Of a DNA stretch of 64,000 nt, positions 1 to 64,000 are shown in pieces; the stretch's first letter is position 1, and each line of letters opens with the position of its first letter. The stretch lies in assembly GCA_019187405.1 (NCBI GenBank), contig JABAQZ010000014.1, forward strand, positions 62,001 to 126,000, given 5' to 3'. Source of the stretch: Ignavibacteria bacterium. GTDB taxonomy: Bacteria; Bacteroidota; Ignavibacteria; Tepidaquicellales; Tepidaquicellaceae. Below the pieces are notes generated by a model. The model was not told the DNA's origin. It ran no database searches and saw nothing but the letters and a program-made list of their open reading frames with translations. The translations under genes and the position numbers were made by a program.

Positions 1-633
1 CCGTCAACAGGTTATAAAATAAGCGGTTCTTTGATTAAAACCACTGACGGAGGTTACAACTGGTTGCTTACTGACAGCATGATGACTTTGGGAGTGAGGT
101 CTTTTGCTTTCCTGAATCCGGATACCGGATGGTGTGCAGTTTCCGGAGGAAACATTATCAGAACAAACAACGGAGGAACATCGTGGAGTTTGCAAACTAA
201 TTATCAAACTCATTCATTAAACTCCATTTATATGATTAATAAAGATACGGGATACATAGCTTGTTCAGGCGGCGTAATTTTAAAAACCATAACAGGAGGC
301 TTGACAGGAACAGCAAGCATTACCGAAAATGTTCCTTCTACATTTAAGCTGTATCAGAATTTTCCTAACCCGTTTAATCCTTCTACAAAAATCATATTTG
401 ATATATACAATAATTCAAATAGAACCGGTAAGAATGTTGTACTCATAGTTTATGATGTACTCGGTAATGAAACAGCTTTGCTGGTAAATGAATCGCTTAC
501 AGCCGGAAGTTATGAAATAGATTTTCCGGCAAAAGAAAATAACGGAGAAAATAATCTTAGCGGAGGAGTTTATTTTTACAAACTTACAGTAGGAAATTTT
601 TCAGAAACAAAAAGGATGATTTATTTAAAATAG
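1..633 (+). CDS. C-terminal part of a secreted YCF48-like repeat protein with type IX sorting domain
   Basis: The reading frame is open from the first base, so the N-terminus and signal peptide lie outside the window. The visible part has three YCF48/BNR-like repeats, each with a turn such as IKTTDGGYNW, IRTNNGGTSW or ILKTITGG, which in this family form blades of a beta-propeller. A C-terminal sorting domain of about 85 residues follows, opening with LYQNFPNPFNPSTKI and ending with the SGGVYFYKLTVGNF and MIYLK motifs. That domain directs export through the type IX system and cleavage at the cell surface in Bacteroidota, Ignavibacteria and relatives. The substrate or ligand of the propeller cannot be told. 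A hairpin terminator follows, so it is probably the last gene of its transcript. Confidence 0.9.
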   Translation, partial: PSTGYKISGSLIKTTDGGYNWLLTDSMMTLGVRSFAFLNPDTGWCAVSGGNIIRTNNGGTSWSLQTNYQTHSLNSIYMINKDTGYIACSGGVILKTITGGLTGTASITENVPSTFKLYQNFPNPFNPSTKIIFDIYNNSNRTGKNVVLIVYDVLGNETALLVNESLTAGSYEIDFPAKENNGENNLSGGVYFYKLTVGNFSETKRMIYLK

Positions 634-667
634 ATTTTTAAAAAAAAACTTTAGCTTAAGTCATATT

Positions 668-708
668 AGCCGGATTAAACAAATTTTTCTAATCCGGCTT
701 TTTTTTTA
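668..708 (+). terminator. Rho-independent terminator after the sorting-domain gene
   Basis: A perfect 9-bp stem, AGCCGGATT pairing with AATCCGGCT across a 14-nt loop, is followed directly by a run of nine T. It lies 35 bp after the stop of the upstream gene and before the E1 gene, so it separates the two transcripts. Confidence 0.85.
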
Positions 709-773
709 ATTGGCTTCTTCATTTCTAATCAAATCCGCATTCGCTATTTTACATTTAACAAAACTCACATTAA

Positions 774-2792
774 ATGGAAACAAAGACTTCTCATGAGATA
801 AAGAGAAGATATATGAATTTTGACAGGAAGAGTTATGATAATGAAACTCTTCTGACATTATACAAATCGATCGTACTTCCGAGAATGATAGAAGAGAAGA
901 TGCTTCTGCTTCTTAGAAAGGGAAAAATATCCAAATGGTTTTCCGGAATAGGACAGGAAGCAATATCTGTCGGAGTAACCTTAGCTCTCGATGAAGATGA
1001 ATATATACTGCCGATGCATAGAAATCTCGGAGTTTTTACTTCTCGCAATTTGCCATTAGACAGGTTATTCAAACAGCTTCAGGGAAAATACAACGGATTT
1101 TCAAAAGGGCGCGAACGCTCTTTTCATTTCGGCACAAATGAGCATCACATAGTCGGAATGATTTCACATCTCGGACCGCAGATGGGAATTGCAGACGGAA
1201 TTGCGCTTGCTCATAAGTTAAAAAAAGAAGATAAAGTTACGGCAGTGTTTTCCGGTGACGGTGGTACCAGCGAAGGAGATTTTCATGAGGCTCTTAATGT
1301 AGCTGCTGTTTGGAATCTTCCGGTAATTTTTGTGATTGAAAATAATGCATACGGTTTGTCAACGCCAATTGACGAACAGTATAAATGCAGTGACCTTACG
1401 GATAAAGGAGTAGGCTACGGAATGGAAGCATTGCAAATTGACGGGAATAATATTCTCACCGTATATGATACGATTAAAACTTATTCAGACTCGATTAAAA
1501 ATAATCAGAGACCTGTACTCCTCGAATGTAAAACTTTCAGAATGAGAGGACACGAAGAAGCTTCGGGAACAAAGTACGTACCCAAAGAACTCTTTGAAGA
1601 ATGGGCTAAAAAAGATCCGGTTGTTAATTATGAAAACTATCTGCTTGAAGAAGGGATTTTAAACAAGGAACTTATTGCTTCGATTAGAAATAAATTCAAA
1701 GCGGAAATTGAAAAAGCATTGGACGCTGCATTCAATGAGTCAGAAGCAGTATCTGATTCTTCAAAAGAGCTGAAAGACGTTTATGCGCCATTTAATCAGA
1801 AAATAATTTATCCTCAAACAGAAAAAAAATCATCCAAAAGATTTGTCGATGCAGTATCTGACGGGCTAAAACAATCATTGAAGAAGTATGACAATCTCGT
1901 TTTAATGGGTCAGGATATTGCCGAATACGGAGGAGTGTTTAAAGTTACCGAAAATTTTTATTCTGAATTCGGCAAGGAAAGAATCAGAAACACACCGCTT
2001 TGTGAATCAGCAATAATAGGCGCTGCACTTGGATTGTCAATTAAAGGAATGAAAGCTGTTGTTGAAATGCAATTCGCAGATTTTGTTACAAGCGGTTTTA
2101 ATCAGGTGGTAAACAACCTTGCGAAAATTCATTACCGCTGGGGACAAAATGCAGATGTCGTCATAAGAATGCCATGCGGCGCGGGAGTAGGAGCAGGTCC
2201 TTTTCATTCACAATCAAATGAAGCATGGTTTTTTCATACGCCGGGATTAAAAATATTTTATCCGTCAAATCCTTATGATGCAAAGGGATTGATAAATACT
2301 GCAATTGAAGATCCAAACCCTGTAATGTTTTTTGAGCATAAAGCATTATACAGAAGCATTTCGGAAGAAATCCCGGATGATTATTATACTGTCGAATCGG
2401 GTAAAGCTAAACTTGCAGCAGAAGGAAACGATGTTACTATAATTTCATACGGGATTGGAGTTCACTGGGCAAAAAATGTACTTGATAAGCACAAGGATTT
2501 ATCGGCAGATTTGATTGATCTCAGAACGTTATTGCCTTGGGACAAAGATGCCGTCGAAACAAGCGTAAAGAAAACCGGAAAAGTAATCATACTTCATGAA
2601 GATACGCTTACAGGAGGAATTGGCGCAGAGATTTCTGCTTACATCTGTGAACACTGTTTTAGCAGTCTTGATGCTCCGGTATTAAGATGCGGAAGTCTCG
2701 ATACTCCGGTTCCGTTTGCACCTTCTCTTGAAGAAAATTTTTTCGGAAAAGATATTTTTGAAACAAAGCTTTTGAATCTAATTAACTATTAA
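774..2792 (+). CDS. Fused alpha/beta E1 component of a 2-oxoacid dehydrogenase complex
   Basis: Thiamine-diphosphate decarboxylase that starts oxidative decarboxylation of pyruvate or branched-chain 2-oxoacids and hands the acyl group to a lipoyl E2. Residues 1 to about 340 are the alpha-type domain, with the ThDP/Mg motif GDGGTSEGDF near residue 161 followed by FVIENNAYG. From about residue 355 comes the beta-type transketolase-like domain (VLMGQDIAEYGG, then PCGAGVGAGPFHSQSNEAW) and the C-terminal transketolase domain (IDLRTLLPWD). At 672 residues it equals alpha plus beta in one chain, a form common in Bacteroidota. No E2 or E3 gene is nearby. Sequence alone does not separate pyruvate from branched-chain substrates; the alpha domain resembles 2-oxoisovalerate enzymes. 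Confidence 0.9.
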   Translation: METKTSHEIKRRYMNFDRKSYDNETLLTLYKSIVLPRMIEEKMLLLLRKGKISKWFSGIGQEAISVGVTLALDEDEYILPMHRNLGVFTSRNLPLDRLFKQLQGKYNGFSKGRERSFHFGTNEHHIVGMISHLGPQMGIADGIALAHKLKKEDKVTAVFSGDGGTSEGDFHEALNVAAVWNLPVIFVIENNAYGLSTPIDEQYKCSDLTDKGVGYGMEALQIDGNNILTVYDTIKTYSDSIKNNQRPVLLECKTFRMRGHEEASGTKYVPKELFEEWAKKDPVVNYENYLLEEGILNKELIASIRNKFKAEIEKALDAAFNESEAVSDSSKELKDVYAPFNQKIIYPQTEKKSSKRFVDAVSDGLKQSLKKYDNLVLMGQDIAEYGGVFKVTENFYSEFGKERIRNTPLCESAIIGAALGLSIKGMKAVVEMQFADFVTSGFNQVVNNLAKIHYRWGQNADVVIRMPCGAGVGAGPFHSQSNEAWFFHTPGLKIFYPSNPYDAKGLINTAIEDPNPVMFFEHKALYRSISEEIPDDYYTVESGKAKLAAEGNDVTIISYGIGVHWAKNVLDKHKDLSADLIDLRTLLPWDKDAVETSVKKTGKVIILHEDTLTGGIGAEISAYICEHCFSSLDAPVLRCGSLDTPVPFAPSLEENFFGKDIFETKLLNLINY

Positions 2793-2796
2793 AGTC

Positions 2797-3273
2797 ATGA
2801 AGCAAGTGTTTATAATTTTACTTATGTTTATTGTAAACAATCTGTGTTCTCAAACAAATACTGAATTGAAAATGGAAAATCATTATGACTCATCTTATGC
2901 AAAAAAACTCGGAGCCGATGATTACGGAATGAAACTATATGTGATGGCGTTTCTAAAATCGGGAAAAGTAAAAATGAGTGATGAATCAGAATCAGCAAAA
3001 TTACAGATGGAACATCTGAAAAATATTCTGCGAATGGCCGATGAAGGCAAACTTCTGATTGCCGGACCTTTTACCGATAAGGGAGAAATAAGAGGTATAT
3101 ATATTTTTGATGTAACTACCGTAGAAGAAGCCGAAGAACTAACATCAACCGATCCTGCAATCAAAGCAGGCATTCTCGAAATGGAACTTCATCCATGGTA
3201 CGGCTCTGCTGCTTTAATGGAAATGAATTCCATTCATAAAAAACTTCAGAAAAAAAGTATTACGGGAGATTAG
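2797..3273 (+). CDS. Exported YCII-like protein
   Basis: 158 residues with an N-terminal hydrophobic signal (KQVFIILLMFIVNNLCSQ), probably cleaved around residue 19. The rest fits the YCII fold: an alpha/beta ferredoxin-like domain with LYVMAFLKSGK, a HLKNILRMADEGKLLIAGPF segment and EEAEELTSTDPAIKAG. YCII proteins are small dimers of mostly unknown function, some with a His/Asp pair suggesting enzymatic activity. It begins 4 bp after the E1 stop, so the two are very likely co-transcribed, although no functional link is known. It ends facing the minus-strand ATPase gene 22 bp away. Confidence 0.75.
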   Translation: MKQVFIILLMFIVNNLCSQTNTELKMENHYDSSYAKKLGADDYGMKLYVMAFLKSGKVKMSDESESAKLQMEHLKNILRMADEGKLLIAGPFTDKGEIRGIYIFDVTTVEEAEELTSTDPAIKAGILEMELHPWYGSAALMEMNSIHKKLQKKSITGD

Positions 3274-3295
3274 TTAAGATAAAATTAATTCCGGA

Positions 3296-4813
3296 TTATT
3301 TATAAAAATCATCATCATAACCGCTAAAACTTTCTCCCTGAGAAAACATGCTTCCTACAAGATCTTTGTAAGTAACGATTAAATCAACTTCATCTCTGGC
3401 AATTTTTGAATTCTGATGCAGTCCGTCGAGTACAAACTCCATCAGAGATGCAAACTCTTGTTCGCTTTCATAATACTGAGGAAATTTCTTAACAAAATTT
3501 TCCAGACCAGTAACTTTTTTCAGCTCTTTTATATATTCGCCGAACTGCATGTCGTCTTTTATTTTGACTTTGCCTCCGTACTGAAACCATTCCACAATTT
3601 CTTCATAAGGATCTTTCCTGATTTTTTCGGTTTCATTCTTTTTCTTTTTGATCAAAGGATCGGGAAAATATTTTCTAAAAATTTCCCTGACAGATTTTGA
3701 CAGCAGGGCTTTTGCTACTTTAATCGAACCTTCCTGCTCCCCTTCAAAGACGAGTTCGACTTTACCCGTAATTCCGGGAATGATTGAAAGCACATCACAC
3801 ATTCTCGGCATGATAATATCGTCTTTATTCATTATTGCCCTTCTTTCGGCATTGCTTATGAGATTTTCGATAGATGAAATGGTAAGTCTTGCACTGACTC
3901 CGGATTTCTGATCAACGAACTCGCTTGTCCTTGCCTGCATTGCAGTCATTTCGATTATTTCTCTGAAGTAATAAGGTATTACAACTTTCTTTTTTTTGTC
4001 TCTATCGGTCCAAGAATAAGTTTCTGTAATTCTAATACCATCTTCGAGATTCTTCGGATAATGAGTGATTATCTGCGAATCAATTCTGTCTTTCAAAGGT
4101 GTAATAATGTTTCCTCTGTTTGTATAATCTTCCGGATTAGCTGTAAAAACCATAAGCACGTCGAGAGGAATTCTAATATTGAATCCTCTTATTTGAATAT
4201 CTTTTTCCTGCATGATATTCAGAAGTCCGACTTGAATTCTCGGCTGAAGATCCGGCAGTTCATTTATTACAAATATACCTCTGTTTGTCCTCGGTATAAT
4301 GCCGAAATGAATTGCACCTTCGTGAGAATAATGTAGCCGCTGATTTGCCGCTTTTATAGGATCAATATCGCCAATTAAGTCTGCAATGTTTACATCCGGT
4401 GTGGCGAGTTTTTCGCTGTAGCGTTGATCACGCGTTATCCATTCAATTTCGGTATTGTCACCTTTTTCATTAATCATATCGACGGCAAATTTTGAAACCG
4501 GCTGGAATGGATTATCGTTAATTTCGGAGCCTTTGATTATCGGAATGTATTCATCAAGCAACAGCGGGAGCAGACGCGCAATTTTTGTTTTTGCCTGTCC
4601 CCTCAATCCGAGAAGAATTATATCATGTTTTGCAAGAAGTGAATTTACAAGCGAAGGTATTACTGTATTATCATATCCAACGATACCTTCGAAAAATGTA
4701 TCCTTGTTTTTAATTTTATCAATCAGGTTTTTTCTTATCTCGTCTTTTACTGATAAAATCCTGTATCCTGAAGCTTTTAGTTCGCCAAAAGTTTTTATAC
4801 TGCTAAAATTCAT
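3296..4813 (-). CDS. MoxR/magnesium-chelatase-subunit-I-like AAA+ ATPase
   Basis: Cytoplasmic AAA+ ATPase of 505 residues. The P-loop is GLRGQAKTK at residues 69-77; GQAK in place of the canonical GxGK is a variant of this subgroup. The Walker B-like stretch is GIFVINELPDL, with Asn where Asp is usual, and sensor 1 is VFTANPEDYTNRG. The C-terminal part carries the helical lid with SARLTISS. ChlI proteins drive metal chelatases and MoxR proteins act as chaperones for metal-centre insertion, normally together with a VWA-domain partner. No such partner is seen here, so the client is unknown. The CBS gene lies upstream on the same strand across a 122-bp gap, so an operon is uncertain. Confidence 0.8.
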   Translation of the reverse strand: MNFSSIKTFGELKASGYRILSVKDEIRKNLIDKIKNKDTFFEGIVGYDNTVIPSLVNSLLAKHDIILLGLRGQAKTKIARLLPLLLDEYIPIIKGSEINDNPFQPVSKFAVDMINEKGDNTEIEWITRDQRYSEKLATPDVNIADLIGDIDPIKAANQRLHYSHEGAIHFGIIPRTNRGIFVINELPDLQPRIQVGLLNIMQEKDIQIRGFNIRIPLDVLMVFTANPEDYTNRGNIITPLKDRIDSQIITHYPKNLEDGIRITETYSWTDRDKKKKVVIPYYFREIIEMTAMQARTSEFVDQKSGVSARLTISSIENLISNAERRAIMNKDDIIMPRMCDVLSIIPGITGKVELVFEGEQEGSIKVAKALLSKSVREIFRKYFPDPLIKKKKNETEKIRKDPYEEIVEWFQYGGKVKIKDDMQFGEYIKELKKVTGLENFVKKFPQYYESEQEFASLMEFVLDGLHQNSKIARDEVDLIVTYKDLVGSMFSQGESFSGYDDDFYK

Positions 4814-4935
4814 TTAAGCTGAAATTATTATCGATTTAGTTTTTAGTAATTAAATTTTATTGTAAAAATTTGAAGGTGTATTATGCAGCCGGTTTATTAA
4901 AATTCTTTATGATTTCGATAATAAAGAATAATCTG

Positions 4936-5373
4936 CTATCCGTTAAACTGAATGTATGAGTTTAAAAGTTCAATTTTTTCTTCTTTAAGAATTATGTCAT
5001 ACAACATCAGATCTCTCATCGAAACAATTCCTATTAAATCTTTGCCTTCAATTACAGGTATATGTCTGATGTTTTCCTGTTTCATAATCTGCATACAGTA
5101 TTCCGGAGAGTCATGTGCTTCAATCAGAATTACTTTTTTTGTCATGACACTGTCCACAATTGTTTTCTCTAAATCCATGTCAGCTGCAATGCATCTTCTA
5201 AGTAAATCTCTTTCGGAAAATATTCCCGAAAGTTTTAGAGTCTCTGACTGTTCTAAAACAGGTACTGCGCCAATATTATGCAGTCCCATGAATTTGGCAA
5301 CTTCAATTACAGTCATTCCGCTTTTTACGAAATGAAAAGGTTTATCCTTTATTAATTCTTTTAAAGTTTTCAT
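4936..5373 (-). CDS. CBS-domain pair protein
   Basis: 145 residues made of two tandem CBS domains (about 10-70 and 75-135) with typical motifs GAVPVLEQ, GIFSERDLLRR, IRHIPVIEG and GIVSMRDLM. CBS pairs bind adenine nucleotides and act as energy or ligand sensors for partner proteins; stand-alone ones are common and usually of unknown target. The start chosen is the ATG giving MKTLKELIKDK because GGAGAG lies just upstream of it. A longer in-frame form reaching to 5418 would put that ribosome site inside the gene. An antisense reading frame over this gene was ignored. Confidence 0.85.
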   Translation of the reverse strand: MKTLKELIKDKPFHFVKSGMTVIEVAKFMGLHNIGAVPVLEQSETLKLSGIFSERDLLRRCIAADMDLEKTIVDSVMTKKVILIEAHDSPEYCMQIMKQENIRHIPVIEGKDLIGIVSMRDLMLYDIILKEEKIELLNSYIQFNG

Positions 5374-5490
5374 AAAGCTCTCCGAAATTTTTTGAAAAGA
5401 TATGCATTTAAAATTCAATTTGCAATAAAATCCTGCTTTACTCCTAAAAAAATCATTTAAAATTAACTAAAACGAAATTAACAGTAAAAA

Positions 5491-6639
5491 CTACAATCTG
5501 AATTTTTGCGCAAAGAGAATTCTTTTTTCGATTGACGGATGTGAATGAAATAAGAATTCAATTATTTTGTTTGGTGATTTATCAGACAGGTTCTGCTCGG
5601 CGAGCTTTTCCATGGCAGATATAAAAGCTGTTTTATTGCCCGTTGTTTCGAGAGCAAACGTATCTGCTTCCCATTCAAATTTTCTTGACAGAATGTTTGA
5701 CAGTGGAGAAGTTATCAGTCCGAATATACTCAAGTATAAAAATAATAAAGGAAGTGCGGCGATTTCGGAAATTTCACCGAATCCGAAATATTCCAAGGAG
5801 GATTTAAAAAGCAAAGAGGTAAAGTAAAGTCCGCCAAAGGTAAGAACTACAGAAAGCGTCATTAATTTTAAAATGTGTTTTTTCTTGTAATGACCCATTT
5901 CGTGAGAGAAAACCATTTCAATCTCATCCTTTGTAAAATTATTCAACAGCGTATCACCGAGAATTATTCTTTTTGATTTCCCTATACCGGTAAAAGCCGC
6001 ATTGGCTTTCTTTGTATTCTTGCTCATGTCAAAATAAAAAATTCCCTTTATCTGCACGCCTGCTTTTTTGCATAGAGCAATAATGCTGTCCTTAATCTCT
6101 TCGTTCTCTATTGGACGAAATTTATAAAACAAAGGCATTATCAGAGTTGGAGCAATTCTGCCGAGAACTACAGGCACAAAAATCATGAGCATTCCCGTTA
6201 TTATCCACCAAGAATCGCCGAAATTTCTAAGAAGGAAATAAAAAGAAATCAACAGCGGAATTCCGAGAATTAATCCGACTGCCATACCCTTTAATTTTTC
6301 CGTAAAGTATGTTTTAAGATTCTGATTGGAAAGATTGTATTTATGTTCGAGATAGTATTCGGAATAAAATGATAAAGGAAAAGATAATACAGCTTCCGCA
6401 ATGCCGATAACTGTAAAGAAAATTAACAAAGCAGCGTAATGATTTGACGAAATGTCATAAGCAAATGCTTCGATTTTTTTGGACAAACCGGAAAAAAGTA
6501 TCAGTAAAATTAATCCGAAAAAAATAACAGTTTCAATCAGAGATATTATCTGATTTGTTTTAGAATATCTCTTTGCTCTGCCGATATTGTAGTTTTCCTC
6601 GTTAGTAGTATTCAAATTATTAACTGGATCAGAAGTCAT
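5491..6639 (-). CDS. M48-family membrane zinc metalloprotease (Ste24/CAAX protease-like)
   Basis: Integral membrane protease of about 382 residues. The zinc site HEMGH is near residue 245, and the third ligand is the Glu in the EWEADTFA stretch about 70 residues later. At least four hydrophobic segments precede the catalytic site, and the N-terminal part YYLEHKYNLSNQNLKTYF matches the Ste24 form rather than HtpX. In eukaryotes Ste24 cleaves prenylated proteins; bacterial members are thought to act in membrane-protein quality control. The start taken is ATG at 6639, directly after the Yip1 stop; the longer frame uses TTG and would overlap that gene. The layout implies translational coupling with the Yip1 gene. 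Confidence 0.88.
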   Translation of the reverse strand: MTSDPVNNLNTTNEENYNIGRAKRYSKTNQIISLIETVIFFGLILLILFSGLSKKIEAFAYDISSNHYAALLIFFTVIGIAEAVLSFPLSFYSEYYLEHKYNLSNQNLKTYFTEKLKGMAVGLILGIPLLISFYFLLRNFGDSWWIITGMLMIFVPVVLGRIAPTLIMPLFYKFRPIENEEIKDSIIALCKKAGVQIKGIFYFDMSKNTKKANAAFTGIGKSKRIILGDTLLNNFTKDEIEMVFSHEMGHYKKKHILKLMTLSVVLTFGGLYFTSLLFKSSLEYFGFGEISEIAALPLLFLYLSIFGLITSPLSNILSRKFEWEADTFALETTGNKTAFISAMEKLAEQNLSDKSPNKIIEFLFHSHPSIEKRILFAQKFRL

Positions 6640-6640
6640 A

Positions 6641-7411
6641 TTAAAAAATAAACGAAGTTGCTGCAATGTAAATTATCCATACTCCGAAGACAAACGATGC
6701 GGTTTTGAGAATGTCAATTCTGGATATCCTGCTCAATCCCACTGCAATGACTGCATAAAACCATATTGAAAATAAATCAATCTTCAGCAATAATGAATAT
6801 ATTTTTTCTCCAACCGAATTTTCACTTAAAAATAATCCTGGTCCTATCGTGGCAAAGTCTCCTTTTATTATTGAAATTACAATCGAGAGAATTCCTCCCA
6901 CGGCAGAAATAAGCATTGCAAGACCCACAACATTCAAAATATTTTTAAAATCAAAATGTGCTTTCATCAATTTAAAGATAATCAGATATATAAAACTTAA
7001 AATAAATAAAGTAAGAAACGGAAGCGCTATTGCTCCGCCATATCCGAATATCTTGAAAAATATACTTTCCGGATTCATAGTTTCCATTGCTTTCTCGGCA
7101 TCTTCTTTTGTCATTTTTCCATCTTTGATGTTTTGCTCAAATTTTTCCATCATCTTCTCTTTTTGTTTTTCCATTGTTTTACTGGTCAGTTCTTTATCTG
7201 ACATAAACAAATACGAAGTTATGAGACCGAGTACGACGGCTATTAAAATCGGAATTATCCAATAATTTTTGACCGGTGTGTAAGCAATTGTTTCAAAAGT
7301 ATCAGAGGGAGAAGTAAACGTGCCTGCCATTGCATCGGTCTGTGTCAGAGGCTCTAACTGCGAACCACCTGCTTCACTTAATTTTTCCGGAGAAATTGGT
7401 TCTACGCTCAT
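6641..7411 (-). CDS. Yip1-domain membrane protein
   Basis: 256 residues. A polar N-terminus of about 45 residues leads to a first membrane segment (WIIPILIAVVLGLITSYLF). A charged, coiled-coil-like stretch rich in Lys/Glu/Met (about 75-110) follows, then four more membrane segments of the Yip1 type. Yip1-like proteins in bacteria are integral membrane proteins of unknown role; in eukaryotes they act in vesicle traffic. It is followed immediately by the M48 protease gene, so the two are likely made together, possibly as a membrane quality-control pair. That pairing is inference from gene order only. Confidence 0.75.
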   Translation of the reverse strand: MSVEPISPEKLSEAGGSQLEPLTQTDAMAGTFTSPSDTFETIAYTPVKNYWIIPILIAVVLGLITSYLFMSDKELTSKTMEKQKEKMMEKFEQNIKDGKMTKEDAEKAMETMNPESIFFKIFGYGGAIALPFLTLFILSFIYLIIFKLMKAHFDFKNILNVVGLAMLISAVGGILSIVISIIKGDFATIGPGLFLSENSVGEKIYSLLLKIDLFSIWFYAVIAVGLSRISRIDILKTASFVFGVWIIYIAATSFIF

Positions 7412-7507
7412 AATTTATTCTTTAATGAATTTTAAATTAATTTTCTGCAAATTTATTTAAATAAAAAAGAACTTTTAACTTAATTTTTTTTCCGTTTTTA
7501 AATTAAT

Positions 7508-8110
7508 CTATTTTGTCTGTTTATACAAATTTTTTTCGCTGATAAATTTCTCAACGCCCGGGTGTACTAAATATTTTACCGGTTTATTCTCATAAACATA
7601 TTTTCTGATAACTGTGGAAGAAATTTCAAGCAATGGAATAGGTGGAATAATCACTTTATCCAAATATTTGATACCATCATCAACCGGCATAAATCCTGGT
7701 CTGCTGATGACAACTATTTTAGATAATTCAAAAAGCCTGTCCGGGTCTTTCCACTTGGGAAGATCTATCAAATTATCCGAACCGATGATTAAATAAAATT
7801 CGGTTAAGCTGTCTTTATACATGATTTTTAAGTCTTCAAGAGTATCAACTGTGTAAGTCTTTCCCGATGTTTTCCTGATTTCGATATCCGATACTTCAAA
7901 ATATTCATTTTCCGAAAATGCGATCTCTGCCATTGCCAATCTGAAACCGGGAGAGATGGAATCTTTAAACGGATGATTTCCCGAAGGTATGAAAATTATT
8001 TTATCAAGATTCAGCAAGTCCTTCACTTGCATCGCAATTATTGAATGTGCAATGTGAGGAGGATTGAATGTACCGCCGAATATTCCGATTTTTTTAATTT
8101 CTTTATTCAC
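7508..8110 (-). CDS. nadD: Nicotinate-nucleotide adenylyltransferase
   Basis: Transfers AMP from ATP to nicotinate mononucleotide in NAD synthesis, in the cytoplasm. The family's nucleotide-binding motif GGTFNPPHIAHS sits at the N-terminus, the substrate-loop region IIGSDNLIDLPKW is in the middle, and the C-terminal ISSTVIRKYV motif binds ATP phosphates. Length (200 residues) is normal. The start is a GTG that overlaps the last 8 bases of the upstream glycosyltransferase gene, so it is read as the last gene of the glycan transcript. That is a chance operon neighbour rather than a functional partner. Confidence 0.93.
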   Translation of the reverse strand: MNKEIKKIGIFGGTFNPPHIAHSIIAMQVKDLLNLDKIIFIPSGNHPFKDSISPGFRLAMAEIAFSENEYFEVSDIEIRKTSGKTYTVDTLEDLKIMYKDSLTEFYLIIGSDNLIDLPKWKDPDRLFELSKIVVISRPGFMPVDDGIKYLDKVIIPPIPLLEISSTVIRKYVYENKPVKYLVHPGVEKFISEKNLYKQTK

Positions 8111-9203
8111 AGATAATTTTTCCGGTTAATTCATCCCATGACAAAATGCCATCAACGCTGATTATATTTTTATCAAAACTCTTAGAAGACAATACTGCTT
8201 GTTTTATGCTGTCTTTATTGCCGGGCTTATAATAAATAAAATTATTCCTTTTACTTCTGATAAAATCAGGAGCAATCACAGGAAGCCGGCAATAAGAATA
8301 CTGAATCACTTTTAGACTATCCGAAAACGATTCTGCACCCGGGGTATATTCAAGCGTATGCAGACCTGCATCGGCAAATTTTATGTAAGGCACGGTATCA
8401 CGGAAATCAAGTTCACCGGTGAAATGCACATTTTGTTTCTTAAAATTGTCTCTAAACGGACCTAATATAAAAAACTCGTCTTCGGGAAACATCTGCGATG
8501 CGGAATCAAGAAAATTCAAATCCAGATATGCATTACCCGTAAAGACAAACTTGAATTTCTCCTTATGCAGGTAAGGATTTACAGCTGAATTGTCAAAAAT
8601 CATTTTATCAATTCCGTGATTGTGAACTTTAACATTTTCAAAAGGCAACACATCAGTAAAATAGTCCGACGGAACTGAAACAAGATCAAACATATCAATA
8701 ATTTTTTTTTCATGAGCAATTATATACGGATGCTTTTTTAACTGCCGCATGTCATCCGAAACTCTATAAACAAATTTTGCATTTTTGTTCAGCTTTTTAA
8801 AATGGTCTATCCAAAGAAGTCCCGGAAAACTTTCAAAGATAAACAATTCCGAATTTTTTATAAATTCGTCAAGATCAGGAAATCCTTCAAGTGCATTCTT
8901 GTATTTTTTCACTGAACGAAAAAAAATCCGGTTTAATATGCCGGAACGATAATTTACCGGATGTAAAAATGTAAATCTAATAAATCTGTTCAGCAATTCC
9001 GAATCTCTGAGCATTTTATTAAGCGGGGATTTTTTTATAAGTTCCGCTCTGTAATCACCCTTCAGATCATGAATATAACTTGCATTGCCGGTTAGAAAAA
9101 GTATTTCATAATTTTTTTTCATCAATGATACAGCAATATTGTGAAACCCGGCTTTGCGTTTTGAATCCCAGAAATGCGAAGTTATTAAAACTGCTTTTGG
9201 CAT
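8103..9203 (-). CDS. Glycosyltransferase, GumK-like GT-B fold
   Basis: 366 residues starting MPKAVLITSHFWDSKRKAG. The N-terminal domain has the GumK-like features ITSHFWDSKRKAGFHNIA and FIFESFPGLLWID, and the C-terminal nucleotide-sugar domain has FVFTGNAYLD, HFTGELDFRD and ADAGLHTLEYTPGAESFSDSLKVIQY. GumK is the glucuronosyltransferase of xanthan synthesis, so a role adding one sugar to a lipid-linked oligosaccharide at the inner membrane is reasonable. Donor and acceptor are not known. The ATG at 9203 directly follows the asnB stop; a longer TTG-started form would overlap asnB and was rejected. Middle gene of a five-gene minus-strand glycan cluster. Confidence 0.75.
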   Translation of the reverse strand: MPKAVLITSHFWDSKRKAGFHNIAVSLMKKNYEILFLTGNASYIHDLKGDYRAELIKKSPLNKMLRDSELLNRFIRFTFLHPVNYRSGILNRIFFRSVKKYKNALEGFPDLDEFIKNSELFIFESFPGLLWIDHFKKLNKNAKFVYRVSDDMRQLKKHPYIIAHEKKIIDMFDLVSVPSDYFTDVLPFENVKVHNHGIDKMIFDNSAVNPYLHKEKFKFVFTGNAYLDLNFLDSASQMFPEDEFFILGPFRDNFKKQNVHFTGELDFRDTVPYIKFADAGLHTLEYTPGAESFSDSLKVIQYSYCRLPVIAPDFIRSKRNNFIYYKPGNKDSIKQAVLSSKSFDKNIISVDGILSWDELTGKIICE

Positions 9204-9204
9204 T

Positions 9205-11166
9205 TTATAAACTATAAACTTTCTTCCAAACAGCAAAATTAAGATAGCGCCAAATGGTAGTAAATCCTGTCTTAAACTGATTTGTAAAAATCTGATCCCA
9301 GTTATCTAATATTTCTTTTGTATTGAAGTATTGATCGAGGTCTTTGGTGAAATAAATTTTTAGGTTGTCTTTAATTGCATTCATCCAGTCATATTCGGGT
9401 GTGGCAAATCCAAGTTTATCCGTTCTCATCCGAATCGGTTCGGGCACTATTCCTTTCATTGATTCTCTTAGCAGATATTTTGACCAACCGTTATGGATTT
9501 TGTAAACTGATGGGATACTGAACACATAATCTATGAGATTTACGTCGTCTGAAAATGGCGTCCGTGCTTCAATGGAAAAGTTCATCGAATTTCTGTCTTC
9601 ATATTTTAACAGCTCCTTAAGACTTGTTCGAGTAAACTGATCAAACAATGCCTGATTTAGATTTGTATGCTCTTCAAACCTTCCTCTTTTTAAATTTTGC
9701 ATGTATTTGCCGTAAAAATTTTTTTCGAGCAGAGTATTTTCTTTGATTTTTAGGTCAAACAATTTTCTTTTTATTCCATCCGGAAGATAAAGTTTAGCAA
9801 AGCTCATCAATATTCCTCTGAAGAAATCAGATTTACCGATTGGTGAGTTTTGTAAATTGTTGAATTCACTCATAAGAGTTTTAAAATCTCCTCTGCCGAT
9901 GAGTTCATTGAAGAATGATCTGTAGAAATATACATAACCCGAAAATAATTCATCGCCTCCCTGACCGTCGAGAAGAACTTTAATGCCGTTTTCCGCAGCA
10001 AGCTTCATTACTCTGAACTGTGAGTATATTGTTGTCGAACCGAACGGCACATCCTGAACATATACCAGAGTCTCAAGGTCTTTCAACAAATCTTCGGATT
10101 CAGGATATGTTTTAAACCATTCGGTTTCAGTTGCATCGACGATCATTGAAGCCCATTTTGATTCATCAATTTTTCTGCCCGGGAAAACCGACGTAAATAC
10201 TTGCTGCCGGTCTCCGACCTGAGAAATGCTGTGGTCTTTTAGAAGAGAGTTTATGACGCACACAATGGATGAACTGTCAACGCCTCCGCTTAGACATGAA
10301 CCGACTTTTACGTCAGATCTTAATCTGATATTTACTGCATTGAAAATCTTTTCTTTAATTTCTTCTATATATTTTTTTGATTTAACCTGTTCATATCTTT
10401 CATAGTCCAATGTATATTTTAAGTTGTAATACTTTCTTTTTTTGAATTCAAAATTATTCAAATTGAGATTAAAAACTACGGATGGCTCGAGTTCAATTAA
10501 TCCTTTAAACAATGTAGTATTTTCATTTGTAAGTCTGCCCAGTGTAAGATAATCAAATAATGCTTCTTCATTAATTTCCCTGTAAATTTGCGGCGCTTTG
10601 ATTAGTGACTTTATTTCCGATGAAAAAATAAAGTACTTTTCATTTTGAAAAAAATAAAACGGCTTAACGCCAAACCTGTCTCTTGAACCGAACAATACAT
10701 TTTTTACAGTATCAAGAATAACAAATGACCACATACCGTTAAGATATTTCAGACAATCTTCACCGTATTCCAAATACATAAAAAGCAAAACTTCAGTATC
10801 AGCTCCTGAAGTAAAACTATATCCTTTTTTTTCCAGTTCGTTTTTTAATTCAATATAATTATATATTTCACCGTTGAATGATAAGAAATATTTTCCGGAT
10901 TTATCTTTAAAAGGCTGATGTCCGGATTCTGAAACATCGATAATGGAAAGTCTCCTGTGCCCCAGATGAACATTGGTTTTTCCTGCGGCTGATAATGATT
11001 CCGAAAGATTATTTCTTTTTACTTCGATAATGTTTTTTGAATTTGAAGAATAGCAGACGTAACCCTCGTCATCGGGTCCTCTGTGAGCAATGGCATCATT
11101 CATTTTTCTCACTATTTCAAAATCAATGTTATCCCGAAAGGATACAATTCCGCAAATTCCGCACAT
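9205..11166 (-). CDS. asnB: Asparagine synthase (glutamine-hydrolysing), glycan-cluster type
   Basis: 653 residues. The N-terminal class II glutaminase domain begins MCGICGIVSF, so Cys2 is the nucleophile after Met removal, and contains AHRGPDDEG and SFNGEIYNY. The C-terminal synthetase domain has the ATP pyrophosphatase loop SGGVDSSS near residue 292. AsnB makes asparagine from aspartate with glutamine as nitrogen donor; paralogues inside polysaccharide clusters often amidate sugar acids or peptide groups on the glycan instead. Position between glycosyltransferase genes, with 1- and 9-bp gaps, favours the latter here, but this is inference. All visible catalytic motifs are intact. Confidence 0.88.
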   Translation of the reverse strand: MCGICGIVSFRDNIDFEIVRKMNDAIAHRGPDDEGYVCYSSNSKNIIEVKRNNLSESLSAAGKTNVHLGHRRLSIIDVSESGHQPFKDKSGKYFLSFNGEIYNYIELKNELEKKGYSFTSGADTEVLLFMYLEYGEDCLKYLNGMWSFVILDTVKNVLFGSRDRFGVKPFYFFQNEKYFIFSSEIKSLIKAPQIYREINEEALFDYLTLGRLTNENTTLFKGLIELEPSVVFNLNLNNFEFKKRKYYNLKYTLDYERYEQVKSKKYIEEIKEKIFNAVNIRLRSDVKVGSCLSGGVDSSSIVCVINSLLKDHSISQVGDRQQVFTSVFPGRKIDESKWASMIVDATETEWFKTYPESEDLLKDLETLVYVQDVPFGSTTIYSQFRVMKLAAENGIKVLLDGQGGDELFSGYVYFYRSFFNELIGRGDFKTLMSEFNNLQNSPIGKSDFFRGILMSFAKLYLPDGIKRKLFDLKIKENTLLEKNFYGKYMQNLKRGRFEEHTNLNQALFDQFTRTSLKELLKYEDRNSMNFSIEARTPFSDDVNLIDYVFSIPSVYKIHNGWSKYLLRESMKGIVPEPIRMRTDKLGFATPEYDWMNAIKDNLKIYFTKDLDQYFNTKEILDNWDQIFTNQFKTGFTTIWRYLNFAVWKKVYSL

Positions 11167-11175
11167 TTTTAAATT

Positions 11176-12306
11176 TTAAATTATTTTATTTACTAAATTG
11201 ATTAAGATATTTTTACTTTTTTCTGAAGACAATTGTCTTGCGTTTAAGTGACAGTTTTTCTTGAACGCTTCTACTTTTTCCTTTGTCAAATCATTTATTT
11301 TACCAGCAATTTCAGCAGGTTCAAATGAATCCGTATGAATACCCAGACCATACTCATCAATGTATTTTGACATTTCGGGAGATGGTCCTGTAATTATTGC
11401 AAGCCGTGATTGAATGTATTCAAAAAATTTATTTGGCAGAGCATAACGATAATTCAGATTTGCATAAGGTAAAATAAACAAGCCGATATCGTAACTGCCG
11501 GAAAAAGTAATTATGTCTTTATAAGCGACGGGGTTTATGATTTTTACTTTATCATTTACGGAAATCATCCGCTTAAGTTTTTCATAGTAATTAATCTCAT
11601 TGGGAATAAGCATCAGATCGAGCAAGAATCTATCATCTAAAAGTCTTGCGGTTTCTATCATAAGTTCGATTTTTCTCGAACTAATTGCCGCCCCATGATG
11701 TATAATTTTGATTTTATCACCAATTGGCGAAGGCTCGATTTCATTATACCCGGCTGCATTAGTTATTACCACCGGCTTTCTTCCGAATTCAGATTCATAT
11801 TCAGAAGCAATACTTTCACATACTGTTGTAATTTCATCAAGCTTTGGGAAATATTTTTTACACTGATGAATTACAAATTTTTTATTCACAAATTTCCAGT
11901 AAAGTTTATCTTCAAATTCTGATGGAGCATATTCATGAAAATCGGCAAGCGTTTTTTTTGTTCCGAATTTTTTGAATGACATAGCCAATGTATCAAAGTC
12001 ATTTGCGATGATCAGATCAAATTCAGTTTTAGAATGCACAGTATCCGTTTTTAAACGTGTATTTAAAACATAATTTTCAGCGGTTTCATAAAAGCCGGAT
12101 AATTTTAAAACACCTATAATCATTTTTGAGATGACATTGCTTTGATGATAATTCAGCCTGATGAATCTATCTGGAGAAACAATGGAATTGCTTACTCCGC
12201 AGCAGTAAACATCAAAATCATCCTTAAGAAACTCGATCTGCCTTAATACTCTGGGGTCGCTGTCCTGATTAGTGGCAGATATTATCAATATTTTTTTCCT
12301 GTCCAT
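11176..12306 (-). CDS. Glycosyltransferase, GT4-like
   Basis: 376 residues from the ATG that gives MDRKKILIISATNQDSDPRV; a five-residue-longer TTG start exists. GT-B fold: the N-terminal acceptor domain has TLADFHEYAP, and the C-terminal donor domain has KIIHHGAAISSRK, then DIGLFILPYANLNYRYALPNKFFEYIQSRLAII, where a Glu of GT4 enzymes would contact the sugar nucleotide. It lacks the full E-x7-E signature, so it is a divergent member. It sits directly upstream of asnB. Substrate unknown; a sugar transfer during surface-glycan assembly on the cytoplasmic face is likely. Confidence 0.75.
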   Translation of the reverse strand: MDRKKILIISATNQDSDPRVLRQIEFLKDDFDVYCCGVSNSIVSPDRFIRLNYHQSNVISKMIIGVLKLSGFYETAENYVLNTRLKTDTVHSKTEFDLIIANDFDTLAMSFKKFGTKKTLADFHEYAPSEFEDKLYWKFVNKKFVIHQCKKYFPKLDEITTVCESIASEYESEFGRKPVVITNAAGYNEIEPSPIGDKIKIIHHGAAISSRKIELMIETARLLDDRFLLDLMLIPNEINYYEKLKRMISVNDKVKIINPVAYKDIITFSGSYDIGLFILPYANLNYRYALPNKFFEYIQSRLAIITGPSPEMSKYIDEYGLGIHTDSFEPAEIAGKINDLTKEKVEAFKKNCHLNARQLSSEKSKNILINLVNKII

Positions 12307-12377
12307 TAAACGGTTATTCAAAATGAGTTAATAACAGGTTTTATACAATGTAATTCAATTTTACCATACTTAATCAT

Positions 12378-13577
12378 TTAATTTTTTTGTTTCTCCTTTA
12401 TAAGCGAATAGTAAAGTGAAATAATATTTTTAGATACAGATTTACATGAAAAATTATCAAGAAAGTAATTTCTGATTTTTTCCCGACTGAAACGGGAAAA
12501 ATTGTTTGTCATATAAACAATTGCTTCGGCAATTTTTTCCGGATTATCTTTCTCAATCATCAATCCGGTATCATCATTTACGAAATCGGAAGGACCTCCG
12601 CAATTCGTGGCAATTACCGGCATGCCGCAAGCCAAAGCCTCGACATATACAATTCCGAAAGATTCAAGTCTGCTTGCAAGAATGAATACGTCACTTTTGC
12701 CAAATAAAGAAATGGCTTCCATTCTGGAAGGGTTTAGTACCAATTTAATTATATTCGATAAATTATTTTTAGAGATAAAATCTTTGATGTATATTTCCAA
12801 TTCACCGCTTCCTGCAATTGTAAACTCAAAGTTATCGGTAATTGCAGATGCAGATTTTATACCTTCCATTAATTCAACAATTCCTTTCTGAGATACAAAA
12901 GAAGCAAGAGTATAGAATTTTATTTTGTCAGGATCAGTTTTTTTCTCGTTTAACCTGAACACATTTTCATTTATCATATTTGGAATTACCACAGGTCTGC
13001 TAAATCCAAAATTATAGATGCTCTCGGATTGAAAAGTACTCGGCGCAGTGATCAGATCTGCATTTTGAAGAGGAAGGCTGATTTTATCGGATATGATTCC
13101 ATTTTCAATATACCTGTCAAAAGGAAACGGACCCATGTGTTCGGTCAATATGTACGGGATGCCGTATTTTTCTTTCAGCTTCATAGCAGAATATCCGGCA
13201 GGGTAAGAAACATGAGCATGCATTAAGTCGATTTTCCCAAAATCCTTTTGAGCTTTTTTAAGATTTGTTTCATGGACATCGGTAATCCTGCCGATTTCTC
13301 CGGCAAGCTTTTCCGTCCATGTTAACACTGGCTGATAATATTCGGTAAAATTATTTTTTAACCTCCTGTATTCAGGTTTTAATTTAAAATATTCATTTAT
13401 CGTTTTAAGTGATTTTTCAGGAGACGATAAACTCAAATAATTTTCAGAGCAGTGCGAAACTGCAAAATTATGTTCAGGGAAAAAATCCGACAAAGCTTCA
13501 GACTGCTCTTTAACAAAGATACCGTCAAGAGGATGCATTTTGTCGGGATACCAGGAAGGAATTATTATCACATTCAT
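12378..13577 (-). CDS. Glycosyltransferase family 4
   Basis: 399 residues, retaining GT-B enzyme. The N-terminus has the typical IPSWYPDKMHPLDGIFVKEQ, with HAHVSYPAGY and LTEHMGPF in the acceptor domain. The donor domain has FVSQKGIVELMEGI and the catalytic E-x7-E region ESFGIVYVEALACGMPVIATN. The ATG overlaps the flippase stop as ATGA, so the two are translationally coupled. Its gene order (flippase, GT4, GT4, asnB, GumK-like) is that of an O-antigen or exopolysaccharide block. Sugar specificity cannot be read from sequence. Confidence 0.88.
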   Translation of the reverse strand: MNVIIIPSWYPDKMHPLDGIFVKEQSEALSDFFPEHNFAVSHCSENYLSLSSPEKSLKTINEYFKLKPEYRRLKNNFTEYYQPVLTWTEKLAGEIGRITDVHETNLKKAQKDFGKIDLMHAHVSYPAGYSAMKLKEKYGIPYILTEHMGPFPFDRYIENGIISDKISLPLQNADLITAPSTFQSESIYNFGFSRPVVIPNMINENVFRLNEKKTDPDKIKFYTLASFVSQKGIVELMEGIKSASAITDNFEFTIAGSGELEIYIKDFISKNNLSNIIKLVLNPSRMEAISLFGKSDVFILASRLESFGIVYVEALACGMPVIATNCGGPSDFVNDDTGLMIEKDNPEKIAEAIVYMTNNFSRFSREKIRNYFLDNFSCKSVSKNIISLYYSLIKEKQKN

Positions 13578-14857
13578 GCAGCAGGAATTTTTTTATCGGA
13601 GTCTAAAGCAAACTTTAACAAAAACAAATTAAAGATTAAAATCTGAATAGTTTCAAGAGCAACGAACATAATAATTCCATTCATAAAATTATCAGTAAGA
13701 TAACCGAAATACAAAGCAAGAGGTCTGTAAATAAAAACAGCTATACTAGTCCAAAGCAGAAATTTCTGTTTTCTCAAAACAATCATGGCATTGCTTGTCG
13801 GCGAACTGATAAGCATGAAATAAGTGAGCAGGCATAGATACTCGCTGATTTTCCCTGCATCAGACCATCTATCGCCGAAAACAAACCGGAAAAGATTCTC
13901 TCCGAAAACAAAGATTAGAATCATGGGAATTAATCCGGCAAAGAATAATAACTTCCATGTTTTTAAAATTGATGGAAGTATTTTCTGATTATTGGAGTAA
14001 GTTTCTGAAATTTTCTGAAATAACACTTGTCCGATTGATGCACCAATTAGTACAGATGGAAGCGTTAGTATTTTATAAGAAAAAGAATAAGATCCTGTTA
14101 CCGATTCAGAAAAGAAAAAGCCAAGTAAAAATATCACTGAATTTATTGAAAGTGTATCAAGCAAAGCGCCGGGAAGGCTAAGCAGGGGAAACTCTCTGAA
14201 TTTATCTGAAATAATTTTAAGTCCGCCGAGATTTGAAACGCAATTTTTGAGCGAGCTCCGGGATTTTCTGATAAGAAAAACAAGCGAAGCTATATTTGAA
14301 AAAATCAGAGCTGCTAAAAGTCCGGAAGTATGATACTTTAAGAATCCGAGTATTAGTGATAAGGAGGAATTTGTTACGGACTGAAAAATACGAACTGCAG
14401 ATATTAACTTATAATTCTTTATTCTATTTAACCAGTAAGTAAATGCCTGAACAATACCAGCTGAGAGGAATACCGGGGCAATAAACCAAAGCCAGAAGCT
14501 TAAGTTATCATTACCAAATAAATGAGAAATATTTTGATTGAAAAGTATAGTAACCACTAATACAATCAAAGAGATTAAGATTACAATAAATACAGATAAC
14601 TTTAATAATAAGGATGCTTCGGAATTTTTTTTAGGGATTAAAATTGCAAGTTCATATCTGAAGCTCCCCATTACCGTAAGAATGCTTATTATAGAAGTGA
14701 AGATAGCAAGTAATCCATAATCTTCCGGCGTATAAAGTCTCGAAAGCACAGGTGACAAAATTACCGAAATTGTCTGGACAATAAAAGCGCCGGTTGCGAG
14801 AACCGAAACATTTTTTACAGACTGACTTTGCAGTATATTTTTGAGAAAGAGATTCAA
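13574..14857 (-). CDS. Wzx-like polysaccharide flippase
   Basis: 427-residue polytopic membrane protein of the MOP/PST superfamily with about 12 hydrophobic segments. The N-terminal portion ILSPVLSRLYTPEDYGLLAIF is the hallmark of polysaccharide-biosynthesis exporters. It would flip undecaprenyl-linked oligosaccharide units across the inner membrane. It is the first gene of the minus-strand glycan cluster. The best start is a TTG just before LFLKNILQSQSV; no in-frame ATG is near. No Wzy polymerase is visible in this cluster, so polymerisation is encoded elsewhere or does not occur. Confidence 0.85.
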   Translation of the reverse strand: MNLFLKNILQSQSVKNVSVLATGAFIVQTISVILSPVLSRLYTPEDYGLLAIFTSIISILTVMGSFRYELAILIPKKNSEASLLLKLSVFIVILISLIVLVVTILFNQNISHLFGNDNLSFWLWFIAPVFLSAGIVQAFTYWLNRIKNYKLISAVRIFQSVTNSSLSLILGFLKYHTSGLLAALIFSNIASLVFLIRKSRSSLKNCVSNLGGLKIISDKFREFPLLSLPGALLDTLSINSVIFLLGFFFSESVTGSYSFSYKILTLPSVLIGASIGQVLFQKISETYSNNQKILPSILKTWKLLFFAGLIPMILIFVFGENLFRFVFGDRWSDAGKISEYLCLLTYFMLISSPTSNAMIVLRKQKFLLWTSIAVFIYRPLALYFGYLTDNFMNGIIMFVALETIQILIFNLFLLKFALDSDKKIPAA

Positions 14858-15001
14858 ATGTTTATATAACCTGACTTAACAGAAGCAATTAGGTCAGAAT
14901 AATTAAATTTACAGTATAATCAGGAGTATAGTAATTTTCGAAATGGTTGATTTGCTTAAAGAAAATTTTTCAATTTACGTTTTAAAATAAATGTAAAGTT
15001 C

Positions 15002-15997
15002 TCATGCATTATTATAATACTTGAGATTAGCATTATAAAACATAAGCTGAATTCTGTATCTGAGATTTTCGATTTCTTTCAAATAATTTTTTTGTCTTGT
15101 TCCAATAGAGTTTTTATACTGATTTTTTCTTAAGGCAAGAATGGTTGCGGTCTTGACATAATTTTTCTGATCAACTCCGATAGGACACCATCCGCTTCTG
15201 TATCTTCGTGTTATGTAGGGTATGAAATTCAGATGCTCCGGAGGTATAAGACCTCTGTTTGATTCATCATGCAGTTCTCTCAATATTGTTTTTCCTTCAA
15301 AGTAAACGGACAGCTGAAATATGGAAAATGTAATAAACAAATAAATAATCAGCAGCAGGAATCCAAATATGGTAGTATTTTCAAAACTAACAAGAAGGTT
15401 CCAACTGAAGTGAAGAAAAACAGCAAGGAAAAATCCAGCGGGATAAAGTATTATTTTAAAAATTGACGGTTTAAATTTTGCAAAACCAATAAATGCGCCG
15501 AAGGTTGCTGTTGCCAGGCAATGCATAACAGCCGAGAATAAAGTTCTAACAAATACAAGCATAAGCCAAGCAACGGGAGTCGTACCATAGGTGAGAAAAT
15601 ACATGAAGTTTTCTGTCATTCCAAACCCAAGTCCGATTGCTCCGCCGAAAACAGCGCCATCAACTCCTCCGTCGAATTTTTTGCTGTAGGACATTAAAAT
15701 GAGGAAAAAACCTTTTGTACTTTCTTCTACAAGAGGCGCGGTAATGACAGCTCCGGAAAGACTTATCAGTTCACCCGCATTATCGTCGGAAATAATTTTG
15801 ATTAACTCATTCAGCGGAATTTGAAAAATAATACTTCCGATAACACCGAGGAAAATAGCTCCCGTGGCGCCCCAGAAAAAATTCAGAAGTATAAGCCAGA
15901 ACGGTTCCCTTTCATACCTGTCGAGAAGCCAGATAATGATAAGGTAAATAAACATAGGGATAACAGCTGCTATGAATGAAGCAAATGCAATAAACAA
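15002..15997 (-). CDS. PrsW-family intramembrane metalloprotease
   Basis: 331 residues with seven to eight membrane segments. The family's putative catalytic motifs are present in order: EESTKGFF (EExxK), GMTENFMYF (second Glu), MHCLATATFG and LHFSWN. PrsW of Bacillus cleaves the anti-sigma factor RsiW; other members belong to the CPBP/Abi protease clan. No anti-sigma or sigma gene is nearby, so the target is unknown. A soluble C-terminal tail of about 90 residues (LNFIPYITRRYRSGWCPIGVD onward) is an addition to the core. Start is TTG. Stands alone between the glycan cluster and the carboxylase genes. Confidence 0.82.
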   Translation of the reverse strand: MFIAFASFIAAVIPMFIYLIIIWLLDRYEREPFWLILLNFFWGATGAIFLGVIGSIIFQIPLNELIKIISDDNAGELISLSGAVITAPLVEESTKGFFLILMSYSKKFDGGVDGAVFGGAIGLGFGMTENFMYFLTYGTTPVAWLMLVFVRTLFSAVMHCLATATFGAFIGFAKFKPSIFKIILYPAGFFLAVFLHFSWNLLVSFENTTIFGFLLLIIYLFITFSIFQLSVYFEGKTILRELHDESNRGLIPPEHLNFIPYITRRYRSGWCPIGVDQKNYVKTATILALRKNQYKNSIGTRQKNYLKEIENLRYRIQLMFYNANLKYYNNA

Positions 15998-16051
15998 TAA
16001 GAATGAAATTTAATTTGCTAAAAATTATATAGTGTTAATGAAAGTCTATTT

Positions 16052-16561
16052 TTACTCAAGCAACAGGAGCAATTCATTTTTCTCTACAGATTTTTTTTCT
16101 GCAACGTTCACTTTTTTAATTACGCAGTCTTTTTTAGCTTTGATCTCATTTTCCATTTTCATTGCTTCGAGGACGAGAAACACATCTCCTTTGTTGACTT
16201 TCTGTCCTTCGGAAACATTAAGTTTTGAAATTATTCCCGGCATTGGGGATACAATTTCTTTTTTATCTTTAACGTCACCTTTGTTGACGGAAAGTTTTTC
16301 AAGAATCAGATCAAGCTCACTTTTTGGAATGACTTTAAAAACTCTGGAGTTAAGATTGATTTCCAAATAACCTTCTTCATCGTTTTCATTTATAGTAAAA
16401 TAGTAGTTTTTATTGTTGAGTCTCAGCATAAGCACATTATCCGCTAAAAATTTGTACTCGAAGTTGTATTCATTTCCGTTAATAAGAGCTTTATCGAAAT
16501 TTAGAATTTCACTTTCCGAAGTAACTCCGGTATCAACCATTGTAATTTGATATTTTTTCAT
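16052..16561 (-). CDS. Biotin carboxyl carrier subunit of an acyl-CoA (or pyruvate/oxaloacetate-type) carboxylase
   Basis: 169 residues. The C-terminal 70 are a biotinyl domain with the biotin-lysine motif EAMKMENE, preceded by SPMPGIISKLNV and a Gly/Lys-rich turn. The N-terminal 90 residues are a beta-rich domain like the BT domain joining carrier and carboxylase subunits in propionyl-CoA carboxylases. It carries carboxybiotin from the biotin carboxylase to a carboxyltransferase. It overlaps the biotin carboxylase stop by four bases, so the pair is co-translated. The carboxyltransferase partner is not in this window. Confidence 0.87.
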   Translation of the reverse strand: MKKYQITMVDTGVTSESEILNFDKALINGNEYNFEYKFLADNVLMLRLNNKNYYFTINENDEEGYLEINLNSRVFKVIPKSELDLILEKLSVNKGDVKDKKEIVSPMPGIISKLNVSEGQKVNKGDVFLVLEAMKMENEIKAKKDCVIKKVNVAEKKSVEKNELLLLLE

Positions 16562-18063
16562 CTGTAATTTTCGACCCTTTTTTTAATCCAGTTGTTTTTT
16601 AAGGTGTTATTTGAATGATTGGTTGAAATTTTCCTGCCATTAGCTTTTTCTTTGAAAAGCATCCCAGCAAGAGAGACAGCAGCAGCAGTATCTTCATCGG
16701 GCTTAGTCAGTTCAGATTCTCTTTTCAGAAATTCATTTTCGATAAACTGAGTATGATAATTACCGTTGATAAATTCTTTACATTCCAGCAAAGACAACAA
16801 AAACGAGATGTTTGTTTTTATTCCAACCAATTTATAATCTCTCAGAGCTCTTTTCATTTTTTCAATTGCTGTTTTTCTGTCTGCTCCATGAGAAAGAAGC
16901 TTTGAAATCATAGGGTCATAATAAACAGAAATTTCATTTCCCTGAACTATGCCGGTATCTTCTCTCATTCCGTTGCTCAGTACATTTTTCATGTAAGTTA
17001 TTTTTCCCGTAGAAGGCATGAAATTGGCTTCTGAATCTTCGGCACAAATTCTGCATTCGATTGAATGACCTTTGAACTCGATATCTTCCTGACGGAATGA
17101 CAATTTTTCGCCTGATGCGATTTTTAGCTGCTCTCTGACAAGATCAAGTCCCGTTCTTAATTCAGTAATCGGATGCTCTACCTGAAGTCTGGTGTTTACT
17201 TCCAGGAAATAGTATTTATTGTTTTTATCAACAATGAACTCAACAGTTCCGGCATTGGAATATCCTGCAGCTTTTACAATTCTTTTTGCGCATTCTCCCA
17301 TTTCGGTTCTTAATTCGGGAGACATAATAACCGAAGGTGTCTCTTCAATTATTTTCTGATGTCGTCTTTGCATAGAGCATTCTCTTTCGCCGAGGTGAAT
17401 AACATTTCCAAATTCGTCCGCAAGAATCTGAAACTCAATATGTCTTGGAGATTCGATATACTTCTCAATAAAAACGCTGTCATCACCGAATGAAGATTTT
17501 GCTTCGCTTTGAGCCATTCTCAGAGAACTTTCAATGTCTTCTTCCTTTCTAACAATTCTCATTCCTTTGCCGCCACCGCCTGCCGAAGCTTTGATTAAAA
17601 CCGGATATCCGATAATTTTGGAAATTTTTTTTATTTCAGAAACATCGGTAAGAGGTTTTTCTGTGCCGGGAACTACCGGAACATTGTTTTTAAGTGCAAG
17701 AGTTTTTGCTTCAGTTTTACTTCCTAACAGGTCGATAGCTTTATAACCGGCGCCGATAAATTTTATTCCGTTTTCTTCGCACATTTTTGCAAAAAAACCT
17801 CTCTCGGATAAAAATCCGTAACCCGGATGAATTCCAGTTGCTCCGGACTTTTTTGCTACTTCAATGATTGTTTCAGCTTTGAGATAACTTTTTGCAGAGG
17901 GTGATTCTCCGATATGATATGCTTCGTCAGCAATTTGAGTAAACAATGAATATTTGTCAAAATCTGAATAAACCGCAACTGTTTTAACACCCATTTCTTT
18001 TGCAGTAGAGATAATTCTCACCGCAATTTCTCCTCTATTGGCTATTAATATTTTCTTAAACAC
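16558..18063 (-). CDS. accC: Biotin carboxylase subunit of an acyl-CoA carboxylase
   Basis: 501 residues, ATP-grasp enzyme carboxylating biotin with bicarbonate and ATP. Seen in order: KKILIANRGEIAVRI (N-terminal domain), KASAGGGGKGMRIV (glycine-rich ATP loop), ESPRHIEFQILAD, ERECSMQRRHQKIIEE, and EVNTRLQVEHPITE (metal and catalytic Arg region). The last 50 residues exceed AccC of fatty-acid synthesis (about 450), as in carboxylases for propionyl-CoA or other acyl-CoAs. Start is GTG. Directly upstream of the carrier gene. The symbol is by family; the physiological substrate is not established. Confidence 0.88.
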   Translation of the reverse strand: MFKKILIANRGEIAVRIISTAKEMGVKTVAVYSDFDKYSLFTQIADEAYHIGESPSAKSYLKAETIIEVAKKSGATGIHPGYGFLSERGFFAKMCEENGIKFIGAGYKAIDLLGSKTEAKTLALKNNVPVVPGTEKPLTDVSEIKKISKIIGYPVLIKASAGGGGKGMRIVRKEEDIESSLRMAQSEAKSSFGDDSVFIEKYIESPRHIEFQILADEFGNVIHLGERECSMQRRHQKIIEETPSVIMSPELRTEMGECAKRIVKAAGYSNAGTVEFIVDKNNKYYFLEVNTRLQVEHPITELRTGLDLVREQLKIASGEKLSFRQEDIEFKGHSIECRICAEDSEANFMPSTGKITYMKNVLSNGMREDTGIVQGNEISVYYDPMISKLLSHGADRKTAIEKMKRALRDYKLVGIKTNISFLLSLLECKEFINGNYHTQFIENEFLKRESELTKPDEDTAAAVSLAGMLFKEKANGRKISTNHSNNTLKNNWIKKRVENYR

Positions 18064-18096
18064 AATGGTAAATTTTATTTATCAAATTTAATAAAC

Positions 18097-18348
18097 ATGC
18101 AATTTTTATTAAAGGAAGATATCGATAACTTTATCAAACATGATAATTATCATAAAACCGAAGAAATAAAATTTTATCAAAGTTTTAGTAACAAATTTAC
18201 CATTAAAAAGCAAAGAGACGAAAATTTGGGACGATTTAAATGTATTCTCAAATTAGATGATAATATCATTTTCCATGAAAAACATTTTAAACATAAATAT
18301 AAATTGAAAGATGAAATTTTGCTTAAATTTCTTAATCGTTCAATTTGA
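18097..18348 (+). CDS. Possible small protein, unrecognised
   Basis: An 83-codon frame from ATG, divergent from accC with 33 bp between starts. Lys and Phe rich, no signal peptide or membrane segment; contains KFTIKKQRDENLGRFKCILKL and IFHEKHFKHKYKLKDEIL, which looks like an alternating beta pattern. It is not a shadow of another gene except for the last few bases, which overlap the convergent VOC gene. I recognise no family. AT-rich spacer DNA can produce such frames by chance, so this is uncertain. Confidence 0.4.
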   Translation: MQFLLKEDIDNFIKHDNYHKTEEIKFYQSFSNKFTIKKQRDENLGRFKCILKLDDNIIFHEKHFKHKYKLKDEILLKFLNRSI

Positions 18349-18747
18349 AGTATCTATGCTAATTTTCATTTCAACCATTACGATTTCATTTCCGTAAAGA
18401 TCAACAAAATGAAAAAACCTGCTGTCTTCTTTTTCGGTAAGTTCTTTTGAAATTTTTATTTCAAGATTTTTTAAATGCTCATAAAAACCGTCAATAGAAT
18501 CCGTATATAAAACCATCATAGGCATTCCACACGTCTGATTTCCGACAAGTTTTTTTTGTTCATCGGTTTCTGCTTTCAGAAACCAAATGCCAGATTTATC
18601 TTTTGCATTCAGACCTACATGAAGAAATCTCTGACCGTTATCAATGAGATCAAAAAACTTTTTGCAGGAAAGGGTTTTTTCATAGAATGCAAAAGCTTCG
18701 TCATAATCATTTACAAGAATTGTTATTCTTCCGAATTCCAAATCCAT
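18340..18747 (-). CDS. VOC-superfamily (glyoxalase/bleomycin-resistance-like) protein
   Basis: 135 residues with two beta-alpha-beta-beta-beta units of the vicinal-oxygen-chelate fold: MDLEFGRITILVNDYDEAFAFYEKTL starts the first, and LVGNQTCGMPMMVLYTDSIDGFYEHLKNL the second. The ending FFHFVDLYGNEIVMVE holds the usual D-x-x-G-N-x-x-x-x-x-E metal position. Such proteins include lyases, dioxygenases and drug-binding proteins; the first-half metal His is not obvious, so catalytic activity is uncertain. Upstream neighbour is a small membrane protein gene on the same strand, 34 bp away. Confidence 0.75.
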   Translation of the reverse strand: MDLEFGRITILVNDYDEAFAFYEKTLSCKKFFDLIDNGQRFLHVGLNAKDKSGIWFLKAETDEQKKLVGNQTCGMPMMVLYTDSIDGFYEHLKNLEIKISKELTEKEDSRFFHFVDLYGNEIVMVEMKISIDTSN

Positions 18748-18781
18748 ACCTCTAAAAATAATTTCAGAAATAATTTATCTA

Positions 18782-19033
18782 TTAAAGAATACCTCCGCCG
18801 AGAGTGAGTCTAATGATTCCGAAAACAATTGCTATGGCACACATAACAATTCCTGCTATGGCAGAAGTTTTGGAAGAATTAACATCCGAACCGACTGCAG
18901 CAATTATGCTGATAATCAAACCAACAGCTGCAAAGGGAATATTAATCCAGTTGTATGCTCCAAGACAAGGGATAAAACCAAGCAGCATACCAAGAATTGC
19001 AAGAATTCCCCAAATCAAACTAAGAAATTTCAT
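18782..19033 (-). CDS. Small membrane protein, three hydrophobic segments
   Basis: 83 residues, almost wholly hydrophobic: segments at about 4-22, 30-47 and 58-80, with a short polar loop GSDVNSSKTS. The GIVMCAIAIVFGIIRLTLGGG end resembles DUF4190-like small membrane proteins. It starts at ATG 12 bp after the DUF2752 gene's stop, so the two are probably in one operon. Function unknown. Confidence 0.65.
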   Translation of the reverse strand: MKFLSLIWGILAILGMLLGFIPCLGAYNWINIPFAAVGLIISIIAAVGSDVNSSKTSAIAGIVMCAIAIVFGIIRLTLGGGIL

Positions 19034-19045
19034 TTTACCAAAGGT

Positions 19046-19432
19046 TTATTTTATAAAATAATTTTTTAAATCTTCTTTTCGAAAAACATTTGAAAAAGTT
19101 TTAGTTTTGATAAAAAACATTAAAGCATTGTACAAAAAATTTAACGACAAAATAAAAAAGATCACAAATAAATAAGGACTAAATTTATTTAAAATTGAAG
19201 CTTCGGAAAAATTTCCATTGGATGCTTCAATGAAAGCCCGTGATGTACCGCACATAAAGCATTCATCGTTATACACAGTTTTGCTTATACATGCAGGAGT
19301 CAGCTTCAAGAAAAATTCAGGGAAGAAGTAAGAAAGAAACAATACGAAGAACATAAAAACCGAAATAATAAAGACAATGATCTTTAAAGCATCTTTAAGT
19401 TCAACAATAAATTTATTGTTTTGTTTTATCAT
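19046..19432 (-). CDS. DUF2752 membrane protein
   Basis: 128 residues with two membrane segments flanking the family motif, here ECFMCGTSRAFIEASNGNFSEA (compare C-P-x-C-G-x-T-R in most members). The N-terminal segment FIISVFMFFVLFLSYFF and a C-terminal one place it in the inner membrane. DUF2752 proteins are widespread in Bacteroidota and have no assigned function; the paired Cys could bind metal or form a disulfide. Downstream of msrB on the same strand with a 34-bp gap, and just ahead of another small membrane protein. Confidence 0.72.
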   Translation of the reverse strand: MIKQNNKFIVELKDALKIIVFIISVFMFFVLFLSYFFPEFFLKLTPACISKTVYNDECFMCGTSRAFIEASNGNFSEASILNKFSPYLFVIFFILSLNFLYNALMFFIKTKTFSNVFRKEDLKNYFIK

Positions 19433-19466
19433 TCAATACAGATATTTAACAGCAAATCCAATTAAA

Positions 19467-19865
19467 TCAGGTTTTTTTTATGAAATCAATTGCAACGGAA
19501 TTAATGCAATATCGTTGAGCGTCAGGTCCGGGTCCGTCGTCAAAGACATGACCAAGATGGGCATCGCATTTTGCACATCTGACTTCGGTTCTAATCATTC
19601 CGAAGCTTCTGTCTTCTTCATAAATTACGGCGTCATTGGAAACGGGTTTGGTGTAGCTTGGCCAGCCGCATCCGGCATCGAATTTATCATCCGACTTGAA
19701 GAGAGGATTGCCGCAGCTGATACAGTTATAAATTCCGTTTTCATCGAGCAGATAATACTTTCCGCTGAAAGGTCTTTCTGTACCTTTTTCTCTTGTGATG
19801 TGAAATTGTTCCTGTGTGAGAATTTTTTTCCATTCTTCTTTTGATTTATTTATTTTTTCAGTCAT
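19467..19865 (-). CDS. msrB: Peptide-methionine (R)-S-oxide reductase
   Basis: Reduces the R-sulfoxide of methionine in damaged proteins with thioredoxin. The zinc site is formed by CISCGNPLF and CAKCDAHLGH, the substrate site by AGCGWPSY, and the catalytic Cys is in RYCINSVAIDF near the C-terminus. 132 residues from the ATG that gives MTEKINKSKEEWKKIL; a TTG five codons earlier is less likely. No signal peptide, so cytoplasmic. Divergent from the methyltransferase gene. Confidence 0.93.
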   Translation of the reverse strand: MTEKINKSKEEWKKILTQEQFHITREKGTERPFSGKYYLLDENGIYNCISCGNPLFKSDDKFDAGCGWPSYTKPVSNDAVIYEEDRSFGMIRTEVRCAKCDAHLGHVFDDGPGPDAQRYCINSVAIDFIKKT

Positions 19866-19918
19866 GTTAACTTTAAACAAGTTTAAATTGATTGAAAATT
19901 GAGAATGAATAATTTAAC

Positions 19919-20677
19919 TTGAAAAAAAATTATTCTTTGGATAAAAATACGAAAAATAATTTTAGTAATCTTGACAAACTGTCTCACGAAATCTATAATG
20001 ACAGAAAATTTGCAAGAAAGTATTCTGAATTTGCAGAAAGAAATTCAATAAATTCAGTTTATGAGAAGCCGGTTACATTGTCACTTTTGGAGATTACTTC
20101 AAAGATGAAGGTGCTCGATGCTGGATGCGGATCAGGCATTTACACGGAATGGTTAACAGAAAGAGGTGCGGATGTTACGGGGCTCGATTACAGCAGTGAA
20201 TTACTCAGCATAGCAAAGGAAAAAAATCTGCCGGCTAAATTTATCGAAGCCAATCTTAATTATCCGCTTGATTTTTTTGTTGACGAAGAGTTTGATTTGG
20301 TTTTAAGTGCGCTTGTAATTCACTACATTAAAGATCTGAATTTACTTTTCAGTGAGTTTAACAGAATCTTAAAACCTGGCGGTGTATTTGTTTTTTCTAC
20401 TCATCATCCTTTTCTGGATTTCAAGCACCATCCTGAAACTAATTATTATGATACCAATATTATCGAAGACAGGTGGAGGAGCTACAACGTATATATGAAG
20501 ACTTTCAGAAGACCTTTCAGTGAATTGTTCAGGTTATTAAAGCTGAACGGATTCAGAACAGAGGATTTGCTTGAGCCAATACCGCCTGAAATCATGAGAG
20601 AAACAGATCCAGAACTTTATCAAGAAATTTTAACAACACCCCGTTTTGTATTTTTTAAAGCATTAAAAATTAATTGA
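19919..20677 (+). CDS. SAM-dependent class I methyltransferase
   Basis: About 250 residues with the Methyltransf_11-type fold: motif I VLDAGCGSGIYTEWL, post-I VTGLDYSSELLSIAKEK, motif II FDLVLSALVIHYI, motif III NRILKPGGVFVFST. The N-terminal YNDRKFARKYSEFAERNSIN is shared by small-molecule methyltransferases of the UbiE/SmtA style. The substrate is unknown. A TTG is taken as start since no ATG precedes motif I. The next gene begins 2 bp after its stop, so the nitrilase is co-transcribed. Confidence 0.82.
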   Translation: MKKNYSLDKNTKNNFSNLDKLSHEIYNDRKFARKYSEFAERNSINSVYEKPVTLSLLEITSKMKVLDAGCGSGIYTEWLTERGADVTGLDYSSELLSIAKEKNLPAKFIEANLNYPLDFFVDEEFDLVLSALVIHYIKDLNLLFSEFNRILKPGGVFVFSTHHPFLDFKHHPETNYYDTNIIEDRWRSYNVYMKTFRRPFSELFRLLKLNGFRTEDLLEPIPPEIMRETDPELYQEILTTPRFVFFKALKIN

Positions 20678-20679
20678 AA

Positions 20680-21486
20680 ATGAAAGTTGGTTATTTTCAG
20701 TTCAAACCCGAATATTGTAATCCTGAAAAAAATATATCAATTATTGAAAAAAATTTATCAGGGATTGATATTGATTTGATAGTATTACCGGAGCTTGCTA
20801 ATTCGGGTTATTTATTTTCTCGTCGTGATGATTTATTTAGAAGTTCAGAAAATATATCAGGCGGGATATTTATCAACGCATTAAAAAGGATTTCATCGAA
20901 AAACAAATTTCACATTGTATCAGGTATATGCGAACGTTCAGAGAATAAATTTTACAATACATCAGTGCTAATCTGTCCTGAGGGGAAAGTTATCACATAC
21001 CGGAAGCTTCATTTATTTGACACAGAGAAGAAATGGTTTGAAGCAGGTAACATGCCGATAAGTGCAATAGAAATAAACGGGAAAAAATTTGGCAAAGTAA
21101 GAATAGGGATGATGATATGCTTTGACTGGATATTTCCGGAAACGATGAGAACGCTTGCATTAAAAGGAGCGCAGATTATTTGTCATCCATCAAATCTTGT
21201 AATGCCTTATTGCCAAAGAGCAATGACTACGAGAGCATTAGAAAATCATGTTTTTACAATTACTGCAAACAGAACAGGAATGGAAACTGCCGGAGGAAAA
21301 ACTTTAACATTTACCGGGCAGAGTGTGATAGTATCACCGAAGGGAAAGTATTTACAGAAAGCATCGAAAAACAGAAAGGAATGCGCTATTGTAAAAATTA
21401 ATCCAAAGGAAGCATTGGATAAAAAAATAAATCCTGTTAATGATTTGTTTAAGGACAGAAGAAAGAAGTTTTATTTTAATGAGTAA
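20680..21486 (+). CDS. Carbon-nitrogen hydrolase (nitrilase superfamily)
   Basis: 268 residues from ATG (MKVGYFQFKPEY). The Glu-Lys-Cys triad is visible: Glu in VLPELANSGY, Lys in YRKLHLFDTEKKWFE, Cys in IGMMICFDWIFPE; a second conserved Glu region (MTTRALENHVF) is also present. Family members hydrolyse omega-amides, N-carbamoyl compounds or nitriles. The closest visible style is the predicted amidase branch used in amide repair or polyamine breakdown, but the substrate cannot be named. It is tightly linked to the methyltransferase upstream. Confidence 0.85.
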   Translation: MKVGYFQFKPEYCNPEKNISIIEKNLSGIDIDLIVLPELANSGYLFSRRDDLFRSSENISGGIFINALKRISSKNKFHIVSGICERSENKFYNTSVLICPEGKVITYRKLHLFDTEKKWFEAGNMPISAIEINGKKFGKVRIGMMICFDWIFPETMRTLALKGAQIICHPSNLVMPYCQRAMTTRALENHVFTITANRTGMETAGGKTLTFTGQSVIVSPKGKYLQKASKNRKECAIVKINPKEALDKKINPVNDLFKDRRKKFYFNE

Positions 21487-21488
21487 TT

Positions 21489-21722
21489 ATGATTACTATT
21501 AACAAAGTAAACTAATTTGGGAAAGGGATTGAACCGAATTTTCTTGATAAGATATTTGATAAGTTTGTTCACATTGACAACAATAATATTGAAAGCAATT
21601 ATAATAGAGCTGGTTTTAGATTAGCATTTTCATTAGAGTATATAATTACACTTGGCGGCAAAATTAATGTAAAGAGTGAACCTGAGAAGGGCTGTGAATT
21701 TTATTTTTTTATCTCAATATAA
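21489..21722 (+). pseudogene. Remnant of a sensor histidine kinase (C-terminal ATPase end)
   Basis: Reading from an ATG, eight codons (MITINKVN) run into a TAA at 21513. After it the same frame continues for about 69 codons to a TAA: FGKGIEPNFLDKIFDKF, then FRLAFSLEYIITLGGKIN and SEPEKGCEFYFFISI. This is the end of a HATPase_c domain: the G1 box (D-x-G-x-G-I), the F box (IFDKF), the G2 region (normally GxGLGLAI, here decayed to AGFRLAF) and the final GGxIxVxSExGKGxxFxF. The dimerisation, phospho-His and sensor parts are absent. It is therefore a truncated, mutated leftover and not a functional kinase. Confidence 0.7.
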
Positions 21723-21732
21723 ATTATAACAA

Positions 21733-22419
21733 ATGAAAAATCTGCTTTTACTTCACGGAGCACTTGGCTCTGCCGAGCAACTTGAACCATTAGCAGAGAG
21801 ATTGTCAAATGATTATAGAGTATATTTATTGAATTTTTCAGGTCACGGCGGAAAAGAATTAACGGATGAATCATTTAGCATTGAAAAATTTTCTAATGAA
21901 ATTGTTAAGTTTATAGAAAAGGGAAGACTGAGAAAAACCGATGTATTTGGATACAGTATGGGAGGATATGCAGCGCTTCATGCAGCAAGGCATAATACAG
22001 GCAAATTAAACAGAATATTTACAGTTGCTACGAAGTTTGATTGGAATGAGGAGACATCATTAAAAGAATCAAGACTTCTTAATCCGGAAAAAATTCTGGA
22101 AAAGGTACCTGCATTTGCATCGCAGTTGATCGAAAGGCATTCGGAAAAAACCTGGAAACAAGTATTGCAAAAGACATCACAAATGATGATAAACCTCGGA
22201 TTAAATCCTTCACTAAAAGGAGAAGATTTTTCTTTAATAGAAAATGAAATCAGGCTTGGAGTAGGAGATAAAGATAATATGGTAAGTATAGAAGAAACCG
22301 CAAATATTTTCAGAAAATTAAGAAACGGAAGTATGATAGTATTTCCTGATACACAACATTCTTTAGAGAAATATTCGACAGAGCGGCTTACAAGCGAGAT
22401 CAAGATATTTTTTGTTTAA
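21733..22419 (+). CDS. Alpha/beta-fold hydrolase
   Basis: 228 residues. LLLHGALGSAEQLEPL gives the oxyanion-hole HG, DVFGYSMGGYAALHAA holds the nucleophile Ser in GxSxGG, and the late FPDTQHSLEKY supplies the catalytic His; the acid is probably in GVGDKDNMV. Length and order fit small carboxylesterase or MenH-like hydrolases. No signal peptide, so cytoplasmic. It starts shortly after the kinase remnant and 51 bp before the P-loop kinase gene. Substrate unknown. Confidence 0.83.
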   Translation: MKNLLLLHGALGSAEQLEPLAERLSNDYRVYLLNFSGHGGKELTDESFSIEKFSNEIVKFIEKGRLRKTDVFGYSMGGYAALHAARHNTGKLNRIFTVATKFDWNEETSLKESRLLNPEKILEKVPAFASQLIERHSEKTWKQVLQKTSQMMINLGLNPSLKGEDFSLIENEIRLGVGDKDNMVSIEETANIFRKLRNGSMIVFPDTQHSLEKYSTERLTSEIKIFFV

Positions 22420-22470
22420 AAGAAATTATAAATTTTTTAGAATAAATTAATAATTATTCATGGACAAAAA

Positions 22471-23040
22471 ATGAATAAAGGATTCAATAATATCAAAAAG
22501 ATAGTAATAACCGGACCGCCGGGGTCTGGAAAGAGTTCACTTGCAAAGAAATTGGGAGAAATTACAGGATATGACATTCACCATTTGGATAGGTATTATC
22601 ACACAGCAAACTGGATACCGATAGATAAAAACGAGTTCACTGAAATAGTTTATGAAATAATACAGAGCGAAGAGTGGATAATAGATGGGAATTACAGAAG
22701 GACACTTGAGCTGAGAGTTGAACGAGCTGATTTAATTATTTATTTTGATTATTGTACGATTTTTAGTTTCTACAGAATATACAAAAGGATAGTTAAGACT
22801 AAGTTGTTTAGCATAAAGCGTACGGATATTTCGGATGACTGCAAGGAAAGGTGGTTTGATAAAAATTTTGTATTATGGACAATAAATTTCAACAGGCGAA
22901 ATAGAGTTGATATTATAAATATAATTAAAGATTACAAGTCAGATGTTGCTTTATTTTACATAATAAAATCGGCAAAGGATGCAGAAAAATTAATAGAATA
23001 TATTAAGTTTACGAGAAAATTTAATTCAGAGGCAGTTTGA
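22471..23040 (+). CDS. P-loop nucleoside/shikimate-kinase-like protein (FlaR-related)
   Basis: 189 residues. Walker A GPPGSGKSSLAKKL near residue 15, then DIHHLDRYYHTANW with the conserved Asp/His substrate region, IIDGNYRRTLELRVERADLIIYFD (Walker B-like) and a lid region rich in Arg/Lys. This is the family annotated as DNA topology modulation protein FlaR, adenylate-kinase-like proteins without a firm substrate. Last gene before the long palindrome array, whose first unit lies 29 bp after its stop. Confidence 0.78.
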   Translation: MNKGFNNIKKIVITGPPGSGKSSLAKKLGEITGYDIHHLDRYYHTANWIPIDKNEFTEIVYEIIQSEEWIIDGNYRRTLELRVERADLIIYFDYCTIFSFYRIYKRIVKTKLFSIKRTDISDDCKERWFDKNFVLWTINFNRRNRVDIINIIKDYKSDVALFYIIKSAKDAEKLIEYIKFTRKFNSEAV

Positions 23041-23519
23041 ATTTCGAATAAAGTATTACACAGATAACAGCAGCATAGATGTTGCATCATAAAATACAGC
23101 AACATAAATGTTGCGTTACAAAATACGGCAACATAAATGTTGCGTCACAAAATACGGTAACATAAATGTTGCGTCACAAAATACGGTAACATAAATATTG
23201 CGTCACAAAATACGGTAACATAAATGTTGCGTCACAAAATACGGTAACATAAATATTGCGTCACAAAATACGGTAACATAAATATTGCGTCACAAAATAC
23301 GGTAACATAAATATTGCGTCACAAAATACGGTAACATAAATGTTACGTCACAAAATACTGCAACATAAATGTTGATCAAAAAATACGGCAACATAAATGT
23401 TGCATCACAAAATACGGCAACATAAATATTGCGTCACAAAATGCAGCAACATAAATATTGCGTCACAAATCACTGCAACATTAATGTTGCGTTACAGAGC
23501 TTGGCAACATAAATGTTGC

Positions 23520-23624
23520 GTTACAAAATATCTGTTTAATAAATTGTGATATTGTAAAAACAAATTTTATAAACCGGTTTCTCGTAAGGGAATATTTTTT
23601 TAACTTAGTGCGATACATATCACT
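23520..23624. repeat. Array interruption, copy 1 (105 nt between cores)
   Basis: First of three near-identical interruptions inside palindrome array 1, replacing a 13-nt spacer by 105 nt. It has CTGTTTAATAAATTGTGATA, then the perfect 10-bp palindrome AAACCGGTTT, a T-rich run (AATATTTTTTTAACTTAG) and ends CATATCACT. No reading frame or known element is recognised in it. Confidence 0.9.
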
Positions 23625-23959
23625 GCAACATAAATGTTGCGTCACAAAATACTGCAACATAAATGTTGCGTCATAAATAACAGCAACACAAATGTTGCGT
23701 CACAAACTACAGCAACATAAATGTTGTGTTACAAACTACAGCAACATAAATGTTGCGTTACAAAATACAACAACATAAATGTTGCGTTACAGAGCTTGGC
23801 AACATAAATGTTGCGTTACAGAGCTTGGCAACATAAATGTTGCATTACAGAGCTTGGCAACACAAATGTTGCGTCACAAACTACGGCAACATAAATGTTG
23901 CGTCACAAACTACAGCAACATAAATGTTGCAATACAAACTAAAGAAACATAAAAGTTGC

Positions 23960-24064
23960 GTCATAAAAAATCTGTTTAATACATTGTGATATTGTATTAC
24001 TAATCTTATAAACCGGTTTCTCTTATAAGGAGTATTTTTTTAACTTAGTGCAATACAAACTAAA
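23960..24064. repeat. Array interruption, copy 2 (105 nt between cores)
   Basis: Most divergent of the three copies: the stretch before AAACCGGTTT and the stretch after it (CTCTTATAAGGAGTA) each differ by small indels that cancel, so the length is still 105 nt. The end is AATACAAACTAAA instead of CATATCACT. The unit just before it (23,944) is also a decayed core, GAAACATAAAAGTTGC. Confidence 0.9.
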
Positions 24065-24312
24065 GCAACATAAATGTTGCGTTACAGAGCTTGGCAACAT
24101 AAATGTTGCGTCACAAAATACGGCAACATAAATGTTGCGTCACAAAATACAGCAACATAAATGTTGCGTTACAGAGCTTGGCAACATAAATGTTGCGTCA
24201 CAAATAACAGCAACACAAATGTTGCGTCACAAACTACGGCAACATAAATGTTGCGTCACAAACTACAGCAACATAAATGTTGCAATACAAACTACAGCAA
24301 CATAAATGTTGC

Positions 24313-24417
24313 GTCATAAAAAATCTGTTTAATACATTGTGATATTGTAAAAACAAATTTTATAAACCGGTTTCTCGAAAGGGAATATTTTTTTAACTTA
24401 GTGCGATACATATCACT
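24313..24417. repeat. Array interruption, copy 3 (105 nt between cores)
   Basis: Almost identical to copy 1 across AAACCGGTTT and the T-rich run; it differs by a few bases, such as CTCGAAAGGG for CTCGTAAGGG. Its beginning (GTCATAAAAAATCTG) matches copy 2 instead. The mixed pattern suggests copying by unequal exchange within the array. Confidence 0.9.
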
Positions 24418-24694
24418 GCAACATAAATGTTGCGTCACAAAATACAGCAACATAAATGTTGCGTCACAAACTACAGCAACATAAATGTTGCGTCACAAAA
24501 TACAGCAACATAAATGTTGTGTCACAAACTACAGCAACATAAATGTTGCGTTACAGAGCTTGGCAACATAAATGTTGCATTACAGAGCTTGGCAACACAA
24601 ATGTTGCGTCACAAACTACAGCAACATAAATGTTGCATCACAAAATACTGCAACATAAATGTTGCGTCACAAAATACTGCAACATAAATGTTGC

Positions 24695-25526
24695 ATCACT
24701 CATTAACATAAGAACATAACGAAGTATAAAAACTCAACAGTACAACTTTACTTTTAAAATATGAATTTAATTCAGAGATTACTTAAGCAGATACACAAAC
24801 GATACATCAAATAGAAAAGATAAAACTTTTTAAGTCGAATCAAGATTTATTTATTCATTTACATCGTAGTTTAAATTTATCAATAATATTCAAGAATAAA
24901 TTTTACTTTTTACAATATGTTATTTATTGTCATTTTTGCCAATTTAAATTTAATGATAAATTATGAAGCAAATTAAAATTTTAAAATAAGTTTAAACTTA
25001 CTTTATGATATCTTTATGTGATTACGGTTTGAAAAAAATTTAATAAGTTTAAGTATAAAAAATTTTTACTTTGTTCCATTTTTACTTTCTTTGATATTTA
25101 TCTCAGTCGTTTCTTTATATAAAAAATTTGTTACAAAATAAATAAAGTAAAATGACTGAAAAAATTATATTCTGAACCTGTAGCAGCATGGGAAACCAGT
25201 GAGGTGCTGAAATTCTTGGTTCAAATATAGATAGTCAGGATTAAAGATTACAAAGGAATCCGTGACAGGAATAAGGAAACTGGATTTTAAAATTCATGAA
25301 ATCGAATTAGGATGTCTCAGCAAATCATAATTCCGGAAAGTATAATTGCATACGCCTTTACTTCCATTTCTGACGGGTATAATTTTTAACCGGAACAAGA
25401 GTAATATTCTTAATGAAAGTTCAATTTGGTAAAGCAGTTATATTGAGTAAAAGAGCAAGAAACTGCGATAAATCTTCCGATAGGCTGAAGCCTTTTACAT
25501 ATTTGTATAAAAGTTGATTTAAATAT
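24695..25526. other. Gene-free AT-rich stretch between palindrome array 1 and the suf region
   Basis: About 830 bp without a credible gene on either strand. The first half is very AT-rich. The second half, from about 25,150, is of more normal composition and has short open pieces in several frames that I could not assign to a family, so it may be an old, decayed gene. No tRNA, terminator or insertion-sequence end was recognised. Confidence 0.6.
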
Positions 25527-26600
25527 TTACATATATTCGATCTTAACGTCGTCTGTTAACGGATGAGACTGGCAAGTGAGAATATAACCCTGTTCAATTT
25601 CTGAATCTGATAATCCTTCACGTTCATCCATTTTAACTTTACCGGACAGCAGTTTTGCTCTGCATGTTGTGCAGATTCCGCTTTTACAAGAAAAAGGAGG
25701 ATCAAGATCAGCATTGATTGCCGAGTTGAGTATCGAACTATCGGGGGGGACTTTAATTTCATGTTCGTTACCATCCAGTAAAACCGTGACAGTTCTTTCT
25801 TTTAATTCTTCAGATATTGAAGCTTCAGGAATAAATTCATGATGTTTTGAAGGTGCATTAAAATATTCTATATGTATATTCTCATCTCTAACTTTTAAAT
25901 CAGTTAAAGTTTCTTTGACAAGATTCATCATTTTTTCCGGACCGCAAATGTAAAATTCTCTTTCTATTGAATCTGAAATCTGGTTATCAGATAAAATATT
26001 TATCAGATCATTTTTATTAATATTTCCGGTTAGATAATTCCAATTTTTCGAAGGGAAAATTAAAGTATATAGGATTTTAAGTTTAGATCCATGTGAATGA
26101 CAAAACATTTCAAGTTCTTTTCGAAACATTATGTTTTCCTCCGACTGATTACCATAATAAAGAATAACATTACTATCAGGTTCAATAAACAAAACGGATT
26201 TAAGAATCGAAAAAAGCGGAGTAATGCCGCTACCGCCTCCTATCAATACATATTGCTTTGAATTTTTAGAAATTAAATCTGAATAAAAATTTCCTTTTGG
26301 CGGAGAAACATCAATCACATCTCCTTCATATAAATTAAAATAAAGATAATTAGACACGGTACCATTGTTAACCCTTTTTGATGCAATAACGAAATCTTTA
26401 TCCGTATAAGGACTGCTGCATAGTGAGTATTCCCTTCTATGTTCTTTACCGTCGATATATAATTTTAACGTAACGAACTGACCCGGTTTGTATTTAAAAA
26501 CATCCTTAAGATTTTCCGGAATGTCAAAATAAACAGCAACAGCTTCATTTGTAAGATATTCTTTCTTTATGACTTTTATCGGAAAAGTTTTAAATGACAT
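25527..26600 (-). CDS. FAD/2Fe-2S oxidoreductase, PaaE/ferredoxin-NADP reductase-like
   Basis: 357 residues in three parts. An FAD-binding beta-barrel has HRREYSLCSSPYT (RxYS) and NGTVSNYLY. An NAD(P)-binding domain has GGGSGITPLFSIL and YICGPEKMMNLV. A C-terminal plant-type ferredoxin domain has the cluster ligands in CKSGICTTCRAKL plus the distal Cys in ILTCQSHP. This is the architecture of PaaE and related reductases that feed electrons from NADPH to an oxygenase or another acceptor. No oxygenase subunit is nearby; the gene follows sufT by 53 bp on the same strand. A role as electron donor to Fe-S assembly is possible but inferred only from position. Confidence 0.88.
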   Translation of the reverse strand: MSFKTFPIKVIKKEYLTNEAVAVYFDIPENLKDVFKYKPGQFVTLKLYIDGKEHRREYSLCSSPYTDKDFVIASKRVNNGTVSNYLYFNLYEGDVIDVSPPKGNFYSDLISKNSKQYVLIGGGSGITPLFSILKSVLFIEPDSNVILYYGNQSEENIMFRKELEMFCHSHGSKLKILYTLIFPSKNWNYLTGNINKNDLINILSDNQISDSIEREFYICGPEKMMNLVKETLTDLKVRDENIHIEYFNAPSKHHEFIPEASISEELKERTVTVLLDGNEHEIKVPPDSSILNSAINADLDPPFSCKSGICTTCRAKLLSGKVKMDEREGLSDSEIEQGYILTCQSHPLTDDVKIEYM

Positions 26601-26653
26601 AATGCTTATAATTCAATTGGAAAGAGAAAGGAAACGATTTTATAATAAACAAA

Positions 26654-27175
26654 CTATAAAAATCCAAGCTCAAGCTTAGCTACTTCACTCATCATATTCT
26701 GATTCCAAGGAGGATCAAATGTAAGTTGTACTTTACAGTCAGTAACTTTCGGATGACTTTTTACTTTTTGCTCGATTTCAGCAGGAAGAATTCCAGCAAC
26801 GGGGCAGGCAGGAGAAGTAAGAGTCATAATTATCATAACATCACCATTAACTGCTACAACAATATCATAAATTAATCCAAGTTCCCATACGTCAACAGGT
26901 ATTTCGGGATCATAACAGGTTTTTAAAACTTTAATCACTTCTTCTTTAACTTCTTCAACATTAACTTGTTTATCATTTAAAGCAACGGAAGAAGGTTCAT
27001 CGGTAACTTCTCGAGATTCAGCAGAATCAGGTATATCTGTGTTCAAATTATTATTATCGGATTTTTTTAATAACTCAGGATTATGGTTATCAAATTTCTG
27101 CTCCAGAGCAGACTTATCATTTCCAGAATCTGCAGAATCTTCTTTTGTAAACAGATTTTTTAATTTAGTTAACAT
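26654..27175 (-). CDS. SufT-like DUF59/MIP18-family Fe-S assembly protein
   Basis: 173 residues. The C-terminal 100 are the DUF59 (MIP18) domain: VLKTCYDPEIPVDVWELGLI, then TLTSPACPVAGILP with the conserved Cys, and VQLTFDPPWNQNMMSE. The N-terminal 70 residues are acidic and Asn/Ser-rich, probably disordered, and are an extension compared with usual SufT (about 100 residues). DUF59 proteins help mature or transfer Fe-S clusters; PaaD is a relative. Its start overlaps the sufE end by 11 bases, placing it inside the suf operon. Confidence 0.87.
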   Translation of the reverse strand: MLTKLKNLFTKEDSADSGNDKSALEQKFDNHNPELLKKSDNNNLNTDIPDSAESREVTDEPSSVALNDKQVNVEEVKEEVIKVLKTCYDPEIPVDVWELGLIYDIVVAVNGDVMIIMTLTSPACPVAGILPAEIEQKVKSHPKVTDCKVQLTFDPPWNQNMMSEVAKLELGFL

Positions 27176-27599
27176 TTTGATTTGAATAAACCATTGCGAA
27201 ATTTTTCATTTTACTTATCATTGCATTAAGACCATTTGCTCTGTTTGGCGATAAATGTTCTTTAAGACCAATTTCATTAATGAAATTCATATCAGCATTA
27301 AGTATTTCATCAGGTTTATTACCTGAAAGTACTCTTATCAGAAGAGAGATAATTCCTTTTGTAATAAGCGCGTCACTGTCAGCTTTAAAAAACAAATAAC
27401 CGTCTTTATAATCAGCATTAATCCAAACTTTGGACTGGCAGCCTTTTACTTCATAATTTTCATTTTTTAGATTTTCATCTATCAAAGGAAGTTTTTTGCC
27501 GAGTTCTATAATATATTCATATTTTCCTATCCAGTCATTGAAAAGTTCAAACTCGTCAATAATTTCTTTTTCGGTATTTTTAATATTACTTTCTGACAT
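27165..27599 (-). CDS. sufE: SufE sulfur-acceptor protein
   Basis: 144 residues. Accepts persulfide sulfur from SufS and passes it to the SufBCD scaffold. The acceptor Cys lies in VKGCQSKVWI near residue 54, and the family's LISLLIRVLSG and LSPNRANGLNAMISKM follow. It starts at the base where sufS ends, so translation is coupled. Length is typical. Confidence 0.93.
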   Translation of the reverse strand: MSESNIKNTEKEIIDEFELFNDWIGKYEYIIELGKKLPLIDENLKNENYEVKGCQSKVWINADYKDGYLFFKADSDALITKGIISLLIRVLSGNKPDEILNADMNFINEIGLKEHLSPNRANGLNAMISKMKNFAMVYSNQNVN

Positions 27600-28849
27600 T
27601 AAGACAACATTTTTTTAACTTTATGCAAGCCATCAATAAATCGGTCAATTTCTTCAACAGTGTTATAAACTGCAAAAGAAATCCTGACAGTTCCGGGTAA
27701 ATTATATCTTTGTTCAATTAACGGCTGCGTGCAGTGAAAGCCGGTTCTGACAGCAATGCCGAGATTGTCAAGTATCGAGCCGGTATCATACGGATGAATG
27801 CCATTAATGATAAATGAAATTACTCCGGTTTTATTTTTTGCATTTCCGATAATATTCATACCTTCAATTTCATTCATTCTGTTTTCTGCATATTTTAACA
27901 AATCAGATTCATGACGGGCAATATTAAGTAAACCTTTTTCATTGATAAAATCTATTGCAGAAGCAAGCGAAACGGCGCCTGAAATGTTTGGAGTACCTGC
28001 TTCAAATTTAAACGGGAGATTGTTGTATTCGGTATGCTCATAGGAAACATTTTTGATCATTTCACCGCCGAACTGATATGGAGGCATTAAGTCAAGATAC
28101 TTTTCTTTTGCATAAAGAATGCCGATACCGGTAGGTCCATAAGTTTTGTGACCTGAAAAAGCAAGAAAGTCGCAGTCAAGTTCTTTTACATCAATTTTAA
28201 TATGCGGAGATGCCTGAGCGGCATCAATAAAAACGGGAATATTGTAGCTGTGTGCAGCCGAGATAATTTCCTTAACGGGATTAATTGTGCCGAGAGTATT
28301 TGAAACATACACAACCGATATGAACTTAACTTTTTCATTAAGCATTGATTTAAACTCATCCATAACAAGTTCGCCGTTATCGGTAATGGGAATAAATTTT
28401 AAAAGAGCTTTTTTTCTTGATGTTAAATTTTGCCAGGGAACAAGATTTGAGTGATGCTCCATAGCCGAAACAATTATTTCGTCTCCTTCATTTATAAACT
28501 GCATTCCGTATGTAGAAGCTGCAAGATTAACAGCTTCAGTAGTTCCTCGGACAAAAATGATTTCATTTGATCCCGATGCACTAATAAACTCTCTGACTTT
28601 TTCACGTGAATTTTCATAAGCTTCGGTTGCTCTTTCGCTTAAAGTATGAATTCCTCTGTGAACGTTGCTGTTAATGGTTTCGTAATATTCACGGATTGAA
28701 TTAATAACGGACAGGGGTTTTTGATTAGTAGCTGCATTGTCAAAATAGACCAACGGACATCCGTTTATCTGCTGATCAAGCAGCGGAAATTCTTTACGAA
28801 GTTTATAAACATCAAAGGAAATATTTTCATTTACAATATCAATATTCAC
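27599..28849 (-). CDS. sufS: SufS cysteine desulfurase
   Basis: 416-residue PLP enzyme of class V aminotransferase fold (group II desulfurase). YFDNAATNQKP opens the fold; AMEHHSNLVPWQ, DAAQASPH and FSGHKTYGPTGIG (PLP lysine) form the active site; the persulfide Cys is in RTGFHCTQPL. It takes sulfur from cysteine, giving alanine, and works with SufE encoded next. Lies 4 bp after sufD. Confidence 0.95.
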   Translation of the reverse strand: MNIDIVNENISFDVYKLRKEFPLLDQQINGCPLVYFDNAATNQKPLSVINSIREYYETINSNVHRGIHTLSERATEAYENSREKVREFISASGSNEIIFVRGTTEAVNLAASTYGMQFINEGDEIIVSAMEHHSNLVPWQNLTSRKKALLKFIPITDNGELVMDEFKSMLNEKVKFISVVYVSNTLGTINPVKEIISAAHSYNIPVFIDAAQASPHIKIDVKELDCDFLAFSGHKTYGPTGIGILYAKEKYLDLMPPYQFGGEMIKNVSYEHTEYNNLPFKFEAGTPNISGAVSLASAIDFINEKGLLNIARHESDLLKYAENRMNEIEGMNIIGNAKNKTGVISFIINGIHPYDTGSILDNLGIAVRTGFHCTQPLIEQRYNLPGTVRISFAVYNTVEEIDRFIDGLHKVKKMLS

Positions 28850-28853
28850 TTAA

Positions 28854-30182
28854 TTAAGATTTAAGTTTTAATTGAAGAGTATGATAAAGTTTAATTCTGA
28901 GCGCATCAATTTTTACAGAGTCAATTACATCGCTTGCAAATGCATTAAGAAGAAGAATCCTAGCATCATTTTCGCTTATACCTCTGGAACGGAGATAAAA
29001 CATCTCTTCTTTACTAAGCTGTCCGGAAGTTGCACCGTGGCTGCATTTCACATCATCGGCAAAAATTTCGAGCTGGGGTTTTGAATAAATCGTTGCATCA
29101 TCAGAAAGCAGTATGTTGTTATTCGATTGATATGCATTCGTTTTTTGTGCATCGGGATGCACCATAATTTTACCGTTAAATACTCCCGTTGCACTGCCGT
29201 CGATGATACCTTTATACAATTCATTGCTGAAACAATTAGGCATCTTGTGATCGGCAAGAGTGTGATTATCGACATGCTGTTTTCCGTCAAGCAGATAAAG
29301 CCCATAGAAATGACATTCGGTATTTGTTCCGTTGAATACAGAATTCAGATTATTTCTAATGATAGAGCCTCCCCATGAAACGGTAGTATCAGAAAACTTA
29401 CTATCTCTTTCCTGATGCACCTGTGTTGTTCCAATGTGGAATGAATTATCTCCGTCATTCTGAATTTTGTAATGCTCAAGATTGGAATTTTGAGCACAGT
29501 AAATTTCAGTTACAGCATTTGTAAAGTTATAATTACTCCCAACAGTAAAATAATCTTCGGAAATTTTTATGCTCGAACCTTCTTCAAGAACAATTAAATT
29601 TCTCGGCTGTGAAAGCATTACATTATTTACTGCATCGGAGATATAAAGAATATGGACAGGGATGTTATTGACAGAATTTTTTTTCAAATAGATAAATGCT
29701 CCGTCTTTTGAAAATGCAGTATTCAAAGCAGTCATAGAGTTGCTTTTAAAATCGGCATATTTTGAAAAGTGTTGTTCAACAAAATCACCGAACTTTGTCG
29801 TTGCCTCAGCAAGACTGCCCGAATAACAACTGTCGTTATCAGTTATTTTATCGGAAAGAGATTCATCAAAAAATCCGTTTATAAAAACGAGATTAACCGC
29901 ATCTTTCAAGAAATATTTACCAACAAAATCTTTTGTAAGCGTATGTTTAGCTAATTGCGTTGATTGTTTAAAATCATGCTTAAGCACAGGATTGATGTTT
30001 GTATATTTCCACTCTTCGAGTTTTTTTACCGGAAAACCAAGTCTATTGAAGCAATCAAAAGCATCTATTTTAATTTTATTAAGTATGCTGTTTGCTTTTC
30101 CGTTTAATGATTTTTCAAATTTCTGAAAATCGGAAACAAGCTTTAATTTTAGGTCTGTATTTTCTATTTCAGTTTTAGTCAT
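28854..30182 (-). CDS. sufD: SufD, Fe-S scaffold subunit
   Basis: 442 residues. The N-terminal helical domain has WKYTNINPVLKHDF. The C-terminal right-handed beta-helix contains NLVFINGFFDES, GKQHVDNHTLADHKMPNCFS and CSHGATSGQLSKEEMFYLRSRG, the signature that ends SufB/SufD proteins; the H of CSHG matches the cluster-assembly His of SufD. It forms the SufBC2D complex with the two genes upstream. Lies 69 bp from sufC. Confidence 0.94.
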   Translation of the reverse strand: MTKTEIENTDLKLKLVSDFQKFEKSLNGKANSILNKIKIDAFDCFNRLGFPVKKLEEWKYTNINPVLKHDFKQSTQLAKHTLTKDFVGKYFLKDAVNLVFINGFFDESLSDKITDNDSCYSGSLAEATTKFGDFVEQHFSKYADFKSNSMTALNTAFSKDGAFIYLKKNSVNNIPVHILYISDAVNNVMLSQPRNLIVLEEGSSIKISEDYFTVGSNYNFTNAVTEIYCAQNSNLEHYKIQNDGDNSFHIGTTQVHQERDSKFSDTTVSWGGSIIRNNLNSVFNGTNTECHFYGLYLLDGKQHVDNHTLADHKMPNCFSNELYKGIIDGSATGVFNGKIMVHPDAQKTNAYQSNNNILLSDDATIYSKPQLEIFADDVKCSHGATSGQLSKEEMFYLRSRGISENDARILLLNAFASDVIDSVKIDALRIKLYHTLQLKLKS

Positions 30183-30251
30183 TTTTTTGGCGATTCATCA
30201 TAAATCAAAAAAGTTAAATATAAAAAGTTCAAAGAACCCGTGGTTAAAAGA

Positions 30252-31025
30252 TTATTTAGCAATTTCTTCCAAATGTTCGGCAACCCAGTCATATCCGTAT
30301 TCCTCAAGATGCAGAGCGAGACTTTTGTCTCCAGATTTTACAATTTTTCCTTCATACATCACATGCACAAAATCCGGAACGATATAATTCAGCAATCTTT
30401 GATAATGCGTAATTACAATAAATGCATTATCTTTTGAGCGAATTTTGTTAACGCCGTCGGCTACAATTTTCAAAGCATCAATATCAAGGCCGGAATCAGT
30501 TTCGTCGAGTATAGATAATTTAGGATTCAGCATTGCAAGTTGAAAGATTTCATTTCGTTTTTTTTCTCCACCCGAGAATCCAACATTAACATATCTTCCA
30601 AGCATTTGCGGATCAATATCAACAAGTTTAGCTTTTTCTTTTATCATTTTCAGAAAGTCAACCGAGCTCATAGGATCTTCTCCTTTTGATTTCCTGATAT
30701 CGTTTACCGCAGTTTTTAAAAAATTTGTATTTGACACACCTGGAATCTCCACAGGATACTGGAATGCAAGGAATATTCCTTCGCGGGCTCTTTCTTCCGG
30801 TGCAAGCTCAAGAAGGTTTTTTCCTTCGAAGAGTACTTCACCTTCTTCTACTTCATATCCTTCACGTCCGGTCAGGACTGATGCGAGAGTACTTTTACCG
30901 GAACCGTTTGGACCCATTATGGCATGAACTTCGCCTGCTTTGATTTGCAGATTTAAGCCTTTTAAAATTTCTTTTCCGCCTTCATCGGTTTCAACTTTTG
31001 CTTTTAAGTTTTTTATTTCTAGCAT
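30252..31025 (-). CDS. sufC: SufC, ABC-type ATPase of Fe-S assembly
   Basis: 257 residues. Walker A GPNGSGKSTLASVL near residue 38, Q-loop in FLAFQYPVEIPGV, ABC signature SGGEKKRNEIFQ, Walker B LSILDETDSGLD with SufC's characteristic E-T-D-S-G, and the switch His in VITHYQRLL. It drives conformational change in the SufBD scaffold and is not a transporter. 53 bp downstream of sufB. Confidence 0.96.
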   Translation of the reverse strand: MLEIKNLKAKVETDEGGKEILKGLNLQIKAGEVHAIMGPNGSGKSTLASVLTGREGYEVEEGEVLFEGKNLLELAPEERAREGIFLAFQYPVEIPGVSNTNFLKTAVNDIRKSKGEDPMSSVDFLKMIKEKAKLVDIDPQMLGRYVNVGFSGGEKKRNEIFQLAMLNPKLSILDETDSGLDIDALKIVADGVNKIRSKDNAFIVITHYQRLLNYIVPDFVHVMYEGKIVKSGDKSLALHLEEYGYDWVAEHLEEIAK

Positions 31026-31078
31026 TTTTATAAGTTAGGACAATTTAAATTTATCAAGATATATTTTAATCAGGAAAA

Positions 31079-32524
31079 TTACCCGACGCTTCCTTCGAGC
31101 GAAATGGCAAGCAGTTTCTGAGCTTCGACGGCAAATTCCATGGGCAGTTGATTTAATACTTCTTTTGCGTATCCGTTTACAATAAGGGCAACTGCATCTT
31201 CTTCTGAAATTCCTCTTTGATTACAGTAAAACATAATATCTTCTCCTATTTTGGAAGTCGTAGCTTCATGTTCCACTATAGCGGATTTATTTTTTATTTC
31301 AAAGTAAGGAAATGTGTGTGCGCCGCATTTATCTCCCATTAACAATGAATCGCATTGAGAAAAATTGCGGGCATTATCGGCGCGTTTACTTACCTGAACA
31401 AGTCCTCTGTAACTATTGTTGCTTTTACCGGCTGAAATTCCTTTTGATACAATTCTGCTTTTAGTATTCTTGCCTAAATGCATCATTTTTGTTCCAGTAT
31501 CAGCTTGTTGAAAATTATTGGTAAGAGCAACTGAATAGAATTCGCCGATTGAGTTGTCACCTTTAAGAATTACGCTTGGATACTTCCAGGTAATTGATGA
31601 GCCTGTTTCGACCTGAGTCCAAGATATTTTCGAGTTATCACCTGAGCAGATTCCTCTTTTTGTTACAAAATTATAAATACCGCCTTTACCTTCGGCATCA
31701 CCGGGATACCAGTTCTGAACGGTAGAATACTTTATCTCAGCATTTTTTAAAGCAATTAATTCAACAACAGCGGCATGCAGCTGATTTTCATCTCTCATCG
31801 GAGCAGTACAGCCTTCAAGATAGCTCACATAACTTCCTTCATCAGCAATAATCAAAGTCCTTTCGAACTGTCCGGTATTCTCAGCATTTATTCTGAAATA
31901 AGTGGATAACTCCATCGGACATCTAACATTTTTAGGGATATATACGAAAGAGCCGTCTGTAAACACGGCAGAATTTAATGCCGCAAAATAATTATCTGAC
32001 TGTGGAACTACAGCTCCAAGATACTTTTTTATCAGTTGGGGATGATTTACTATTGCTTCACTCATTGAGCAAAAAATGATTCCGAGTTCGGCGAGTTTTT
32101 CTTTATAAGTTGTTGCAACTGAGACACTATCCAAAACTGCATCTACGGCAACACCAGCAAGAATAAGCTGTTCTTCCAACGGAATTCCGAGTTTATCATA
32201 AGTATTTTTAATTGCAGGATCAAGCTCATCCAGACTTCCGAGTTTCTTTTTAGTTTTAGGAGCTGCATAATAAATGATATCATTGTAATCAATCGGCGGA
32301 TATTTGACATTCGGCCAATTAGGTTCAGTCATTTTAAGCCATATATTGTAAGCTTTTAACCTCCATTCAAGCAAAAACTCCGGTTCATTTTTTTTTGATG
32401 AAATTAATTCTATAATTTCTTTATTCAAACCTTTTGGCGCTTTATCCATTTCAAGGTCTGTATAAAATCCGTATTTATAATCGCTTGAAGTTACTTTTTC
32501 AAGAATATCGTCTTCTTTTACCAT
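31079..32524 (-). CDS. sufB: SufB, Fe-S scaffold subunit
   Basis: 481 residues, close to the usual 470-495. Contains the family motifs [41 protein letters not shown] (with the cluster-related Cys), [23 protein letters not shown] and the C-terminal [21 protein letters not shown]. It hosts the nascent cluster with SufC and SufD. First gene of the suf operon, with an IscR/Rrf2-type palindrome 35 bp upstream of its ATG. Confidence 0.96.
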
Positions 32525-32558
32525 AAATTATAGAAATGTATTTAAAATATTTAATTAG

Positions 32559-32571
32559 GACTAAATTAGTC
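32559..32571. promoter_or_regulatory. Putative IscR/Rrf2-type operator of the suf operon
   Basis: The sequence GACTAAATTAGTC is a 6+1+6 palindrome that fits the core of the E. coli IscR type 1 site (GACT, five bases of the form R-W-W-W-Y, AGTC) at every position. It lies 35 bp upstream of the sufB ATG, where a repressor would cover the promoter. IscR and SufR are Fe-S sensing Rrf2-family regulators of suf/isc operons. No rrf2 gene lies in the window, so the regulator is inferred. The outer bases of the IscR consensus are only partly kept. Confidence 0.55.
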
Positions 32572-32695
32572 TTATTTAAAATTAAAATAAAGGCAAATTT
32601 CGATTTTCTTTAAGCAAAAATTTGATATTAAAAAGAAAAATGCAGTTAATTTTATGAATAATAAACTTAATTTGCATTTAAAAATATAAAAATAT

Positions 32696-33934
32696 ATGAA
32701 GTTAAGAGTATACATAACATCAGTATTCATTATAGTAATATTTTTTTCAAAGACTGCATTATGCGGAAATACAGTTATATCATTTTTAAATGGGAGAGTC
32801 ATAGATGAAAGAGGATTTCCAATACAAGGTGTAAAAGTAATCATAGAAAATCTTGAAAAACTAACTGACATTAACGGAAGTTTTAGTTTTCAAAATATAA
32901 TTTCACCTTATGAAGTCACCATAGCAGAGAGATATACAAATACTGCGGTAATATACAAAGAGTTGACGGTAACAAATCCTGATTTGGTATTATTTGGAGA
33001 CATGGGAGAATATTTTGCCAACAAAGTACACCTGAACATCAAAATTTCAAAAATATCTGAAAGCAGTAGTTCAACAATTAAATTCATAAGCACGAATGCA
33101 TTTACATCAACCCAGGAAGAAGTTTCTGAAGGAGACAGTTTGGTAAAATTGACAGTGAGTTGGCCAATTAACAGAAACAGCATTGAGGGTGAACTGATTT
33201 TAATACAAAAAAATGATAAGGGATATCAGTTTTTAAAAAGACAAAATATAAGTTTAAACAAAGGTAGAAATAATTATGAAATTACATTTGATACAAAGAA
33301 AGAAAAAAAGTTAAACTCTTCGAATCTTAAATTATTTTTTTATGATAAGAATTACAAAATAAACAAGCTCAAATTATCTTTAAACTTTTTCAATTACGAT
33401 AAAAATGCAGAGATAAATTTAGCAGAAGAATACGGTAACAGCAGCAGCATAAAAATTGTGATACCGGATAAGTTTACTGAATCGATAAAATTCAGAGTTA
33501 CAGGAATAGCAGAAAGTGAAAACGGCAAAGGATTCATAAGTTACAATTATGCTTCACCTGAGGAGCAGATCAAAGTAGTGAATGAAACACCACCGGAGCT
33601 TGAGACACCTCTAAATAATTTTCTTGCAGTTGACGGTGATACGAGGTTTTCATATTCATCTGGTACTGGAGCTGGAATTTATGTGCTGGAGTTCAAAAGT
33701 TTTAATCCGGTAATGAATTTTTTCATAGTAACCCGGGAAAGGGAGACATATTTCAGGTACTTATCAAGGAGTGAATTCAATTCTGCCAATATCAGTTTTG
33801 ACTGGCGTGTCAGAAAATACATAACTTATTTTAATACCGATGATTTTGTAAAACCCAGTATATTTAAGAATGATTTTTCGTATAAGGCAGTATTGTATTC
33901 ACAGAGAAGAAATTTTAAAACCGGTTATTACTAA
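32696..33934 (+). CDS. Exported protein with CarboxypepD_reg-like domain
   Basis: 412 residues with a signal peptide (VYITSVFIIVIFFSKTALCG, cut near residue 24). Residues 30-80 form a carboxypeptidase-regulatory-like beta domain (GRVIDERGFPIQGVKVII, DINGSFSFQNI), often found on surface proteins. The remaining 330 residues are beta-rich and unassigned; no protease motifs were seen. It is divergent from the suf operon and shares its promoter region, 171 bp between starts. It meets era tail to tail with overlapping stop codons. Function unknown, probably periplasmic or surface. Confidence 0.7.
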   Translation: MKLRVYITSVFIIVIFFSKTALCGNTVISFLNGRVIDERGFPIQGVKVIIENLEKLTDINGSFSFQNIISPYEVTIAERYTNTAVIYKELTVTNPDLVLFGDMGEYFANKVHLNIKISKISESSSSTIKFISTNAFTSTQEEVSEGDSLVKLTVSWPINRNSIEGELILIQKNDKGYQFLKRQNISLNKGRNNYEITFDTKKEKKLNSSNLKLFFYDKNYKINKLKLSLNFFNYDKNAEINLAEEYGNSSSIKIVIPDKFTESIKFRVTGIAESENGKGFISYNYASPEEQIKVVNETPPELETPLNNFLAVDGDTRFSYSSGTGAGIYVLEFKSFNPVMNFFIVTRERETYFRYLSRSEFNSANISFDWRVRKYITYFNTDDFVKPSIFKNDFSYKAVLYSQRRNFKTGYY

Positions 33935-34821
33935 AATAAATTTTTCTTGATATAATTTTTTTCTTTTCTCCAGTCTTTTTTGATTTTGATAAACAGATTA
34001 AGGAACACTTTTTTATCAAAAAAAGATTCAAGTTTTTTTCTGGCAAGTTCACCGAGTCTTTTCAGACCTTGTCCTTTTTTTCCGATCAGGATTGCTTTTT
34101 GAGATTCCCTTTCGAGAATAATATCGGCATTTATGAAAATAAGGTTTTCGGTTCTTTCCTTAAATTCGGTTACATTAACAAGACAGCTATAAGGAATTTC
34201 ATCATGATATAGAGAAAGAATTTGTTCACGTATAATTTCAGAAGCGAGAAATTTTTCTGATTTATCTGTTAAAGATTCTTTTTCGTAGAAAAAACCGCTT
34301 GCAGGAAGTTTATCAACGATTAACTTTTTAAGACTGTCGGTGTTTTCTTTTTTTAAAGCTGAAACAGGAACAATTTCAGAATCAATTTCTTTACTGGAAA
34401 TCAATTTAATTAAAGGAAGAAGTTTATTTTTATTAACAAGATCAATTTTATTCAGGACAATTATAATTTCCTTTCCGCTCAATGAAGATTTGAACTGCGT
34501 ATTGAATGCATCAAAAGAATCGAGATCTGGTTTAACGGCATCGATCAGAAAAATTATCAAATCTGCTTCATCTAAAGAAGAGACTATTTCATTGAACATA
34601 AAATTATGCAATTCATATTCGGGTTTGAGAATCCCGGGAGTATCAAGAAAAACAATCTGAAAATCCTTTCCGGTAAGTATGGCTTTAATTTTATTCCTTG
34701 TAGTCTGAGCTTTTTTATTAACAACGGAAATATTGTAATCTACAAGAGTATTTACAAGGGTTGATTTTCCAGAATTTGGTTTACCTATTACCGCAACAAA
34801 TCCAGCCTTACTATTCACCAA
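33931..34821 (-). CDS. era: GTPase Era
   Basis: 296 residues. G1 GKPNSGKSTLVNTL, G3 DTPG with LKPEYELHNFM, G4 NKID and G5-like VSALK make the GTPase domain; the C-terminal type II KH domain has ILIGKKGQGLKRLGELARKKLE and FIKIKKDWR. Era binds the 3' end of 16S rRNA and checks 30S ribosome assembly. The start is TTG or the next codon GTG, both overlapping the end of the lipoprotein gene upstream, so translation is probably coupled. Confidence 0.96.
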   Translation of the reverse strand: MVNSKAGFVAVIGKPNSGKSTLVNTLVDYNISVVNKKAQTTRNKIKAILTGKDFQIVFLDTPGILKPEYELHNFMFNEIVSSLDEADLIIFLIDAVKPDLDSFDAFNTQFKSSLSGKEIIIVLNKIDLVNKNKLLPLIKLISSKEIDSEIVPVSALKKENTDSLKKLIVDKLPASGFFYEKESLTDKSEKFLASEIIREQILSLYHDEIPYSCLVNVTEFKERTENLIFINADIILERESQKAILIGKKGQGLKRLGELARKKLESFFDKKVFLNLFIKIKKDWRKEKNYIKKNLF

Positions 34822-35278
34822 GTATTTTTATTTGATGTTTGAAATATAAAATCATTTGAGGTTTGTTTTTATAAATCGAAATTTTACCTGTTACCAGGAC
34901 ATTTTTATTTTTAAATCCGGTTAAATCACCGAAGGAAGTAAAATATTTTTTAAAAATTGTGCAAGTAAATGTATTTTTAGGAAACTTATTATCAAAATTA
35001 AGGTAAGCAACTTTTTCACTGACATATACATCTGCAACATAACCATGGACAGTAATGGAATCACCAATATGGTTTTTTGCTTCTGCCGGGCTAATGGATT
35101 CTGAAGAAAAAGCAAACTCCGATTTCGGAGACGAATCATCAATTTTATGAGTTTCAGATTTTAGTTTATCCTTATTCTTTTTAATTTTGATTTCTTCATT
35201 CAGGTTATCGTTTCCACAATTAAGACAGCATACCGAAAAAACAATTACAAAATTAAGTTTATAAAAAATATTTTTCAT
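34811..35278 (-). CDS. Putative lipoprotein with OB-fold-like domain
   Basis: 155 residues. The hydrophobic start (IFYKLNFVIVFSVCCLNCGNDN) carries a possible lipobox with Cys near residue 22, so it is likely a lipoprotein. A Lys/Glu-rich linker of about 35 residues follows. The C-terminal 85 residues (GDSITVHGYVADVY, VAYLNFDNKFP, FKNKNVLVTGKISIYKNKPQMIL) match a small OB-fold of the tRNA_anti-like kind, seen also in envelope proteins. Function unknown. It overlaps era by 11 bases. Confidence 0.65.
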   Translation of the reverse strand: MKNIFYKLNFVIVFSVCCLNCGNDNLNEEIKIKKNKDKLKSETHKIDDSSPKSEFAFSSESISPAEAKNHIGDSITVHGYVADVYVSEKVAYLNFDNKFPKNTFTCTIFKKYFTSFGDLTGFKNKNVLVTGKISIYKNKPQMILYFKHQIKILGE

Positions 35279-35461
35279 TATTAGTCAGATATCTTTTGTA
35301 TGTGTGTTGATTACATTAGCTAATAACAAAGTTTTTGCATCATTATAAATTAAATTGTACTTGCGGATAAATCATTAAAGACATTGCAGAGTAAAAATGT
35401 AATTGAATCGATGTAGTTGCTATATTTCAAATTATCCGCAAATAAAAAATTATAAACAATT

Positions 35462-36190
35462 TCACTTTTGCTTATTTTTTGCATCAGTTAAGACAATGGA
35501 AAAATCTCTTTCCATTTCGGGTTTAAGTTGAATTGCTTTTTCCAGATCTGTCACAGCATTAACATAATTTCCCATCTGATAATAAGCAAGCCCTCTTGCG
35601 GCATAAGCGGCAGCTTTATTTTGAATATTTGAAATATAAGTTGTAAGATCTTTGATAGCGTCATTATAATTTGCCATAGAAACAAGTACTTCACCTCTTA
35701 TCAGATATGCTTCAATCAAAGCCGGGTTAATATTCAGAGAGTTGTTAAGGTCAGAAATTGCTTCTGCATATTGGTTTTGGAGTTTATAAACAACTGCTCT
35801 ATTAAGATAAGCTTCTGCGAAGTCAGGGTTAGAAAAAATTGCCGAATTAAAATCCAAAATAGCATTTGAATACATTTGCATGGAAGTATAGATTAAACCT
35901 CTTAAATTTAGGGCGAATGTGTACTGCGGATTACTGGTAACAGCATCGGTTGCATCTTGTAAAGCCGGCTCAAACTGTTGCAGTGAATAATACGCAAACG
36001 CTCTATTAAATCTTGCAACGGCATTTTGCGGATCAGAGTCGAGAAATTGAGTAAGATAATCAATAGCTTTTTCAAAATTTTTTATTTCAACTTCTTTAAT
36101 CCCGAGATTTAGATATTCTGAAGAGGTAAGTTGAGCATAGCAGATAGGAGTAACTAGGAATAAAAATAAATAAATTAAAATTTTTTTCAT
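35462..36190 (-). CDS. Exported tetratricopeptide-repeat protein
   Basis: 242 residues from the ATG giving MKKILIYLFLFLVTPICYAQ, a clean signal peptide; the longer frame adds 13 unlikely residues before it. Then come about six TPR units of 34 residues, with repeats such as AIDYLTQFLDSDPQNAVARFNRA, AILDFNSAIFSNPDFAEAYLNRA and AISDLNNSLNINPALIEAYL. TPR proteins bind partner proteins or peptides; envelope ones in Bacteroidota often support outer-membrane machines. No partner is indicated by the neighbours. A 183-bp AT-rich spacer separates it from the lipoprotein gene. Confidence 0.8.
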   Translation of the reverse strand: MKKILIYLFLFLVTPICYAQLTSSEYLNLGIKEVEIKNFEKAIDYLTQFLDSDPQNAVARFNRAFAYYSLQQFEPALQDATDAVTSNPQYTFALNLRGLIYTSMQMYSNAILDFNSAIFSNPDFAEAYLNRAVVYKLQNQYAEAISDLNNSLNINPALIEAYLIRGEVLVSMANYNDAIKDLTTYISNIQNKAAAYAARGLAYYQMGNYVNAVTDLEKAIQLKPEMERDFSIVLTDAKNKQK

Positions 36191-36291
36191 ATTTTTCAGC
36201 AAGCTAAAAAAGTTAGCGGATTGAATCAATAGAAAATCGGGATTGAGAGTAAAATTTCAACATTTTTTACTTTAAAAAAATAACAAAACAT

Positions 36292-36957
36292 TTATAATAA
36301 AGAGTAATCAATGACACAATAACTCCATTTCCAGTCATTTTGTTTGTCAGTCATACCTGATCTTACAGGATTATTCATAATGTATTTTACAATTCTTTTA
36401 AGTTCAAATTCGTCTCTGACAACATGGTCAAAACTTTCATGATGCCAGAATTGACCAGTTCGGTTTAATATCAGATTTGATTCTCTAGCAGTAGAACCTT
36501 TAATCAATCTAAGAGTATCTGCAAGAGCATAATTTTTTGTTTTGCCGAAATTATTTAATTCTGAAACTTTTATGTTATCAAGAAGAAATATAACTAAATG
36601 AACATGGTTAGGTTCAATATCAAAAGCAATTAATTCGTATTTAACAGAGTTAAGTTCAAAAATTTTTTTATATATTATCGAAGCGATATCTTCATTCAAA
36701 AGATATTTTGGTCCATATTCACATTTATCCAGAATAGAATCATATTTAGCGAAATTCATTTTCTGGAGTTCATATAATTTTGCTTTTAAAACGGAAGGAT
36801 CATAGTATTTTGAAATAAGTTTTTTTCTTTCAGATTCATAGTTTAGACGAAGATTTTTTAAAATAAAATCGGGAATAGAGCCGGCAAGTCTAAATGTAAT
36901 TAAGAATGCAGAGTCTAACGGTTGATAATGGGGTAAATTTCTAAAGTACTTGATCAT
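36292..36957 (-). CDS. REP-associated tyrosine transposase (RAYT, Y1/HUH superfamily)
   Basis: 221 residues. Single-strand DNA nuclease fold: the HUH motif is PNHVHLVIFLL, and the catalytic Tyr is in ELKRIVKYIMNNPVRSGM, whose IVKYIMNNPV is diagnostic of REP-associated transposases, as are GQFWHHESFDHVV and the ending W-K-W-S-Y. The N-terminal FRNLPHYQPLDSAFLITFRLAG matches the same group. RAYTs occur as single copies and are thought to process or spread REP palindromes. The first palindrome of array 2 lies 50 bp upstream of its ATG. No IS200-type end structures were recognised. The gene appears intact. Confidence 0.88.
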   Translation of the reverse strand: MIKYFRNLPHYQPLDSAFLITFRLAGSIPDFILKNLRLNYESERKKLISKYYDPSVLKAKLYELQKMNFAKYDSILDKCEYGPKYLLNEDIASIIYKKIFELNSVKYELIAFDIEPNHVHLVIFLLDNIKVSELNNFGKTKNYALADTLRLIKGSTARESNLILNRTGQFWHHESFDHVVRDEFELKRIVKYIMNNPVRSGMTDKQNDWKWSYCVIDYSLL

Positions 36958-37007
36958 AATTTGCTTTGGTTTCCTTAAATAGAAAAAATGTTATTTTACT
37001 TTACATT

Positions 37008-37727
37008 GCAACATAAATGTTGCATCACTTTAATCTGCAACATAAATGTTGCATTACTTTAATTTGCAACACAAATGTTGCACTACTTTACGTCGCAACA
37101 TAAATGTTACATCACTTTAATCTGCAACATAAATGTTGCATCACTTTAATTTGCAACATAAATGTTGCACTACTTTAATCTGCAACATAAATGTTGTATC
37201 ACTTTAATCTGCAACATAAATGTTGCATCACTTTAATCTGCAACATAAATGTTGCATCACTTTAATTTGCATCATAAATGTTGCATTACTTTAATCTGCA
37301 ACATAAATGTTGCACTACTTAATCAAGAAAGTCTAAAAGTGTAACTCTTAGCAAAGATCCGATTTTGGAAAGTTAAATTGTTGTAAATAATCCTTTCCAC
37401 ACAGTTAATTGGTAAAGAGTATAGTAAACTTTATAGACAGTACCTGATTTACTCCGCAACATAAATGTTGCATCACTTTACTCTGCAACATAAATGTTGC
37501 ACTACTTTACTCCGCAACATAAATGTTGCATCACTTTACTCCGCAACATAAATGTTGCACCACTTTAATCTGCAACATAAATGTTGCATCACTTTACTCC
37601 GCAACATAAATGTTGCATCACTTTCCAACGCAACATAAATGTTGCATCACTTTACTCCGCAACATAAATGTTGCATCACTTTAATCCGCAACATAAATGT
37701 TGCTTTACAACGCAACATAAATGTTGC
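37008..37727. repeat. Palindrome array 2: 21 copies of the same 16-bp inverted repeat next to the RAYT gene
   Basis: The core GCAACATAAATGTTGC recurs 21 times, 17 exactly. Nineteen-step spacing is 29 bp except one 158-bp interruption between copies 11 and 12 and a final 24-bp step. Spacers are 13 nt: mainly ATCACTTTAATCT before the interruption and ATCACTTTACTCC after it, so each half is homogenised separately. The core is often extended to T...A outer pairs, giving 8-bp arms. The orientation is the same as array 1, and the base block after the core (R-T-Y-A-C) is shared by both arrays, while the remaining 8 nt differ. The array lies between the RAYT start and the terminator of the aldehyde dehydrogenase gene. 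Confidence 0.97.
37314..37455. other. Unique interruption inside palindrome array 2
   Basis: 142 nt without the core, beginning with a normal spacer start (ACTACTTAATC) and ending in GATTTACTCC, the spacer type of the following half. It is not similar to the interruptions of array 1. No gene, hairpin or target-site duplication was recognised. Confidence 0.7.
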
Positions 37728-37774
37728 TTCACTTTACATCAATCCCTTTTCTTGAGTAAGATATTTTTATACAT

Positions 37775-37803
37775 AAAAAAAGGCAGTTGAAATCTGCCTT
37801 TTT
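37775..37803 (-). terminator. Rho-independent terminator of the aldehyde dehydrogenase gene
   Basis: A 10-bp stem, AAAAAGGCAG with CTGCCTTTTT, closes a 7-nt loop (TTGAAAT), and A-runs on one side and T-runs on the other give U-tracts in both directions. It begins about 20 bp after the stop of the minus-strand dehydrogenase gene and would also stop plus-strand transcription leaving array 2. Confidence 0.85.
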
Positions 37804-37823
37804 ACTTTTTTATGAAGTTTATT

Positions 37824-39338
37824 TTAATAATTATCTATCTGCGCACGCTGTAGTTTTCCGGAATAATCCACATACACTGCTTTCCATTCTGTGTAAAAAT
37901 CATAAACTGTCCAGCCTCCTTCTCGATGACCATTTCCAGTCTGCTTTACACCGCCAAACGGCATGTGAGCTTCTGCACCTATAGTTGCTCCGTTAATATA
38001 AGTAATTCCGGCTTTTATGTCCCTGACAGCTTTAAATGCATTGTTCACATTATTTGTAAAAATACTTGATGATAAACCATATTTGGTATCGTTAAGTATT
38101 TTAATTGCATCATCCAGATCATTGCATTTGATTACCGATAATACCGGACCGAAAATTTCTTCTTGCTCAATCCTCATACCGGGTTTTACTTCAGAAAAAA
38201 TAGTAGGTTTATAAAACCAGCCTTTTGACAGATCATCTTCTTTAGCAAATTCACCGCCGCACACTAATTTGGCTTTGTCTTCTTTGATTCCGATTTTTAC
38301 ATACATGTCAACTGATTCTCTTTGGGATTCACTTACACACGGACCAACGTCAATATCTTTATCATTTCCATAACCAAGTTTGAGCTTATTAACTCTGTCA
38401 GTAAGTTTATTTAAAAATTCATCATGAATATCTTTATGAAGTATAAGTCTTGATGTTGCTGTGCATCTCTGTCCTGTAGTTCCGAAAGCTCCCCACAAAA
38501 CCGCGTCAAGAGCAAGTTCCTGATTAGCATCATTCATTACAATCTGCGCGTTCTTTCCTCCGAGTTCCAGTGATACTCTCTTCAGACTGCCGCCGGCAAC
38601 CTGATTAATTCTCATTCCAACTTCAGTGGAACCGGTAAAAGAAATCAAATCAACATCAGGATTTGAAATCATGGCTTCTCCTACAATTCGGCCTTTGCCG
38701 TGAACAATGTTGATTACACCGGGGATATAATTTTTTCCGAGAATTTCCTTAATCGAACTGTCAATAATTTCAACAAGCGTAGATGCAGTTTTTGGTGTAA
38801 GTTCAGCAGGTTTAAACACACAGGTGTTTCCGCAAACAAGTGCAGGAAATAATTTCCAGGTTGGTATTGCCATTGGAAAATTCCATGGCGTAATAAATCC
38901 GCCTACGCCTATTGGTGTTCTGAAGCTTAAATTCATTTTATCGGGCAATTCACTCGGAGCATTATATCCGAATAATCTTCTGCCTTCGGATGCAGCATAA
39001 TATGCAGTATCAATGCCTTCTTGAACATCGCCTTTGGTTTCTGCAAACACCTTTCCCATTTCACGTGTCATCTCATGTGCTATTTCATCTTTTCTTTCAT
39101 TCATTTTATCTCCGACTAATTTCAGAATGTCGCCGCGTTTTGGCGCAGGAATAAGTCTCCATTTTTCAAATGCAGCTTTTGCGGCTGCAACTGCTTCATC
39201 GGTATCCTCTTTTGAAGAAGATGGAAAAATTCCAATCAGATCCTCTTTCCATTTTGCCGGATTTCTGTTTTCAAAAGTATTTCCGCTGGTGGAATCTTTC
39301 CAAATTCCATTAATAAGATTTTTAAATTTTTCAGCCAT
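37824..39338 (-). CDS. NAD(P)-dependent aldehyde dehydrogenase
   Basis: 504 residues, full-length ALDH. Seen: TPWNFPMAIPTWKLFPAL (cofactor binding), FTGSTEVGMRI, SLELGGKNAQIV (general-base Glu), FGTTGQRCTATSRLI (catalytic Cys), QEEIFGPVLSVIKC, and MPFGGVKQTGNGHREGG near the end. It oxidises an aldehyde to its acid in the cytoplasm. The C-terminal part resembles semialdehyde dehydrogenases of amino-acid breakdown, but the substrate is not certain. Divergent from lhgO with 138 bp between starts; a link to lysine or 2-hydroxyglutarate metabolism would fit but is inference. Confidence 0.9.
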   Translation of the reverse strand: MAEKFKNLINGIWKDSTSGNTFENRNPAKWKEDLIGIFPSSSKEDTDEAVAAAKAAFEKWRLIPAPKRGDILKLVGDKMNERKDEIAHEMTREMGKVFAETKGDVQEGIDTAYYAASEGRRLFGYNAPSELPDKMNLSFRTPIGVGGFITPWNFPMAIPTWKLFPALVCGNTCVFKPAELTPKTASTLVEIIDSSIKEILGKNYIPGVINIVHGKGRIVGEAMISNPDVDLISFTGSTEVGMRINQVAGGSLKRVSLELGGKNAQIVMNDANQELALDAVLWGAFGTTGQRCTATSRLILHKDIHDEFLNKLTDRVNKLKLGYGNDKDIDVGPCVSESQRESVDMYVKIGIKEDKAKLVCGGEFAKEDDLSKGWFYKPTIFSEVKPGMRIEQEEIFGPVLSVIKCNDLDDAIKILNDTKYGLSSSIFTNNVNNAFKAVRDIKAGITYINGATIGAEAHMPFGGVKQTGNGHREGGWTVYDFYTEWKAVYVDYSGKLQRAQIDNY

Positions 39339-39476
39339 AATTTTACAGATTAATTTTTATATGTTTCAAAATACTCATTGAGAATCTTATTAGAAATTGA
39401 AATATCATTCCTAATATTCGAATTGTCATTTCAGTTATTTTTAATTTAAGTATTTGTATTTTTAATTGCTTTAATT

Positions 39477-40676
39477 ATGAATTCATTTGATGTGATAATA
39501 GTCGGTGCCGGAATAATCGGATTAAGCGCAGCATATAAATAGAAAGAATTAAATTCCGGTATAAGAATCTGCATTCTCGAAAAAGAAAATGCACCGGCTG
39601 TTCATCAGAGCGGGCACAACAGTGGAGTGATTCATTCTGGTATTTATTACAAACCCGGAAGTTTAAAGGCGGAAAATTGTCTCAGAGGATATAAAATGCT
39701 GGTTGAATTCTGTAAAGAAAATAATGTGAATTATGAAATTTGCGGAAAAGTGATAACGGCAATCAATGAGAATGAATCCGTTTCTTTGAGAAAATTATAT
39801 GAAAACGGCAAGCTAAACGGATTGTCTGGTATCGCTTTACTTTCGGAAAAGGAAATAAAGGAACATGAGCCTAACGTCAATGGAATTGAGGGGCTTTACG
39901 TACCGCAAACAGGAATTGTGGATTATAAAAATGTTTCTGAAAAAATAGCAAGTATAATTTCAAATGCCGGAGTTAAGATTTGTTATAATGAAGAAGTAAA
40001 AAATATTTTCAAGACTGAAAAAGAATATATGGTTGTAAGCAGTCGTGAAAATTTTAAAAGTAAAGTTTTGTTATTATGCGCCGGGCTTCAGACTGATATT
40101 ATTGCAAAGAAGCTGTTTGGAGAATTGAAGATAAAGATAATACCATTCAGAGGTGAATATTACAGATTAAAAAATACAGCTTCAAAGCTTGTAAAAAATC
40201 TTATTTATCCGGTGCCCGATCCCGAATTTCCATTTCTCGGCGTTCATTTTACAAGAAGGATAAACGGAGTTGTAGAAGCAGGACCTAATGCGGTATTGGC
40301 ATTGCAGAGAGAAGGTTATAAGAAATCAGACTTTAAGATTACCGAAATTATAAATACAATTGCATACAAAGGTTTCAGAAAACTGGCATACAAATACTGG
40401 AAAACCGGACTTTATGAATTTTACAGATCATATTCAAAGAAGGAATTTTTGAAATCACTGCAAAAGCTTATTCCGGTAATTACTTCGGATGATATAGAAC
40501 CTTATGGTTCCGGTATCAGAGCGCAGGCATGTAACAAAGAGGGTAAACTTATTGACGATTTTTATTTTATGGAAAGCGAAGACAGTGTAGCGGTTTGCAA
40601 TGCTCCTTCGCCAGCAGCAACATCGTGTTTATCAATCGGAGAAGTAACAGCATATAAAGTATTATCAAAATTTTAA
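39477..40676 (+). pseudogene. lhgO: L-2-hydroxyglutarate oxidase interrupted by an in-frame TAG at codon 22
   Basis: FAD-dependent oxidase family converting L-2-hydroxyglutarate to 2-oxoglutarate. From the ATG, MNSFDVIIVGAGIIGLSAAYK gives the complete FAD-binding G-x-G-x-x-G fingerprint; then codon 22 (39,540-39,542) is TAG. The frame continues without fault as KELNSGIRICILEKE, HQSGHNSGVIHSGIYYKPGS and on to DDIEPYGSGIRAQACN and the C-terminus, about 399 codons in all. A CAG (Gln) to TAG change explains it. The downstream frame alone would lack the FAD fingerprint. Either a recent nonsense mutation or a sequencing error. TAG is a normal stop elsewhere here. Confidence 0.85.
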
Positions 40677-40687
40677 ATTTAAATTTT

Positions 40688-41185
40688 ATGTTATCCAAAT
40701 CAGAAATTTCCGGAGAAATTCGAAAAAAGATTCAATCACAAAATTTGTTAATTGCCGGGGAAGATTTTGAAAGACCTTGGGGAGGATTTTTTAAAATAGA
40801 AGCTGAAAGTCTTGAAGATTTTTTGTCAGTTTATTTTTCTGAAATTAAGCTGCCTTTTGAGTTAAGCAAGTTTAACTTGAGTCCGAAAATTCTTCTTGTA
40901 GAGCCGGGAAAAAAGTTATCGTGGCAGTCACATGATAGAAGGTCTGAATTATGGAGAGTGGTAAAAGGTCCTGTCGGAATTTATACAAGCAAAACAGATA
41001 TTCAGCCTGATGAAATGTCGGTTTATAATCAGGATGATGTAATCGAGATGGAGCTTGGCACGCGTCACCGGCTCGTTGGATTGCAAGACTGGGGAATAGT
41101 TGCCGAAATCTGGATTCACAGTTATCCTGATAATCCATCCGACGAAAATGACATAAGAAGAATTCAAGATGATTTTGGAAGATAA
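40688..41185 (+). CDS. Mannose-6-phosphate isomerase-like cupin
   Basis: 165 residues, single cupin barrel of the type II mannose-6-phosphate isomerase family (as in the C-terminal domain of bifunctional ManC/AlgA). ERPWGGFFKIE opens it; SWQSHDRRSELWRVVKGP supplies metal ligands and LGTRHRLVGLQDWGIVAEIW the second cupin motif. It would interconvert fructose-6-phosphate and mannose-6-phosphate, feeding the GDP-mannose route whose guanylyltransferase fusion is encoded at 50.6 kb. Starts 11 bp after lhgO. The N-terminal 30 residues are extra. Confidence 0.75.
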   Translation: MLSKSEISGEIRKKIQSQNLLIAGEDFERPWGGFFKIEAESLEDFLSVYFSEIKLPFELSKFNLSPKILLVEPGKKLSWQSHDRRSELWRVVKGPVGIYTSKTDIQPDEMSVYNQDDVIEMELGTRHRLVGLQDWGIVAEIWIHSYPDNPSDENDIRRIQDDFGR

Positions 41186-41408
41186 TATTTTTCAAAAGGA
41201 TATTTAAACAGTCACCTCTATTTTTTATTCTGAAATACTGCGCCTTATTAAGATAAATTTCCGTAACAGCAAGTAAAGACGGACATTCATAAATTTTTTA
41301 GTATAAAAATTCTGTAATACACTGAATCGGTCGATGCAATGTTTCACACCTTAAATGAATTACAATTCAAACTAAATACTTATATATTTATTCAATACAA
41401 ATGTTTAA

Positions 41409-42515
41409 ATGATAAAACTTTCCGAAGTTAAATTCGATTGCAGGCATTTCAAAGGTCATATTCCCTGTAAACCGAATAAAGAACACGGTGTAATGTGTAA
41501 TGACTGCGGCTATTATGAAAAGATTAAGGAGAAAATTCTTATAATAAAATTAGCTGCTGCGGGTGATGTGATAAGAACTACACCGCTGTTATATCCTTTG
41601 AGAAAACAATACCCGAATTCGAAAATTTACTGGTTAACATACTTTCCGGATCTGATTCCGGTTAAAAGCATACCTAATGCGGATCAGGTATTAAAATATT
41701 CCGTTCAAAGCGTATCATATCTCGAATCTTCTGCATTTGATATTCTTATAAATCTTGATAAGGACATTGAAGCAATCAGTCTTGCAGAGAAAATCAATGC
41801 AAAGGAAAAATATGGTTTTATATTAAAAGACGGTTATTGTTTTCCCGTAAATGATTCGGCGCGGGAAAAATTTCTCACCGGCATTTTTGACAATGTTTCA
41901 AAAGTCAACGAAAAAAATTACATGCAGGAAATATTTGAAATTTGCGGATACAGATTTGAAAATGAGAAGTATGTATTAGATATTGATAAAGATTATGACA
42001 GAGACTTTCCGATTGACAAAGCAAAGAAAGTCGTAGGATTAAATACCGGCTGCGGCGAAAGGTGGACTTCAAGATTATGGAAGGATGATCATTGGATAGA
42101 TCTGATACGAAATCTCAAGGACAGCGGTGTTGAGGTAATTCTTCTCGGAGGACCTTCCGAGCATGAGAGAAATTCCGAATTAAACAGAAAAACGGGAGCA
42201 AAATATTTCGGTATCCTTGATATAAAAACATTTGTCAATCTGATGGATAAATGTGATGTAATTGTATCACAGGTAACAATGTCAATGCATATTGCAATTG
42301 CATTGAATAAAAAACTTATACTGATGAATAACATTTTTAATCCGCATGAATTTTACCTTTATGGAAACGGTGAAATCATTCAGCCTGAAAGAGAATGCAA
42401 ATGTTTTTTTATGCCGGTATGCATCAACAAGGAATACAAATGCATGGATTTGCTAAGTCCGGTTTCTGTGTTTGAAGCATGCTCAAGACAATTATCACGC
42501 ATTAACAAAAAATGA
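41409..42515 (+). CDS. Glycosyltransferase family 9 (heptosyltransferase-like) with N-terminal Cys cluster
   Basis: 368 residues. GT9 features: KILIIKLAAAGDVIRTTPLLYPLRKQYP at the start of the catalytic domain, GLNTGCGERWTSRLWKDDHWIDLI and VIVSQVTMSMHIAIALNKKLI in the donor domain. Ahead of it, residues 10-40 hold a Cys/His set (CRHFKGHIPC, CNDCGYY) that looks like a small metal site, and Cys-rich residues recur near the end (ECKCFFMPVC). GT9 enzymes add heptose or similar sugars to lipid A core. First gene of the plus-strand glycan block, overlapping the next by 4 bases. Confidence 0.83.
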   Translation: MIKLSEVKFDCRHFKGHIPCKPNKEHGVMCNDCGYYEKIKEKILIIKLAAAGDVIRTTPLLYPLRKQYPNSKIYWLTYFPDLIPVKSIPNADQVLKYSVQSVSYLESSAFDILINLDKDIEAISLAEKINAKEKYGFILKDGYCFPVNDSAREKFLTGIFDNVSKVNEKNYMQEIFEICGYRFENEKYVLDIDKDYDRDFPIDKAKKVVGLNTGCGERWTSRLWKDDHWIDLIRNLKDSGVEVILLGGPSEHERNSELNRKTGAKYFGILDIKTFVNLMDKCDVIVSQVTMSMHIAIALNKKLILMNNIFNPHEFYLYGNGEIIQPERECKCFFMPVCINKEYKCMDLLSPVSVFEACSRQLSRINKK

Positions 42516-43666
42516 AGATTGTCATTGTGGGAACGGCATATCCAATGCGGGGAGGAATAGCGCAGTTCAACGCATTACTTTATAAATATTTATCATTGAA
42601 AGAAGATGTATCCGTCTATTCGTTTAAGAGACAGTATCCGGAATTTTTGTTTCCGGGTAAAACTCAATTTGAAAAAGGCGAGCCTGCAATTAAAATTCCT
42701 TCCGGCAAAAACTCAGTAAGCATTGATTCTGTAAATCCTTTTAACTGGATTATTAACGGCTATCGAATTTCAAAACTAAAGCCTAAGCTGCTTATATTCA
42801 AATACTGGATTCCATTTTTTGCTCCTTGCTTTTTTACAATTTCACTGATTGTAAAATTATTTTCCGACGCCAAAGTGCTTTATATATGCGATAATGTCGT
42901 TCCGCATGAAAAAAGATTCGGAGATAAATTTTTTACATGGCTGGCATTTTTAATGACGGATTATTTTATTGTGATGTCAAAGAAAGTCGAAAGTGATCTG
43001 AATAAAACCGTCAAAAAGTGCAATTACCGATTTGCTCATCACCCTGTTTATAATCTCTTTGGCGAAAAAGTCGATAAAGATGAAGCAAAAAATATCTTGA
43101 AGAATAAATACAATCTGGATTTCGGGACCAAAGGACTTATACTTTTCTTCGGTTATATCAGAAAGTATAAAGGAGTGGGTTATCTGATTGACGCAATGAA
43201 TCTGCTTAAAGGAAAAATAGAAGCAAATTTATTAATTGCAGGTGAATCTTATGAAGATGAAAAGATTTATACCGAGCAGATCAAAAAGCTGAATCTCGAG
43301 AATGAAGTGAAGATGTTTACTGATTTTATTCCTGACAGCGATGTAAGATATTTTTTTTCGGCATGCGATGTGGTTGTACTGCCGTATATTGACGCTACGC
43401 AAAGCGGAATAATTCAAATTGCGTATTTTTATGACAAGCCGGTGATTGCAACGAATGTAGGAGGTTTATCTGAAATTGTAAATAACAACGAGACAGGTTT
43501 TATTGTAAAACCTGAATCTCCCGAATCATTGGCGGAGGCAATTGAAAAATTTTACGATGAAGGAGCGGAGCATGAATTTTCTAAAAATGTAAAGCAGGAA
43601 AAGCAAAAGTATATGTGGGAGAATTTTACCGATGTAATACTTGATATTTCAGCAAAGAAAAAATAA
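42512..43666 (+). CDS. Glycosyltransferase family 4
   Basis: 384 residues, GT-B. N-terminal VIVGTAYPMRGGIAQFNALLYKYL (glycine-rich donor loop), NVVPHEKRFGDKFFTWLAF in the acceptor domain, then LILFFGYIRKYKGVGYLIDAM and the E-x7-E-like segment in QSGIIQIAYFYDKPVIATNVGGLSEIV, with the first Glu replaced by Gln/Ser. Overlaps GT9 as ATGA. Sugar unknown. Confidence 0.87.
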   Translation: MKIVIVGTAYPMRGGIAQFNALLYKYLSLKEDVSVYSFKRQYPEFLFPGKTQFEKGEPAIKIPSGKNSVSIDSVNPFNWIINGYRISKLKPKLLIFKYWIPFFAPCFFTISLIVKLFSDAKVLYICDNVVPHEKRFGDKFFTWLAFLMTDYFIVMSKKVESDLNKTVKKCNYRFAHHPVYNLFGEKVDKDEAKNILKNKYNLDFGTKGLILFFGYIRKYKGVGYLIDAMNLLKGKIEANLLIAGESYEDEKIYTEQIKKLNLENEVKMFTDFIPDSDVRYFFSACDVVVLPYIDATQSGIIQIAYFYDKPVIATNVGGLSEIVNNNETGFIVKPESPESLAEAIEKFYDEGAEHEFSKNVKQEKQKYMWENFTDVILDISAKKK

Positions 43667-43711
43667 GAAATTAAAGATGTTTTTTATAATTAACATAATT
43701 CAACCGATTAA

Positions 43712-44521
43712 ATGAAATATGATCCGATAAAAAAAGTGTTCGGTGATGCAGTATCCGGCAGACCGTTTCTGAGAAAAATATTTTACGGGCTGCTTGATTT
43801 GATGTTTCTCCGTTCATGGCATGTCAGAAAAAAAGTTAAAGAATTATATCCCGGAAATTCCGTAATGAAAATATTCGATGCGGGGATGGGATTTGGGCAG
43901 TACACATATTTTATGGCAAAGAGATTTCCGGAATCTCATATTCTGGCTGTTGACGTAAAAGAAGAGCAGGTCGCAGACTGTAGAAAGTTTTTTACCGAAT
44001 GCGGCATGAACAACGTTAGGTTTGATACAGCCGATCTTACAAAAATTAATTATGAAAATGAATTTGATTTCATACTCTGTGTGGACGTTATGGAACATAT
44101 TTTTGAAGATGAACTTGTTTTCAGAAATTTTTCCAAAGCTCTTAAAACAGGAGGCCGGCTGCTGGTCAATACACCATCGAATTTAGGCGGAAGCGATGCT
44201 CACTCCGAAGATGATGAAAGCTTTATAGAAGAACATGCCCGGATCGGATATTCAAAAGAAGAAATTATAAAGAAAATTTCAGAAGCAGGGCTCGATACCG
44301 AAAGCTTTTCTTATTCTTATGGAAAATACGGAACTATTTCCTGGAGATTCGGCATTAAGTATCCCATACTGATAGCCGGCAAATCAAAAATTTTTATTCT
44401 GCTTCTGCCTTTTTATTATTTGTTCACGCTCTGGTTTGTGCTGATACTTATGTGGCTCGATGTAAATACCGAAAACAAAGAAGGCACCGGTGTGCTATTA
44501 GTTGCAAAAAAAAATAAATAG
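43712..44521 (+). CDS. SAM-dependent methyltransferase with C-terminal membrane segment
   Basis: 269 residues. Motif I IFDAGMGFGQYTYFMAKRFP, post-I ILAVDVKEEQVADCRKFF, motif II FDFILCVDVMEHI and motif III ALKTGGRLLVNTPS are clear. Near the end, KIFILLLPFYYLFTLWFVLILMW is a strong hydrophobic segment, suggesting it is anchored to the inner membrane, as would suit action on lipid-linked glycans or lipids. Lies within the glycan block, 45 bp after the GT4 gene. Target unknown. Confidence 0.82.
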   Translation: MKYDPIKKVFGDAVSGRPFLRKIFYGLLDLMFLRSWHVRKKVKELYPGNSVMKIFDAGMGFGQYTYFMAKRFPESHILAVDVKEEQVADCRKFFTECGMNNVRFDTADLTKINYENEFDFILCVDVMEHIFEDELVFRNFSKALKTGGRLLVNTPSNLGGSDAHSEDDESFIEEHARIGYSKEEIIKKISEAGLDTESFSYSYGKYGTISWRFGIKYPILIAGKSKIFILLLPFYYLFTLWFVLILMWLDVNTENKEGTGVLLVAKKNK

Positions 44522-44524
44522 GAC

Positions 44525-45136
44525 ATGTATATTCCGAAATATGCAGAGATGAACGACATTGATGAAATTACCGGATTCATTTGTCAGAATAGTTTTGCTG
44601 TTCTTATCAGCACAAATGTGGGCAAAATTAATGCTACACATGTTCCCGTTGTTTACAAAAAATGCAACAATAGATTGGGTTGTTTGTATTGTCACATTGC
44701 AAAGGCAAACCAACAGTGGAAAAATATGGATAATGAAGTTCTTGTAATTTTTCCCGGACCGCATTGTTATGTTTCGTCTTCGTGGTATGAAACAGACCAG
44801 TCGGTTCCTACATGGAACTATCTGGCAGTTCATGTATACGGAAACATAAACCAAGTTGAATGCAAAGAAGAAAAGATAAAAATCGTTTCGGAGCTTACCG
44901 AAAATTTTGAAGGAAAAAAAAGCAAATACAAAATTGAAAATCTTGAGAATGATTTTTTTGAAAGACAGCTCAAAGGCATAGTAGTATTCGAAATTAAAAT
45001 TACAAAATTGGAAGGGAAGAAGAAACTTTCTCAAAACCATTCACGTGAAAGACAGGACAGAATTATAAATAAGCTTGACGAACTAAATGATTACAATGCC
45101 ACATTGATTTCTGATTTAATGAAAAAAAATTGTTGA
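44525..45136 (+). CDS. FMN-binding PaiB-family protein
   Basis: 203 residues matching PaiB: MYIPKYAEMNDIDEITGFICQNSFAVLIS, THVPVVYKK, LVIFPGPHCYVSSSWYETDQSVPTWNY (the PWPAAVPTWNY-like FMN pocket), and SQNHSRERQDRIINKL at the end. PaiB of Bacillus was described as a negative regulator of sporulation and protease genes; the fold is a split-barrel flavin-binding protein and its biochemical role is unclear. It starts 3 bp after the methyltransferase and so is co-transcribed with glycan genes, which is unusual. Confidence 0.85.
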   Translation: MYIPKYAEMNDIDEITGFICQNSFAVLISTNVGKINATHVPVVYKKCNNRLGCLYCHIAKANQQWKNMDNEVLVIFPGPHCYVSSSWYETDQSVPTWNYLAVHVYGNINQVECKEEKIKIVSELTENFEGKKSKYKIENLENDFFERQLKGIVVFEIKITKLEGKKKLSQNHSRERQDRIINKLDELNDYNATLISDLMKKNC

Positions 45137-45187
45137 AATCATCATCATGTCTGTAATCCATTTTGAAATAAAATATGGTCTGATCAA

Positions 45188-46492
45188 TTGAAAAAAGTAC
45201 TGGTAATTACTTACTACTGGCCGCCGAGCGGAGGGGCAGGCGTGCAGAGAATACTTAAGTTTGTCAAGTATCTGCCGGAATTTGAAATAAAACCATACAT
45301 AGTAACAGTAAGAGAAGATAAAGCCAGTTATCCTGTTATTGATAAAACTCTGGAAAAAGATATTCCTTCAAAAACCGAAGTTTACAGGACGGATACATTC
45401 GAACCTTATGGTATTTATTCAGGTATTTTGGGGAAAAGAAGCATACCAACCGGATTTTCAAATGAATCAAATCCGGGAGCATTCAAAAAATTTTCAAGAT
45501 TTGTAAGAGGTAATATATTTATTCCGGATGCCAGAAGAGGCTGGATAAAATATGCATTTAATGAAGCTTGCAGAGTAATAGAAAATGAAAATATCGATAC
45601 GGTGATAACTACAAGTCCGCCGCATTCTGTTCAGCTGACCGGATTAAAGCTTAAAAAGAAATACAAGAACATTTACTGGATTGCCGATTTGAGGGATCCG
45701 TGGACTGATATTTACTACTATGATGAATTCAAACATCTTCCTTTTGCAAAAAAACTTGATGCCGGTTTTGAAAAAGACACGCTGATAAATGCAGATAGAG
45801 TCGTTACCGTAAGCAATGAATTAAAAAAATTATTTCATTCCAAGTTTTCCAAAAATGAATCTTCAAAAATTATCGTAATTCCCAACGGATATGATGATGA
45901 AGATTTTAAATTAAGCGGCAAGGAAGAAGGAAGAGAATTTATAATTACATATACAGGAACAATTGCCGACAGTTATAATCCCCAGATTTTTTTTCATGCC
46001 TTGAAAAAAATTTCAGACATGAATGCCGGCATAAAATTCAGACTGAGATTCATTGGGAATCCTTCCTCGTCTCTGCTTGAGTATGCAGACAGCATATCTT
46101 TGTCCGGAGTTACGGAAGTAATACCAACGGTTACACATGAAGAGTCAATCAAATATTTGCTTAGCAGCAGCGCTTTACTGCTTGTTATTCCTGAAATTTC
46201 TAATGACAAGGGAATACTCACAGGCAAGTTGTTTGAATATCTTGCGGCAAGAAAGCCGGTAATCTGCATAGGTCCGCCTAACGGAGATGCCGCAGCGATA
46301 ATTAAAGAGTGCAATGCAGGAAAAACTTTCGGCAGAAACATGCCGTCTGAACTGGAAAATTACCTGAATGAACTTGTGTCGGAATGGAAAATTAAAAAAC
46401 ATCTTTCAATTGATAATGAAAATTTCAGAAAGTACTCAAGATATAATCAAGCAAAGGAGCTTTCTGAAATAATAAAAGGGCATTTTAATTAG
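45188..46492 (+). CDS. Glycosyltransferase family 4
   Basis: 434 residues starting with a TTG before KKVLVITYYWPPSGGAGVQRILKF, the W-P-P-x-x-G-x-G start of this GT4 subgroup. VITTSPPHSVQLTGLKLK, YWIADLRDPWTDIYYY, DRVVTVSNELKKLF and VIPNGYDDEDF follow, then ITYTGTIADSYN and KGILTGKLFEYLAARKPVICIGP with the family Glu. This subgroup is frequent in Bacteroidota exopolysaccharide loci. Follows paiB by 51 bp. Confidence 0.88.
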   Translation: MKKVLVITYYWPPSGGAGVQRILKFVKYLPEFEIKPYIVTVREDKASYPVIDKTLEKDIPSKTEVYRTDTFEPYGIYSGILGKRSIPTGFSNESNPGAFKKFSRFVRGNIFIPDARRGWIKYAFNEACRVIENENIDTVITTSPPHSVQLTGLKLKKKYKNIYWIADLRDPWTDIYYYDEFKHLPFAKKLDAGFEKDTLINADRVVTVSNELKKLFHSKFSKNESSKIIVIPNGYDDEDFKLSGKEEGREFIITYTGTIADSYNPQIFFHALKKISDMNAGIKFRLRFIGNPSSSLLEYADSISLSGVTEVIPTVTHEESIKYLLSSSALLLVIPEISNDKGILTGKLFEYLAARKPVICIGPPNGDAAAIIKECNAGKTFGRNMPSELENYLNELVSEWKIKKHLSIDNENFRKYSRYNQAKELSEIIKGHFN

Positions 46493-46548
46493 AATGTTAA
46501 TTAGAATTAGATTATTTTTACAAAAATTTTTTTAAGATATAAATCTAA

Positions 46549-49152
46549 ATGAGTAAATCAAAGTCTTCAGTAAAAAACACAAAACAAACTTCTGCTGCAT
46601 CTTCAGGTAAATTTAAGCCGGCCGGAGGAAGCAGTGCATTTGCGAGATATGAAAATTATATTTATATAGGAATAATCCTGCTTGCCGTCTTGATTTTTTT
46701 TAAGGACGGCGTATTTGAAGGAAAAGTATTTGCCACGGGTGACATACTTGCATCCGATGCTTTCAAAACATTTCTTGATGATGCAAAGAAAAGCGGAGTA
46801 TTTCCATTATGGGTTCCATACATTTTCATGGGGATGCCTAACTTTCCGATAATCTCTTACAATCCGAGAACTTACGATTTCTTTTATTTCATCTGGGACG
46901 GCTTCTATGGATTTCTAACAAATTCAGATTCAAACGGCGTGCTTCCAATAATAATGTATTATGCAATATTCGGAATTGGATTTTATCTTTACATGAATTA
47001 CAAGCTGAAGAATAAACTCATTGCTTTGTATTGTTCGTTATCGGCAACTTTTGCAACCGATTTTATACAAAGGATCGTTGTCGGTCATAATACAAAAGTT
47101 TTGTCGCTGGCATTTTTTCCGCTTATACTCCTTTTTCTCGACAAACTAATAGATTCATTTGACGATGAAAAAAAACCGATATTTTCATTTTCAAATCTGA
47201 TAAACCTTGCTCTGCTTTCAATTATGCTTCACATACAGTTAAATTCAAATCACATTCAGATGATATTTTATGCATATCTGATGATCGGAATTTATCTGCT
47301 TTATCTGATAATACACAGAATTGCGGTGAAGTCAAATATATCCGGTATAATAAAAAGCAGTATTTTTTTTATAGTTGCTGCATTGATAGCCGTAGCAATG
47401 AATGCTGATGTATTGATGACGATGAAAGAGTATAATAAATTTTCAATGAGAGGCGAACCCGGGATCGAAGCGAAGATCGATCCAAAAGTCTCTTCGGATT
47501 CTCCGCTTGATTATGAATATGCAACGAATTGGTCTTTCAGCCCGGGAGAAGTGATAACTTTTCTTCTGCCATATTACTATGGATTTGGAGATGTGATGAT
47601 AAACGGACAGAAAGCAAATCTCTACTGGGGTCAGATGCCTTTTACTACTAATCCAATGTATTTCGGAGTCATCACGCTTATACTCTGTGTTACCGGAATA
47701 ATTTTCAATTTTAAAAAGAATCCTTACGTACAGGCGATGACATTCATTTCATTTATATTTCTTTTATTGTCATTCGGAAGAAATTTTTCTGTGATATTCG
47801 ATTTGTTTTTTAATTACTTCCCATACTTCAGCAGTTTTCGCGCGCCGGTTATGATTCATCATTTCATGAATATATCCATTGTGATTCTTGCGGGATTCGG
47901 ATTAAATTCCGTTGTCAATGCAGTAAAAGACAGTGTTTCTGCCGATAAGCTGAAAAAAATCTGCTATGTGTTTTTCGGAGCAGCAGGATTAATGCTGATA
48001 ATTTCAGTGATCGGATTTGAAAGTTCTTATACGGATTCAGTTGTAAACAGTCCGCTTGCCGAAAGATTCAAACAGCAAGGTGCGACGTCGCAGCAGATAA
48101 ATCAGTATATCAAGCAGCAGATAATTCCAAATGCTTATTCAAACATCATAAGCGATTTGCGGCTTCATGCAATTTTCATCCTTTTAATAACGGGAATAGC
48201 TTTTATGTATATCAACAAAAAAGTTTCGCTGAAGATACTTCTTTTGGGGACGATATTAATTGCAGTCATTGATCTCTGGAATGTAAATTTTAAGACTCTT
48301 CATTGGGATAATCCGGGAGAAACTCAAAGCGCTTTTGCAGAAACTGATTATACCAACTGGCTTTTAAAAAACAGTCCGGATACTTATACATACAGAATTG
48401 CCGAACTAAGAAGCGGAAATCTTGTGACGGATAACAGCATGGCTTATTACAGACTGCATTCATTCAACGGATATCATGGAGCAAAGATCAGGATTTATCA
48501 GGATGCGGTTGACATTGCCGGAGGGGAGAATCCGCTTTTGCTTACACTTGGCGGAGTGAAGTATGTTATTTCGGATAAGCCACTGCAGGATACTAACTTT
48601 GTTCAGGTGTTTAAAGGAACAAAGCTCATTTATGAAAATAAAAATTTTATTCCAAAAGCATATTTTGCCGATGAATATAAAGTCGAAAAAGATATAAACA
48701 TACTGAATAATATCAGAGACATGAATTTTGATCCCAGAAAAATTTCTTATCTTGAAAAGGATCCGGGAGTAAAAGCCGATAAACCTGATTCTACAGCAGG
48801 CATAAAATTTATTAAAGGCGATATACACAATCTCGAATATGAAGTAAATGCATCCGGAAATAACTTTGTCGTTTTCAGCGAAATTTATTTGCCATTTGGG
48901 TGGAAAGTATTTATTGACGGTAAGCAATCCGAATTTTACAAGACAAATTATTTTTTAAGAGGTGTATTTGTACCATCAGGAAAACATACGGTTGAGTTTA
49001 AATATCAGCCGGAAGTTTTTTATACAGGCAAGACAATCAGTCTTGGCTCAAACATTTTTCTTGGTTTGATACTCCTCGGCGGAGTTTTGGGATATTTGAA
49101 AAGTAGAAGCGATAAGAAGTCCGAAGCTAATCCTGTGGAAACAAAAGAATGA
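46549..49152 (+). CDS. YfhO-family polytopic membrane protein
   Basis: 867 residues. A short Ser/Lys-rich head is followed by about 12-13 membrane segments, with GDILASDAFKTFLDD and FMGMPNFPIISYNPRTYDFF in the first large outer loop, the place of the catalytic Asp in GT-C-type glycosyltransferases. A soluble C-terminal part (about 580-830) and one last membrane helix follow. YfhO of Gram-positives acts in teichoic-acid glycosylation; in Bacteroidota the role is unproven. Location after the glycosyltransferases suggests it adds sugar on the outer face of the membrane. Confidence 0.85.
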   Translation: MSKSKSSVKNTKQTSAASSGKFKPAGGSSAFARYENYIYIGIILLAVLIFFKDGVFEGKVFATGDILASDAFKTFLDDAKKSGVFPLWVPYIFMGMPNFPIISYNPRTYDFFYFIWDGFYGFLTNSDSNGVLPIIMYYAIFGIGFYLYMNYKLKNKLIALYCSLSATFATDFIQRIVVGHNTKVLSLAFFPLILLFLDKLIDSFDDEKKPIFSFSNLINLALLSIMLHIQLNSNHIQMIFYAYLMIGIYLLYLIIHRIAVKSNISGIIKSSIFFIVAALIAVAMNADVLMTMKEYNKFSMRGEPGIEAKIDPKVSSDSPLDYEYATNWSFSPGEVITFLLPYYYGFGDVMINGQKANLYWGQMPFTTNPMYFGVITLILCVTGIIFNFKKNPYVQAMTFISFIFLLLSFGRNFSVIFDLFFNYFPYFSSFRAPVMIHHFMNISIVILAGFGLNSVVNAVKDSVSADKLKKICYVFFGAAGLMLIISVIGFESSYTDSVVNSPLAERFKQQGATSQQINQYIKQQIIPNAYSNIISDLRLHAIFILLITGIAFMYINKKVSLKILLLGTILIAVIDLWNVNFKTLHWDNPGETQSAFAETDYTNWLLKNSPDTYTYRIAELRSGNLVTDNSMAYYRLHSFNGYHGAKIRIYQDAVDIAGGENPLLLTLGGVKYVISDKPLQDTNFVQVFKGTKLIYENKNFIPKAYFADEYKVEKDINILNNIRDMNFDPRKISYLEKDPGVKADKPDSTAGIKFIKGDIHNLEYEVNASGNNFVVFSEIYLPFGWKVFIDGKQSEFYKTNYFLRGVFVPSGKHTVEFKYQPEVFYTGKTISLGSNIFLGLILLGGVLGYLKSRSDKKSEANPVETKE

Positions 49153-49206
49153 CATTTAATCAAAAGTAAATTTTCTAAAGTAAAATAATTTGAAGTAATC
49201 ATTTCT

Positions 49207-49782
49207 ATGACAAAAAACAGATTGGAAGCATTCAGCGACGGAGTGCTGGCGATCATAATAACAATAATGGTGTTGGAATTGAAAATACCCCACGGTTCAG
49301 ATTGGGAATCACTGCGTCCCGTAATTCCGGTTTTGTTGTGCTATATCATGAGTTTTATTTATGTAGCCATATATTGGAATAACCACCACCATATGATTTA
49401 CACCGTAAAAAAAGTCAGCGGCGGTATATTATGGGCAAACATGCATCTTTTATTTTGGTTATCGCTGATTCCATTTACAACAGGCTGGATGGGTGAAAAT
49501 CATTTCACTCCGCTGCCAGTGGCATTGTATGGAGTAGTCCTGCTTATGTCTGCAGCAGCATATATAATTCTTCAAAAACAGATAATAAAAAAGCAGGGTA
49601 ATGATTCCGTTTTAAAAAATGCAATAGGAAAAGATTTGAAAGGATATATTTCGCTGATACTATATCTCATTGCCATACCGTTTTCATTTATCACAACATG
49701 GGTGTCGGAAGTTTCATACTTTTTGGTAGCCATGATGTGGCTTATTCCGGATAAAAGGATTGAGAAAAATTTAGATCATTGA
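49207..49782 (+). CDS. TMEM175/DUF1211-family potassium-channel-like protein
   Basis: 191 residues with five to six membrane segments. The signature is in the first helix: NRLEAFSDGVLAIIITIMVLEL (F-S-D-G), and the second repeat has WANMHLLFWLSLIPFTTGWMG. Bacterial TMEM175 proteins form tetrameric potassium-selective channels without a classic filter. The downstream part of the second repeat is complete. It stands 54 bp after yfhO and is probably unrelated to glycan synthesis. Confidence 0.83.
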   Translation: MTKNRLEAFSDGVLAIIITIMVLELKIPHGSDWESLRPVIPVLLCYIMSFIYVAIYWNNHHHMIYTVKKVSGGILWANMHLLFWLSLIPFTTGWMGENHFTPLPVALYGVVLLMSAAAYIILQKQIIKKQGNDSVLKNAIGKDLKGYISLILYLIAIPFSFITTWVSEVSYFLVAMMWLIPDKRIEKNLDH

Positions 49783-49949
49783 AATTTTTTTTAATAATTT
49801 TCTACTATAATAATATCTTTGCTAAAGGGATTGGACAGATTACATTTGCTAACTACTAACTTCTTTCTCTTACATACTCCTTTCGTCTTTTATAAGAATT
49901 GTATTTAAAACCATATAATAGTATTTTTGAAATAAATTAAAACAATTAA

Positions 49950-50567
49950 ATGAAAACCAATATTACGAGAACTTTTGTACTAATTATTTTAGCAATTTTT
50001 TCGCTAAATTTTTCCGGATGCGGTTACAACACACTTGTTTCAATGCAGGAAGCAGTGAATTCTGCTTGGTCGCAGGTAGAAAATCAGTATCAAAGACGAG
50101 CAGATCTGATACCGAATCTTGTTAGTACCGTTCAGGGAGCGGCAGATTTTGAAAAGAGCGTACTTACGGAAGTAACCGAAGCAAGGAGTCGTGTCGGACA
50201 AATGAAACTTAATGCGGATGATTTGAGCGATCCGCAGAAATTCCAGCAGTTTCAGGCTGCACAGGATCAGCTTTCGAGCGCATTATCGAGACTTCTTGTT
50301 GTCTCTGAAAATTATCCCCAGTTGAAGTCAAATGAAAACTTTTTGCAGCTTCAGTCGCAGCTTGAAGGTACAGAAAACAGAATCAGCGTAGAAAGAAAAA
50401 GATACAATGAAACCGTGCAGACATATAATACAGAAACAAGAAGCTTTCCAACTTTAATAATTGCAAAGATTTTCGGATTTAAAGAAAAAGAATACTTTAA
50501 ATCAGTAGCCGGAAGCGAAAAAGCTCCGGATGTGAATTTTGATTTTAAAAAGAAGGAAGGGAAATAA
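49950..50567 (+). CDS. LemA-family protein, likely lipoprotein
   Basis: 205 residues. Signal segment FVLIILAIFSLNFSGCG with a lipobox Cys near residue 25. Then the LemA helical bundle: VNSAWSQVENQYQRRADLIPNLVSTVQG, ARSRVGQMKLN, LSSALSRLLVVSENYPQLKSNENFLQLQSQLEGTENRI and YNETVQTYNTETRSFPT. LemA proteins are membrane-anchored and of uncertain role, often next to a TPM or M48 gene; neither is adjacent here. A GC-poor hairpin overlaps its stop codon. Confidence 0.93.
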   Translation: MKTNITRTFVLIILAIFSLNFSGCGYNTLVSMQEAVNSAWSQVENQYQRRADLIPNLVSTVQGAADFEKSVLTEVTEARSRVGQMKLNADDLSDPQKFQQFQAAQDQLSSALSRLLVVSENYPQLKSNENFLQLQSQLEGTENRISVERKRYNETVQTYNTETRSFPTLIIAKIFGFKEKEYFKSVAGSEKAPDVNFDFKKKEGK

Positions 50568-50580
50568 ATTCCTTTCCTTT
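50555..50580 (+). terminator. Weak terminator-like hairpin overlapping the lemA stop
   Basis: GGAAGGGAA can pair with TTCCTTTCC (nine pairs, one of them G-T) across a five-base loop containing the stop codon, followed by TTTAGTT. The short T-run makes it a poor terminator, but it is the only hairpin before the next gene. Confidence 0.4.
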
Positions 50581-50629
50581 AGTTAAATTAATAACATACA
50601 GGTTATAAAAATTTTTACATTCTTCTGAA

Positions 50630-53071
50630 TTGCAGGCAGTAATAATGGCGGGAGGTTTCGGAACGAGGTTGAGACCGCTTACAAACAACATTCCGAAACC
50701 GATGGTACCGATCGTAAATAAACCGATACTTGAGCACATTATAAATCTTTTAAAAACCCACGGCATAAAAGATTATGTGATGCTGCTGTTTTTCATGCCA
50801 GATATCATAAAAAATCATTTCGGCGACGGCAGAAAATTTGGTGTAAAAATTAATTATGTCATACCTGATCAGGATTATGGAACTGCCGGAGCTGTTAAGC
50901 TGTCGCAGAATTTCATTAAAGACAAGTTTGTAGTCATTAGCGGAGACGTGCTGACCGATTTTAATCTGAATGCAATTTCAGAATTTCATAATTCCAAAAA
51001 AACTATTGCAACACTTGCGCTGTACAGTTCACCCAATCCGCTTCAATTCGGTATAGTTCTCACAGACAACAAACACAGAATAATCAGATTTCTCGAAAAG
51101 CCTTCTTCGTCGGAAGTTTTTTCTGATACGATAAATACCGGGATTTATTTTTTCAATAAAGAGATATTCAAGTACATTCCGGAGGGAGAGAATTTTGATT
51201 TTTCAAAGGATCTCTTTCCGTTACTTTTAAAAAACAATATTCCCATTTACGGGCATAAGACATCCGGTTATTGGAGGGATGTCGGTACTCTTGAGGAATA
51301 CATTGAGGCAAACATGGATGCTTTGAACGGAAATTTATCTTACATTAAACAGACGGGAAAAAATGGAAACTGCATCAGCAGAAAGTCTCATATCGAAAAG
51401 AATGCCCTGATAGAAAACAGCATCATAGGCGAAAATGTAAAAATCGAAAACAATGTGATAATTAAAAACTCGGTGATATGGGACAATGTTACAGTAAGCA
51501 GGGATTCGAGACTGTTGTTTGATGTTGTTTGCAGTAACTGCTTTATAGGCAGAAGCACGAAAGTTAATGATTACGTTTTTATTGGTGAAAACTGTAAAAT
51601 CGGCAAGAATGTATTTATTAGTTCAAGCATAAAAATCTGGGACAACAAACAGATCGAAGACAACCAGAAAGTAACAAGAAGTCTGATTTATGACGACAGA
51701 TTTTTCAGCGAGCTTTTTACGGATTCAAGAATTACGGGATTGTCAAATCTACAGATTAATCCCGAATTTGGTTCAAAGCTGGGGTCAGTTTACGGAGCAT
51801 CGATCGGTCAGGGAAAGAAAATACTCATTGCCCGCGACAGTGATTTTATTTCTAATATGATAAAGAGGTCCATATCGAGCGGCATAATGTCTGCTGGAGT
51901 AAACATTATCGATGCGCAGGTAATTCCGATACCGATTTTGAGGCAGGAGCTTAAAAGCGGAGAAGGAGCGGGAGGGATTTTTGTAAGGAAATCTCCGTTT
52001 GACAGAAAATCTACCGACATTATTTTTTTTGACAGCGACGGACGGGATCTGTCAGGAAACAAAACAAAATCCATCGAGAGATTATTTTTCAGCGAAGAGT
52101 ATAAAAGAGCAGATTTTGATAAAGTAGGATCGATAAAATTTCAGGAAAGAACTTATGAGAAATATAAAAAGCATTTTTTAAATTGTATTGACGTTCAGGC
52201 GATAAGAAAGAGAAAATTTAAAATTGTAATAGATTATTCATACGGGGTTACCTCCACAATATTTCCCAATATTATCGGAGAGTTTAACTGTGAGGTCGTT
52301 TCTCTTTCGGCTCATCTTGATTCGGAAAAAATAACAAGATCAATTGACGAGCATAAGAGTTCGCTGGATCATTTTTCTTATGTGGTAAAATCTCTGAATT
52401 ATGATATTGGCTTCATGATAGATGCAGGAGGCGAGAAAATCTGGCTCTGCACAGCAGACGGAAAAAACATTTCAGGAGACAGGTTTGTTCCACTTGTACT
52501 AAAGTTGTTTTTGATGGCAAATAAAGGAGTAAAAAAAATTGCGGTACCTGTACAAATTACAGGTGAAGTCGATATCGTTGCAAAAGAGTTTGATACCGAA
52601 GTAGTTCGGGTAAAAGATTCTCATTATTCGATGATGATGGCTTGTGACGATAAAGACATCAAGTTTGTCGGGGGAATCAGAGGGGGATTTCTTTTTCCGG
52701 AGTTTCTTTATGCAACCGACGGAATGTTTTCTATGGCAAAAATTCTCGAGCTGCTTGCAAAAACAAACACAACAATAGAAGCAATTGACAAAACCACGCC
52801 AAGGCTTGTAATGCTTAAAGAAAATATAATGTGCTCAAAAGATGAAAAGGGAATGATCATGAGAAAATTTATGGAAGATACAATAAGTCATAAGCAGGAG
52901 CTTATAGACGGAGTGAAAGTTTTTTTGGACAAAAAAACTACTGTATTATGTATCCCGGATAAAGTAAGAAATTTTGTTAATCTGAATGTAGAGTCAGAAT
53001 CGAAAACAAAATCTTTAAAGCTTATGAAGGAATACAAAAAGAAAATTGAAAGCTATGTCGGTAAAAAATGA
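50630..53071 (+). CDS. Mannose-1-phosphate guanylyltransferase fused to a degenerate phosphomannomutase-like domain
   Basis: 813 residues from TTG (QAVIMAGGFGTRLRPLT). Residues 1-230 are a nucleotidyltransferase with the G-G-x-G-T-R-L-x-P-L-T and KPMVPIVNKP motifs. Residues 250-350 are left-handed beta-helix hexapeptides (IGENVKIENNVII). Residues 370-813 resemble phosphomannomutase/phosphoglucomutase, but the phospho-Ser loop T-A-S-H-N-P is replaced by RKSPFD around Ser455, and the Mg site D-G-D-x-D-R by DAGGEK at 598-603. The fusion is known from several phyla and makes GDP-mannose or a similar sugar; the mutase half here is probably not catalytic. Confidence 0.85.
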   Translation: MQAVIMAGGFGTRLRPLTNNIPKPMVPIVNKPILEHIINLLKTHGIKDYVMLLFFMPDIIKNHFGDGRKFGVKINYVIPDQDYGTAGAVKLSQNFIKDKFVVISGDVLTDFNLNAISEFHNSKKTIATLALYSSPNPLQFGIVLTDNKHRIIRFLEKPSSSEVFSDTINTGIYFFNKEIFKYIPEGENFDFSKDLFPLLLKNNIPIYGHKTSGYWRDVGTLEEYIEANMDALNGNLSYIKQTGKNGNCISRKSHIEKNALIENSIIGENVKIENNVIIKNSVIWDNVTVSRDSRLLFDVVCSNCFIGRSTKVNDYVFIGENCKIGKNVFISSSIKIWDNKQIEDNQKVTRSLIYDDRFFSELFTDSRITGLSNLQINPEFGSKLGSVYGASIGQGKKILIARDSDFISNMIKRSISSGIMSAGVNIIDAQVIPIPILRQELKSGEGAGGIFVRKSPFDRKSTDIIFFDSDGRDLSGNKTKSIERLFFSEEYKRADFDKVGSIKFQERTYEKYKKHFLNCIDVQAIRKRKFKIVIDYSYGVTSTIFPNIIGEFNCEVVSLSAHLDSEKITRSIDEHKSSLDHFSYVVKSLNYDIGFMIDAGGEKIWLCTADGKNISGDRFVPLVLKLFLMANKGVKKIAVPVQITGEVDIVAKEFDTEVVRVKDSHYSMMMACDDKDIKFVGGIRGGFLFPEFLYATDGMFSMAKILELLAKTNTTIEAIDKTTPRLVMLKENIMCSKDEKGMIMRKFMEDTISHKQELIDGVKVFLDKKTTVLCIPDKVRNFVNLNVESESKTKSLKLMKEYKKKIESYVGKK

Positions 53072-53118
53072 CATGGAAAATTTTTTAAAATAAATTTCTC
53101 CAAAGCAGAGCAATCACC

Positions 53119-53586
53119 ATGAAAATCAGCGAAATATTAAATGAGAAAGTAATATCATGCGGTCTTGAATGCCGTGATAAAGAAGATGCAATTAATAAAA
53201 TGATAGATTTGGCTTCTCTCTCCGGAAATATGCTGGATAAGGAAATAGTCAGAAAGTGCGTGTTTGACAGAGAAAACCTCGTATCAACAGGTGTCGGAAA
53301 AGGATTTGCAATTCCTCACGGAAAGACAGACAAGATTAAAGACATTGTGGCGGCATTTGCCGTGCTGAAAGATCCGATAGATTTTGATTCTATTGATTTG
53401 GAGCCAGTGAAATTTATCTTTCTGATTGTTGGCAAAGAAAGTCTTCTCAATGCTCACATAAAACTGCTCAGCAGAATTTCGAGAATTATGAACAAAGATG
53501 AATTCAGGGATAAGCTTGAAGAGTCAAAAACTCCGGCTGATATTTTAAAAATTTTCAAAGAAGAAGAACATGAAAACCAAGAGTAA
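53119..53586 (+). CDS. PTS EIIA domain protein (PtsN/fructose type)
   Basis: 155 residues, one PTS_EIIA type 2 domain: ISEILNEKVISCGLECRDKEDAIN, then STGVGKGFAIPHGKT with the phosphorylated His at residue 67, and FLIVGKESLLNAHIKLLSRISRIM. No EIIB/EIIC, HPr or EI is present in the window, so it is more likely a PtsN-like regulator than a transporter subunit. It starts 48 bp after the guanylyltransferase fusion and may report carbon or nitrogen state. Target unknown. Confidence 0.88.
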   Translation: MKISEILNEKVISCGLECRDKEDAINKMIDLASLSGNMLDKEIVRKCVFDRENLVSTGVGKGFAIPHGKTDKIKDIVAAFAVLKDPIDFDSIDLEPVKFIFLIVGKESLLNAHIKLLSRISRIMNKDEFRDKLEESKTPADILKIFKEEEHENQE

Positions 53587-54158
53587 TGTTCTCTGAGTTT
53601 CTCATTTAAATGTAAAGTCAAATCTCTGATTCGATCGGAAATTAGTTTGTCATGCTCAAACTTTCTTCGTGAATAAATTCATTTTGAACATCCATTGATA
53701 ATTTTAAAGCCCTTCAATTTACTTTCGGTAACAAATTTAACTTTTGAGATCAATCTGCCTGAATTGAAAACACACCGGCTTATCTGAGCGACTTAAAATA
53801 AATTGCATCCGTAGATTTGAGATTCCTGTATAAATTTTTCATCATATACTAATCAGTTACTTAAAATGAAGGCTTACAATTTTAAATTCCTGCAGTAAAT
53901 TTTTTTTATGGACATGAGTAAACAATCGTTATAATTTTTCGCAATAACATCCGATAGAGATTTGCAGTTAAGCGTAATCAGTATAAAATTAAAATCCGAA
54001 TTTTTATTTTGATAACGGGATAATATTTTGAATTAAAGAGAAATTGAAATTTTAATAACTTAGAATGTTTATGTAATACTTTGTCTAAAGAAAATAAATT
54101 TTATTTTATGATTTCATGGATTGAACATAACCGCAAATCCCATGAAAAGAAATTTACA
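53587..54158. other. Gene-free stretch before the M61 peptidase gene
   Basis: About 570 bp, AT-rich, with no credible gene on either strand, no palindrome unit of the arrays and no hairpin terminator recognised. It likely holds the promoter of the following plus-strand genes. Confidence 0.55.
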
Positions 54159-56000
54159 ATGAAAATCAGATATACTTCTTTTCTTTTTTCCTCTTTTCTT
54201 ATTTTGATTTTAAGTAGTTTTACATCAGATAAATCATACACGACTGAATTAAAAAAATCGAATCAATTGAAAGCGGTTGAATACGGCATTTCGTTTGAAA
54301 AGCCATACACACATTACTGCGAAGTGGAAATTAAAGTACAGGATTTAGACAAAGATTCTTTGATTTTCTCAATGCCTGTCTGGACACCGGGATCGTATCT
54401 TATAAGAGAATTTGCAAGGAACGTAGAAAATGTACGCGCAATTAATTTAAAAGGCGATTCTTTGAGAGTTGAAAAAGTAAACAAAAATTCCTGGAAAGTT
54501 TACACGAAAAATCAAAATGACGCAGTGTTTAAATACAGTGTTTACTGCAATGAGTTAAGCGTAAGGACAAGCGAGATAAACTCATCGCATGCATTCTTAA
54601 GCAATGCGGGCGTATTCATGTTTATTAAAGGATATGAAGATGCCGAATGCCGTCTCAGCATTAAACTGCCTGCCGAATGGAGCAGAGTTTCTACTGGTTT
54701 AAGTAAAATATCAGAAACTTCATACAAAGCAAAAAATTATGATGAGTTTGCTGACTGTCCAATAGAAATCGGAAATCAGGAAATACTCGATTTTGACATA
54801 AAAGGCATAAAGCATTACATAAGCATTTACGGAAAGGGAAATTACAATAAAGATACTCTCGTTAAAGATTTTAAAAAAATCAGCGAAGAAGAAATTGAAT
54901 TATTTGGAGGGAGCATACCTTACGATAGTTTTACATTCATAATTAATTTAGTTGAAAAAGGCGGTGGAGGTCTCGAGCATCTAAATTCTTTCGCAGCGAT
55001 TGCAGAAAGGTGGCTTTTTTCGGATGAAAAAAAGTACAAAAGATTTCTGGGACTCATTTCGCATGAATTTTTTCATTTATGGAATGTAAAAAGAATCAGA
55101 CCTGAAGCGCTTGGACCGTTTGATTATTCAAATGAAAACTATACGAAATCTCTGTGGGTAGCAGAAGGACTGACGAGCTTTTATGATAATGTTGTTTTAA
55201 GAAGATGCGGTATTCTGGATAACAAAGAATATTTTGAATTTCTTGAAAAGGAACTGAATGATGTGATGGGATTTGACGGAAGATTCAGACAGAGCGTTGA
55301 AGAATCGAGCTTTGACACATGGATCAAGTTTTACAGAAAAGATGAAAATTTTCATAATTCACAAATTTCTTACTATTCAAAAGGCGCTCTAATAGCAATC
55401 ATTCTCAATCTGGAGATCATCAAAGAAACCAATGCCGAAAAATCACTTGATGATGTTTTGATTGCATTGTTTGATGATTATAAAAAGGATCCATCGAAAG
55501 GATATACTGACATCCGCATAAAGGAATTATGTGAAATGATTTGTAAAAAGAAACTCGATGAGTTCTGGAAAATGTATGTTTCAGGACGAGATGAACTTCC
55601 TTTGGATAAATATCTCGCAGAAGCCGGATTGGTTTTGATAAACAAGAATGAAGAAACAAAAACTTCGCTTGATATACAGACCCGTATTGAAAACGGAAAA
55701 ATTATTATAACCGAAGTTTATGCCGGGGGCTCGGGATATGAATCCGGTCTTAACACGGGCGATGAAATCATCGCAATAAATAATATAAGAATGAACAATG
55801 ATCTTCTTAAAACTGTTTTAGAAAATGAAGAACCGGGAAATCGGGCGGAAGCGCTGATAAACAGAAACGGGTTCATTGAAAAAATATCCATTAAACTGCT
55901 TAAGCCGCTTCCAAAATATTCGATTGAAGAAAATGAAAGTATAACCGAAGAACAAAATAGAATACTGAATAAATGGCTTACTGGCAAAGCTGATAATTAA
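54159..56000 (+). CDS. M61-family exported metallopeptidase with PDZ domain
   Basis: 613 residues from the ATG giving MKIRYTSFLFSSFLILILSSF, a signal peptide; the longer frame adds 26 residues in front of it and was rejected. Zinc site HEFFHLW at about residue 302, with the Glu ligand in WVAEGLTSFYDN about 35 residues further. The N-terminal beta domain (SMPVWTPGSYLIREFARNV) and GGGLEHLNS are typical of glycyl aminopeptidases. A PDZ domain near 500-585 (GGSGYESGLNTGDEIIAIN) ends it. It acts in the periplasm or at the surface. Confidence 0.92.
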   Translation: MKIRYTSFLFSSFLILILSSFTSDKSYTTELKKSNQLKAVEYGISFEKPYTHYCEVEIKVQDLDKDSLIFSMPVWTPGSYLIREFARNVENVRAINLKGDSLRVEKVNKNSWKVYTKNQNDAVFKYSVYCNELSVRTSEINSSHAFLSNAGVFMFIKGYEDAECRLSIKLPAEWSRVSTGLSKISETSYKAKNYDEFADCPIEIGNQEILDFDIKGIKHYISIYGKGNYNKDTLVKDFKKISEEEIELFGGSIPYDSFTFIINLVEKGGGGLEHLNSFAAIAERWLFSDEKKYKRFLGLISHEFFHLWNVKRIRPEALGPFDYSNENYTKSLWVAEGLTSFYDNVVLRRCGILDNKEYFEFLEKELNDVMGFDGRFRQSVEESSFDTWIKFYRKDENFHNSQISYYSKGALIAIILNLEIIKETNAEKSLDDVLIALFDDYKKDPSKGYTDIRIKELCEMICKKKLDEFWKMYVSGRDELPLDKYLAEAGLVLINKNEETKTSLDIQTRIENGKIIITEVYAGGSGYESGLNTGDEIIAINNIRMNNDLLKTVLENEEPGNRAEALINRNGFIEKISIKLLKPLPKYSIEENESITEEQNRILNKWLTGKADN

Positions 56001-56027
56001 TTTTCGTTTAATCTTTAATAAATTAAA

Positions 56028-57593
56028 ATGAAATACATAATATTAATTTTTCTTGTCATTCTTGTAAATGAATCTCTTGCTCAATATCCGAACATAATGA
56101 TTACAAACACCGGTTCGCCAAACGAGCCGTCCATTTGCATGAATCCGAAGAATACAAATCAGATTGTCGCCGGATCTAATCTTAATTTTTATTATTATTC
56201 TACAAACGGCGGTTATTCGTGGACAAAGGCAACCCTGACTTCGTCTTATTCAGTCTGGGGTGATCCTGCATTGACCGTAGATACAGCCGGTAATTTTTAT
56301 TACGGTCATCTGACAAATCCGTCGTCGAGTTATTTCATTGACAGAATTGTCGTGCAGAAATCGACAAACGGCGGAATGAACTGGGACAATGGCGCTTATG
56401 CCGGCTTCATACCACCGAAACAGCAGGACAAAGAATGGCTTTGCGTTGATCCTGCAACAAACAACATTTACATGACATGGACACAGTTTGACAGTTACGG
56501 CAGCAGTAATCCGGCTGACAGTTCGGTGATTTTGTTTTCAAAGTCAACAAACGCAGGAGCAAGCTGGACTACCGTAAAAAGGATAAATAAAATTGCCGGA
56601 GACTGTGTCGATGAAGACAATACTGTGGAAGGTGCAGTTCCTTGTGTCGGACCAAACGGCCAGATTTATACATCCTGGTCAGGACCTCTCGGCATAGTGA
56701 TGAACATGTCGACAAATATGGGAGAAACCTGGCTTCCGATGGAGAGATTTGTAACTACTCAGCCTGAAGGGTGGGACTATTCTATTCCGGGTATTTACAG
56801 AGCAAATGGTTTACCTGTTACTGCATGTGATATATCAAACGGACCTTACAGAGGAAATATATATATAAACTGGACTGACCAGAGAAACGGACCAGCCGAT
56901 ACGGATGTCTGGTTAATAAAATCAACTGACGGAGGATTGACTTGGGGAACCGTGAAAAGAGTAAATGATGATCCTCCGGGCAAGCAGCAGTTTTTTACAT
57001 GGATGACTGTTGACCAGACGAACGGATATTTGTACTTTGTATTTTATGACAGAAGAAATTATTCAAACAACCAAACAGACGTTTACATGGCGATGTCTTC
57101 TAACGGCGGTGAAACTTTTGTAAATTTCAAAGTAAGCGAATCCCCGTTTACTCCGAGCTCGGGAGTTTTTTTCGGAGATTATACTAATGTAACAGCGCAT
57201 GATGGAAAAGTAAGACCTATATGGACTCGTCTGAACAGCGGCAGTTTAAGTCTTCATACTGCGATAGTTGATTTTGTAATGGGTATAACTCAGGTAAGCA
57301 GTTCAATTCCGGATAATTACAAACTATATGATAATTACCCAAATCCTTTTAATCCATCGACAAGGATAAAATTTGACATAGCAAAAGCAAACGCAACTTT
57401 TACGCTTTATCCTGTCAGCATGATAATTTATGATGCTAACGGCAAGGAAATTCAAAAATTATTCGAAGCAAATGTTTTACCCGGGACTTATGAAGTAGAA
57501 TGGAATGCAACTGAATTTTCTACGGGAGCATATTACTGCAAACTCACAGCTCCGGGATATTCGGAATCGAAATTAATGATATTGATTAAGTAA
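56028..57593 (+). CDS. Secreted BNR/sialidase-like propeller protein with type IX sorting domain
   Basis: 521 residues. Signal peptide (YIILIFLVILVNESLAQ), then a six-bladed-propeller-like region with Asp-box-like turns: YYSTNGGYSWTKAT, QKSTNGGMNWDN, FSKSTNAGASWTT, IKSTDGGLTWGT and MSSNGGETFVNF. The catalytic Arg triad and Tyr of real sialidases were not located, so this is a propeller of unknown activity. The C-terminal sorting domain starts at YKLYDNYPNPFNPSTRI and ends with SGAYYCKLTAPGYS. Starts 27 bp after the M61 gene. Confidence 0.87.
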   Translation: MKYIILIFLVILVNESLAQYPNIMITNTGSPNEPSICMNPKNTNQIVAGSNLNFYYYSTNGGYSWTKATLTSSYSVWGDPALTVDTAGNFYYGHLTNPSSSYFIDRIVVQKSTNGGMNWDNGAYAGFIPPKQQDKEWLCVDPATNNIYMTWTQFDSYGSSNPADSSVILFSKSTNAGASWTTVKRINKIAGDCVDEDNTVEGAVPCVGPNGQIYTSWSGPLGIVMNMSTNMGETWLPMERFVTTQPEGWDYSIPGIYRANGLPVTACDISNGPYRGNIYINWTDQRNGPADTDVWLIKSTDGGLTWGTVKRVNDDPPGKQQFFTWMTVDQTNGYLYFVFYDRRNYSNNQTDVYMAMSSNGGETFVNFKVSESPFTPSSGVFFGDYTNVTAHDGKVRPIWTRLNSGSLSLHTAIVDFVMGITQVSSSIPDNYKLYDNYPNPFNPSTRIKFDIAKANATFTLYPVSMIIYDANGKEIQKLFEANVLPGTYEVEWNATEFSTGAYYCKLTAPGYSESKLMILIK

Positions 57594-57596
57594 ACG

Positions 57597-57908
57597 ATGA
57601 AAATATCAGCAGATCAGATTCGTGAAATAATTTATGAGTCTATAAATGAGATTAATTCTTTTTTCAATAAAGATAAACAGCTCGGAATAAAAGAGGAGAC
57701 TGTTCTTTACGGGCAAGACAGCAGACTTGATTCGCTCGGACTTGTAAATCTGATAGTAGAAGTCGAGCAAAGACTAACTGATAAGCTGAATTTAAACATT
57801 GATCTCACCGATGAAAAAGCGCTTTCGCAGAATCAAAGTCCTTTTTTAACGGTTAAGTCATTATGCGATTACATTTATAATCATCAGAATCAACAGACGC
57901 CGGAATAA
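57597..57908 (+). CDS. Acyl carrier protein-like
   Basis: 103 residues. The phosphopantetheine-attachment Ser is in RLDSLGLVNLIVEVEQRL, in the usual D-S-L context. It is longer than the housekeeping ACP (about 78) and lacks its acidic helix II sequence, so it belongs to a dedicated acyl-transfer module. It is followed by a ketoreductase-like, an acyl-ligase-like and an AAC(3)-like gene, probably working on one acyl-ACP. Confidence 0.82.
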   Translation: MKISADQIREIIYESINEINSFFNKDKQLGIKEETVLYGQDSRLDSLGLVNLIVEVEQRLTDKLNLNIDLTDEKALSQNQSPFLTVKSLCDYIYNHQNQQTPE

Positions 57909-57919
57909 AATTTTCCATT

Positions 57920-58621
57920 TTGGAATTAAATAAAACAATACTTATAACAGGAACAAGCAAGGGTATAGGAAGATATCTTAGCGAATATTATGCAGGCAAA
58001 GGATTTAATGTAATCGGCTGCAGCAGAAGCAAAAGTGATTTAACGGTTGAAAATTATCATCACTTTTTAACTGATGTTACCGATGAAACAAAAGTTAAAG
58101 AGATTTTTACTTTTATCAGAAAAAAATTCAGCCGCCTTGATGTATTGATAAACAATGCAGGCATAGCATCGATGAATCATGTCATGCTTACCCCGATCAA
58201 AAGCGTGGAGAAAATCTTTTCGGTAAACTTCACCGGGATGTTTCTTTTCTGCCGCGAAGCTTCAAAGATTATGTCAAAACAAAAATTCGGTAGAATAATA
58301 AATCTTTCTTCAGTAGCCGTAAAACTCGATCTTGAGGGTGAGGCAGTATATGCAGCATCAAAATCAGCCGTAGTTTCATTCACAAAAGTATTGTCAAAAG
58401 AGCTTTCGGAGTTTGGAATTACGGTCAATTCAATCGGTTTGACGCCTGTTAAAACTGATCTTATTAAAGGAGTACCGGAGGAAAAAATTAATTCGCTTCT
58501 CGATAAACTGACACTGAAAAAATTTACTGAGCTTAGAGACATTTCAAATTTAACTGATTTTCTCATCGGGGAAGAAAGCTCATTCATCACAGGACAAAAC
58601 ATCAACTTCGGAGGCGTTTGA
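57920..58621 (+). CDS. Short-chain dehydrogenase/reductase, FabG-like
   Basis: 233 residues, starting TTG before ELNKTILITGTSKGIGRYLSEYY (T-G-x-x-x-G-I-G NADP site). NNAGIASMN, the Ser of INLSSVAVKL, and YAASKSA (Tyr and Lys) form the catalytic set; the C-terminus FITGQNINFGGV matches 3-oxoacyl-ACP reductases. It would reduce a 3-oxoacyl group held on the neighbouring ACP. Its stop overlaps the start of the next gene (TGATG). Confidence 0.87.
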   Translation: MELNKTILITGTSKGIGRYLSEYYAGKGFNVIGCSRSKSDLTVENYHHFLTDVTDETKVKEIFTFIRKKFSRLDVLINNAGIASMNHVMLTPIKSVEKIFSVNFTGMFLFCREASKIMSKQKFGRIINLSSVAVKLDLEGEAVYAASKSAVVSFTKVLSKELSEFGITVNSIGLTPVKTDLIKGVPEEKINSLLDKLTLKKFTELRDISNLTDFLIGEESSFITGQNINFGGV

Positions 58622-59964
58622 TGCATCTTGAGTTTCTGCTGGAAGAATTCCGGAAAATTCCTGATAAGGATGCAATAGTATGGAATAACAGAGTTTATTC
58701 TTATGACAGTATTCGCGGTCATTTTGAAAATTTAAAAAAATTATTTGTTTTAGATTACGGAATTAAGCAGGGAAATGTCGCTGCGTTAAAAGGTGATTTT
58801 TCTCCCGCATGTATTGCGGCATTGCTTGCATTGACAGAGATGAATTGCATTATCGTTCCTCTGAATTTTAAATCACAGGAAGATTTAAAAAGCAAAATAG
58901 AAATTTCTGAAGCAGAATTCGTAATTGAAATTAATGCAGAAGAAAAAACTGTCGTTCAAAGGACAAACACAAAAGCAGCAAACAACAAGTTTGAAATTCT
59001 TAAATCAAAAAATCATCCGGGGCTGATTCTTTTTTCTTCGGGAACAACGGGTATACCAAAAGCAGCTTTGCATGACTTTACATTGCTTCTGGAAAAATTC
59101 AAAACAAAAAGAAAGGCTTTCCGAACCATTAACTTTCTGATGTTTGATCATTGGGGAGGACTGAATACAATGTTTGGTACGCTGTCAAATGGCGGAACAA
59201 TAATTTCTCTTAATGACAGGACTCCCGATAATGTTTGCGGAATGATAGAGAAATACAAAGCACAGCTGCTGCCTGTATCACCGACGTTTCTTAATTTGCT
59301 TTTAATAAGCGAAGCTTACAAACGATATGATCTTAATTCGCTTGAAGTAATATCATACGGAACAGAGCCGATGCCGGAAAGCACTTTGAAAAAACTGGCT
59401 TCAATATTTCCTTCAGTAAAATTACAACAGACATACGGACTTATTGAAATCGGAGTAATGAGCACAAAGTCAAAGAGTAATAATTCGCTTTGGGTAAAAC
59501 TCGGCGGAGATGGTTTTGAAACGAGAGTCAGAAACAATATGCTCGAGATTAAATCGAGGTCGTCGATAATATGTTATCTGAATTATCCATCGCAGTTTAC
59601 CAATGACGGCTGGTTTATGACCGGCGACGAAGTGGAAACTGACGGAGAGTATTTTAGAATACTCGGCAGAAAGACAGATCTGATTAACGTTGGAGGCGAA
59701 AAAGTTTATCCTGCTGAAGTAGAGAGCGTAATTAAAGAGCTTGAAGGCGTTGCCGAAGCAAGAGTTTACGGAGAGAGCAATCCAATAACCGGAAGTATAG
59801 TTTGCGTTGATATTTGTGTAAGCGAAGAAGTTGATAAACATGAGCTGAAAAACAAAATCAAAAAACATTGCATTAATAAACTGCAGAGATATAAGGTTCC
59901 TGCCAAAATAAAATTTACCGAAAGCATAGGAATGACAAACAGATTTAAAAAGAAAACGAATTAA
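58621..59964 (+). CDS. ANL-superfamily acyl-activating enzyme (AMP-binding)
   Basis: 447 residues from ATG (MHLEFLLEEFRKIP). The P-loop-like LILFSSGTTGIPKAALHDF, then YGTEPMPESTLKKL, LQQTYGLIEIGV, WFMTGDEVETDGEYFRILGRKTDLINVGGEKVYPAEVE and the C-terminal RYKVPAKIKF define an adenylate-forming enzyme. Shorter than typical acyl-CoA synthetases (500+); the last Lys region FKKKT is at the very end. It activates a carboxylic acid, likely for loading on the ACP two genes upstream. Confidence 0.87.
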   Translation: MHLEFLLEEFRKIPDKDAIVWNNRVYSYDSIRGHFENLKKLFVLDYGIKQGNVAALKGDFSPACIAALLALTEMNCIIVPLNFKSQEDLKSKIEISEAEFVIEINAEEKTVVQRTNTKAANNKFEILKSKNHPGLILFSSGTTGIPKAALHDFTLLLEKFKTKRKAFRTINFLMFDHWGGLNTMFGTLSNGGTIISLNDRTPDNVCGMIEKYKAQLLPVSPTFLNLLLISEAYKRYDLNSLEVISYGTEPMPESTLKKLASIFPSVKLQQTYGLIEIGVMSTKSKSNNSLWVKLGGDGFETRVRNNMLEIKSRSSIICYLNYPSQFTNDGWFMTGDEVETDGEYFRILGRKTDLINVGGEKVYPAEVESVIKELEGVAEARVYGESNPITGSIVCVDICVSEEVDKHELKNKIKKHCINKLQRYKVPAKIKFTESIGMTNRFKKKTN

Positions 59965-60009
59965 GTTTTTTTATTTTAAAATTTTATGAACTCGCAACTT
60001 AATTAAATT

Positions 60010-60792
60010 TTGATCGATTCACGGAATAAGTTCGTTAAAAAAATTTCTGAATTAACTTTTGACAGGCCGGCATTCATACATCTTGACATGCTCGGACTCA
60101 AAAAGCTTGCCGCTGATAATGCATCAAGATTAACCGAATTTTCCAAATTGCTGGAGGAAATTGAAAAATCCGGCGGGAATATTTGCATCCCTTCTTATAC
60201 ATTGAGCTACACAAGGAATGAAGAATATGACATGAATAAGTCACCTGTCATAAATGCAGGAATAGTATCTGAATCGGTCAGGCGGAATTTCCCGGCAAAG
60301 CGAACTGTTGACGGTTTGTTTTCTTATATTGTCTTCGGAAATAAAATTTCACACAGGCATTTTGAAGTACATGACTATAACTCATTTGGCAGAGGATCAT
60401 TGATAGAGGAAGTATTTGATAAAGACGGATACATTTGGACTATAGGAGGAGTTTTCAAGAACTCAACTGAAATACACTTTATTGAGAGAGAGTTTAAAGT
60501 GGATTACAGAGATGACAAAGTATTTAAAGGCGTATTGATTGACACTGAAGGCAGATCACACAGACAAGACGTAACTTTCTTTTGCAAGAATTTTGATTAC
60601 AGATACTGGTATGATTTTAAAGCTGTTGAAAATGATATGAGAAGTGAAGGGATAATGGAGACTATTAAGCAGGAAGGATTTCCTGTTTTCATCTCCGGTG
60701 TTAAATTCAGAACACTCTTCGATTTTCTGAAAAAGAAAATTGAAACGAATAAAAGATATGTCTGCAGAGACCTTCATTTTAAAAATTCTTAA
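60010..60792 (+). CDS. AAC(3)-family acyltransferase-like protein
   Basis: 260 residues from TTG. Matches the aminoglycoside N3-acetyltransferase fold: GGNICIPSYTLSY, MNKSPVINAGIVSESVRRN, DGLFSYIVFGNKISHRH and YIWTIGGVFKNSTEIHFIE. Chromosomal members in glycan or lipid loci transfer acyl groups to amino sugars and are not resistance genes. The gene follows an ACP, a reductase and an acyl ligase, so N-acylation of a sugar from acyl-ACP is the most likely role; this is inferred from order. Starts 45 bp after the ANL gene. Confidence 0.75.
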   Translation: MIDSRNKFVKKISELTFDRPAFIHLDMLGLKKLAADNASRLTEFSKLLEEIEKSGGNICIPSYTLSYTRNEEYDMNKSPVINAGIVSESVRRNFPAKRTVDGLFSYIVFGNKISHRHFEVHDYNSFGRGSLIEEVFDKDGYIWTIGGVFKNSTEIHFIEREFKVDYRDDKVFKGVLIDTEGRSHRQDVTFFCKNFDYRYWYDFKAVENDMRSEGIMETIKQEGFPVFISGVKFRTLFDFLKKKIETNKRYVCRDLHFKNS

Positions 60793-60831
60793 ATAAACTT
60801 AATTTCAAATCATATTTCCAAATAAATTAAT

Positions 60832-61329
60832 ATGAAGGAAAGTAATTTTAATTTTGAAAAATTTACACATGCAATTTATCTGAATTCATTGCCGGAAAAA
60901 GTTTTTGAATATATTGCAACTGCATCGGGAATTTCTAAATGGTTTATAGGAAATGCTAATTATTATTACAAAGATTCGAATGTAAGACTTGGTAATGATC
61001 CTGCACGGAAAGGAGATTCGTTTTTATGGAAATGGCTGAATAAAGATCTTGAACTGAAAGGAATGGTACTTGAATCCGAACCCGGAAAGGAATTTACGTT
61101 TACATTCAGTCCGGTATACAAAGTTTCTGTAAAACTTTTTGAAGAATTTGGCAGAACAAAGCTGACATTAACGCAGGAATATCAGGTATCTTCTGCAAAG
61201 AATGATTTTAATTACATAAACTGCTGTGTCAGCTGGGTGTTTTTTCTTACTAATCTGAAATCGGTTATCGAAAATAATGCCGACTTAAGAGAAAAAGAAA
61301 TCAAAGATGAAATGATGATTAATTACTGA
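60832..61329 (+). CDS. SRPBCC/AHSA1-like START-fold protein
   Basis: 165 residues. AIYLNSLPEKVFEYIATASGISKWFIGNA is the characteristic first strand and helix pair of AHSA1-like proteins. KGDSFLWKWLNKDLELKGMVLESEPGKEFTFTF and TLTQEYQVSS form the barrel, and the final long helix has NCCVSWVFFLTNLKSVIE. Such proteins bind a hydrophobic ligand; ligand unknown. Cytoplasmic. Confidence 0.82.
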   Translation: MKESNFNFEKFTHAIYLNSLPEKVFEYIATASGISKWFIGNANYYYKDSNVRLGNDPARKGDSFLWKWLNKDLELKGMVLESEPGKEFTFTFSPVYKVSVKLFEEFGRTKLTLTQEYQVSSAKNDFNYINCCVSWVFFLTNLKSVIENNADLREKEIKDEMMINY

Positions 61330-61438
61330 TAAAGAACAGAAGATCAATGATTTGCGTATTCGGCAGGTTGAATAACATTGATATATAAAAACAGTGTAAG
61401 TAATTTGAAAAAATAAAAAACAGAATAAATTTAAAAAT

Positions 61439-62251
61439 ATGGGAAACAAAGCTCACCTCGAAGCTGCATACAAAAACATTCTTGTATCTGAAATAGATAA
61501 CGGCAAATCACTTAATGTCGGACTTATCAGACTTAACAGACCGGAAGCGCTGAATGCATTAAACATTGAATTGATGAAAGAAGTAGTTGAGACTCTGGAA
61601 GCATTTGACAGGGACATTGAAATCGGCTGCATGGTTTTAACGGGAAATGAAAAATCATTTGCTGCAGGAGCCGATATTAAAGAAATGGCTGATGCATCTG
61701 CAATTGAAATGCTGCTGAAAGATCAGTTTGCCCGGTGGGACAGAATAAGAAAAATCAAAAAACCGGTAATAGCGGCTGTCAGCGGATTTGCGCTTGGAGG
61801 CGGATGCGAGCTTGCAATGTCATGCGATTTAATCATTGCTTCTGAGAATGCTAAGTTTGGTCAGCCGGAAATAAATCTTGGAGTAATTCCCGGCGCGGGA
61901 GGCACACAAAGGCTTACGAAGACAATCGGCAAAGCAAAGGCAATGGAAGTGATACTTTCCGGCAGAATGTTTACGGCAAAAGAAATGTCAGATGCAGGAC
62001 TTGTTACTAAAGTAGTGGATCCCGATATATATCTCGATGAAGCAATCGAACTTGCAAAAGAAATTTCTTCAAAGCCTCCTATTGCAATACAGCTTGCAAA
62101 GGAATGCATTTTAAAATCTTTGGATTCGACAATAGAATCAGGACTCGAATTTGAACGGAAGAATTTCTATCTGCTGTTTGCTTCAGAAGACAAAGCCGAA
62201 GGCATGAAGGCATTTGTTGAAAAGAGAAAAGCTGAATGGAAAGGTAAATAA
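61439..62251 (+). CDS. Enoyl-CoA hydratase/isomerase family protein
   Basis: 270-residue crotonase. RLNRPEALNALN, FAAGADIKEMADAS (oxyanion hole), GFALGGGCELAMSCDLIIA with the first catalytic Glu, and FGQPEINLGVIPGAGGTQRL with the second Glu are all present, so a true enoyl-CoA hydratase of beta-oxidation is likely. The C-terminus (FVEKRKAEWKG) is normal. Stands alone, 109 bp after the SRPBCC gene; the biotin carboxylase at 16.6 kb acts in a related pathway. Confidence 0.92.
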   Translation: MGNKAHLEAAYKNILVSEIDNGKSLNVGLIRLNRPEALNALNIELMKEVVETLEAFDRDIEIGCMVLTGNEKSFAAGADIKEMADASAIEMLLKDQFARWDRIRKIKKPVIAAVSGFALGGGCELAMSCDLIIASENAKFGQPEINLGVIPGAGGTQRLTKTIGKAKAMEVILSGRMFTAKEMSDAGLVTKVVDPDIYLDEAIELAKEISSKPPIAIQLAKECILKSLDSTIESGLEFERKNFYLLFASEDKAEGMKAFVEKRKAEWKGK

Positions 62252-62495
62252 TTATAATCAAAAATTTCCCGCGGCAAAGTTTAAATTTTATTACCCGATA
62301 ATTCGTAAATTATATTAACTGATAATTCTCGGCTGTTTTTAAATTCCGGTATTTTTTTTTGAAAGTTAAGCAAAGATAAAGTTTTTAGAAAATTCAACGA
62401 AGTCGAAACTGTTGTTTGAAGGTCAGGAGACAGGCTTGAGTATTAAAATGGGGTTTAATGAGTTCGTTATAATTATTAAATTGAGTCAATTCTTT

Positions 62496-64000
62496 ATGTA
62501 TAAAATCAGCAAACTTAAAATAATCGTAATTGCTTTATTTCTGATCTCGACAAAGTATGCATTCCCGCAGAATGTTGCGCCGGACAAGAAGATATTGAAT
62601 GACGAGCCGTCAAGAGCCGAAAGAATCATCGATGAATACAAGCCGGCATTAATTTCAATTTGGTTTGTTGATAATGATTATTATTCTTATGGTTCTGAAT
62701 CATACATTGATACTACTATTCTCAACGGAAGCGGATTTTTTTTTAATGAAAGCGGGCTGATCGGAACCAATTATCATGTAATTGAAAATATTGACAGCAT
62801 CATAGTTAAGACCAGCGAAGGCAAATTTTACAATGCAGAGCTGATTATAGCTGAGGAAAAAAATGATTTTGCGATAATAAAAATATTAAATGCAGATAAT
62901 AAAAAATTTCCGGTTATCAAATTTGGAAATTCGGATGAACTTAAAGCAGGTCAGGAAGTATTTGCAATCGGAAGTCCGCTTGGTTTTGAATACACTCTTT
63001 CTTCGGGAATAATTGCCGCAGTCAGAGAGAATGAGAGTGTAAATTTTGCCGATCCCATAACGTACGAAACAGAAACGAAAAGTTTTGAAAAAGTAATACA
63101 GATAACGGCGCCGATATCCCCGGGAAACAGCGGAGGAGCTTTGTTTAATTCAAAAGGCGAAGTAATCGGAATTACTACTTATACTTATACCGGCTATGGT
63201 AATCTTAATTTTGCAATTGCAGCAAACACTTTTCAAAAGCTGATTTCGCTTGCAGAGTCTAATGATTTCGAGAAGAGCGAGGAACTCATTGCAAAGAAGG
63301 AGGAGAATCAGTTTCAGATGAAATTTAATTCAGCATCTGCTTTAAAAACCCAACTGAGTTACAATTGGTACTTCTCAAAGCTGAAGGATACATCAAAAAC
63401 TGCAGACAATTATACTTTGAAACAGGATTCGATTAATAAAATTAATTTTGCAAAAGCAGAAAGTTATTACTTTGAATGCATGGAGCTAAAGCCTGATACC
63501 TTTGCGGTATATCAAAGTCTCTTTGATCTTTATGTCATAACCGATAATTTCGAGAAAGCCGATGACCTGTATAAAAAAATTGAAAATAAATTTGACTCGG
63601 ACAGTCTGAAAAATCTCCTTGCTTTAAGTCTTACACCCGAATATTCATCTGTGAAGAACAGCGATATAGCATTAAAATTTTATCAAAAGCTTTTGGAGCA
63701 GGACAAAACACAGAGCTATGTTTATTTCAAAATTGCTTCCATCTATGAAGAGAAAAAAAATTATAAAAAAGCTCTGGAAGAATACAAAAAACTTCTTAAG
63801 ATTGATACTATGTTTACCGAAGCTTATTTTAAAATCGGCAAGATTTATTATTCTGATTTAAAGAATCCCGAGAAAGCAAAATTTTATTTCAATAAAGCTT
63901 ATGAAAGAGAGTTAATTTATTCGGGATATTCGGAATACATCACAGATCTGTATTATTACATGGGGATGATAGCGGTACAAGAAGGCAGAAAGTATGATGC
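62496..64000 (+). CDS. Exported trypsin-like serine protease with TPR tail (cut by window end)
   Basis: ATG gives MYKISKLKIIVIALFLISTK, a signal peptide. The chymotrypsin-fold domain has the HtrA-like triad: His94 in GTNYHVIEN, Asp124 in EEKNDFAIIK and Ser212 in APISPGNSGGALF. No PDZ domain follows. Instead, from about residue 320, TPR units appear (KAESYYFECMELKPDTFAVYQ, ALKFYQKLLEQDKTQSYVYFK, ALEEYKKLLKIDTMFTEAYFK) and run off the end of the window. Probably a periplasmic protease that binds substrates or partners by TPRs. The frame is open to the last base. Confidence 0.88.
   Translation, partial: MYKISKLKIIVIALFLISTKYAFPQNVAPDKKILNDEPSRAERIIDEYKPALISIWFVDNDYYSYGSESYIDTTILNGSGFFFNESGLIGTNYHVIENIDSIIVKTSEGKFYNAELIIAEEKNDFAIIKILNADNKKFPVIKFGNSDELKAGQEVFAIGSPLGFEYTLSSGIIAAVRENESVNFADPITYETETKSFEKVIQITAPISPGNSGGALFNSKGEVIGITTYTYTGYGNLNFAIAANTFQKLISLAESNDFEKSEELIAKKEENQFQMKFNSASALKTQLSYNWYFSKLKDTSKTADNYTLKQDSINKINFAKAESYYFECMELKPDTFAVYQSLFDLYVITDNFEKADDLYKKIENKFDSDSLKNLLALSLTPEYSSVKNSDIALKFYQKLLEQDKTQSYVYFKIASIYEEKKNYKKALEEYKKLLKIDTMFTEAYFKIGKIYYSDLKNPEKAKFYFNKAYERELIYSGYSEYITDLYYYMGMIAVQEGRKYD

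Follow-up and report, generated by a model that had tools for sequence, protein, structure and literature searches.

The window, a stretch of 64,000 nucleotides from an Ignavibacteria bacterium, carries an intact RAYT gene next to a tandem array of a short hairpin, GCAACATAAATGTTGC, which sequence comparisons indicate is very probably the REP of this RAYT. The host genome comprises 3.78 Mb in 38 contigs, with the window on contig C6. The RAYT adjoins one of the five arrays of the hairpin in this genome; the other four have no adjacent RAYT. The arrangement is probably a REP/RAYT system in which REPs were seeded at five loci and the arrays grew by local tandem duplication.

The RAYT protein

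The RAYT gene (positions 36292–36957, reverse strand) encodes a TnpAREP-type HUH-Y1 transposase of 221 amino acids, identified from its open reading frame, profile searches, alignments and a structure match. It is intact, as the initial annotation had stated, with the HUH motif H118-V-H120 (36598–36606, reverse strand) and the catalytic tyrosine Y192 (36382–36384, reverse strand) in place; H118, H120 and Y192 occupy invariant columns when 9 or 14 RAYTs are aligned. A profile built from nine RAYTs has Escherichia coli TnpAREP as its best match (4er8; E = 2.4e-10), with Y115 of that protein aligned to Y192. The best Foldseek match of the predicted RAYT model (mean pLDDT 83.8) is also 4er8, a TnpAREP in complex with a REP hairpin, followed by the ISDra2 and IS608 transposases. 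The protein therefore combines an HUH motif and one catalytic tyrosine with an IS200-like fold that is closest to TnpAREP. Its family scores are 22.9 bits for Pfam Y1_Tnp (cut-off 23) and 55 bits for NCBIfam REP_Tyr_transpos, below the cut-off of 80. Loss of the catalytic tyrosine, suggested by ESFDH in place of the ESYDH of relatives, was ruled out, since the catalytic residue is Y192 in KYIMNNP.

In E. coli TnpAREP, the residues contacting GTAG are W94, Q95, E100, H101 and R104 (PMC6006769). Profile alignment places these in the region W171–R181 of the window RAYT (36415–36447, reverse strand), where the corresponding residues are W, H, D, H and R.

Hairpin arrays in the window

The array beside the RAYT begins 51 bp upstream of the start codon (50 bp in the initial annotation) and contains the 21 units originally counted, spanning 37008–37727. 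Unit mapping resolves it into 11 units (37008–37313), a 142-nt interrupter specific to this array (37314–37455) and 10 units (37456–37727), with the REP strand being the RAYT strand, that is, the reverse strand. The 29-bp period holds in both parts but is not fixed throughout, as had been claimed: the interrupter splits the units 11 + 10, and the last spacing is 24. Seventeen units are exact and four have one mismatch. All lie in a single orientation on one side of the gene only, and the array itself is situated between two genes of the same strand.

A second array, of 47 units with no RAYT adjoining, occupies 23070–24694 on the reverse strand. It contains three interrupters of 105 nt (23520–23624, 23960–24064 and 24313–24417), the middle one being 87–89% like the other two. 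Across the window, the hairpin 16-mer has 131 matches at no more than three mismatches, compared with 1.14 expected, a count reached in none of 100 shuffles.

On the RAYT strand, the unit reads 5'-GTRRY-GCAACATTTATGTTGC followed by a tail of 7–8 nt. Folded as single-stranded DNA, it forms a 6–7-bp stem with a TTTA loop (−6.3 kcal/mol, z = −3.4). The heads in the host genome are mostly GTGA and GTAA, with GTAG or GTGG in some units, and are thus close to the canonical GT[AG]G but not identical to it. The anatomy of the hairpin is that of a REP. A known RNA family was ruled out, as Rfam gave no match across 22900–38000.

Pairing of hairpin and RAYT

Three RAYTs served as queries against 84,980 species genomes in a single scan. 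The nearest relative of the window RAYT elsewhere, found by protein alone, has 49% identity and belongs to another phylum (locus L120, a Caldithrix abyssi MAG). It is flanked by GTATC-TCAACATTTATGTTGA, which has the 14-bp core in common with the window hairpin, and by close variants. None of 394 other genomes of the phylum contains the headed hairpin GTANNNCAACATTTATGTTG. One genome (G029) has a single exact 16-mer with no GTRR head, which was regarded as a chance match. RAYTs with more similar proteins also have more similar hairpins (Mantel r = 0.437, p = 0.0002 for 21 non-redundant RAYTs; r = 0.638 across all 29), in a set whose hairpins were chosen by their GTR head and in which shared ancestry is only partly controlled. 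The hairpins of more distant RAYTs are unrelated, in line with the co-evolution described earlier (PMC2817692).

The stem also shows compensatory changes. In G004, a related genus, 61 cores are scattered singly or in inverted, REPIN-like pairs (loci L147–L157). Among the 31 distinct copies that were read, a GTA head is present in 29, and the closing pair is complementary in all 31 (GC 13, TA 10, AT 8), compared with a mean of 14 and a maximum of 23 in shuffles. At L147, three core copies are spaced exactly 212 bp apart. No RAYT of the window-RAYT group was detected in this fragmented draft, the best match reaching 14 bits with seven stops. Another draft genome (G020) has three core copies and only a distant RAYT, at 40 bits.

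The gene is thus tied to a specific REP-like hairpin family. The GTRR head, the compensatory stem changes, the common core beside the Caldithrix RAYT and the co-variation of RAYT and hairpin together argue that GCAACATAAATGTTGC is very probably the REP of the window RAYT. The initial annotation had named arrays of the same core in RAYT-free genomes as evidence against its proposal; G004 and G020 do carry the core without a close RAYT, but in dispersed form rather than in arrays, and both are drafts.

Arrays across the genome

The host genome contains 140 exact copies of the 14-mer core, all inside the five arrays. Contig C1 has 45 units with a period of 28, contig C15 has 53 with a period of 29, and the two arrays of the window have 47 and 21 with a period of 29; these four hold 132 exact cores. 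The remaining eight are on contig C24, with a period of 25 and an A-T closing pair. REP copies are many and lie outside genes where examined, but they are not dispersed between genes as REPs commonly are: at the level of the exact 14-mer, none was found elsewhere in the genome.

Core and tail have evolved differently. Per-position variation is 1.4–3.7% in the core and 15–28% in the tail (core lower than tail, p = 0.0004–0.011). Cores are equally alike inside one array and across arrays (identity 0.96), whereas tail identity falls from 0.67 within arrays to 0.34 between them. No spacing in the arrays equals two periods, so that the constancy of the core does not simply result from how the units were picked. 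Units are co-oriented in every array, and neighbouring units are more alike than random ones in two of four arrays (p = 0.0002 and 0.0012; the other two not significant).

The interrupters, of 105–253 nt, are array-specific, and a search for homology between those of different arrays gave none of note. On C15, they join the downstream flank (33 nt, 85%) to the upstream flank (78–80 nt, 98–100%), as would be expected if the entire locus had been duplicated in tandem. Because the core is near-invariant everywhere while tails and interrupters are specific to each array, the arrays were seeded independently, each locus then being amplified locally.

Unrelated minisatellites in control stretches (120 kb, with three arrays of at least four copies) rule out that tandem arrays in this genome are confined to REPs. 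Long arrays without an apparent REP occur on C8 (period 22, 126 copies), C3 (period 139, 4 copies) and C12 (period 34, 4 copies). The C8 minisatellite (L205:16614–19375) extends over 2.8 kb with about 126 copies of TCTCACGCAGATTACGCAGAAG and has no apparent link to a RAYT.

Other RAYTs of the genome

Two further RAYTs, on C7 and C22, sit inside arrays of other hairpins. The C7 RAYT has 12–13 direct copies of CACAGACTGATAGTCTGTG on each side, with a period of 44, and the identical hairpin occurs at a RAYT with 54% identity to it (locus L139). Far from this RAYT, on C11, the same hairpin recurs in another array (16 units, period 40, canonical GTAG). At the C22 RAYT there are 3 + 4 direct copies of CCTTGAGCAGGGATGCTCAAGG, which matches the hairpin of the nearest relative RAYT at 10 of 14 positions.

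Several of these neighbourhoods have features of their own. The C7 RAYT and its arrays (L100:6373–10323) are bounded by a Card1-like nuclease gene on one side and a Csm6-type (NE0113) CRISPR ring-nuclease gene on the other, and a RAYT with the C7-type hairpin in genome G060 (L160:180–2094, G060:C157) also adjoins an NE0113 gene. RAYTs with hairpin repeats are found in frame inside Eco57I-type restriction-modification methylase genes at L101:4348–9003 (G000:C22), L167:1–2682 (G060:C32) and L116:5000–8263 (G025:C1). The C22 methylase locus is one open frame of 1552 amino acids, in which the hairpin encodes the peptide TLSIPAQG and the periods are multiples of three; the embedded RAYT of G060 occupies the same spot as in the host genome and has other hairpins, and that of G025 occupies a different spot. 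Three RAYT-like open reading frames were also observed. One on C11 has five GTAG-headed hairpins, GGGCAACCATTGTGGTTGCCC, with a period of 50 about 330 bp away (L150:6012–6253); one on C4 is about 310 bp from an array with 11 copies of a 16-bp unit (L117:6131–6308); and a small one at the start of C6 (L119:223–821) is flanked on both sides by long hairpins, GCGTCAGGACTTCCGTCCTGACGC.

Origin of the arrays

In the account that we consider probable, the RAYT would recognise the single-stranded hairpin 5'-GTRRY-GCAACATTTATGTTGC as its own REP family, and REPs would have been seeded at five loci, among them the 5' flank of the RAYT gene. At each locus, local tandem duplication would have multiplied a REP and a few flanking bases head to tail, through unequal recombination or replication slippage, possibly aided by nicking at the hairpins. 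Separate local amplification would explain why each array has its own tail, period and interrupters. Loss of RAYT recognition in damaged hairpins, or some other advantage of intact ones, may have kept the hairpin constant. Binding and cleavage of the hairpin by the RAYT, the way in which REPs reached five loci and the cause of the constraint are the steps that we infer. For the length of the arrays, ordinary tandem amplification does at least as well as the RAYT, and is the most economical source in view of the long REP-free arrays of the genome and the array-free relatives with the same RAYT–hairpin pairs. The predominance of GTGA and GTAA heads, the one-sided direct REPs, the limitation of significant neighbour similarity to two of four arrays and the REPs of G004 without a detectable RAYT count against the REP/RAYT account.

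The initial annotation had gone further, proposing that the RAYT recognises the hairpin and also created or maintains the arrays. Recognition is supported by the very probable cognate pairing (GTRR head, shared core at L120, co-variation). Array building by the RAYT, which could excise REP-bearing circles or join REP ends head to tail at replication forks, is an unlikely source of the arrays. It would fit the regular runs of at least four units at all three close RAYTs of the host genome versus 2 of 33 other RAYT loci (Fisher p = 0.0014), many of the latter being from fragmented assemblies where arrays could be lost. The co-orientation of the units within an array and the ability of TnpAREP to cleave and rejoin REP strands in vitro (PMC8266576) are also consistent with it. 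However, only one of the five arrays has a RAYT next to it, the interrupters show local duplication of whole segments with their flanks, and the same genome contains long minisatellites with neither RAYT nor REP. Moreover, L120 and L139, relatives with the same RAYT–hairpin pairs, have no array, although arrays elsewhere may be hidden by fragmented assemblies. Slightly less probable again is the broader view of RAYTs as array builders that have remodelled three unrelated families of REPs into satellite-like arrays of uniform orientation, with few or no dispersed copies left.

It is more doubtful still, to the point of being improbable, that the arrays are host elements, such as transcription pause or end sites or binding sites of a host protein, with the RAYT carried in or hitchhiking. 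The strong constraint on the core even in arrays without a RAYT, the persistence of the hairpin in G004 and G020 and the position of the RAYT array between two same-strand genes would suit such a role, but hairpin identity tracks RAYT phylogeny rather than host phylogeny, the arrangement recurs with three unrelated hairpins, and Rfam gave no match. Chance proximity of a minisatellite and a transposase gene can be dismissed: the genome is fairly rich in tandem arrays (the three in the 120-kb control), but at this density fewer than an estimated 2% of genes should have an array no more than about 350 bp away, yet all three close RAYTs have one, and both the Mantel result and the absence of GTANNNCAACATTTATGTTG from the 394 genomes speak against it.

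The REP/RAYT system with locally grown arrays bears on how REPs spread and on what keeps RAYTs single-copy. Each of two clear RAYT–hairpin pairs has an array-free counterpart in a relative with a related RAYT and an identical hairpin core. Set beside these and a genus in which the hairpins occur but no RAYT was detected, the present genome would allow recognition of the hairpin to be told apart from growth of the arrays. The near-invariant hairpins amid freely varying tails are a natural record of the positions that matter.

Relation to known REP/RAYT systems

Earlier work has established REPs with GT[AG]G heads, REP families tied to particular RAYTs and genomes with several RAYTs (PMC2817692, PMC6006769). 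The REPtrons of E. coli, Stenotrophomonas and Marinomonas (PMC2817692, PMC6006769, PMC8266576) resemble the present system in their TnpAREP-fold HUH-Y1 protein, a separate hairpin family for each RAYT, a GT-purine head and several RAYT/REP pairs per genome; the loop TTTA is also that of Marinomonas REPMb. However, REPtrons have two inverted REPs, whereas the arrays here are direct and one- or two-sided, the window RAYT having direct copies on one side only. The heads here are mostly GTGA or GTAA, and no dispersed exact copies are present.

Closer parallels exist for the arrays. Pseudomonas fluorescens SBW25 has tandem REP arrays and REPIN clusters beside each of its three RAYTs (PMC3116915), with evenly spaced, co-oriented REPs, a different cluster at each RAYT and flanking DNA duplicated along with the REP. 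Its arrays contain up to 12 REPs at longer periods, and most of its REPs are dispersed REPINs, in contrast to the 8–53 units, periods of 25–29 and lack of dispersed exact cores found here. Large tandem REP clusters with flanking DNA are known in other species (PMC3733652); those of the GTAG type, such as the GTAG-1 arrays of Thauera, differ in also having dispersed copies and canonical GTAG tails or heads. We found no description of such arrays in Ignavibacteria within the open-licence literature. Tandem REP clusters, including clusters beside RAYTs, have therefore been published before, and the system described here is an unusually array-dominated form of REP/RAYT system.
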